Assembly: GCA_016192435.1 (NCBI GenBank)
Contig: JACPUD010000025.1
Coordinates: 1-38,569 of the forward strand
Reading direction: 5' to 3'
Origin: Rhodocyclales bacterium
GTDB lineage: Bacteria > Pseudomonadota > Gammaproteobacteria > Burkholderiales > Rhodocyclaceae
DNA: 38,569 bases
The notes below the pieces were generated by a model. It saw nothing but the letters and a program-made list of their open reading frames with translations, searched no databases and was not told the origin of the DNA. Below, in pieces: positions 1-38,569 of this stretch (position 1 is its first letter; each line of letters begins with the position of its first letter). Both the position numbers and the translations under genes were made by a program.

Positions 1-3000
1 CATGGTGCGCGCCGTGACCCGCAGCGGCAGCAGTTCCGAGCCATAGGCGTTGTCCAGGCGCAGGATGCCGAAGCGCTGCAGCGAGGTGCCGAGCGAAGCG
101 GCGCTCGACAGCGTCACGCCGTCCGCGTCGACCGGCAGGGTGGTCACCGTCACCGTGGTCGGCAACGCCGGATCGGTCGGTCGGCTGATCTCGTGCAGGG
201 CGGTGACGGTGGTGCTGCCGGCAGCCCAGTTCGCGGCAGCCGGCGCGGTCGCGCTGGCGGTCAGGTCGGCGCCGGCCGGCTGGGATGGCGCCCAGGTGCT
301 GACGGCAAAGCCGTAGCCGGGACTGGCGGCAGAGGCCGGCGCCGCACCCCAGACCAGCAGCGGGAGCTTGGCCCAGCTGCTGCTGCCGTCTCCGACGTAA
401 TTCTGGGTCGTGCCATTGCCCGCATTCTGGGCCGTCAGCGTGAACACCGTGGTGAATCCATCCTGGCCGAAATAGGTGAAGGGCGTTGCTCCGGTGGCGC
501 AGGCCTGGGTCACGGTCGGCGAGGTGAGGGCGAAATGGTCCGGAATGAAGCGGCCGAAATAGGGCGAGGTGATCGTCCCGCCCGAGGTATTGGTGCCGCC
601 GAAATAGCAGCCATATTTGCCGTTGCCGTCCAGCACGTTCGGATCGGCCGGATCGACGGCCGTGCCGACCTTATTGTCGATGAAGCATTCCGGTGTGGCC
701 TTGCTGCGATCGACATCGGCAAAACTGCCGTCGTCATAGATGCCCCAGGGTGCGAAGCGGAAGCTGCCGACTTCCGAATAGCTGAACGTCGTGCCTTTGG
801 AAATCCAGCCGGTGGCGAGCGTCGCCGGCGCGAAGCTGCCGCTGAGAATGCCGGTTTGCACGGCGCCGGCGTGGGCTTCGAGCCTGTTGCTGTTGACCAG
901 CGCGGTACCGGTGTAACCGTTGACCGAGGCGGCGTCCAGACCGAAGTTGGTGCCGGCCTTGACGGTCGGCGTACCGCTCATTCCGGTATTGCTCGCATCG
1001 GGCGAGCTCAGGCTGAAGCTGGGTGGCCGGATCGCGAAGTTGTCGGAAGAGCAGGCCGTCGTCGCGCCGCTGACCATGCGCACGCGCACGTCCGGCGCAG
1101 CATTCGCATAGTTGAAGGTGAAGGTTCGCCGTCCGGCATCTGCCCCGGTGAAGGTGTAGGGCGAGGCCGGCGCGGTGGGGTTGGCCAGTGAGGTCGTGCT
1201 GCAGGTGCCGGGTGCGACCCCGGTTTGATCGACCAGGTCGACAGTGACCGCACCCGTGAAGCCGGTGTTGATCACCCCGGCGGTGAGGGCCATCACATCG
1301 ACCGCAAATGCCGTACCGGCCAGCTTGGTGTAGATCGGCGTGCTGGGGTTGCTTCCCGTTTCCGCCGCGTCGAAGGCGCAGGCATTCGATGAGTAGGTGA
1401 GCGAGCAGTCGCCGCTGGTGGCGCCGTTGTAGCAAATCGCGGTCATGCTGCTGGGCGCAGTCGCGCTGCCGCCCAGGGTCACCGTGCCGGTGGTCGGCTT
1501 GCTCAGGGTCACCTGCACCTGTCCGCTGCTGAAGGTGACCGGGTCGGTCGACCAGGTGGCGCCGGCGATGCCGGCCAGGTCCACGGTTACGCTGTTGGGA
1601 TAGAGCGCGGTACACGCCGCGTTGGCGCAGGCCTTGATGGTGAGGGTTTCGGGCGCGCAGGTCAGGGCGCTGCCATCGTGAATGATGCGCACATGATCGA
1701 GCACCGGCGTCGAAATTGGTTGCGCCGTGCACACCGTGAGGTTGTCGATTTCATGGACGTTGGTCGCGCCTCCGGTCGAGGCGGTGAAGGAAAAGAACCA
1801 ATAGGGAGGCACGGCGGCCTGGGTCGCGATCGCTTTGGCGTCGTAGGTGGCGATCACGTTGGCATAGCTGGTGCCGGTACCGGTGAGATCGCGATCGACG
1901 GTGACGAAGGCATTGGTGCCGTTGCTGTGATCCACTGTCACCCGGTAGCGGTGAGCGGTCACCGCTGCCGGTTGCGGACGCAATGCGAGCAGGACACCGC
2001 GGTTGTCATTGTTGCCGCCGGTGAAGGTGATCGGCCCGATGGCCCCTGCCGCCGCTAGCGTCGCGTAGTGGATGGCGACGGTTTCGTCGTTGCCCTGATT
2101 CGATTCGAAGCACAAGGACTCGTTCCAGGTCAGCCCGCCGGTCACCGAGGCGCTGAGACTGCAACTGTTATTGTTGTTGATGTGGCCGGCGAACAGCATC
2201 ATCGCGTCAGGGGTCACGGTGGACATCGATCCCGAGGTCACGTTGTTGCTGTTGACGGTGTCGGCGGTGTGGCTGGCGGCGTAGGCCACGTCGAAGGGCG
2301 TCGTCGTATCGACGCCGCGAAACGCGGTGCAGCCGGCGACGATGCCGCCGCCAACGGTATGGGTAAAGGTCGGATTGGTTTCCGCGGCGGACGCGGCCTT
2401 CTTGTAGAACAGCGACGAGCGCGGATTGCCGGAGCCGGTCTGCGCCAACTGATAGACCTGGGCCCAGCCGCCGGTAGCGACGCTGTGGGCGGTATTGTCG
2501 TTCGATGTCGCGGCGCACAGCAGCAGGTCGTCCGCCTGGTGGCCGGGCAGGGTCGGCGTCACATTGCCGCCGTTCGCCGCCGCCAGGGTGCCGGCGCCGA
2601 CGTGGGTGATCGCCGGCAGCGCCACCGCCTGGTCGATGCCGGGGCTCAGCACACCCGACTGGGTGTGGTAGTTGTAGCCGCTCTGGTCGGAGCCGGAGCC
2701 GCGGATGGTAACCGAGTCGGCTTGCGCGCCGGGACCATCGACGCGGCCCTCGGTGGGATTCGAAAAATTGCCGTATTCGTCGAGGCCGACGCCGATCCAG
2801 CCGCCGGCGAAGCCGGGACAGCCCCCCGGCGTCGTGCAGTCGGAACCCGGGTTGCTCTTCTGCGCATAGCCAAGCGAGCCCCCGAAAGCGCCGGCCACCG
2901 GCGCGATCGAGGAATCGGACAGGGTCAGGACCAGGCCGTCGGCGCCGGTGCCGCCGTAAGTCAGTAAGTCGAATTCGGCCACCACCTTGTTGCCGGCGCC

Positions 3001-5076
3001 GGGGAACAGGCGCTGCAGGTGCACCGCGGTGGCCCGGTTGCCGGTGGCATCGGTCAGGCGCAGGCGGTTGCTGACGATCTCCGCATCGAGTGTAGTGCCG
3101 ACGCTCTTGGTGCGAGTCCAGTTCCCGGTTTCGAGCAGGGTGCTGCGGTTGAAATCGTCGGTGAAGCACAGTGATGGCGCGGTGAAGGTCACCTGCGCCG
3201 TCTGGGTGATGGCGATCGAATCGGTGCTGTCGGTCGCGGTGTAGGTGATCGGCCCCTCGGTGGTGCCGTTCTTGACGCTGAAGGTAGCGATGCCGCTGGC
3301 ATCGGTGGTGCCGCTGAGGGTGGTGATCACCGAACTGCCGAAATCTGCGGCGAGCGTTACGGTCTTGCCCGGCACCGGCGTGCCCGCGCTGTCTTTCAGG
3401 GTCACCGTGATCGTCGCCGTGGTGTAGGTGTCGGCCGGCACCGAGGTCGGCACGGCAAGCACCGTCGACGTGGCGGCGCTGACCGCGCCATGGGGGGTGA
3501 TGGTGCCCATCGCCACGCCTGTATCGTAGTTGCCGTGGGTGTCCTTCTGGAACACCTTGTAGGTATAGGCCTGGCCGGCGGTCAGGGCCGCGGTCGTGCA
3601 TTCCCCCGAACTGCTGCCCGGGCCGTCGATCCTGGACAATGCCGTGGATGCGGCCGACGAGACCACGCAGGCGACGGTTGCCGTGCCGTTGGTGGCGCCG
3701 AAGGCCGGGGTCGAGCCTTCGGCCGGCACCTCGCTGCCGGCCGACGCGCCGGTCCAGCGATAGATCACCGAGCCGGCCGTGGTGACGAAGTCGCCTGCCG
3801 CGGAAGTCGTCCAGCTCAGCGTGGTCTGGCTGTTGCCCGTGACGCCACTGGCCGCGGTGGCGCCCGCCGGGGAAAGATTGTCGATGGTCAGCGCGGTTGC
3901 GTTGGTATCGCTGCCGGAGTGGGTGTTGGGCCCGGCCCAACTGGTCACCGGAGCGGTAATCGCGTAATCGGCGCCCGGCACTGCGGGCATCGCGGCATGG
4001 CTCAGGGGCGTGACGCGGACCTTGAAGCTCGTCGGCGTCGTCGTCGCCGTCATGCCCGCGACGGCGATGGTGTTGGATCCGGCAAGTGGCGCGGCGGTGG
4101 AGCCCAGTACGGTGTTGGCGTTGTCGGTGATCGCCAGCAGTCCGACGCCATTGCTGGTCGACAGGTTGACCGTGACGGAAGTGATGGCCTCCGTGCCGGC
4201 GCTGGTCTGCAGGGTGAACAGGTCGACGTCGGTGGCGCCGGCGCCGGGAGCGATGGTCGCCGCCGCCGGGTCGGTGCCGGTGGCCAGCGTGGTGGTAGGT
4301 ATGGGCTTGAGTGCCAGCGAGATTGCGCCCTTGTACGAGGTGGTCGCCAGCGTAACGGTGGTCGTGGTGTACGGCCCTGCCGTGGCCTTGACGCCCGTAG
4401 CCAGGCAATGCCCGCCGCCCTGGCTCGCAGTATTGGTGTTGTCGGTCCGTTCCGTCAGGCTTGCCAGGTCGGCATTGGTCCAGGCGGAGCAATTGGCGGT
4501 GTTGCTGAAATTGCGGCTGTTGGAAGTGAGCAGGACCACCAGGGTCTCGGCCGATGTCGTCGTGGCGCCGGGGATGCTGCCCGTCGTATCGTTGACCCCG
4601 CCGTCGTTGCCGCCGGCGCCCGTATCCCAGGGATCGCCCGAAGTGATGACGCCCGAGAAACAATGGATTTGACCCGTCGTGTGGTCTCCCGAGTCGCCAA
4701 CCACCGGCGCCGGATCGCCACCGACGGTGCGCTTCCAGAACAAGGCCAGGCGGGAAGCCGGGTTGGTGGCTGCCGTGCCGGCAAACTGCGGCGACCAGGT
4801 GGGCACTTCGACAAAACCATTCGCGGTCGTCAGCGCGATGGCTTGGTTCTCCGATTCGACAGCGAGCAGACAGACATCGTTGGCCGCCATGCTCGCCGGA
4901 TAGGGCGGAGTGATGGTTCCCGTCCCCGCCGTGAACGTGCCCGAGGCTCGATAGGCCGGCTCAACCGCACCTGCTTCTGTCTGCGGAAGCAGAACGGCCG
5001 CCACAGCAACAAGGACCATGGGAAGGAGTCGAGCGGAAATCCGCTGCTGCCTGAAAAGCGAAAGCATCGAGCTCAT
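1..5076 (-). CDS. Very large DUF6701/MshQ-like secreted adhesin, C-terminus outside window
   Basis: An open frame of 1692 codons runs without a stop from ATG 5076 to the left edge, so the C-terminus is missing. Residues 1-37 look like a Sec signal peptide (basic start, hydrophobic LLPMVLVAVAAVLL, small residues near 37). A roughly 220-residue beta-rich module (about 38-257, ending LALKPIP) recurs at about 815-1034 (ending LALRPQP). Ig/fibronectin-like stretches follow, including a Big-1-like repeat near 540-625. An L-type-lectin-like domain starts at DDFNR (about 638) and ends with a GFTAATG-type segment (about 1095-1117). From about 1128 the Cys-rich DUF6701 region begins; GRFIPDHF near 1508 is a hallmark of that family. 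It is last in the pseudopilin operon, so I infer a surface or pilus-tip adhesin exported with the MSHA-like pilus. An ATG at 5067 is an alternative start. Confidence 0.85.
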   Translation of the reverse strand, partial: MSSMLSLFRQQRISARLLPMVLVAVAAVLLPQTEAGAVEPAYRASGTFTAGTGTITPPYPASMAANDVCLLAVESENQAIALTTANGFVEVPTWSPQFAGTAATNPASRLALFWKRTVGGDPAPVVGDSGDHTTGQIHCFSGVITSGDPWDTGAGGNDGGVNDTTGSIPGATTTSAETLVVLLTSNSRNFSNTANCSAWTNADLASLTERTDNTNTASQGGGHCLATGVKATAGPYTTTTVTLATTSYKGAISLALKPIPTTTLATGTDPAAATIAPGAGATDVDLFTLQTSAGTEAITSVTVNLSTSNGVGLLAITDNANTVLGSTAAPLAGSNTIAVAGMTATTTPTSFKVRVTPLSHAAMPAVPGADYAITAPVTSWAGPNTHSGSDTNATALTIDNLSPAGATAASGVTGNSQTTLSWTTSAAGDFVTTAGSVIYRWTGASAGSEVPAEGSTPAFGATNGTATVACVVSSAASTALSRIDGPGSSSGECTTAALTAGQAYTYKVFQKDTHGNYDTGVAMGTITPHGAVSAATSTVLAVPTSVPADTYTTATITVTLKDSAGTPVPGKTVTLAADFGSSVITTLSGTTDASGIATFSVKNGTTEGPITYTATDSTDSIAITQTAQVTFTAPSLCFTDDFNRSTLLETGNWTRTKSVGTTLDAEIVSNRLRLTDATGNRATAVHLQRLFPGAGNKVVAEFDLLTYGGTGADGLVLTLSDSSIAPVAGAFGGSLGYAQKSNPGSDCTTPGGCPGFAGGWIGVGLDEYGNFSNPTEGRVDGPGAQADSVTIRGSGSDQSGYNYHTQSGVLSPGIDQAVALPAITHVGAGTLAAANGGNVTPTLPGHQADDLLLCAATSNDNTAHSVATGGWAQVYQLAQTGSGNPRSSLFYKKAASAAETNPTFTHTVGGGIVAGCTAFRGVDTTTPFDVAYAASHTADTVNSNNVTSGSMSTVTPDAMMLFAGHINNNNSCSLSASVTGGLTWNESLCFESNQGNDETVAIHYATLAAAGAIGPITFTGGNNDNRGVLLALRPQPAAVTAHRYRVTVDHSNGTNAFVTVDRDLTGTGTSYANVIATYDAKAIATQAAVPPYWFFSFTASTGGATNVHEIDNLTVCTAQPISTPVLDHVRIIHDGSALTCAPETLTIKACANAACTALYPNSVTVDLAGIAGATWSTDPVTFSSGQVQVTLSKPTTGTVTLGGSATAPSSMTAICYNGATSGDCSLTYSSNACAFDAAETGSNPSTPIYTKLAGTAFAVDVMALTAGVINTGFTGAVTVDLVDQTGVAPGTCSTTSLANPTAPASPYTFTGADAGRRTFTFNYANAAPDVRVRMVSGATTACSSDNFAIRPPSFSLSSPDASNTGMSGTPTVKAGTNFGLDAASVNGYTGTALVNSNRLEAHAGAVQTGILSGSFAPATLATGWISKGTTFSYSEVGSFRFAPWGIYDDGSFADVDRSKATPECFIDNKVGTAVDPADPNVLDGNGKYGCYFGGTNTSGGTITSPYFGRFIPDHFALTSPTVTQACATGATPFTYFGQDGFTTVFTLTAQNAGNGTTQNYVGDGSSSWAKLPLLVWGAAPASAASPGYGFAVSTWAPSQPAGADLTASATAPAAANWAAGSTTVTALHEISRPTDPALPTTVTVTTLPVDADGVTLSSAASLGTSLQRFGILRLDNAYGSELLPLRVTARTM

Positions 5077-5107
5077 AACCTGATCCTGGGTTCCGAGTAA
5101 CTCATGA

Positions 5108-5137
5108 TTTCAAGAGTTGGCGCTGGCGCGACGGCGA
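5108..5137 (+). repeat. Interspersed 30-bp repeat, copy A
   Basis: Between mshP and the DUF6701 gene. Core AGTTGGCGCTG. It matches copy B at 25 of 30 positions without gaps. Confidence 0.5.
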
Positions 5138-5156
5138 TCAGTCGGCAGCTTCATGG

Positions 5157-5642
5157 TCAGAAGGTAACCGAAACGCGGCGCTCGACATAGAGCGGGCCGG
5201 GGTTGACGATGTTGGGGCAGGCGACGGTATTGGCGGTCCAGCCGGCGACAGGCTGGCTGCAGGCGGTGGCGGTGATGCTGTAGATGGTCGGACCGCTGTT
5301 GCCGTCCGCTGTCGCCGTACATTCGACGGTGATCGTGAAATCGGCCAGAGTGGTCGCGGCGGGGACGAAGGACGTGGTTGCCGCCGGACAGGCGCGCAGG
5401 TTCGCGTCGGTCGAGGTGTAGCCGAAGTTGTAGGCCGCGGTGGCCTGCACTTGGTACAGGCCCCATTCGAGTCCTGCCCGCGCCGCGGAATAGGCGCGCA
5501 CGCCCTGCACGTCGAGCGCCGAGCCGATCTGCTGGCTGGTGGAAATGTTGACGATGAAGGCGCCCAGCGCCGCCAGCACGACCAGGATGAATATGGCCGA
5601 GACGATGGCGAAGCCGCGGATGCGTTCGGCGTGCAATCTCAT
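5157..5642 (-). CDS. mshP: MshP-like pilus assembly protein
   Basis: A 161-residue protein with a short basic N-terminus (MRLHAERIRGFAIVSAIF) and one hydrophobic helix at about 10-32, followed by a pilin-like globular part. It resembles MshP/PilX-type minor components of MSHA-type IV pili. It lacks the canonical FTLIE cleavage context, but GFAIVSAIFILVVLAAL keeps the hydrophobic pilin helix. The start ATG at 5642 overlaps the stop of the upstream gene in an ATGA arrangement, indicating translational coupling. The very large DUF6701 gene follows after an 80-base gap, the usual mshOPQ order. Family assignment is from helix type, size and context. Confidence 0.8.
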   Translation of the reverse strand: MRLHAERIRGFAIVSAIFILVVLAALGAFIVNISTSQQIGSALDVQGVRAYSAARAGLEWGLYQVQATAAYNFGYTSTDANLRACPAATTSFVPAATTLADFTITVECTATADGNSGPTIYSITATACSQPVAGWTANTVACPNIVNPGPLYVERRVSVTF

Positions 5643-6508
5643 GGCGCGTTATCGACGTGGACCTGCTGGAACAGCGTGACGCTCTCGCCACCCGCAGTCA
5701 AAGTGAGCTGCACGAACAGCAGGCCGCTGCGGCCGGTGGCGTTGGCGGTGTATTCGACCACGCAGCTGGCGCCGCCGGCCAGCGTCGCCGAACTGCCGCC
5801 CGCAGGCGGCGTGGCCTGGACGACATTGAAGCCGTAGTTCCAGTGGCGCGTCAAGTTACCGGCCGCCGCCACCGGACAGGCGAAGCTGACCGCCCGGACA
5901 GCGCCGGGTACGACCTGGAAGCGGGCACTCGGCGAGGGCAGCGGGGGCGACTGGGCGGCAAAGGGATTGGCGTCGAGGGTGATGACGTTGCCGGCAATCC
6001 CGCTTACCTTGGCGATGTTGCAGCCGCCGGCGAGACAGGTGCTGCCGTCGTAGTTGTAGGCATTACCCGGCTCGTAACCCGGACCGAGGTTGTAGACCAC
6101 GATGAAGTCATTGGCCGCGATGGCCGGGTTGACGGGCATGGTGCCGAGCGCGTCGAAGTTCTTGTCGGCGCTGCTGGTGAAGCTCAAAAAGTCGCCGCCG
6201 GTGGAGCCGTCGCCTGGGTCGCGGTAGCGCCCGCCGACGCTGGTCATGATGAATTCGATGTAATTCACGCCACCCGCGCTGGTGACGCGCAGGCTGTTGG
6301 GCAGGGCCAGGCGGATGTCGCGCATCATCCGGCGCAGCGCGACATCCGCGGCATCGGTCAGTTCGGCGCGGCGCACGGCATCGACATAGCCTTCCACCGG
6401 CTTGGTGATGAACACGGCTACCATGCCGGCCAGGACGCCGGTGATCACGATGGCGATGACGGCTTCGATCAGGGTGAAGCCGGCTACGGATGCGGGGCGG
6501 CGCGTCAT
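5639..6508 (-). CDS. mshO: MshO-like prepilin (minor pseudopilin)
   Basis: A 289-residue protein starting MTRRPASVAGFTLIEAV. The prepilin cleavage motif is G/FTLIE with Glu at +5, followed by a hydrophobic helix (AIVITGVLAGMVAVFI) and a long globular domain, so it should be processed by a PilD-type prepilin peptidase. Length and position between an MshD-like and an MshP-like gene match MshO. Upstream in-frame starts would place the cleavage site far inside the protein, so ATG 6508 is chosen; it overlaps the preceding stop by four bases (ATGA), and the 3' end overlaps mshP in the same way. Confidence 0.85.
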   Translation of the reverse strand: MTRRPASVAGFTLIEAVIAIVITGVLAGMVAVFITKPVEGYVDAVRRAELTDAADVALRRMMRDIRLALPNSLRVTSAGGVNYIEFIMTSVGGRYRDPGDGSTGGDFLSFTSSADKNFDALGTMPVNPAIAANDFIVVYNLGPGYEPGNAYNYDGSTCLAGGCNIAKVSGIAGNVITLDANPFAAQSPPLPSPSARFQVVPGAVRAVSFACPVAAAGNLTRHWNYGFNVVQATPPAGGSSATLAGGASCVVEYTANATGRSGLLFVQLTLTAGGESVTLFQQVHVDNAP

Positions 6509-7050
6509 GGCAGGGCGTTGGGCGAATGACGGGTGCGGTAGCCTTGCAACTGGATGGTTTCGTTGCCCGAGACCACTGTCACGCTGATCAGCAGGGCAGC
6601 CTCGCCGCCGGAGGCGATGTCGTGGAGGGCCGCTGGAACGACCGTGACGTTGGCGGTGAAAGGCGCAAAGCTGTTCCCGGAAATGCTGCTGCCGATTGCT
6701 TCGCCGTTGTAGTCGAACACGTTGTCCCACGCCGATGCGGTAGCCCGTGCTTCGCCGGCCTTGGCCGTGACGGTGTTCTGCGCGGCAGTCGCCACGCTGC
6801 AGCCGGCGTAATTTGTCGCCGTCGCGGCATTGGCGTCGTCCGGGTCGCACCAGGTGAAGGGCTGCAGCATCACTTCTTCCAGCACCGCTTCGGCGATCGC
6901 CAGCGCCTGCTTCCTGACCATCGGGTCGGCGCTGGAACGGGCGGTGACATTGAGCACGGTCATGACGCCGACCAGCGCCACGCTGACGATGACGACGAAG
7001 ACGATCAGCTCGATCAGCGTCAGGCCGCGCTGATAGCGGCTAATGCACAT
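6505..7050 (-). CDS. mshD: MshD-like prepilin
   Basis: A 181-residue prepilin-type protein, MCISRYQRGLTLIELIVF, with the G/LTLIEL cleavage motif and a hydrophobic helix at about 10-32. The Cys-containing globular region (FTWCDPDD) resembles MshD/PilV-type minor pilins. It begins inside the 3' end of the mshC-like gene (11-base overlap) and its stop overlaps the mshO start, so the cluster is one tightly coupled operon. Assignment to MshD rather than another minor pilin rests mainly on gene order. Confidence 0.8.
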   Translation of the reverse strand: MCISRYQRGLTLIELIVFVVIVSVALVGVMTVLNVTARSSADPMVRKQALAIAEAVLEEVMLQPFTWCDPDDANAATATNYAGCSVATAAQNTVTAKAGEARATASAWDNVFDYNGEAIGSSISGNSFAPFTANVTVVPAALHDIASGGEAALLISVTVVSGNETIQLQGYRTRHSPNALP

Positions 7051-7537
7051 AGCCGGTCTCCGCTTCGACGCTGATGGTATAGGGCGAGTCGCCGGTCGCG
7101 GTGTAGACCCCCGCCGCCGACGGCACCCCGAGCGGAGTGAAACTCAGCGTCGCCGGGCCGGTCAGCGTGACGTTGGCGGGGGCGCAGACCTGGTTCGTCG
7201 CGCCGCCGCAGGCGCCGTCGGCAGCGGGCAGTGCCAGATTGCGCGGGAAGCTGCCGGCGCCTCCGCCCTCGGGAATGTCGTTGTCGATGGTCAGCGCCAG
7301 ATTGTTTGCGGCGAGGGTCACGCGCACGTTTCGGCGCTGCGCCACCGCCGACTTTCTGGCGTATTCGAGCGTCGATTTCACCTTGTCGCGATAGCCGATC
7401 TCGTCATAGCCCCGCAGCAGGTCGAAACGCGGCAGCACCACGAAGGCCATGATGCCGATGATGAGCATCACCGTGACCAGCTCGATCAAGGTAAAACCCG
7501 CGTCGTTTCGTCGTGGGAGGAATATCGGCTTGATCAT
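7040..7537 (-). CDS. mshC: MshC-like prepilin (GspH/FimT type)
   Basis: A 165-residue prepilin with an 11-residue basic leader, the G/FTLIELVTVMLIIGIMAF cleavage motif and helix, and a C-terminal domain with paired cysteines typical of GspH/FimT-like minor pilins. It is the first visible gene of the minus-strand pseudopilin operon; no mshA/mshB major pilin gene lies in the window. I see no clear Shine-Dalgarno before ATG 7537 and no obvious promoter in the 67 bases between it and the tRNA promoter, so transcription control is unresolved. Confidence 0.82.
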   Translation of the reverse strand: MIKPIFLPRRNDAGFTLIELVTVMLIIGIMAFVVLPRFDLLRGYDEIGYRDKVKSTLEYARKSAVAQRRNVRVTLAANNLALTIDNDIPEGGGAGSFPRNLALPAADGACGGATNQVCAPANVTLTGPATLSFTPLGVPSAAGVYTATGDSPYTISVEAETGYVH

Positions 7538-7604
7538 CCGGGCAGTCTAGCAAGTGCGCGCAAAACGGCGCAAGGCAATCCTCCGCGCAGCGGGTGCAAG
7601 CGCG

Positions 7605-7634
7605 TTGCCATGCGCGGGGACCAACGGGTATAAT
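7605..7634 (+). promoter_or_regulatory. Sigma70-type promoter of the tRNA gene
   Basis: TTGCCA at 7605-7610 and a perfect TATAAT at 7629-7634 are separated by 18 bases. Transcription would start near 7641, about 11 bases before the mature tRNA 5' end. Confidence 0.75.
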
Positions 7635-7651
7635 TCGCGGCCTCTCAGGAC

Positions 7652-7727
<76 letters not shown>

Positions 7728-7735
7728 AATTTCAG

Positions 7736-7769
7736 GGCCTGCCTCCATTTCGGTCGGCAGGCCTTGTGT
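7736..7769 (+). terminator. Probable terminator after tRNA-Thr
   Basis: An 8-base stem GGCCTGCC (7736-7743) pairs with GGCAGGCC (7756-7763) across a 12-base loop and is followed by TTGTGT, a weak U-rich tail. It lies nine bases after the tRNA CCA and 17 bases before the next gene. Confidence 0.55.
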
Positions 7770-7785
7770 CATTACAGGGGCGCTC

Positions 7786-8553
7786 ATGCAGATCAGGGAC
7801 AGTGTATTCATCATCACCGGCGGAGCTTCGGGCCTCGGTGCCGGTACCGGGCGGATGCTGGTGGAGCAGGGTGCCAAGGTGGTGTTGGCCGATCTGAACG
7901 AAGCGGCGGGCAATGCCCTGGCTGCCGAATTGGGCGGCGAAACGCGTTTCGTCGCCACCAATGTCGCCGACGAGGCGAGCGCCCAGGCCTGCGTCGCGGC
8001 GGCCGTGGCGGCATTCGGCGGCCTGCATGGCCTGGTCAATTGCGCCGGCATCGCGCCGGCCGAGAAAGTGCTGGGCCGGAACGGACCGCATGCGCTCGAT
8101 GTGTTCGCCAGGACCGTGACGGTCAACTTGGTCGGCAGTTTCAACATGATCCGCCTGGCTGCCGAAGCCATGAGCAAGGGCCAGCCGAATGCGGCCGGCG
8201 AACGCGGCGTGATCGTCAGCACGGCGTCGGTCGCCGCCTACGACGGCCAGATCGGGCAGGCCGCCTATGCCGCGTCGAAGGGTGGCGTGGTCGGCATGAC
8301 GCTGCCCATCGCGCGCGAACTGGCGCGCTTCGGCATCCGCGTCATGACCATCGCCCCGGGGATCTTCGAAACCCCGATGCTGCTGGGCATGCCGCAGGAG
8401 ATCCAGGACGCCCTGGGCAAGATGGTTCCCTTCCCGCCGCGCCTGGGCAAGCCCGCCGAGTATGCAGCGCTGGTGCGCCACATCGTCGAGAACGAGATGC
8501 TCAATGGCGAGGTGATACGCCTCGACGGCGCCATCCGCATGGCTCCCAAGTAA
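7786..8553 (+). CDS. Short-chain dehydrogenase, 3-hydroxyacyl-CoA dehydrogenase type 2-like
   Basis: A 255-residue classical SDR. It has the NAD-binding motif TGGASGLG near residue 11, an acidic residue after the second strand (ADLN) indicating NAD preference, NCAG near 87, and the catalytic Ser with YAASK near 164-168. The inserts and the [10 protein letters not shown] segment resemble the HSD17B10/3-hydroxy-2-methylbutyryl-CoA dehydrogenase group, which oxidises 3-hydroxyacyl-CoA to 3-ketoacyl-CoA in fatty-acid or isoleucine breakdown. The exact substrate cannot be read from sequence. A GGGG stretch precedes the ATG. It sits alone between a tRNA and ccoI, with no pathway partners in view. 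Confidence 0.88.
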
Positions 8554-8582
8554 CACCGGTCTGGTCCATTCGAACCGGAAAC

Positions 8583-8602
8583 CCGGATCGTGACCGATCC
8601 GG
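8583..8602 (+). other. Perfect hairpin just before ccoI
   Basis: CCGGATCG (8583-8590) pairs perfectly with CGATCCGG (8595-8602) around a TGAC loop. It ends seven bases before the ccoI ATG, where no Shine-Dalgarno is visible. No U-run follows, so a classical terminator is unlikely; an effect on mRNA stability or ccoI initiation is possible. Confidence 0.5.
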
Positions 8603-8609
8603 CCTGAAC

Positions 8610-11075
8610 ATGGCCGCCACAGAATCCTGCTACCACTGCGGCCTGCCGATCCCGGCAGGTGTCGACTTCACGGTCGAGATCGGCGGCCAGCGGCGCGAGA
8701 TGTGCTGCGCCGGCTGCCAGGCGGTGGCGCAGGCGATCGTCGATAACGGCCTGGCCGACTACTACCGGCATCGCGACGCGATGCCGGAAAGCCCGCGCGA
8801 GGCGCTGCCGCAGGTGCTGGCCGAGTTCGGCCTGTTCGATCATCCCGATGTGCAGAAGAACTTCGTGCGCCGGGCCGAGGGCGCCGCGGGCGAACACGAG
8901 CAGGAAGCAGCGCTGATTCTCGAAGGCATCACTTGCGCCGCCTGCGTCTGGCTCAATGAATCGCATGTGCGCCGCCAGCCCGGCGTCACCGCCGTCGACA
9001 TCAACTACACCACGCGCCGGGCGCGGGTGCGCTGGGACGAACGCGTCACCAAGCTTTCGGCCATCCTCGAAGCGATTGCCGCCATCGGTTATCGCGCCCA
9101 TCCCTACGACATCGGGCGCGCCGAGGAACTGGCGCAGAAGGAACGCAAGGCGGCGTTGTGGCGGCTGTTCGTCGCCGGCTTCGGCATGATGCAGGTGATG
9201 ATGTATGCCGTGCCGGTGTATCTGGCCGACGGCGACATGACGCCGGACATCGAGCAACTGATGCGCTGGGCCAGCCTGATCCTGACCTTGCCGGTGATCC
9301 TGTATTCGGCCGCGCCCTTCTTCGTCAGCGCCTGGCGCGACCTGAAGCTGCGCCGCGTCGGCATGGACGTGCCGGTGGCGCTCGGCGTCGGTGCGGCCTT
9401 CGCGGCCAGCGTATGGGCCACGCTGAGCGCAGCGGGCGAGGTGTATTTCGATTCTGTCACCATGTTCGTCTTCTTCCTGCTCACCGGCCGCTATCTGGAA
9501 ATGATGGCCCGGCAGAAAGCCGCGCGCAGCGTCGAGACCCTGGCGCGCGCGATTCCGGCTTTCGCCACCCGTTTGCCCGGATGGCCGTTGTCCACTTCCG
9601 ATATCGCGGGCGAACGCGTTGCCGTGGCCGAGTTGCATGCGGGCGACGCAGTGCAGATCAAGCCCGGCGAGACGGTCCCGGCCGATGGTGTGGTGCTTGA
9701 CGGCGAGAGCGCGGTGGACGAATCGCTGCTGACCGGCGAGAGCCTGCCGGTGCCCAAGCGGGCCGGCGACGCGCTGATCGGCGGCAGCGTGAATACCGCC
9801 AGCCCGCTGGTGATGCGCGTCGAACGCGTCGGCGAGGCGACGCGCGTGGCGGCGATCCAGCGCCTGATGGAACGCGCTGCGGCGGAGAAGCCGCGCCTGG
9901 TGGAAATGGCCGACCGCGTCGCCGGGCGCTTCATCGTCGTCCTGCTGCTGCTGGCGGTGGGAACCGCGCTGGCCTGGTGGTGGATCGATGCCTCGCGCGC
10001 CTTGTGGGTCTTTGTCGCGGTCCTGGTGGTGAGCTGCCCCTGCGCCTTGTCCCTGGCGACGCCGGCGGCCCTGACCGTGGCCACCGGCGCGCTGGCCGCG
10101 CGCGGTGTGCTGGTGACGCGCGGCCATGCGATCGAGGCGCTGGCGCGGGCCGATCGTTTCATTTTCGACAAGACCGGGACTCTGACCGCGGGGCGCATGG
10201 CGCTGGTCGAGGCGATCCCGATTCAGGGCGATGCCGGACGTGCACTTGCTCTGGCGGCCGCGCTCGAACGTGGCTCCGAGCATCCCATCGCGAAGGCTCT
10301 GGCGGCGGGCGCGGCAGCTGCAGGAACGGCAGCGGTCATCGAGGTCGATGGCCTGCGCGCGACCACCGGCGCCGGGGTCGAGGGCACGATAGCGGGCGAC
10401 TTGTGGCGGCTCGGAAACCCCGAGTTCGTCGCCGGCCTGCATGGCCGCGAGGTGCCGGTTGCCGTTCAGGCCATAGTTGGCGCTGGCGACACGGTGATCG
10501 CGCTGGGCAATGCGTCGGGTTGGCAGGCCTTCTTCCGCCTCAGCGATGGTCTGCGCCCCGAGGCGTCCGCCATGGTGGCAAAACTCGCCGCGGCGGGCAT
10601 CAGGCTGTCCATCTTCAGCGGTGATGCGTCGGCCGCCGCATCACGCATCGGCTCCTTGCTCGGCATTGCGGATGCGCGCGGCGGACTCTCGCCGGAGGAC
10701 AAGCATGCGGCGCTCAAGGCACTGCAGGATGCCGGCGAGACGGTCGCCATGGTCGGCGATGGAGTCAATGACGCCCCCGTGCTGGCACAGGCGCAGGTGT
10801 CGATCGCGATGGGCGGCGGCGCCGACCTGGCGCGGGCCAACGCCGATATCGTGCTGCTCGGCAACGATCTTCAGGCCTTGCCGCAAGGACTGGCGCTGGC
10901 GCGGCGCAGCCTGCGCATCGTCAAACAAAACCTGGTGTGGGCCTTCGCCTACAATTTCCTGGCAATCCCCCTGGCCATGGCGGGCTGGGTGACACCCTGG
11001 ATGGCCGGTATCGGCATGTCGGCCAGTTCGCTGCTGGTGGTGCTCAATGCCTTGCGTTTGCAGCGGGAGCAATGA
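8610..11075 (+). CDS. ccoI: CcoI/FixI copper P1B-type ATPase for cbb3 oxidase assembly
   Basis: An 821-residue heavy-metal P-type ATPase of the CcoI/FixI branch, which exports copper across the inner membrane for the cbb3 active site. The N-terminus carries a Cys-rich segment (CYHCG, then CCAGC near residue 33) typical of FixI. It is followed by an HMA domain with GITCAAC (about 107), the TGES actuator motif, the SCPCALSLATP metal-binding helix, DKTGTLT with the phosphorylated Asp, a SEHPIA motif and GDGVNDAP. Eight membrane helices are expected. ATG 8610 is chosen because the Cys-rich domain begins directly after it; the frame stays open upstream but that part overlaps the SDR gene. It overlaps or abuts ccoS at the 3' end. 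Confidence 0.93.
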   Translation: MAATESCYHCGLPIPAGVDFTVEIGGQRREMCCAGCQAVAQAIVDNGLADYYRHRDAMPESPREALPQVLAEFGLFDHPDVQKNFVRRAEGAAGEHEQEAALILEGITCAACVWLNESHVRRQPGVTAVDINYTTRRARVRWDERVTKLSAILEAIAAIGYRAHPYDIGRAEELAQKERKAALWRLFVAGFGMMQVMMYAVPVYLADGDMTPDIEQLMRWASLILTLPVILYSAAPFFVSAWRDLKLRRVGMDVPVALGVGAAFAASVWATLSAAGEVYFDSVTMFVFFLLTGRYLEMMARQKAARSVETLARAIPAFATRLPGWPLSTSDIAGERVAVAELHAGDAVQIKPGETVPADGVVLDGESAVDESLLTGESLPVPKRAGDALIGGSVNTASPLVMRVERVGEATRVAAIQRLMERAAAEKPRLVEMADRVAGRFIVVLLLLAVGTALAWWWIDASRALWVFVAVLVVSCPCALSLATPAALTVATGALAARGVLVTRGHAIEALARADRFIFDKTGTLTAGRMALVEAIPIQGDAGRALALAAALERGSEHPIAKALAAGAAAAGTAAVIEVDGLRATTGAGVEGTIAGDLWRLGNPEFVAGLHGREVPVAVQAIVGAGDTVIALGNASGWQAFFRLSDGLRPEASAMVAKLAAAGIRLSIFSGDASAAASRIGSLLGIADARGGLSPEDKHAALKALQDAGETVAMVGDGVNDAPVLAQAQVSIAMGGGADLARANADIVLLGNDLQALPQGLALARRSLRIVKQNLVWAFAYNFLAIPLAMAGWVTPWMAGIGMSASSLLVVLNALRLQREQ

Positions 11076-11080
11076 CTCGA

Positions 11081-11338
11081 ATGGATATCCTGTATCTGCT
11101 GATTCCGCTTTCCCTGGTGCTGGTCTTCGTGATTGCAGCGGTGTTCTGGTGGTCGTTGAAGAGTGGCCAGTTCGAGGATCTCGAAGGGCCCGGCTACCGC
11201 ATCCTGATGGACGACGACAAGGCCGATCCTGCGCAAGGCGAGGTTTCTGCCGAGGCCAATGCCGGAGAAGAAGCTAATGGCCGTAGCACTAAAGTGCAAA
11301 CCGTTGACTCAGATCAAGGTGCGAGTGTTCACAAGTAA
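11081..11338 (+). CDS. ccoS: CcoS/FixS cbb3 oxidase maturation protein
   Basis: An 85-residue membrane protein. Residues 1-35, MDILYLLIPLSLVLVF onward through VFWWSLKSGQFEDLEGPGYRIL, are a clear match to the CcoS signature of one transmembrane helix followed by a GQFDDL-type motif. CcoS is needed for cofactor insertion into cbb3 oxidase. The acidic and polar tail (about 50-85) is longer than in many CcoS proteins. An ATG at 11072 overlaps the ccoI stop, but the GGGAG at 11065-11069 is spaced better for 11081. The last codons overlap an FNR-type box at 11304-11317, so the gene end doubles as promoter DNA for what follows. Confidence 0.88.
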   Translation: MDILYLLIPLSLVLVFVIAAVFWWSLKSGQFEDLEGPGYRILMDDDKADPAQGEVSAEANAGEEANGRSTKVQTVDSDQGASVHK

Positions 11339-11345
11339 CCATACT
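11304..11345 (+). promoter_or_regulatory. FNR-type box and -10 element inside the ccoS 3' end
   Basis: TTGACTCAGATCAA at 11304-11317 matches nine of ten half-site bases of the FNR consensus TTGAT-N4-ATCAA. A -10-like CATACT lies at 11340-11345. The 22-base gap between box and -10 gives the class II FNR geometry, with the box centred near -41.5 and start near 11352. The only features downstream before the strong terminator are non-coding. Confidence 0.55.
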
Positions 11346-11351
11346 CCGCGT

Positions 11352-11433
11352 GGGTTTTATGGTGACGGCTTCGCGCTGTTGCCCAAAGGCTCTCTGTTGG
11401 GGTTGGGGGTGCGCGCTGCGCACCCTTTTTTTT
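11352..11433 (+). ncRNA. Candidate FNR-activated small RNA
   Basis: This is an inferred transcript of about 82 bases, from the start predicted by the FNR box/-10 pair to the end of the U-run of a strong intrinsic terminator. A first hairpin can form between CCCAA (11382-11386) and TTGGG (11397-11401), leaving a CU-rich loop (AGGCTCTCTG). The terminator stem follows after five bases. No convincing short reading frame with a Shine-Dalgarno is seen. The architecture resembles FNR-controlled riboregulators such as FnrS in enterobacteria and AniS in Neisseria, but no sequence similarity to them is claimed. Confidence 0.42.
11407..11433 (+). terminator. Strong intrinsic terminator
   Basis: GGGTGCGC (11407-11414) pairs perfectly with GCGCACCC (11418-11425) around a GCT loop and is followed by eight T residues (11426-11433). 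It ends transcription from ccoIS and from the FNR-type promoter at 11304-11345. Confidence 0.92.
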
Positions 11434-11492
11434 CATCCCGGCCACTCCGCCGAGGACCACAAAGTCTGCGGATATACTCCAAATCTGCGCCG

Positions 11493-11511
11493 CGCCGGGA
11501 AACACCCGGCG
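11493..11511 (+). other. Hairpin upstream of the Rrf2 gene
   Basis: CGCCGGG (11493-11499) pairs with CCCGGCG (11505-11511) around an AAACA loop. A -10-like TACTAT at 11522-11527 follows, so the dyad sits in the -35 region of a possible rrf2 promoter and could be an operator rather than an RNA structure. Confidence 0.35.
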
Positions 11512-11548
11512 ATCAATTCCATACTATCCATACGGCATATTAGGGCTC

Positions 11549-12040
11549 ATGATCCTATCCCGCACCAGCCAATACGCCATCCAGGCGCTGATCTATATTG
11601 CGACCCAGCCGCGGGGGGTTCCCGTCCTCAACCGCACGGTGGCGCAACATCTCAATGTGCCGCCGGCATACTTGGCGAAGATCATGCAGAATTTGAGCCG
11701 GGGTACCCTGCTCCATTCCTTTCGCGGTCGGCAGGGCGGATTCTGCTTGCGCGACGGCTGCGAAAACACCGACCTGATGCAAATCCTCACTCTGGTCGAG
11801 GGCCCGGGACTGACCGAGAACTGCGTCATCGGACTTAAAATATGCAGCGATGAAACCGCCTGCCCCATGCATGAACAATGGAAGCCGATCAAGACCAGGA
11901 TTGTCGAACTATTGCACCAGCAAACGCTGGAAATGCTCGCGATGGCCGTAAAAAGCGGGAAATACAGGCTGACCGAGCTGCCCGACGCCGCCTTTGCCAT
12001 GCCGCAGATGGCAGTCAGCCGTCTGGCGGGCGGGGAGTAA
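11549..12040 (+). CDS. Rrf2-family regulator with three conserved cysteines
   Basis: A 163-residue Rrf2 protein beginning MILSRTSQYAIQALIYIA, with an N-terminal winged helix (about 1-75, including the FRGRQGGF wing). The three Cys of the family are present in C-VIGLKI-C-SDETA-C (about residues 92-105), so an iron-sulfur cluster is likely. Family members sense cluster status, NO or redox (IscR, NsrR, RsrR); which applies here cannot be told. No isc or suf genes are adjacent. It is separated from the FNR-like gene by two bases, so the two regulators are co-transcribed and probably serve the surrounding oxygen/NO genes. Confidence 0.85.
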   Translation: MILSRTSQYAIQALIYIATQPRGVPVLNRTVAQHLNVPPAYLAKIMQNLSRGTLLHSFRGRQGGFCLRDGCENTDLMQILTLVEGPGLTENCVIGLKICSDETACPMHEQWKPIKTRIVELLHQQTLEMLAMAVKSGKYRLTELPDAAFAMPQMAVSRLAGGE

Positions 12041-12042
12041 TC

Positions 12043-12798
12043 ATGTCCAGCCCGAGTGCTTCGGCTGTCTGCTCGTCTTCGCAACCGGCTTGCGAACCGA
12101 TCACCTGCAACAATTGCGGGATCTATCGGCTCTGCCTGCCCTTGGGCCTCAATCAGGCCGACCTGTCGCTGCTGGACAGCATAGTCAAGCGCAAGGAAGT
12201 CTATAAACGTGGCCAGGTGCTGTTTCGGCCCGGCGAGCGATTCGATTATCTGTATGCGATTCGCAGCGGTTCGGTGAAGACTTATGTCAGCACCGACGAC
12301 GGCCGGGTGCAGATTACCGGCTTTCATATCGCTGGCGAGCTGCTGGGTCTGAGTGCGCTGGCGTCGCGACAGTACAGTTCGGAGGCCAAAGCGCTGGAAA
12401 CCATATCCGTCTGCAAGGTCGAAATAAGTCGCCTGGACGAAATCGCCCAGCAGATTCCCTCGATCCAGTACCAGATGCTGAGAATCATGAGCGGGCAGAT
12501 CCGGCACGACGAGGAGTTGATGCTGCTGCTTGGCAAACGCAGCGCCGAAGAGCGCCTCGCCGAGTATCTGATGGGTCTTTCCAGGCGCTTTGCCAGTCGG
12601 AACTACTCTGGCACGCAATTCCGCTTGAGCATGTCGCGCCTGGATATCGGTAACTACCTCGGCATAGCCGAAGAGACAGTCTGTCGCATCCTCGGGCGAT
12701 TCCAGGAAGACGGACTCATCACCGCTGATCGTCGGCAGGTTTGCCTGAAGGATCTCAAGCGGCTTGGCGCACTGGCCCACTTGGCGGTCGCTGCATAA
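12043..12798 (+). CDS. FNR-like oxygen-sensing regulator with altered recognition helix
   Basis: A 251-residue Crp/Fnr protein. It has the FNR-type cluster ligands C22, C25 and C31 (C-x2-C-x5-C) and a fourth at C124 (SVCKVE), so a 4Fe-4S oxygen sensor is expected. The cNMP-like beta roll is at about 40-130, the dimer helix about 135-165, and the helix-turn-helix about 195-225. The recognition helix reads EETVCR. At the position of Ser212 in E. coli FNR (ETISR) it has Cys214, while E211 and R215 are kept. The start follows a GGGGAG Shine-Dalgarno within the end of the Rrf2 gene. A second, canonical fnr lies at 26963-27721, so this is a paralog that may have shifted DNA specificity. Confidence 0.88.
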   Translation: MSSPSASAVCSSSQPACEPITCNNCGIYRLCLPLGLNQADLSLLDSIVKRKEVYKRGQVLFRPGERFDYLYAIRSGSVKTYVSTDDGRVQITGFHIAGELLGLSALASRQYSSEAKALETISVCKVEISRLDEIAQQIPSIQYQMLRIMSGQIRHDEELMLLLGKRSAEERLAEYLMGLSRRFASRNYSGTQFRLSMSRLDIGNYLGIAEETVCRILGRFQEDGLITADRRQVCLKDLKRLGALAHLAVAA

Positions 12799-12866
12799 GG
12801 CTCCGCCACTGGATTCGGGCTCGATCTTGGCCCGGTTGTTGTGGGCGTATTGCTTAAGCACTAAGG

Positions 12867-12956
12867 TTGACCTGCGTCAGCTTTTCCAGTGCTTCCCTGG
12901 ACATTGAGGTTGACGTCGGTCAGTAAACCAGCCGACGTCTATTGATATGCTATAAA
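12867..12956 (+). promoter_or_regulatory. Twin variant FNR-like boxes and extended -10 before bacteriohemerythrin
   Basis: Two copies of GGTTGAC-N4-GTCAG have their boxes at 12867-12880 and 12910-12923, exactly 43 bases apart. The second overlaps an inverted repeat GACGTCGG (12912-12919) / CCGACGTC (12932-12939). An extended -10, TGCTATAAA, ends at 12956; TATGCT at 12946-12951 would instead place the second box at about -41.5. Confidence 0.45.
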
Positions 12957-12997
12957 AAGACAAACGTATCTGGATATCTTTAGATTAGGAGCTAGCC

Positions 12998-13468
12998 ATG
13001 GAAACTCTATTTACTTGGTCGGATGACCTCAGCGTCGGCATCCAGGAGATAGACGAGCAACATAAGGAATTGGTTAAGCTGTTGAACCGCCTGCACGAAG
13101 CGGTAGTTTCTCATCATGGATCTACTGCGTGCAGTGAGATTTTGAATCAGCTGGCTGAATACACGCGGGTGCATTTCATTGTCGAAGAAAGCCTGATGCG
13201 GATTCTTCACTACCCTGAATTCGAACAGCACAAGGCCGAGCACGAAGCATTGGTCGCGCAGGTCGTGGCTCTGCAACAGAAGCTGGCTGCCGGGCAGGCC
13301 ACGATCACCTTCGAACTGCTGCATTTTCTCAAGGTCTGGCTGACCAAGCATATCGCCGGTAGCGACCGCCGCTATGCCGGCTTCTTCCTCGAAAGAGGCA
13401 TGTCGCCGGACTGGTCCCATAACGTCGAACAGACAATGGCGAAGAAATGGTCATGGAAATTCTGGTGA
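12998..13468 (+). CDS. Bacteriohemerythrin
   Basis: A 156-residue single-domain hemerythrin. The diiron ligands are visible in order: H22 (IDEQH), H59 and E63 (HFIVEE), H78 and H82 (HKAEH), then H and D in TKHIAGSD near 118-123. The motif is complete, so reversible O2 (or NO) binding in the cytoplasm is expected. In methanotrophs bacteriohemerythrins deliver oxygen; its position directly before ccoN suggests oxygen supply to or buffering for the cbb3 oxidase. The C-terminal extension ending KKWSWKFW is basic and aromatic and could touch the membrane. The start ATG follows an AGGAG at 12989-12993. Confidence 0.93.
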   Translation: METLFTWSDDLSVGIQEIDEQHKELVKLLNRLHEAVVSHHGSTACSEILNQLAEYTRVHFIVEESLMRILHYPEFEQHKAEHEALVAQVVALQQKLAAGQATITFELLHFLKVWLTKHIAGSDRRYAGFFLERGMSPDWSHNVEQTMAKKWSWKFW

Positions 13469-13647
13469 AGAGACAGCTATGCCCGCTGGTGCGAGCCGTC
13501 GCGTCGCCACTTCCCATAACCGAAGCGCCGAGTGGTTTCTGTCGACGGGGGTAAGTCGGTTGCTAGCCGCGCGGCGACAGCAGGTGCGCCCATATACCTA
13601 TAAACCATATTGATATAATTGTTATTTTTGTTTAAGTCGGATATATT

Positions 13648-13688
13648 TTGACCTGTATCAAACTACTCTAATATTTCGCGTGTAATCT
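13648..13688 (+). promoter_or_regulatory. FNR-activated promoter of ccoNOQP
   Basis: TTGACCTGTATCAA at 13648-13661 and TAATCT at 13683-13688 are 21 bases apart, the class II FNR layout with a start near 13695. The 72-base leader ends in GAGGTG eight bases before the ccoN ATG. The rest of 13469-13647 holds no gene I can support; its AT-rich end includes a TTGAT half-site near 13612. Confidence 0.75.
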
Positions 13689-13767
13689 GCCGAAAATTCG
13701 GATACTGCATCGCATCAAATGCAGCATCGTGACTGATTTCTTTTTGTTAATGTGAGGTGAATCCATC

Positions 13768-15189
13768 ATGCAATCGCAAGCGACTTACAACTACAAAGTC
13801 GTGCGCCAGTTCGCTGTGATGACCGTAATCTGGGGCATCGTCGGCATGCTGGTCGGCGTCATCATTGCGGCCCAATTGGTCTGGCCGGAGTTGAATGTGC
13901 ACGAGTGGTTGAGCTACGGCCGCTTGCGCCCGTTGCACACCAATGCGGTTATTTTTGCTTTTGGCGGCTGCGCACTGTTTGCCACGTCGTATTTTGCAGT
14001 GCAGCGAACCAGCCATGCCCCGCTGTTTGCGCCGGGGCTGGCGGCGTTTACGTTCTGGGGTTGGCAACTGATCATCGTGCTTGCCGCCGTTTCCCTGCCG
14101 CTGGGGCTAACCTCGGGCAAGGAATATGCGGAACTCGAATGGCCGATCGACATCCTGATCACTCTGGTCTGGGTGTCCTATGCCGTGGTGTTTTTCGGCA
14201 CCATCGCGAAGCGCACGATTTCGCACATCTATGTCGCGAACTGGTTCTTCGGTGGATTCATCCTGACCGTTGCCGTGCTGCACCTGGTGAATAGCGCCGC
14301 GATTCCGGTGACGCTGTTCAAGTCCTACTCCGCCTACGCGGGGGTGCAGGATGCGATGGTGCAATGGTGGTACGGCCACAACGCGGTGGGCTTCTTCCTT
14401 ACCGCAGGCTTCCTCGGCATGATGTACTACTTCGTGCCGAAGCAGGCCGGGCGTCCGGTATATTCCTACCGCCTGTCGGTGGTGCACTTCTGGGCGCTGA
14501 TCTTCACCTACATGTGGGCGGGTCCTCACCACCTGCATTTCACGGCTTTGCCCGACTGGACTCAGAGCGTGGGCATGATCTTTTCGCTGATCCTGTTGGC
14601 ACCTTCCTGGGGCGGCATGATCAACGGCATCATGACTCTGTCGGGCGCCTGGCACAAACTGCGCGACGATCCGATCCTGAAGTTCATGATCACCTCGCTG
14701 TCCTTCTACGGCATGTCGACCTTCGAAGGCCCGATGATGTCGATCAAGACGGTCAATGCGCTGTCCCACTACACCGACTGGACCGTGGGCCATGTGCATT
14801 CCGGCGCCCTGGGCTGGGTGGCGATGATTTCCATCGGCTCGATCTACTATCTGTTGCCGCGCCTGTTCGGCAAGCCTGAGATGGCCTCGAAGAAGCTGAT
14901 CGAAGTGCACTTCTGGGTGGCCACCATCGGCGTCGTGCTCTACATCGCCTCGATGTGGATCGCGGGAGTGATGCAGGGCCTGATGTGGCGCGCAACTAAC
15001 GTCGATGGCACGCTGACCTATTCCTTCGTCGAGTCGGTCAAGGCGACCTACCCGTTCTGGACCATACGTCTGCTGGGCGGCCTGCTGTTCCTTTCCGGCA
15101 TGCTGATCATGGCCTACAACATGTTCCTGACCATGGCGGGGGGCAAGGCGGTCAATGCGCCGGTACTCGCACCCGCAGCGGCCCACTAA
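13768..15189 (+). CDS. ccoN: cbb3-type cytochrome c oxidase subunit I
   Basis: A 473-residue polytopic protein, the catalytic subunit that reduces O2 at a heme b3-CuB centre in the inner membrane. Visible ligands are H57 ([10 protein letters not shown], low-spin heme), H204 (WWYGHNAVG), H254 and H255 (GPHHLHF) for CuB, and H342 and H344 ([10 protein letters not shown]) for the hemes. Tyr248 (TYMWAGPHH) is the cbb3-type active-site tyrosine. Length is normal for the family. It is the first gene of ccoNOQP, behind an FNR-type promoter, as expected for a high-affinity microaerobic oxidase. Confidence 0.98.
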
Positions 15190-15221
15190 GCCCGATTGCA
15201 CAGATTAAGGAGCTATAAATC

Positions 15222-15833
15222 ATGTTGACGCATGACAAGATTGAACGGAACGTAGGGCTGCTGATCGTCCTTACCATTCTCACGGTGAGTGTGGGTGGCT
15301 TGCTCGAAATCGTCCCGCTGTTCTTCCAGAAATCCACCACCACACCGACTAACGAACTGGTCAAGCCCTACAGTCCAGTGCGCCTGTCGGGACGCGACAT
15401 CTACATTCGCGAAGGCTGCTACAACTGCCACTCGCAGATGATTCGTCCGTTCCGTGCCGAGACCGAGCGCTATGGTCATTATTCGGTGGCCGGCGAGTTC
15501 GTCTATGACCATCCGTTCCAGTGGGGCTCCAAGCGCACCGGTCCGGATCTGGCGCGAGTCGGCGGTCGCTATTCGGACCAGTGGCATCGCACCCATCTGT
15601 TGAACCCGCGTGATGTCGTGCCCGAGTCGAACATGCCGGCTTATTCCTGGCTGGATCGTCCGCTCAAGGACGATGCCATCGAGGCCAAGATGAAGGCGTT
15701 GCGCGCCGTCGGTGTTCCCTATACCGATGCCGAAATCGCCGGCGCGAAAAAGGCCATCGAGGGCGTGACCGAACTCGACGCATTGATCGCTTACCTGCAG
15801 GGCATGGGCACCGCGCTCAAGCAAACAAGGTAA
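15222..15833 (+). CDS. ccoO: cbb3-type cytochrome c oxidase subunit II (monoheme c)
   Basis: A 203-residue protein with one N-terminal membrane anchor (about 10-35) and a periplasmic cytochrome c domain. The heme motif is C66-YN-C69-H70, with an axial Met in the SNMPAYSW segment. The [14 protein letters not shown] context is typical of CcoO. A good AAGGAG stands before ATG 15222. It passes electrons from CcoP to CcoN. It lies 32 bases after ccoN and 4 before ccoQ. Confidence 0.98.
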
Positions 15834-15837
15834 GCAA

Positions 15838-16032
15838 ATGGACATCAACGACCTGCGGTCCCTCTTCACGGTGCTGGCGTTCGTCGCCTTCATCGGCATC
15901 GTGTGGTGGGCGTATTCGGATCGGCGCAAGAAGACCTACGACGAGGCGGCGATGCTGCCGCTCGACGATGACAGTCCCTTTGTGCCGTCGGCGCCGCAGG
16001 TTACGAAAGATCAGGAAAGGAAATCATCATGA
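15838..16032 (+). CDS. ccoQ: CcoQ/FixQ small cbb3 oxidase subunit
   Basis: A 64-residue protein with one transmembrane helix (about 8-28, ending WWAYSDRRKKTYDEAA), the usual CcoQ pattern. It stabilises the oxidase complex. The stop overlaps the ccoP start (ATGA at 16029-16032), giving translational coupling. Confidence 0.93.
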   Translation: MDINDLRSLFTVLAFVAFIGIVWWAYSDRRKKTYDEAAMLPLDDDSPFVPSAPQVTKDQERKSS

Positions 16033-16991
16033 GTGATTTTGTCAGCGGCTTCTGGAATATCTATGTAGTGAGCATCGTGCTCGTCAGCGTCATCGGTTGT
16101 GGCGTCTTCCTCTGGATGCAAAGTACCGCCACGCACGTGGAAGGCGCGACAACCGGTCACGTCTGGGACGAGGATTTGCAGGAATTCAGCAATCCACTGC
16201 CCAGTTGGTGGCGCTGGCTGTTCTACATCACCATCGTCTTCTCGCTGTTCTATCTGGCGATGTATCCTGGCCTCGGCAACTATCAGGGTCAGTTCAAATG
16301 GTCTTCCGCAGGTCAGTATGACGGAGAAATGAAGAAGGCCGACGACCAGTACGGGCCGATCTTCAAGAAGTTCCAGAGTCAGGATGTTCAGGCCGTTGCG
16401 GTCAACAGCGAGGCAAAGGAAATGGGCCAGCGCCTGTTTCTGACCTACTGTTCGCAGTGTCACGGTTCGGATGCCAAGGGCGCTCGCGGCTTCCCCAACC
16501 TGGCCGACGGCGACTGGCTGTTTGGCGGTACGCCGGAGCAGATCAAGGAGTCGATCACCAAGGGGCGCGACGCCATGATGCCGGCCAAGGGCGTCAAGCC
16601 GGATCTGAACGGTGACCAGATCAAGGATCTTGCCAGTTATGTGCGCTCCCTGTCCGGGCTGACTTCCGACTCGATTCGTGCCCAGCGCGGCAAGGAACTG
16701 TTTGCTCCCGCTTGCGCCGCGTGCCATGGCCCCGATGGCAAGGGCATGGTCGGCGTGGCGCCGAACCTGGCGGACAAGGTCTGGCTCTACGGCAGTTCCG
16801 AGGAAACCATCACCGAGACGATCACCAAGGGCCGCACCAATCGCATGCCGGCCTTCGGCGAATTCCTCGGCGATGCCAAGGTGCATCTGCTGACCGCCTA
16901 TGTCTATGGGCTTGGTGGTGGCGTCCAGGCTGCTGCCCCGGCTCCTGCGCCAGTCGCTCCTGCCGAAGCGATGCCCGCGGAAAGGAAGTAA
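16029..16991 (+). CDS. ccoP: cbb3-type cytochrome c oxidase subunit III (diheme c)
   Basis: A 320-residue protein with two N-terminal membrane helices (about 5-27 and 58-80) and two tandem periplasmic cytochrome c domains. Heme motifs are C141-SQ-C144-H145 and C229-AA-C232-H233. The axial Met candidates are in the MMPAKG and RMPAFG segments. The Ala/Pro-rich C-terminal tail (after about 295) is a flexible extension. It accepts electrons from soluble cytochromes or bc1 and gives them to CcoO. An AGGAAA lies eight bases before the ATG, inside ccoQ. Confidence 0.98.
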   Translation: MSDFVSGFWNIYVVSIVLVSVIGCGVFLWMQSTATHVEGATTGHVWDEDLQEFSNPLPSWWRWLFYITIVFSLFYLAMYPGLGNYQGQFKWSSAGQYDGEMKKADDQYGPIFKKFQSQDVQAVAVNSEAKEMGQRLFLTYCSQCHGSDAKGARGFPNLADGDWLFGGTPEQIKESITKGRDAMMPAKGVKPDLNGDQIKDLASYVRSLSGLTSDSIRAQRGKELFAPACAACHGPDGKGMVGVAPNLADKVWLYGSSEETITETITKGRTNRMPAFGEFLGDAKVHLLTAYVYGLGGGVQAAAPAPAPVAPAEAMPAERK

Positions 16992-17003
16992 CTTGGCTAA
17001 AAT

Positions 17004-17038
17004 CCCCGGCGCCGATCAACTCGGCACCGGGGAATTTT
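17004..17038 (+). terminator. Terminator after ccoP
   Basis: CCCCGGCGCCGA (17004-17015) pairs with TCGGCACCGGGG (17021-17032) with one C-A mismatch and a five-base loop, followed by AATTTT. It separates ccoNOQP from ccoG. Confidence 0.75.
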
Positions 17039-17074
17039 CGCTAATGTTCATCAGAATATCCTAATACGATAATC

Positions 17075-18496
17075 ATGGTCTCGATCACCGCCAAACAGTT
17101 GCCGGATGGCAAGCCCAACTTCGTTGAGGAAAGCCTCTACGAAGTTCACAAGAAGGTACACCCGCGCGCGGTCAGCGGAACCTTCGCCACTTGGCGCTGG
17201 GCATTGGTCTGGTTTACCCAGTTGGTGTACTACGGCTTGTGCTGGCTGCCCTGGAATGGGCGGCAGGCAGTGTTGTTCAATCTGGTCGAGCGCAAGTTTT
17301 ACATTTTTGGACTGGTTTTCTGGCCGCAGGACGTAATTTTCCTTTCCGTCCTGCTGATCATTTCAGCCTATTCACTGTTCCTGTTTACCGCGGTGGGCGG
17401 GCGCCTGTGGTGCGGCTATGCCTGTCCGCAGACCGTGTACACGGAAATATTCACCTGGATCGAACAGAAGATCGAGGGTGAGCGCAACGCAAGAATCAAG
17501 CTCGACGCGGCACCCTTGAGCGCACGCAAACTGTGGCTGCGTAGCGCCAAGTACGGTTCCTGGGCGCTACTGGCGTTGTGGACCGGCTTTACCTTCGTCG
17601 GCTACTTCACCCCAATCAGGTCCCTCTGGGACTCGGTCTGGAGTTTTTCGCTGGGTCCGTGGGAAACCTTCTGGATGCTTTTCTATGGTGCCTTCACCTA
17701 CTTGTTTGCCGGCCACATGCGCGAACAGGTGTGCAAGCATATGTGTCCCTATGCCCGTTTTCAGGGCGTCATGTTCGATCCCGACACGCTGACCATTACC
17801 TACGATACTGAGCGTGGCGAACCTCGCGGTGCACGCAAAAAGGGGCTTGATCCACGGTCGATCGCCAAGGGCGAGTGCGTCGATTGCGGCATCTGCGTGC
17901 AGGTCTGCCCCACGGGTATCGATATCCGCGACGGCCTGCAATACGAATGCATAGGCTGTGCGGCGTGCATCGATGCCTGCGATCAGGTGATGGAAAAAAT
18001 GGATTATCCGAAGGGCCTGATCCGCTATTCCACCGAACATGCGATCGAGGCGCACTGGGGTTGGAAAGAGATCCTCGGTCACGTGGTGCGGCCACGGGTG
18101 ATGATTTACTCGGCGATTCTCGGCGCAATCTGCGTGGCCTTTGTCTGGGGTATTGCGACCAAGGCGACCCTGCGCGTGGACGTGATTCGCGACCGCGCAA
18201 CGCTGGCGCGTGAGGTGGAGGGCGGTCTGGTCGAGAATATCTATCGACTGCACGTGATCAATGTTTCCGAAACTCCGCATCGCTATGCCATCAGCGTAAC
18301 CGGGCTGGCCGGTATCGACTTGGTCGGCGATCGCATCGTGGAAGTCCCGGCCGCCGCGGCCAGAACGCTCACCGTACAGGTGCGGGTGCCCCCGGAGTCC
18401 GGCAGGAAGGGCTCGAACCAGATCTACTTCGACGTCAAGTCGCTGGTCGACGAAAAGGTGGCGGTGCATGAAAAGGCCAGCTTCCTGCAACCATGA
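17075..18496 (+). CDS. ccoG: CcoG/FixG/RdxA membrane iron-sulfur protein
   Basis: A 473-residue protein with about five membrane helices, the conserved CGYACPQTVYTE and CKHMCPYARFQ motifs, and two 4Fe-4S ferredoxin motifs, CVDCGICVQVCPTGID and CIGCAACIDACD (about residues 268-310). A C-terminal periplasmic Ig-like domain follows. CcoG reduces copper for cbb3 assembly. No Shine-Dalgarno is visible before ATG 17075; the upstream bases are AT-rich (TAATACGATAATC), so initiation could be leaderless or unusual. The stop overlaps an ATG, but the true ccoH start is slightly downstream. Confidence 0.96.
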   Translation: MVSITAKQLPDGKPNFVEESLYEVHKKVHPRAVSGTFATWRWALVWFTQLVYYGLCWLPWNGRQAVLFNLVERKFYIFGLVFWPQDVIFLSVLLIISAYSLFLFTAVGGRLWCGYACPQTVYTEIFTWIEQKIEGERNARIKLDAAPLSARKLWLRSAKYGSWALLALWTGFTFVGYFTPIRSLWDSVWSFSLGPWETFWMLFYGAFTYLFAGHMREQVCKHMCPYARFQGVMFDPDTLTITYDTERGEPRGARKKGLDPRSIAKGECVDCGICVQVCPTGIDIRDGLQYECIGCAACIDACDQVMEKMDYPKGLIRYSTEHAIEAHWGWKEILGHVVRPRVMIYSAILGAICVAFVWGIATKATLRVDVIRDRATLAREVEGGLVENIYRLHVINVSETPHRYAISVTGLAGIDLVGDRIVEVPAAAARTLTVQVRVPPESGRKGSNQIYFDVKSLVDEKVAVHEKASFLQP

Positions 18497-18507
18497 GGGA
18501 AAAAAAC

Positions 18508-19038
18508 ATGCATACCGTCGCCGCACGTCCCTGGTATCGCGAACCCTGGCCATGGATCCTGGCTGCGGGGCCGTTTATCGTTGTCGTTGCCGGGATTTAC
18601 ACGGCATGGCTCGCCGTCAAGAGCAACGATGGATTGGTTACCGATGACTATTACCGGAAAGGCCTTGCGGCCAACCAGACCATCGCACGCAGCGAGCAGG
18701 CCGCCAAGATCGGCCTGGTCGCCGGTGTCCGCGTCACCGCCGATACCTTGTTGGTGCGGCTCCAGGCGAGCGACAAGGACTTTGTGCTGCCACCGACCCT
18801 GGCCGTGACAATTTCGCACCCAACCCGAGCCGGGCTGGATCAGTCGCGCCTGCTGGTGCGCGATGGCGAGGTCTATTCCAGCGACGTGCACCTGCCGGCC
18901 GCCGGACATTGGCTGGTGTTGCTTGAGGACGAGCGCAAGATTTGGCGGCTGATGGGGAATATGGTTCTCCCCGCCAATGGCGAAACCCTAATTGGTAGTT
19001 CCGCGACCGCGGCAACGCCGGCCGATATTCGGCACTGA
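18508..19038 (+). CDS. ccoH: CcoH/FixH cbb3 oxidase assembly protein
   Basis: A 176-residue protein with one N-terminal membrane helix (about 15-38) and a periplasmic beta-rich FixH domain; the YYRKGLAANQTIARS segment near 50-65 is characteristic. CcoH stabilises the oxidase during assembly. ATG 18508 is favoured because AGGGA (18496-18500) is correctly spaced for it; ATG 18493, overlapping the ccoG stop, is the alternative. It is followed by two small membrane protein genes in the same direction. Confidence 0.93.
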   Translation: MHTVAARPWYREPWPWILAAGPFIVVVAGIYTAWLAVKSNDGLVTDDYYRKGLAANQTIARSEQAAKIGLVAGVRVTADTLLVRLQASDKDFVLPPTLAVTISHPTRAGLDQSRLLVRDGEVYSSDVHLPAAGHWLVLLEDERKIWRLMGNMVLPANGETLIGSSATAATPADIRH

Positions 19039-19065
19039 TTCTGTTCATTGCGGGGAGGCAGCATC

Positions 19066-19206
19066 ATGGAAGCTTGGAAACTCTTGCTCGGTAGTGACAT
19101 TGGCCTGCTCAGTCTGTTTACGATAGGCTTCGTCATAGTTATGGCGTTCTTCATGATTGGTTTTTATAAGAAGAAGGCAGAGGAGGACGCGCGTAACGCA
19201 AAGTAG
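19066..19206 (+). CDS. Small DUF3149-type membrane protein (46 aa)
   Basis: A 46-residue frame beginning MEAWKLLLGSDIGLLSLFTI, with one membrane helix (about 12-33) and a charged tail ending KKKAEEDARNAK. The pattern matches the DUF3149 family of tiny single-span proteins; function unknown. The start is backed by an excellent GGGGAGG seven to eight bases upstream. It lies 27 bases after ccoH and 29 before the next gene, so it probably belongs to the ccoGH transcription unit and may be an accessory of the oxidase; that role is inference from position only. Confidence 0.8.
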   Translation: MEAWKLLLGSDIGLLSLFTIGFVIVMAFFMIGFYKKKAEEDARNAK

Positions 19207-19235
19207 GCGGTTTCCCCAAACCGAAGGAGAGCAAA

Positions 19236-19502
19236 ATGCTGAGGATCTTATGGGTGCTATGGCCCTCGTTTGTCGTCGCCGGAATCGCCGAGGGTATTTT
19301 CTTCACCGTAGTCGACCCCCAGGAGCTATATCTCTTCGGACAACCGGTGGAGTTCTCGAAAATAGCAACTTATTCGATAGGCTTTTTCGGTTTCTGGGCG
19401 GTATGTGCTGCGTCCAGCATGATGACCTGTCTCTTGCAGATCAGCGCCAGGGAGATCAACAAGGGCATTGGTGCCCATGGTGGCACCGAAGGCCTGTCGT
19501 GA
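19236..19502 (+). CDS. Small two-helix membrane protein of unknown function
   Basis: An 88-residue protein, MLRILWVLWPSFVVAGIAEG at the start, with two predicted membrane helices (about 4-26 and 43-68) separated by a short loop (DPQELYLFGQPVEF). Two Cys lie in the second helix region (WAVCAASSMMTCLLQ). A clear AAGGAGAG precedes the ATG. I do not recognise a named family. It ends the run of cbb3-associated genes and converges on the hemerythrin gene at 19547, so a role in the oxidase or membrane redox context is possible but unproven. Confidence 0.72.
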   Translation: MLRILWVLWPSFVVAGIAEGIFFTVVDPQELYLFGQPVEFSKIATYSIGFFGFWAVCAASSMMTCLLQISAREINKGIGAHGGTEGLS

Positions 19503-19546
19503 GATAGGGTTCCCGCAAACGCTGCCGGGACGCTTGATGCGCGGCC

Positions 19547-20134
19547 TTAGTGTTTCACCGGACCCACACCTATGGGGGCCGGAGCAAGATTGACAATGCG
19601 GGTGAACAAATCGCGACATTCGTGATCGACGTCGGCATCGAAGCGCGGGTCGCCGTTTTCACTGAATGCCGCACCGATTTCCACCCAGTCTTCCGTTGTG
19701 AGATATTTTTTGGCCAGGGGAATCAGTGTGCTTTCCTCAACAGCCATGTGCCTCACAATCTCATCGGCAAATGTTTCCACCGCTGCCGAAAACTTCTCCA
19801 GTCCGGCGGGAGATCCGGCCTCGAAATGGCCTAGGGCGAGTTCCAGGCCGCGAATGTGTCCGGCGCCATCGAAGTGCTGCCGTTCCAGATGCGCAATCAC
19901 CTCGTCTGCCTCATGGGTGCGCTCGCGCAGCCTGGCAAACAGGTAGGCGTTCTCCTTGGGGTGGTGCAGCTTCTCGGGAAACTCTTCAAGGTAAAAAATC
20001 ATCGCCCACAGCAGCCTGAAGTCAGGCACCGCCTGCCGTTCGCGCATTTCGCGGATCAGGTATCGCAGTCCATGCACGACGGCAGCCAGCGACCGGTGCT
20101 CGTCGTGGATGGTCGCCAGAGCCGAATTCAGCAT
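19547..20134 (-). CDS. Hemerythrin HHE-domain protein
   Basis: A 195-residue protein with HHE motifs: H10 and EH (IHDEHRSL), HHPKENAYLF, and HMAVEEST further on, giving the His/Glu set of a diiron four-helix bundle in about residues 1-150. The C-terminal part ends in a Pro/Gly-rich tail. This is a different subfamily from the bacteriohemerythrin at 12998. Such proteins bind O2 or NO or take part in cluster repair. It follows the usp gene by 24 bases on the same strand, so the two form an operon behind the FNR-type promoter at 20629-20669. Confidence 0.88.
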   Translation of the reverse strand: MLNSALATIHDEHRSLAAVVHGLRYLIREMRERQAVPDFRLLWAMIFYLEEFPEKLHHPKENAYLFARLRERTHEADEVIAHLERQHFDGAGHIRGLELALGHFEAGSPAGLEKFSAAVETFADEIVRHMAVEESTLIPLAKKYLTTEDWVEIGAAFSENGDPRFDADVDHECRDLFTRIVNLAPAPIGVGPVKH

Positions 20135-20158
20135 GATTTTCGCGTTGCTGGCCGACGC

Positions 20159-20602
20159 TCAACGATAGACCAACACCGGGATCTTCGAGTGCGTCAATAC
20201 CTTCTGCGTTTCCGACCCGAGCAGGAGTCCGCTGATACCACGGCGTCCGTGCGATGCCATGAAAATCAGATCAGCACCTGCGTCCTCGGCGGCGGCGATG
20301 ATCGCCTCGTAAGGAATGTCGCTGACGGAACTGATCGAAGCGCAGCTAACACCTTCGGCTTTGGCGGCTGCCTCGTGAGCGGCCAGGATTTCCTTGGCCT
20401 GCTGTTCCGCCATTTCCGCGAACTTGTCCGGCGTGGTGGGGTCGATCAGGGCGCCTTCGCCATAGAAAGCTACCGGGTAATCGGGCTTGGCGAAGAAAAA
20501 GGTAACCTTTGCCCCCGTCTCCTTGGCAAAGGCGATCGCACGTTTCGCCGTGTCGGATGACAACTGCGATCCGTCGGATGGAACGAGTATGTGCTTGAAC
20601 AT
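20159..20602 (-). CDS. Universal stress protein, UspA family
   Basis: A 147-residue single Usp domain. The N-terminal strand MFKHILVPSDGS and the nucleotide-binding pattern G-RR-G-ISGLLLGSETQ near 125-140 indicate an ATP-binding Usp. A GAGG lies upstream of the ATG. An FNR-type box is placed at about -41.5 relative to a -10 TACGAT on this strand, which agrees with known FNR/ANR control of usp genes in anaerobic survival. It is the first gene of a two-gene unit with a hemerythrin. Confidence 0.93.
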   Translation of the reverse strand: MFKHILVPSDGSQLSSDTAKRAIAFAKETGAKVTFFFAKPDYPVAFYGEGALIDPTTPDKFAEMAEQQAKEILAAHEAAAKAEGVSCASISSVSDIPYEAIIAAAEDAGADLIFMASHGRRGISGLLLGSETQKVLTHSKIPVLVYR

Positions 20603-20628
20603 GGAATGTGATCCTCAGTGTTTAAACC

Positions 20629-20669
20629 ATCGTAGCGTACTAAAGAAGGGCAGCGTTGATCAAGATCAA
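20629..20669 (-). promoter_or_regulatory. Perfect FNR box with promoter for usp-hemerythrin
   Basis: TTGATCAAGATCAA at 20656-20669 matches all ten specified bases of the FNR consensus. On the minus strand TACGAT (20634-20629) lies 21 bases from the box, the class II layout. The same box could also affect phaC on the plus strand, but no good -10 stands at the right distance on that side. Confidence 0.78.
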
Positions 20670-20764
20670 TAGCAACCCGAACTATACGCGCCCAGCATCG
20701 GGCAGAATAGCAGCAAAGCGGCCGCGGGAGCTTGCGCGGCCCTTGTGAAGTGGAAGGAGTGGTC

Positions 20765-22498
20765 ATGAGCACGATGAAGCAGCCCAAAACACCGGCGACT
20801 CCCCAGGCCGCGTGGCGTGCAGTCAATCAGGCCGTTGAGGCCAAGATCGACCCGATCGGGATTGCAACTCCCTTGATACACGCGCAACTGGCATGGTTGT
20901 CCCATCCGCAGGAAATGTCCGAGGCTTTGGCAGACTTCGCAAGCAGGTTGTGGGAGCTGCAGACGCATTCCTGGCACCGGGCGCTGGGCATGCCGAGCAA
21001 GGATGTGGTATCGCCGAATCCCGACGATACACGCTTCGCCGATCCGATCTGGAGCAACTCTGCAAGCTGGGATATTATGAAAGAGTGGTACCTGATGATC
21101 ACCCGCCAGGTGCAGGACATGCTCTATGACACACCGGGCCTGTCCGGCCGCGACCGCCGCAGGGCGGCGTTCTGGTGGCGCAAGTGGCTTAACGCCGCGG
21201 CACCCACGAATTTTTTGGCGACCAACCCGGCGGCGATGCAAAAAGCCATGGAGACGCGCGGCGAAAGTCTGCTGAGGGGATTCAACAATTTTTTGACGGA
21301 TTTCCAGGCTGGCGATGTACAGATGGCGCGGCCGACGGATTTCGTGGTCGGCAAGGATTTGGCAACCACGCCTGGCAAGGTCGTGTTCCGCAATCATCTG
21401 CTCGAGGTTCTGCACTACGCGCCGACACAGGATAAGGTTTTCGAAACACCTGTCGTCATCGTTACGCCTTGGATAAACAAATACTATGTTCTCGACCTCA
21501 ATCCCAGGAAGAGCATGGTGAAATTCCTGGTCGACCAGGGATTCGACGTTTATATCACCAGCTGGAAAAATCCGACCGCAGACATGCGCGATGTGACGTT
21601 CGATGACTACCTGCTGGACGGCATAGGGCAGATCATCGAAACTGCGCGCGGCATTTCCGGCGCGGCCAAGGTGCATGCCGTCGGCTACTGCATAGGCGGT
21701 GCTGCATTGGCGAGTTGGATGGCCTGGGCCAACGCGCGTTATGAGAAGCAGGGCGTGCCGGTGGCCACCGCCACGTTGCTGACCACGCTGGTGGATTATC
21801 ACAAGCCGGGCGACATCGAGGTGTTTCTCGATGAGAGCAGCATCAAGTGGCTGGAAAAGTCGATGGCGGAGAAGGGCTATCTCGACGGCAAGGAAATGGC
21901 ATCCGCATTCCGTCTGCTGCGCTCGAACAGCCTGGTCTGGCATTACGTGGTGCGTGGCTATCTGTTCGGTGAAACCCCGCCGCCTTTTGATGTGCTGTTC
22001 TGGAACATGGATGCAACCCGGATGCCGGCGGCGATGCACAGTTGGTATTTACGCAACTTCTATCTGGACAATCTGTTGATCAAGAAGGATGCGCTGCAAC
22101 TGGCGGGCGAGAACATCGATCTCGGGCGGATCTCACAGCCGCTCTATGCCGTGTCGGCCGAGGATGATCACATTGCTCCATGGCGGCAGACCTTCCGCAT
22201 CAATAACTTCGTTGCCGGTTCGCGCCGCTACGTGCTGTCGAGTTCGGGCCATATCCTCGGTATCGTGAATCCGGTGGTGAACCCGCCAAAGCGCGATTAC
22301 CGGGTGGGATCGGTTGAAAGGCACGATACGCCGGACGACTGGTACGAGCGCGCGGAGCGCCATCATGGCAGTTGGTGGGAGGACTGGATGGCCTGGCTGA
22401 AGCCGCAGTCGGGCCGCCTGATGGCGGCTCCGGCTGTCGCGACGCAGAAGTTCCCTGCATTGGCAGACGCACCCGGAACCTATGTAATCGAGCCTTGA
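20765..22498 (+). CDS. phaC: Poly(3-hydroxyalkanoate) synthase, class I type
   Basis: A 577-residue alpha/beta-hydrolase-fold PHA synthase, the normal length for class I. The lipase-like box is GYC309IGG with the catalytic Cys; the Asp and His of the triad fit EDDHIAP (about 450) and SSGHILGI (about 480). The N-terminal domain includes the HSWHRALG and ADPIWSN segments of this family. It polymerises 3-hydroxyacyl-CoA into storage granules. ATG 20765 follows GGAG with good spacing; an upstream TTG would add 11 residues. No phaA/phaB/phaP is beside it. Confidence 0.92.
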   Translation: MSTMKQPKTPATPQAAWRAVNQAVEAKIDPIGIATPLIHAQLAWLSHPQEMSEALADFASRLWELQTHSWHRALGMPSKDVVSPNPDDTRFADPIWSNSASWDIMKEWYLMITRQVQDMLYDTPGLSGRDRRRAAFWWRKWLNAAAPTNFLATNPAAMQKAMETRGESLLRGFNNFLTDFQAGDVQMARPTDFVVGKDLATTPGKVVFRNHLLEVLHYAPTQDKVFETPVVIVTPWINKYYVLDLNPRKSMVKFLVDQGFDVYITSWKNPTADMRDVTFDDYLLDGIGQIIETARGISGAAKVHAVGYCIGGAALASWMAWANARYEKQGVPVATATLLTTLVDYHKPGDIEVFLDESSIKWLEKSMAEKGYLDGKEMASAFRLLRSNSLVWHYVVRGYLFGETPPPFDVLFWNMDATRMPAAMHSWYLRNFYLDNLLIKKDALQLAGENIDLGRISQPLYAVSAEDDHIAPWRQTFRINNFVAGSRRYVLSSSGHILGIVNPVVNPPKRDYRVGSVERHDTPDDWYERAERHHGSWWEDWMAWLKPQSGRLMAAPAVATQKFPALADAPGTYVIEP

Positions 22499-22590
22499 TC
22501 AGGGTCGTAAGCACTCGATGTGCAGATGCGGAGTCTGATAGACCGAGTATCCCGGATTTTTCTTGGGGTATTGAAATCCTGAATGTGCTC

Positions 22591-22632
22591 TTGATTGCGG
22601 TCAATGTCTCACGCTAGGGCAACACCCAGAAT
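22591..22632 (+). promoter_or_regulatory. FNR/DNR-type promoter of the hemerythrin-DUF2249 operon
   Basis: TTGATTGCGGTCAA at 22591-22604 matches nine of ten half-site bases, and CAGAAT at 22627-22632 lies 22 bases after it, the class II geometry. The start would be near 22639, leaving a short leader before ATG 22662. No strong terminator is seen between phaC and this promoter. Confidence 0.62.
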
Positions 22633-22661
22633 CTGTCTCAGTTCATTCGGAGTTTGCCACC

Positions 22662-23099
22662 ATGTCGATTACTGATCCGCTTTTCCAGCATCACAAACAT
22701 TGCGACAAGATATTTGCCGACGCTGAGGATGCCTGCGCGAACGGCGATTGGGTGGTCGGCGAGCAGGCTTTCACGCTGCTGCGCGACCAGCTCGAAACGC
22801 ATTTCGCCAGCGAGGAGGAACTCTTGTTCCCCGCCTTCGAGGAAGCGACCGGAATGACATCCGGCCCGACCGAAGTCATGCGCGGCGAACATCGCCAGAT
22901 GCGCGATCTCCTGACGCAGATGCAAGACGCCGTGGCTTCCCGCAACGGCGATGCCTTCGGCGGCGCGGCCGAGACGCTGCTAATTCTTATGCAGCAGCAC
23001 AACATGAAGGAGGAAAACATCCTCTATCCGATGTGCGACAACGCCCTGGGTACGTCTGAGGTCGGCGCTTCGCTGGTGGAGCGGCTGAAGGCGTCATGA
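22662..23099 (+). CDS. Hemerythrin HHE-domain protein
   Basis: A 145-residue four-helix hemerythrin domain with HHKHCDKIF near the N-terminus, HFASEEELLF (His and Glu ligands), GEHRQM and QHNMKEENILYP, giving the full set of candidate diiron ligands. This domain type, paired with DUF2249, is common next to denitrification and NO-response genes. ATG 22662 follows CGGAG. The stop overlaps the next start in ATGA. An O2/NO-binding or electron-transfer role is inferred from family and neighbours. Confidence 0.9.
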   Translation: MSITDPLFQHHKHCDKIFADAEDACANGDWVVGEQAFTLLRDQLETHFASEEELLFPAFEEATGMTSGPTEVMRGEHRQMRDLLTQMQDAVASRNGDAFGGAAETLLILMQQHNMKEENILYPMCDNALGTSEVGASLVERLKAS

Positions 23100-23317
23100 C
23101 CACGGTAATCGATGGCCGCGAACTGCAGCCTCCGGAGCCAATGGAACGCACTCTGGAGGCTCTGGACAAGCTCGCCGAGGGCGACGATGTGCTGCTTCTC
23201 CTGTATTGCCAGCCGCACCCGCTGTTCAGCATCCTGAGAAACAGCGGCTATGCCTGGAGCGAGGAAGTTCAGCCCGACGGAACGCGCGAGATCCGGATTC
23301 GCAAAGCGCCGGGCTGA
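23096..23317 (+). CDS. DUF2249 domain protein
   Basis: A 73-residue TusA-like small protein, beginning MTTVIDGRELQPPEPMERTL, with the LLLLYCQPHPLFSIL segment. The ELxPPEPM start and the HPLF motif mark DUF2249. Members occur fused to or beside hemerythrin domains. Its start overlaps the hemerythrin stop, so the two products are probably made in fixed ratio and may interact. A single Cys (about residue 38) could be functional. Biochemical function is unknown. Confidence 0.87.
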   Translation: MTTVIDGRELQPPEPMERTLEALDKLAEGDDVLLLLYCQPHPLFSILRNSGYAWSEEVQPDGTREIRIRKAPG

Positions 23318-23331
23318 GCGCCGCCGATCGG

Positions 23332-24627
23332 ATGCACGCCAGCCTTTCCTTCGATCAGGCACCTCCCATATCGGTGCCCTACCGCTTCTTCATAGCGGCG
23401 CCGTGGTTCGGCGCGCTGGCCGGCCTTCTGCTGGCACTGTCGGGCGGCGCAGCCCTGGCCTCGCGGTGGACGCCGGAGGCCTTGGCGCTGACGCATCTGG
23501 TCGGCGTCGGCTTCATGCTCCAGGCGATGTGTGGGGCACTGTTTCAGTTCATTCCGGTTGCCGTCGGCGGCAATGTCTGGCGCCCGAAACTGGTCGCCAA
23601 TACCGTGCAACCGTTGCTGCTGTTGGCTACGCTCCTGTTGGTCGCAGGTTTGCTGTTCAGCCGCCCGCTGTTTCTATCTTTCGCGGTTCCCTTGTTCCTG
23701 CTGTCACTGGGGGGCTTCGTTGCGGTGGTCGCGCTGGCGCTGTGGCAGACCCCCGCGACCGGCATGACTTTATGGTCGATGCGCATGGCGATCGGCGCGC
23801 TGGCGGTTACCGTGCTGCTCGGCTCGCTGCTGGCGGAGGCGCTGGCGCATGGCCTCGCCCTGCCGATCATCGATCTGACGAATGTGCATCTGGCATGGGG
23901 CCTCGGTGCCTGGGCACTGATGTTGCTGGCGGGTGTGTCCTACCATGTGGTGCCGATGTTCCAGCTGACGAAACCCTATCCGCTGTGGTTCACCCATTGG
24001 TTTGGGCCTGTCCTGCTGCTTTTGGTAATCGCCTGGTCATCGCGGCTGCTGCTCGACGACGCGCGGTGGACGCTGGCGATTGCGCTACCCATCCTGTCCA
24101 TCCTGTCCATCTATGCAGGCATGACCCTGTGGCTGCAGTACACACGGCGCAGGAAAGTCCACGATGCGACGTCGATCTACTTTCGTGTGGCGATGCTGGC
24201 AATGCTGGCCTTCGCCGTCTCCGGCGTGGTGTTTCTGTCATACCCGGAATTCGGCAACGATCCGCGCGCCGCTGTTTGGCTGGGAGTGCTGGCTTTCGCC
24301 GGAGTCTTCGTTTCCGCCATCACCGGCATGATGTACAAGATCGCGCCCTTCCTCAACTGGCTGCACTTGCAGCGGCTGGGCGCTCCGATGAACGCCGTGC
24401 CCAACATGAAGAAGATGATTCCGGCCGAGGCCATGACCGGCCAGTTGCGCCTGCATGTGCTCGCAGTGCTATTGTTGCTGGCCGCGGTCTGGCAACCCGG
24501 CTTGGCCCGCCTGGCCGGCATAGCCTTCGCGGCCTCATGCGCCTGGCTGGGCTGGAATCTGATCGGTGCAGTCCGGCGCTACCGGAGCTTCAGAGATCAA
24601 ATTCGCGAAGTCGTTTTACGTCGTTGA
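23332..24627 (+). CDS. Polytopic membrane protein, distant subunit I/NnrS-like
   Basis: A 431-residue very hydrophobic protein with about 11-12 membrane helices. In-membrane histidines are H55 (THLVGVGF), H186 (NVHLAWG) and H205 (SYHVVPMF). Three helices each end in an aromatic-x-x-P pattern (LFQFIPV, VSYHVVP, MMYKIAP), and the first two begin with His. This resembles the helix II/VI pattern of heme-copper oxidase subunit I as seen in ccoN here, and of NnrS. I infer a heme-binding membrane protein of that wider group; a specific name is not justified. It follows the DUF2249 gene by 14 bases. The 3' end overlaps the convergent dnr-like gene by 38 bases. No clear Shine-Dalgarno is seen. Confidence 0.75.
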   Translation: MHASLSFDQAPPISVPYRFFIAAPWFGALAGLLLALSGGAALASRWTPEALALTHLVGVGFMLQAMCGALFQFIPVAVGGNVWRPKLVANTVQPLLLLATLLLVAGLLFSRPLFLSFAVPLFLLSLGGFVAVVALALWQTPATGMTLWSMRMAIGALAVTVLLGSLLAEALAHGLALPIIDLTNVHLAWGLGAWALMLLAGVSYHVVPMFQLTKPYPLWFTHWFGPVLLLLVIAWSSRLLLDDARWTLAIALPILSILSIYAGMTLWLQYTRRRKVHDATSIYFRVAMLAMLAFAVSGVVFLSYPEFGNDPRAAVWLGVLAFAGVFVSAITGMMYKIAPFLNWLHLQRLGAPMNAVPNMKKMIPAEAMTGQLRLHVLAVLLLLAAVWQPGLARLAGIAFAASCAWLGWNLIGAVRRYRSFRDQIREVVLRR

Positions 24628-25294
24628 TGGTGATTTGCTTGCCGCTGACGTTGATCAAACCGTTGCTTGAGAGATCGTGAAAAATTCGCGAAAGAGTTTC
24701 CGGAGTCAGATTCAGCCGCGAAGCGATCACCTGTTTCGAGGTCGGCAGCGAAATGTCGAAGGAACCCTGGCCGGATTCACTCTGCGGACACTGCTGCAAC
24801 AGATAGCCGACCACGCGCTGCGCGGAGGAACGCAGGGAATAGGTTTCGACGTCCTGCACCAGCGAATGCAGTCGCATCGAGAGTCCCGCCAGCATCCGGC
24901 GGGCGAACAGCGGGTCGTTTTCCAGGAGTTCGAATACCGGACCGCTGGCAATGTGGAGCAGCAAGCTATCGACCAGGCCCTCGGCAAATACCGGGCAGGG
25001 CCGATTAAGGAACATGATCGCTTCGCCAAAGCTCTGGCGCGGCCCCACGATCTGCATCACCTTTTCGTTGCCTTGCGACGAAGGAAAGGCCAGCTTGATC
25101 TGGCCGAACACGACCACAAAAAATCCCTTTGCCGGATCGCCTTTCTGGAACAGCATTTCACCTTTGGCAAGTCGTCGCTCGCGACACGCTGTTTCGAGCG
25201 CGGCGATCTGCTCCGGGGCAAGTTCCTGGAACAGCGGCAGGCGGGAAAGTATCTGGGGGATGTCGAGCTTAGTTTCGTGCATGGTATCGTGCAA
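24590..25294 (-). CDS. DNR/NnrR-type Crp/Fnr regulator
   Basis: A Crp/Fnr protein of about 234 residues without the FNR cysteine cluster. The effector domain (about 15-140) contains KGFFVVVFGQIKLAF and FGEAIMF. The helix-turn-helix is SKQVIASRLNLTPETLSRIF, with an ETLSR recognition helix suited to TTGAT half-sites. Lack of cluster ligands plus its place beside nnrS fits DNR/NnrR heme-dependent NO sensors of denitrification. A TTG at 25294 has a GAAGAG upstream; ATG 25282 is the alternative start. It probably activates nnrS and perhaps the hemerythrin operon. Confidence 0.83.
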   Translation of the reverse strand: MHDTMHETKLDIPQILSRLPLFQELAPEQIAALETACRERRLAKGEMLFQKGDPAKGFFVVVFGQIKLAFPSSQGNEKVMQIVGPRQSFGEAIMFLNRPCPVFAEGLVDSLLLHIASGPVFELLENDPLFARRMLAGLSMRLHSLVQDVETYSLRSSAQRVVGYLLQQCPQSESGQGSFDISLPTSKQVIASRLNLTPETLSRIFHDLSSNGLINVSGKQITINDVKRLREFDL

Positions 25295-25341
25295 GTGAAT
25301 ACTCTTCGTTTATCAATCGAACCATACCACGCATCGCCCCG

Positions 25342-26571
25342 GTGTCGACGATCATGATGCGCTGGTCGGTATTCATCTCCGCACCGCACCGCGTGATGTT
25401 CCTCGCAGGAACGGTGCAGGCCTTGGCTGTAATGGCTTTCTGGTCGCTGGATGTCGGTGCGCATTATGCCGGACTCTGGCCGGCGCCGGCGTGGCCCTTG
25501 CTGGCCCATTTTCCCGCTTATCTACTGCACGCGATGTTGACCGCCTGCGGCGTGTTTCCCCTGTTCATTTTCGGTTTCATCCTGACTGCCGGACCGCGTT
25601 GGCAGGGCGGCGGCGATTTGCCGCGGCGTGATTTTGTCCCGGCTTTCCTGCTGCTGGCCAGCGGCTGGCTCGTGGTCTGGGCAGCCCTGGTGCTGCCGGG
25701 ATTGCTGGTCGTGGGACTGGCGTCGGTACTGGGCGGCTGGGTCGCGGTGGCCTTGACACTGACGCGGATTACCCGCTTGCGGACGACGGAGCGCGAGCAC
25801 ATTATCTATGTTGCGCTCGCCGCCTGGCTTGGCGCGGCAGGGCTGGCGGCTTTTCTGGTATTTGCCGCGGGCGGCGCGATCATTTGGGCGCGTCTGGCGA
25901 TTTCGCTGGTTGTCTGGGGATTCCTGTTGCCGGTTTTTCTCACCGTGGCGCACCGCATGCTGCCTTTCTTCACCAGTGCGATGGTGCGGCCCTATGTTCT
26001 GCACCGCCCGGCGTGGACACTGCGCGTGCTGCTGGGCGCCAGCGCGGCGCACGGCGCCCTGGCCATGCTCGATCGACCGCAATGGCTCTGGCTGGCTGAC
26101 CTGCCGGCGATGCTCGCTGCGGGCCGCTTGAGCTGGCTTTGGTGGAACCGTGCGGTAATCGATAACCGCATGCTGGCCGTCCTGCATGTCGCCTTTGCCT
26201 GGGTAGCCCCGGCATTTGCCCTGTTTGCGTTGCAGAGCCTGCTGTGGACCACGATGCCCGGCCTGCTCGGACAGGCCCCGCTGCATGCGCTGACCCTGGG
26301 GTTCTTTGCCTCGATGCTGATCGGCATGGCGTCGCGGGTAACGCTGGGCCATTCCGGCCAGCCGGTGGCGGCCGACAAGGTGATGTGGGCTGCCTTCCGC
26401 AGCATGCAGGGGGCGGCGATATTGCGCGTCGCCAGCGAACTGCCGGCACTGCCCGGCGCGCAGGTCCTGATGTGGTTGTCGACGGTGCTCTGGCTCGCGG
26501 CTTTCGCGCTCTGGGCTGGCCGCTATGCGCCGGCTTTCTGGCGTCCGCGTTCCGACGGCAGATCGGGCTAG
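25342..26571 (+). CDS. nnrS: NnrS family heme- and copper-containing membrane protein
   Basis: A 409-residue (from GTG 25342) polytopic protein with about 12 helices. The APHRVMFLAG start, LLHAMLTACGVFPLF, and HALTLGFFASMLIGMASRVTLGHSG are NnrS signatures, including conserved His residues. NnrS protects against nitrosative stress during denitrification and is usually under NnrR/DNR control; the DNR-like regulator is divergent to it, 47 bases away. ATG 25354 or 25357 are possible starts; none has a strong Shine-Dalgarno. Confidence 0.9.
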   Translation: MSTIMMRWSVFISAPHRVMFLAGTVQALAVMAFWSLDVGAHYAGLWPAPAWPLLAHFPAYLLHAMLTACGVFPLFIFGFILTAGPRWQGGGDLPRRDFVPAFLLLASGWLVVWAALVLPGLLVVGLASVLGGWVAVALTLTRITRLRTTEREHIIYVALAAWLGAAGLAAFLVFAAGGAIIWARLAISLVVWGFLLPVFLTVAHRMLPFFTSAMVRPYVLHRPAWTLRVLLGASAAHGALAMLDRPQWLWLADLPAMLAAGRLSWLWWNRAVIDNRMLAVLHVAFAWVAPAFALFALQSLLWTTMPGLLGQAPLHALTLGFFASMLIGMASRVTLGHSGQPVAADKVMWAAFRSMQGAAILRVASELPALPGAQVLMWLSTVLWLAAFALWAGRYAPAFWRPRSDGRSG

Positions 26572-26576
26572 CCCTC

Positions 26577-26966
26577 ATGTATATCCTGGTAAAATACGTA
26601 CATGTCATCAGCGTGGTGCTGAGTCTGACCGGCTTTTTTTTGCGCGGCGTATTGATGATTCGCGATTCGCCGCTGTTGACAGCGCGCTGGGTCAAGGTCT
26701 TGCCCCATATCAACGACACGCTGCTGCTGGTTGCCGCGCTGACCCTGGCGGCAATGTCCGGCCAGTATCCGTTCGTCGTCGACTGGGTCACGGCGAAGGT
26801 GCTGGGTGTGATCGCCTACATCATCCTCGGCATCCTGGCGCTGCGGGAGGCGAGCACGCGACGGATGCGCATTATTTGCTGGCTGGCTTCGATGGCGGTT
26901 TTCGGCTGGATCGTCTCGGTGGCGCTGACGCGCCAGTCGCTGGGCTTTCTGGCGGCAATGGCCTAG
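26577..26966 (+). CDS. SirB2 family membrane protein
   Basis: A 129-residue protein with four membrane helices. MYILVKYVHVISVVLSLTGF at the start, FFLRG, and KVLPHINDTLLLVAALTLA are typical SirB2 features. Function is not established. It starts five bases after the nnrS stop, so it is co-transcribed with nnrS. Its TAG stop shares the CTAG palindrome with the stop of the convergent fnr gene. Confidence 0.85.
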   Translation: MYILVKYVHVISVVLSLTGFFLRGVLMIRDSPLLTARWVKVLPHINDTLLLVAALTLAAMSGQYPFVVDWVTAKVLGVIAYIILGILALREASTRRMRIICWLASMAVFGWIVSVALTRQSLGFLAAMA

Positions 26967-27721
26967 CCGAGGCGACCGTCGGCTGGCGTCAGCAGGGTCT
27001 TGAGGCGGGGAATGTCCAGAATCCGGATGTGCTTTTGTTGCACCGAAATCAGGCCTTCGTCCTGAAAGCGGGAAAAGGCGCGGCTCACGGTTTCGAGCTT
27101 GAGGCCTAGATAGGAGCCGATTTCCTCGCGCGTCATGCGCAGATGGAACTCGGCCGGCGAATAGCCGCGAGCGTTGAAGCGCTGCGAAAGATTCAGCAGG
27201 AAGGCCGCCAGGCGTTCCTCCGCGCGCATCGTCCCCAGCAGCATCATGACGCCGTGGTCGCGCACGATCTCGCGACTCATGACCTTGTGCAGGTGATGCT
27301 GCAGCGAGTGAATTTCGCTGGAAAGCATTTCCAGTTCGGTGAACGGGATCAGGCAGACTTCGCTGTCTTCCAGGGCCACGGCGTTGCAGGTGTGCACTTC
27401 GGTGCTGATGCCGTCCATGCCCAGAATCTCGCCGGCCATCTGGAAGCCCGTCACCTGGTCGCGGCCGTCTTCGGTCAGTACGTCGGTCTTGAAAAAACCG
27501 GCCTTGACCGCGAAAATGGATTCGAAGGCTTCGCCTGCGCGATAGAGGTGCTGACCACGCTTCAACTTGCGCCCGCCACCGATCAGATTGTCAAGACGAG
27601 CCATGTCCTCATCCAAAAGGCCGAACGGCAGACACAGCTCGCGCAGGTTGCACTGCGAACAGGCGACCTTGAGCCCTGGGGTGATGAGCGGGACTACATT
27701 CTGTTTGACGTTTGCATGCAC
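26963..27721 (-). CDS. fnr: FNR/ANR oxygen-sensing regulator (canonical)
   Basis: A 252-residue Crp/Fnr protein. Cluster ligands are C21, C24 and C30 (CSQCNLRELC) plus a fourth Cys in SEVCLIPF. The recognition helix reads ETVSR, the classical FNR type for TTGAT-N4-ATCAA. It is the probable activator of the ccoN, usp, hemN and small-RNA boxes in this window. It is divergent to hemN with a perfect FNR box between them, allowing autoregulation. The fnr-hemN-TauE/SafE arrangement also occurs in Pseudomonas (anr-hemN). Confidence 0.93.
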   Translation of the reverse strand: MHANVKQNVVPLITPGLKVACSQCNLRELCLPFGLLDEDMARLDNLIGGGRKLKRGQHLYRAGEAFESIFAVKAGFFKTDVLTEDGRDQVTGFQMAGEILGMDGISTEVHTCNAVALEDSEVCLIPFTELEMLSSEIHSLQHHLHKVMSREIVRDHGVMMLLGTMRAEERLAAFLLNLSQRFNARGYSPAEFHLRMTREEIGSYLGLKLETVSRAFSRFQDEGLISVQQKHIRILDIPRLKTLLTPADGRLG

Positions 27722-27753
27722 GCTTGTCGCGCTACCGGTTTAAGGGTAGCCCT

Positions 27754-27767
27754 TTGATATTTATCAA
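27754..27767. promoter_or_regulatory. Perfect FNR box between fnr and hemN
   Basis: TTGATATTTATCAA matches all ten consensus bases and lies 33 bases from the fnr start and 80 from the hemN start. The nearest -10-like element for hemN is TATAGA at 27795-27800, five bases further than the class II distance. The box may therefore act differently on hemN, or repress fnr. Confidence 0.8.
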
Positions 27768-27847
27768 TGCAACTTATTCGCGATTGCGGCATCGTATAGA
27801 CTTGCGGTGGATGTGCCACCCTTGCCTCAATCTCGTACCTTTAGCCA

Positions 27848-29236
27848 ATGGATTATCAGGAACTCATTTTTGACCCGGAAGTCATTCGGCGTTTCGACGT
27901 AAATGGCCCGCGATATACCTCGTATCCGACTGCCGACCGATTCGTCGAGGCCTTTGGCGCCGACGATTACGTGCGCTGGCTGGGCAAGAGAACGGTGGGT
28001 GGCATAGGTCGACCTTTGTCATTATACGTCCACATCCCCTTCTGCAACACCATCTGCTATTACTGCGCCTGCAACAAGATCATCACCAAGGACCACGGGC
28101 GTTCCGCCAAGTACATCAAGTACTTGAGCAAGGAAATCGCCATGCAGGAGGGTGCCCTGGAAGGCAGCCGCGACGTGGTCCAGCTGCATTTCGGCGGCGG
28201 TACGCCGACATTCCTCAGCAACGATGAAATGCGCCGGCTGATGGATATCATCCGCAAGCATTTCCGCCTGCTGCCCGGCGGTGAATACTCGATCGAAGTC
28301 GACCCACGCAAGGTCGATCGCGAAACCGTGAAGCTGCTCGGCGAATTGGGCTTCAACCGCATGAGCGTCGGCGTCCAGGATTTTTCGCCCGAAGTTCAGG
28401 TCGCCGTGAACCGCGTGCAAAGTCTCGAAGAAACCAAGCTGGTGATCGATTCGGCGCGCGAGTTCGGTTTCAAGGGCATCTCGGTCGATCTGATCTACGG
28501 CCTGCCCAAGCAAAATGTGATCAGCTTCAACCATACGCTGGACGAGGTTCTCAAGCTCGATCCGGACCGCCTGTCGATCTACAACTATGCGCACCTGCCG
28601 AGCCTGGCCAAGCCGCAGCGGCGCATCAACGAAGCCGATCTGCCGTCGCCCGATGCGCGCCTGCAGATCCTGCAGCTGGCGATTCGCCGCCTGACCGAGG
28701 CGGGATACGTTTTCATCGGCATGGACCACTTCGCCAAACCGAACGACGAACTTGCCGTGGCCCAGCGCCAGGGCCGCCTGCATCGCAATTTTCAGGGTTA
28801 CTCGACCCATGCCGAAGCCGACCTGATGGCCTTCGGCGTGTCCGCGATCGGCAAGGTCGGGCCGAGTTATTGCCAGAATGTGCGCACGCTCGACGAGTAT
28901 TACGACAGCCTCGACCAGGGCGTGCTGCCGATTTTCCGCGGCATCGAGCTCAACGCCGACGACCTCTTGCGCCGCAGCATCATCCAGGCGCTGATGTGCC
29001 ACTTCGAGCTTTCGATCGAATCCATCGAAATCGCCCACCTGATCGACTTCAAGTCGTATTTCGCCGAAGAACTGGCGGACCTGCGCGAAATGGAAAAGGG
29101 CGGCCTGCTCACCATCGACGACCAGTGGATCAGCGTCCAGCCGCGCGGCCGCCTGCTGGTACGCGGCATCGCCATGGCTTTCGACCGCTATCTGCGCACC
29201 GACCGCGAACGCGTCCGCTATTCCAAAGTCATTTGA
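27848..29236 (+). CDS. hemN: Oxygen-independent coproporphyrinogen III oxidase (radical SAM)
   Basis: A 462-residue radical SAM protein. The cluster motif is CNTICYYCAC near residues 66-75 (C-x3-C-x2-C plus the extra Cys of HemN). GGGTPT near 119 and the N-terminal NGPRYTSYPTADRF substrate segment mark it as true HemN rather than HemW. It converts coproporphyrinogen III to protoporphyrinogen IX without O2, supplying heme for cbb3 and other hemoproteins under oxygen limitation. It stands behind the FNR box at 27754. Confidence 0.96.
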   Translation: MDYQELIFDPEVIRRFDVNGPRYTSYPTADRFVEAFGADDYVRWLGKRTVGGIGRPLSLYVHIPFCNTICYYCACNKIITKDHGRSAKYIKYLSKEIAMQEGALEGSRDVVQLHFGGGTPTFLSNDEMRRLMDIIRKHFRLLPGGEYSIEVDPRKVDRETVKLLGELGFNRMSVGVQDFSPEVQVAVNRVQSLEETKLVIDSAREFGFKGISVDLIYGLPKQNVISFNHTLDEVLKLDPDRLSIYNYAHLPSLAKPQRRINEADLPSPDARLQILQLAIRRLTEAGYVFIGMDHFAKPNDELAVAQRQGRLHRNFQGYSTHAEADLMAFGVSAIGKVGPSYCQNVRTLDEYYDSLDQGVLPIFRGIELNADDLLRRSIIQALMCHFELSIESIEIAHLIDFKSYFAEELADLREMEKGGLLTIDDQWISVQPRGRLLVRGIAMAFDRYLRTDRERVRYSKVI

Positions 29237-29255
29237 CGCCGGATGACACCTCGCG

Positions 29256-29972
29256 GTGCCTGACAGCGGTTTTCTCGCAGTCTTTCTGATCGGCCTGCTG
29301 GGTGGGGTGCACTGCGCCGGCATGTGCGGCGGCATCGTTTCCGCGCTGACGCTGCAAATACCGGACAAGCCAGGCGCTGCGGGTCCGGCATGGACCATCC
29401 ACCTCGCCTACAACCTCGGCCGCATCGGCAGCTATGCCATCGCCGGCGCCATGATGGGTGCGCTGGGCAGTCTCGGTCTGCTGCTCAACAACGCCTTGCC
29501 GGTGCAGTTGACGCTGTATGTCGCCGCCAACCTGATGATGATCGCGCTCGGTCTTTATCTGACCGGCATCACGGGCGCGCTGGCCTTCACCGAACGTGCC
29601 GGGCAGTGGCTGTGGCGCAGGGTACAGCCGGCGACCAAACGCTTCCTGCCGGTGCGCGGTCCGGCGCAGGCCTTCCCGCTAGGCCTGCTCTGGGGCTGGC
29701 TGCCCTGCGGCCTGGTCTATAGCGTGCTGGCGATGGCCCTGCTGAGCGGCAGCGCAGTGCGCGGCGCGGCGGCGCTGCTGGCCTTCGGCCTGGGAACCCT
29801 GCCCAACCTGATGCTCGCCGGACTCTTGCTGACGCGCTTTCGCAGCGTGATCCAGGGACGTGCGCTGCGACTCGGCTCCGGCATGCTGGTGCTGGGTTTC
29901 GGCGTGTATGGACTGATCAATGCGGCGACCCTGGGCGGCAAGCTCTGGCAGGGGGTCGTCGGCCAGGTTTGA
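29256..29972 (+). CDS. TauE/SafE-like (UreH-type) membrane protein
   Basis: A 238-residue polytopic protein with about six helices and the GGVHCAGMCGG motif near residue 17, plus GWLPCGLVYSVL near 146. These Cys/His motifs in membrane helices characterise the UreH_2/TauE-SafE-like group found beside cbb3 maturation and hemN genes in many proteobacteria. A role in metal or thiol transport linked to oxidase assembly is inferred; the substrate is unknown. It begins with GTG, 20 bases after hemN. Confidence 0.82.
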   Translation: MPDSGFLAVFLIGLLGGVHCAGMCGGIVSALTLQIPDKPGAAGPAWTIHLAYNLGRIGSYAIAGAMMGALGSLGLLLNNALPVQLTLYVAANLMMIALGLYLTGITGALAFTERAGQWLWRRVQPATKRFLPVRGPAQAFPLGLLWGWLPCGLVYSVLAMALLSGSAVRGAAALLAFGLGTLPNLMLAGLLLTRFRSVIQGRALRLGSGMLVLGFGVYGLINAATLGGKLWQGVVGQV

Positions 29973-29997
29973 AGAGTTGGCGCTGATGCTGCGGCGA
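29968..29997 (+). repeat. Interspersed 30-bp repeat, copy B
   Basis: It begins in the stop codon of the TauE/SafE-like gene and lies in the convergent gap before the MerR gene. Core AGTTGGCGCTG, ending GCGGCGA. Confidence 0.5.
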
Positions 29998-30030
29998 ATG
30001 AAGCGTCCCGTTCCCGGCAGCGGAAAGAAT

Positions 30031-30435
30031 TCAGGGTGTCAGCGCCATGCGGATGATGGGGCAGGGCATTTCCTGGCCGCCGCATTCGCATTCATGGACC
30101 AGGTGGCGCAAGGCATCGGCCACCTTTGCCAGTTGTTCGATGCGGGTTTCGATGCTGCGTATCTTCTCGCTGGCCAGGCTGCGTGCCAGGCGATGGTCGC
30201 GCGTGTCGTTGAGCGTCATCAGCTCGGCGATTTCCTCCAGCGTGAAGCCGACGCCCTGGGCGCGCTTGATGAAGTTCAGGCGTTCCAGGTGCAGCGTGTC
30301 GTAGCGGCGATAGCCGGAGACGGCGGGCGGCTCGGCGAGCAGGCCGCGGCGCTGGTAGTAGCGCACCGTCTCGACGCCGACCCCGGCGTCTTTCGCCAGT
30401 TTGCCGATCGTGAAAGTTTGTTCTGAAATTTTCAT
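30031..30435 (-). CDS. MerR-family metal-responsive regulator
   Basis: A 134-residue MerR protein: winged helix-turn-helix at about 8-75 (FTIGKLAKDAGVGVETVRYY), dimer helix about 80-112, and a C-terminal metal loop. C116 and C125 align with MerR C117 and C126, but H81 stands where MerR has C82. An additional Cys is at 118. It is divergent to the P1B ATPase and reads away from a mer-like operator. AGAGG before ATG 30435 supports this start; longer frames would overlap the operator. It probably activates the ATPase on metal binding; the metal (Cu, Hg, Zn or Cd) is not certain. Confidence 0.88.
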   Translation of the reverse strand: MKISEQTFTIGKLAKDAGVGVETVRYYQRRGLLAEPPAVSGYRRYDTLHLERLNFIKRAQGVGFTLEEIAELMTLNDTRDHRLARSLASEKIRSIETRIEQLAKVADALRHLVHECECGGQEMPCPIIRMALTP

Positions 30436-30445
30436 TGAAAACCTC

Positions 30446-30477
30446 TTGACTCCGTACCTAGGTACGGAGTTTAGACT
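30446..30477 (+). promoter_or_regulatory. MerR-type promoter/operator of copA
   Basis: -35 TTGACT (30446-30451) and -10 TAGACT (30472-30477) are separated by 20 bases, the over-long spacer of MerR-activated promoters. A perfect 22-base palindrome with half-site ACTCCGTACCT fills 30449-30470. The half-sites resemble the mercury operator (CCGTAC/GTACGG). Confidence 0.9.
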
Positions 30478-30528
30478 TGCTGCCAAGGAACTTCCAGCCG
30501 CACCTGCGGCCTGATTGGAGAGATGGCG

Positions 30529-32970
<2,442 letters not shown>

Positions 32971-32971
32971 T

Positions 32972-33178
32972 ATGGAAACGACGACAATCAAGGTGGAAGG
33001 CATGTCCTGCGGCGGCTGCGTGAAAAGCGTGACCGGCGTGTTGACTGCGCTCGACGGCGTGGCGAAGGCCGAGGTTTCGCTGGAGCAGAAGCAGGCGGTG
33101 GTGGAGTTCGACGCGGCCAAAGTCACACGCGACCAGCTCAAGGTCGTTATCGAAGACGCGGGCTTCGACGCGAGCTGA
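32972..33178 (+). CDS. copZ: CopZ-like heavy-metal chaperone
   Basis: A 68-residue HMA-fold protein with the GMSCGGC metal motif near residue 10. It carries copper to the ATPase encoded immediately upstream. The start is one base beyond the copA stop, so it is in the same operon. Its GGC after Cys differs from the AAC of the copA domains. Confidence 0.93.
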   Translation: METTTIKVEGMSCGGCVKSVTGVLTALDGVAKAEVSLEQKQAVVEFDAAKVTRDQLKVVIEDAGFDAS

Positions 33179-33222
33179 TCCCGGCGGGAAATGCCTCGCC
33201 CGCGACCGCTTGCGGCGCGGGT

Positions 33223-33252
33223 GTTCGAAAGTTGGCGCTGGCGGCACGGCGG
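33223..33252 (+). repeat. Interspersed 30-bp repeat, copy C
   Basis: In the convergent gap between copZ and katG. Core AGTTGGCGCTG, ending ACGGCGG; its right end forms part of the perfect hairpin at 33241-33272. Confidence 0.45.
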
Positions 33253-33272
33253 CGAAGCTGCCGCCGTGCCGC
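33241..33272. terminator. Perfect 13-bp stem between convergent copZ and katG
   Basis: 33241-33253 pairs perfectly with 33260-33272 around a six-base GAAGCT loop; stem half GCGGCACGGCGGC. It lies between convergent genes and may end both transcripts, but has no U-run in either direction, so intrinsic termination is uncertain. Confidence 0.5.
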
Positions 33273-33331
33273 GGGGGCTTGCTTGCGCCGGCGCCGCGGG
33301 CCGCGCAATGCCGCGCGCATCACCGCCGGGA

Positions 33332-35521
<2,190 letters not shown>

Positions 35522-35562
35522 TTATTCCTCCAACAGGCTGCGCAGCATCCAGGCGGTCTTTT
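35522..35562 (-). pseudogene. Truncated 3' end of a second dps gene
   Basis: These 41 bases match the 3' end of the intact dps gene (35650-35690) at 38 positions and encode the same residues KTAWMLRSLLEE with a TAA stop. All three differences are synonymous. Nothing further of a dps frame continues upstream. The stop lies 12 bases before the katG ATG. It is the remnant of a dps paralog once coupled to katG. Confidence 0.8.
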
Positions 35563-35649
35563 AGCTCCGGCCGCCGCTGCGCGGCTTGACCTGCAAACAT
35601 CGCAGGTCCGCCTTCACTGCAAGACCGCGGTCTTTCGCTGCACGGCATC
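35563..35649. other. Palindrome-rich spacer between dps and the dps remnant
   Basis: It holds hairpin GACCTGC (35588-35594) / GCAGGTC (35602-35608) and a perfect palindrome AAGACCGCGGTCTT (35621-35634). The 9-mer GCGGTCTTT occurs at the remnant breakpoint (35553-35561), in this palindrome (35627-35635) and in intact dps (35681-35689). It may act as a dps terminator or be a recombination scar. Confidence 0.5.
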
Positions 35650-36138
35650 TTATTCTTCCAACAGACTGCGCAACATCCAGGCGGTCTTTTCATGCACTTC
35701 GATGCGCTGGGTCAGCAGGTCGGCGCTGGGCTGGTCCTTGGCTTTTTCCACCAGCGGGAACAGCTTTCTCGCGGTGCGCGCCGTGGCTTCCTGCGCGGCG
35801 ACGAGATGGCGCACCATGTCCAGGGCGCGGGGCACACCCTCGACTTCCTTGATGGTCGCCAGCTTGACGAACTCCTTGTAGGTGCCCGGTGCCGGGTGGC
35901 CCAGGGCGCGGATGCGTTCGGCGATCAGGTCGAGCGCGTTCCACTGCTCGGTGTACTGGCCCATGAACATCAGGTGCAGGGTGTTGAACATCGGCCCGGT
36001 GACGTTCCAGTGGAAGTTGTGCGTCATCAGGTAGAGCGTGTAGCTGTCGGCCAGCAGGCCGGAAAGGCCCTGTGCAATGGCAGCACGGTTCTTGTCCGAG
36101 ATGCCGATGTCGAGTTTGGGGGTGGATTTGGCTTTCAT
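35650..36138 (-). CDS. dps: Dps family DNA-protecting ferritin-like protein
   Basis: A 162-residue Dps. The ferroxidase ligands are in THNFHWNVTGPMFNTLH and the following YTEQWNALDLIAERI segment (His, Asp, Glu). It stores iron and protects DNA during oxidative stress. ATG 36138 follows an AGGAG by eight bases; an ATG six codons upstream is less well placed. It is followed by a partial copy of its own 3' end ahead of katG. Confidence 0.95.
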   Translation of the reverse strand: MKAKSTPKLDIGISDKNRAAIAQGLSGLLADSYTLYLMTHNFHWNVTGPMFNTLHLMFMGQYTEQWNALDLIAERIRALGHPAPGTYKEFVKLATIKEVEGVPRALDMVRHLVAAQEATARTARKLFPLVEKAKDQPSADLLTQRIEVHEKTAWMLRSLLEE

Positions 36139-36169
36139 GGCAGTTTCTCCTTTCATGACATCGTAAAGT

Positions 36170-37774
36170 TTATACGCTGGCCGCGGCCGCGGTCTGTCCT
36201 GGATCAAGCGCCGGCGCCGGGCTGCGGATCAGGTGGTCGAAGGCCGAGAGGCTGGCCTTGGCGCCCTCGCCCATGGCGATGATGATCTGCTTGTAGGGCA
36301 CGGTGGTCGCATCGCCGGCGGCGAAGATGCCGGGCACCGAGGTTTCGCCGCGCGCGTCGATTTCGATTTCGCCGCGCGGCGAGAGATTGATGGTGCCTTT
36401 TAGCCAGTCGGTGTTTGGCAACAAACCGATCTGGACGAAGATGCCTTCCAGTTCGATGCGCCGGGTTTCGCCGCCGACGCGGTCCTTGTAAGCGATGGCG
36501 GTCACCTTCTGGCTGTCGCCGATCACCTCGGTGGTCTGCGCATTCACATGCACCGTCACATTGGGCAGGCTCTTCAGCTTGGCTTGCAACACCGCATCGG
36601 CGCGCAGCCGGCTGTCGAATTCGAGCAGCGTGACATGGCCGACGATGCCGGCGAGGTCGATCGCCGCTTCGACGCCGGAATTGCCGCCGCCGATCACGGC
36701 CACGCGCTTGCCCTTGAACAGCGGGCCGTCGCAGTGCGGGCAGAAGCAGACGCCCTTGCCCTTGTAGTCCTTTTCGCCGGGCACGTTCATCTCGCGCCAG
36801 CGCGCGCCGGTGGCGAGGATCACGGTCTTCGCCTTGAGCGTGGCGCCGCTGGCGAGTTTGACCTCATGCATTCCCGCGCCGGGCACCAGCGCCGCCGCAC
36901 GCTGCAGATTCATGATGTCGACCTCGTATTCCTTGACGTGCTGTTCCAGCGCCATGGCCAGCTTCGGGCCTTCGGTGCGCTGCACCGAAATGAAGTTTTC
37001 GATGGCCATGGTGTCGAGCACCTGGCCGCCGAAGCGCTCGGCCACGACGCCGGTGCGGATGCCCTTGCGCGCCGCGTAAATCGCTGCAGCCGAACCGGCC
37101 GGGCCGCCGCCGACCACTAGTACGTCGTAGGCGTCTTTCGCGTTCAGCTTTTCGGCGTCGCGGGCCGAGGCGCCGGTATCCACCTTCGCGAGGATTTCCT
37201 CGATGGTCATGCGGCCCTGGCCGAAGGGCTCGTCGTTGAGAAAGACCGAGGGCACGGCCATGATCTGGCGTGCACTCACTTCGTCCTGGTACAGCGCGCC
37301 GTCGATCATCACGCTTTCTATGCCGGGGTTCAACACGGCCATCAGGTTGAGCGCCTGGACCACGTCCGGGCAGTTGTGGCAGGACAGCGAGATGTAGGTT
37401 TCGAAGCGCATGCTTCCCGCGCTTTTGCCACCAATGCCCTTGATCTGTTCGATCACCGCGGCATCGACCTTGGGCGGATGGCCGCCGGTCTGCAACAGGG
37501 CCAGCACCAGCGAGGTGAACTCGTGGCCCATCGGGATGCCGGCGAAACGGATGCGCGCCGGCTCGCCGGGGCGGCCGACCGAAAACGAGGGCTTGCGCGC
37601 ATCGTTGCCGTCATCGCGAATGCTGACCTTGGGCGACAGCTCCGCAATGTCGGCGATCAACTCGCGCATCTGGCGCGCGGCATCGCTGGCGTCGAGCGAG
37701 GCGACGAGTTCAATCGGGGCCTGGAGCTTTTCGAGGTAGGCCGCGAGCTGGGTCTTGATGGCGGTGTCGAGCAT
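36170..37774 (-). CDS. ahpF: Alkyl hydroperoxide reductase subunit F
   Basis: A 534-residue flavoprotein disulfide reductase. The N-terminal double-thioredoxin-like domain has the SCHNCPD redox pair; an FAD-binding [10 protein letters not shown] motif starts near residue 220; the active-site pair is CFCPHCDGP; an NAD-binding [10 protein letters not shown] motif and a C-terminal FAD site (GIFAAGDAT) follow. It transfers electrons from NADH to AhpC. AGGAG precedes ATG 37774. A long hairpin at 37791-37840 stands just upstream of this Shine-Dalgarno. Confidence 0.96.
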
Positions 37775-37790
37775 GTCGTTCTCCTGGTAT

Positions 37791-37840
37791 GGATTGCACT
37801 GGGAAGGCCCGCCTCGTGGGTGGCCTTGCCGCTGCAATCC
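37791..37840 (-). other. Long hairpin before the ahpF ribosome-binding site
   Basis: Outer arms GGATTGCA (37791-37798) and TGCAATCC (37833-37840) and inner arms AAGGCC (37804-37809) and GGCCTT (37822-37827) nest symmetrically with short internal loops. The structure ends five bases before the ahpF AGGAG. No U-run follows, so mRNA processing or translational control is more likely than termination. Confidence 0.55.
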
Positions 37841-37842
37841 CG

Positions 37843-37871
37843 GCCCCGGCGGGGGTACGTATGGCCGGGGC
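37843..37871 (-). other. Second hairpin in the ahpC-ahpF gap
   Basis: GCCCCGGC (37843-37850) pairs with GCCGGGGC (37864-37871) across 13 bases. It lies 21 bases after the ahpC stop and may stabilise the ahpC 3' end or act as a weak terminator. Confidence 0.45.
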
Positions 37872-37892
37872 GGGAAGCTTGGGATTAAGGGC

Positions 37893-38462
37893 TTAGATTT
37901 TTCCGACCAGGTCGAGCGAGGGCGCCAGGGTGGCTTCGCCTTCCTTCCACTTGGCCGGGCAGACTTCGCCCGGATGGCTGGCGACGTACTGCGCGGCCTG
38001 CACTTTGCGCAGCAGTTCGGTGGCGTCGCGGCCGATGCCGCCGGCGTTGATCTCGATGATCTGGATCTTGCCCTGCGGGTCCATGACGAAGGTACCGCGC
38101 TCGGCCAGGCCGGCTTCCTCGATCATCACGCCGAAGTTGCGGGTGATGGCGCCGGTCGGATCGCCGATCATCGGGTACTTGATCTTGGCTATGGTCTCCG
38201 ACGAGTCGTGCCAGGCCTTGTGCGTGAAATGGGTGTCGGTCGACACGGCGTAGATCTCGACGCCGAGCGACTTGAAGGTCGCGTAATGGTCGGCCAGGTC
38301 GCCCAGCTCGGTCGGGCAGACGAAGGTGAAGTCGGCCGGGTAGAAGAACACCACCGACCACTTGCCCTTGAGGTCGTCCTGGGTGACAGAGACGAACTTG
38401 CCGTTGTGGAAGGCGGTGGCCTTGAAGGGGAGGATTTCGGTGTTGATCAGGCTGGCGTTCAT
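37893..38462 (-). CDS. ahpC: Alkyl hydroperoxide reductase subunit C (peroxiredoxin)
   Basis: A 189-residue 2-Cys peroxiredoxin. The peroxidatic Cys is in [14 protein letters not shown] (near residue 47) and the resolving Cys is in the [10 protein letters not shown] segment (near 167). It reduces H2O2 and organic peroxides and is recycled by AhpF. AAGGAG lies seven bases before ATG 38462. It is the first gene of the ahpCF unit. Confidence 0.96.
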
Positions 38463-38508
38463 GGTGTGGCTCCTTGGGGTGGTTGAGAGTTGTGCTGCGA
38501 TGGAGTGA

Positions 38509-38569
38509 ATATTAAGCAAGGCTATCGATAGCGTCTAATTGATTGTTGTCATCGATGTAATAGCCATGA
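38509..38569 (-). promoter_or_regulatory. ahpC promoter with possible redox-regulator site
   Basis: On the minus strand TAGACG (38537-38532) and TAATAT (38514-38509) are spaced 17 bases. A perfect palindrome GCTATCGATAGC lies at 38521-38532 between them. Further CTAT-like and ATCGAT elements extend to the window edge with near 11-base spacing, loosely like an OxyR region. The assignment to OxyR is tentative. Confidence 0.4.

Follow-up and report, generated by a model that had tools for sequence, protein, structure and literature searches.

FnrS of Escherichia coli, whose promoter is FNR-dependent and for which Rfam contains a model, appears, together with AniS of Neisseria, to be the functionally closest system to the small RNA described here. 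Nearly all FnrS targets are reported as negative, sodA and sodB included, and rseA is the first positive target reported (PMC8595263). AniS is described as a small RNA made under oxygen limitation by the betaproteobacterium Neisseria meningitidis, with a gonococcal homologue that has been named FnrS (PMC4176332). A further point of comparison is S17/bdhR1 of Bordetella and Burkholderia: it has a 27-nt stretch that stays unchanged in various Betaproteobacteria, and it acts on targets at their ribosome-binding regions; in Bordetella pertussis it adjoins coq7, and its short form is processed and has a C/U-rich 5' end (PMC11722255).

Here we analyse a 38,569-nt stretch of DNA from a Rhodocyclales bacterium (GCA_016192435.1, contig JACPUD010000025.1; the window), which very probably encodes, with a promoter set in the 3' end of ccoS, a free-standing, FNR-activated, trans-acting base-pairing repressor sRNA that is FnrS/AniS-like and forms a separate family. 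Among the papers listed by searches of the open-licence PMC literature there is none on this RNA, which we call ccoS-RNA. With FnrS it would share the logic of an FNR-linked sRNA with mostly negative targets; it differs from FnrS in having no Rfam match at cut-off, in its locus (ccoS/ccoN) and in using a single long, G-rich stretch for recognition, to which up to 19-21 bases are complementary. FnrS is absent from the seven Rfam matches returned for 11250-11480 at E up to 10, and the window and 18 homologous loci match no Rfam sRNA family at the gathering cut-off. Among the scores below cut-off, SorY and AniS are nearest in kind. AniS (RF02274; 16.3 bits against a gathering cut-off of 50, E = 1.7) resembles ccoS-RNA in its terminator with a T run, but its printed consensus lacks the recognition stretch. 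SorY (RF02651; 23.5 bits against a cut-off of 111, E = 0.0064) is of similar length, likewise has a linker flanked by two hairpins, shares a short CUGUUG and ends in a U tail; its role, going by the Rfam name alone, is in the response to singlet oxygen, and host and promoter type differ. With S17/bdhR1, ccoS-RNA has in common an invariant betaproteobacterial sRNA stretch and, by prediction, targets at ribosome-binding regions; compared through the RF02278 model and its description rather than through the sequence letters of S17, it gives no match at 11250-11480 up to E = 10 and none at the gathering cut-off in the 18 homologous loci, Ca. Desulfobacillus included. Membership of a known Rfam family was therefore rejected, and ccoS-RNA should work like FnrS and AniS but belong to neither sequence family.

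Results

A predicted FNR promoter within the end of ccoS

The earlier note on this DNA had claimed a near-consensus FNR box 22 nt before a CATACT hexamer, in a promoter embedded in the coding end of ccoS. Direct reading confirms both elements (Table 1) and places the box over the last ccoS codons, the stop codon being 11336-11338; the host gene is identified by its FixS domain. The +1 near 11352 is deduced from class II FNR geometry and is thus a predicted start. Scanning the window for FNR-like boxes with at most one mismatch gives 14, against 2.2 expected, and five boxes are exact, that of the sRNA among them. The four other exact FNR-type boxes lie at 13648-13661, 20656-20669, 22591-22604 and 27754-27767, and because of them the window has the appearance of an island under FNR control that surrounds the cbb3 oxidase. 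Since the first of these precedes ccoN, ccoN need not use the sRNA promoter. The Crp/FNR-family gene downstream likely encodes the FNR that would act on the sRNA box.

Table 1. Features of the ccoS-RNA locus, in positions of the window.
Feature	Position	Strand	Basis or remark
ccoS, cbb3 oxidase maturation protein (FixS domain)	11081..11338	+	promoter host; final gene ahead of the RNA
FNR box TTGACTCAGATCAA	11304..11317	+	centred at -41.5, within the 3' end of ccoS; read from the sequence, conserved in the genus alignment
-10 element CATACT	11340..11345	+	22 nt past the FNR box; sequence, alignment and wider locus set
Predicted small RNA, about 82 nt	11352..11433	+	start from class II geometry, end from the T run
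5' hairpin, sequence variable	11352..11392	+	fold; 13 genus sequences show two pairs with both sides changed
Invariant target-recognition stretch CTCTCTGTTGGGGTTGGGG	11390..11408	+	mostly inter-hairpin linker; last bases enter the terminator stem
Intrinsic terminator	11405..11433	+	stem 11405-11427, T8 11426-11433
Rrf2-type regulator gene	11549..12040	+	next gene 3'; past the terminator, outside the RNA
Crp/FNR-family regulator gene (cNMP_binding + HTH_Crp_2)	12043..12798	+	start codon chosen by us
Separate FNR box upstream of ccoN	13648..13661	+	motif scan
ccoN, COX1 domain	13768-15189		domain match

A short RNA predicted to end at an intrinsic terminator

The GC stem with eight T residues that had been proposed to end a short non-coding RNA is indeed present, and has the most pairs of the seven terminator-like sites in 10000-13000 (shuffle mean 2.0). 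Folding 11352-11433 gives -36.1 kcal/mol (z = -2.67) and a 5' hairpin, a linker and the terminator. The hairpin loop said in the earlier note to expose CUCUCU does not appear in this fold, which puts the first of these bases in the closing of the 5' hairpin and the rest in the inter-hairpin linker; the GGGG part of that linker is predicted to be, on average, poorly accessible (mean unpaired 0.18-0.42). In 13 of the 28 genus loci (the + strand ones, with L002 and L028 set aside), pairing is retained in 99.4% of cells and two double-sided changes fall in the 5' hairpin, giving modest support to the sRNA structure; covariation is weak, 20-27 of 500 shuffles being equally high. Across 114 loci of the wider set described below, the predicted RNA has a median length of 95 nt (range 64-147 nt). 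A small protein gene was considered and rejected: 112 of the 114 loci have no complete frame of at least 20 codons inside the predicted RNA, a count that covers frames complete within the RNA and not those extending past its end, and the loss of one base from the 5' hairpin in four loci (L024, L026, L027, L028) also counts against it. The feature thus reads as a putative short RNA that would end at an intrinsic terminator.

Conservation within and beyond the family

A BLAST search with 11290-11450 recovers the element from 28 of the 31 genomes of the genus, counting that of the window (G008, G026 and G028 give no match to it), and from two of six genomes of other genera of the family; G052 gives a 22-base match (E = 0.009) and no longer one. 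The alignment, which took in 29 of the 30 fetched loci (L030 stands outside it), shows the box, the -10, the 5' GGGTTTTATGG (nearly), CTCTCTGTTGGGGTT and the terminator conserved among the genus loci, with variable sequence between them; the -10 reads CATACT, and CATAAT or GATAAT in a few loci. All 28 genus loci, which were found by BLAST and so independently of any pattern, keep CTCTCTGTTGGGGTT unchanged. Loss of the box, the spacing or the terminator in relatives, named in advance as a result that would speak against the sRNA, was looked for and did not occur.

An exact search of 84,980 species genomes with a 22-base core pattern finds at least 118 contigs, some of them from genomes already in the BLAST set. 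Among the matches listed, 62 of the 80 that are named carry Rhodocyclales names, and the names include Azoarcus, Thauera, Azonexus, Dechloromonas, Zoogloea, Aromatoleum, Uliginosibacterium, Sulfuritalea, Accumulibacter and related bins; most of the remaining named matches are labelled more broadly, for instance as Betaproteobacteria. Of 300 genomes drawn evenly from the order, 11 match: all nine same-family genomes and two others. Two loci from other families of the order (L031 and L041; f3 and f32) have the same core, the terminator and a TTGAT-type box, and the RNA may accordingly extend past the family of the window or have been transferred. UCUCUGUUGGGGUU(R)GGGG is constant across the loci found, a constancy partly imposed by the search pattern, and the 5' part is variable. 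In L359, L360, L363 and L364 the stem reads GGGGGCGC, and the other arm is changed to match. In the first two of these, from one genus, the box lies so near that +1 falls at the recognition stretch; such a form would be a minimal RNA, recognition stretch plus terminator alone. A plasmid search with 11081-12050 gives two short matches, both in the ccoS part, and no viral contigs with ccoS were found.

In the 116 loci that have at least 150 nt upstream, an FNR box matching at least 8 of 10 half-site positions is found 114 times (L092 and L117 have none; in L109 and L129 the sequence stops too soon for a box to be judged), against 546 of 9913 random windows drawn from the same contigs (5.5%). The best -10 stands 21-22 nt past the box in about 101 of the 114 loci; hexamers matching at 5 of 6 positions or better occur at 21-23 nt in 85 of them and at 16-18 or 27-29 nt in none. 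The sRNA would therefore seem to have its own promoter, with the FNR box in an activating position.

This bears on the view that the element is simply the terminator, or 3' end, of the cco maturation operon, whose last gene is ccoS, with the RNA a by-product and the FNR-like box a chance occurrence or a relic. The window scan finds no other terminator-like site between ccoS and the sRNA terminator, so that the stem probably also ends ccoS transcripts, and ccoS lies within 600 nt upstream of the RNA in 109 of the 118 listed loci; a terminator alone, however, would not preserve the box, the -10 spacing and a recognition stretch lying outside the stem, and it leaves the conserved complementary sites in other genes (see below) unexplained. 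We consider this view very improbable, and in its pure form the conserved promoter and the paired sites elsewhere rule it out.

Neighbourhood and independence from ccoN

Another reading is an attenuated 5' leader, which would belong to rrf2-fnr in the window and to ccoN elsewhere. The next gene is on the same strand, and ccoN lies within 1500 nt downstream in 97 of the 118 listed loci, starting at a median of 188 nt past the terminator; yet in 94 of these 97 a second FNR box stands between the RNA terminator and ccoN, and the RNA therefore looks autonomous rather than a leader. The common order is thus ccoS - [FNR box, RNA, terminator] - [FNR box] - ccoN. The downstream gene moreover varies while the RNA is constant, rrf2 being matched in 6, fnr in 7 and hemerythrin in 3 of the 118 loci (all such neighbour counts are lower bounds, some loci stopping at contig edges), and the conserved part of the RNA pairs with distant genes. 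A leader has, in our judgement, a marginally smaller probability still than the operon terminator; as leader specifically of ccoN or rrf2, the second boxes and the rarity of rrf2 rule it out, and the free-standing promoter of the earlier note holds. In the window, the rrf2, fnr-like and hemerythrin genes (11549-13465) separate the sRNA from ccoN; because ccoN directly follows the sRNA in most relatives examined, these three genes seem to reflect an insertion or rearrangement specific to the lineage.

Complementarity to translation initiation regions

Shine-Dalgarno regions complementary to the invariant CUCUCUGUUGGGGUU(R)GGGG are found at DsrC-like genes, at Lipoprotein_15 genes and, less widely, at boxB genes. 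The earlier proposal that a CU-rich part could pair with ribosome-binding sites was thus right in kind; its extent was too short, the true conserved recognition stretch being CUCUCUGUUGGGGUU plus GGGG rather than CUCUCU, and the sites found pair with the longer CUCUCUGUUGGGGUUGGGG stretch. First searches for complements near start codons gave scattered matches, among which DsrC-like proteins recurred in two genera. Of 150 family genomes, 61 have the exact 12-mer CCCCAACCCCAA placed 4-22 nt before an ATG, and 5 have a control matched to it in dinucleotides. Once rows antisense to the sRNA (13 of 85; 10 sequence-confirmed, 3 by motif) and second start codons of one site are removed, 72 rows in 53 genomes are left. 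A Shine-Dalgarno-like sequence accompanies 39 of these 72 (0.26 per genome), against 9 of 55 rows (0.031 per genome) in 291 other-family genomes of the order, a comparison in which rows of nine same-family genomes and second start codons were removed from the outgroup count and a completeness filter (80%) applied to the family count alone. About half of the 12-mer rows, those without such a sequence, may be chance. The short complement CCCAACRGRGR before ATG is found in 53 of 81 genomes and is rarer than its permuted control (67 of 81), so only the longer pairing is supported. The window itself has no target-core-like site (12 bases, at most two mismatches) except the antisense of the RNA.

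Pairing at individual sites was compared with 200 dinucleotide shuffles per site, at 30 DsrC family, 30 Lipoprotein_15 and 18 BoxB loci among the matches listed, these families having been picked because some members carry the site. In the DsrC-like group, at most 2 of 200 shuffles pair as strongly at 14 of the 16 best-matching loci, from nine genera, as compared with 1 of 14 among more distant DsrC paralogues, the boundary between the two having been set after the data were seen. The ribosome-binding region of the DsrC-like gene is complementary to the whole invariant stretch, with 19 of 19 bases in L281; the site in the window's own genome, CCCCAACCCCCACAGAGAG, has one mismatch. That gene (L416, 5614-5943) has a divergent 2-oxoacid:ferredoxin oxidoreductase-type pair on one side and a Lon-like protease gene on the other. 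The same threshold is reached at 15 of 30 Lipoprotein_15 loci and 5 of 18 BoxB loci, the other 15 and 13 being not significant. Two weak second BLAST matches of the RNA query correspond to ribosome-binding regions of Lipoprotein_15 genes in which 21 of 22 bases are complementary; this confirmation of the pairing was unplanned. Complementarity to the translation initiation regions of other genes is thus a conserved property of the feature.

Further candidate targets are numerous and thinly spread. The 12-mer sites of the window's own genome include those at Lipoprotein_15 and boxB; across genomes, sites found in one to four genomes each lie at Lipoprotein_15, boxB, YceI, azoreductase-like flavodoxins, thiol peroxidase, AhpC-type peroxiredoxin, Cu/Zn superoxide dismutase, pirin, phasin, glyoxalase-fold proteins, nifB and others, the families beyond DsrC-like, Lipoprotein_15 and BoxB resting on one to three genomes each. 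Shorter patterns added PobA and a ferredoxin-reductase-like gene, and DksA and a glutathione S-transferase are single-genome matches. The names BoxB, PobA, Tpx, azoreductase and NifB are our presumed identifications; the computed basis is Pfam domains, and for BoxB the PaaA_PaaC match is below cut-off.

The 12-nt target core stands just before the start of nifB in three genomes (L341, L353, L369), and this site does not fit a simple shut-down of aerobic functions by an anaerobic repressor. It lends something to the idea that a real FNR-driven sRNA acts otherwise, by activating some targets or sequestering a protein, with Shine-Dalgarno pairing minor: a nitrogenase-assembly gene is no obvious target for anaerobic repression, and FnrS has a reported positive target in rseA (PMC8595263). 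The sites found nevertheless overlap or abut the Shine-Dalgarno sequence, which is the classic geometry of repression, and we regard this other mode of action as unlikely, if a little less so than either a terminator or a leader.

Discussion

The FNR-controlled small RNA proposed in the earlier note is supported by the conserved box, spacing and terminator and by the separate box of ccoN, and our preferred reading is a repressor that acts in trans by base pairing. In such a mechanism FNR would bind its box at -41.5 when oxygen is lacking, and transcription would begin near 11352, in the ccoS-rrf2 junction (in most relatives examined, in the ccoS-ccoN junction), and stop some 82 nt further on at the intrinsic terminator, leaving a U8 tail. 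That tail is compatible with Hfq binding, and the RNA may depend on Hfq as well as on FNR. The linker, CUCUCUGUUGGGGUU(R)GGGG, would pair with CCCCAACCCCAAC-purine sites lying across or directly beside the Shine-Dalgarno sequence of the target, and the pairing would block ribosome binding and lower target expression, making repression the probable sign of regulation. The best-supported putative targets are the DsrC-like and Lipoprotein_15 genes, then boxB in part of the family. The thinly spread sites at peroxiredoxin, thiol peroxidase, Cu/Zn superoxide dismutase, azoreductase-like flavoproteins and PobA point to oxygen-linked functions being turned off in the manner of FnrS.

A broader idea, on which we are evenly balanced, is that across the Rhodocyclales a single invariant RNA word of about 19 nt, under FNR control at ccoS/ccoN, is read by many mRNAs with a CCCCAACCCCAAC-Shine-Dalgarno box and serves as a post-transcriptional oxygen switch. 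On turning anoxic, denitrifiers, perchlorate reducers and phosphorus accumulators would thereby silence DsrC-like sulfur/redox proteins, their defences against peroxide and superoxide, and ring cleavage that depends on oxygen (BoxB, PobA).

The comparable FNR-linked sRNAs are FnrS and AniS, beside which ccoS-RNA would be a separate family; the lineage in which it is conserved (Azoarcus, Thauera, Dechloromonas, Accumulibacter and others) comprises denitrifiers, degraders of aromatic compounds and bacteria of wastewater. Its candidate targets are concrete and conserved, meaning that the mechanism is directly testable. If the reading is true, a post-transcriptional layer would be added to the choice between aerobic and anaerobic metabolism, including in some lineages the oxygen-dependent benzoyl-CoA route, and CCCCAACCCCAAC adjoining a Shine-Dalgarno sequence would become a rule for spotting targets in the genomes of this group.
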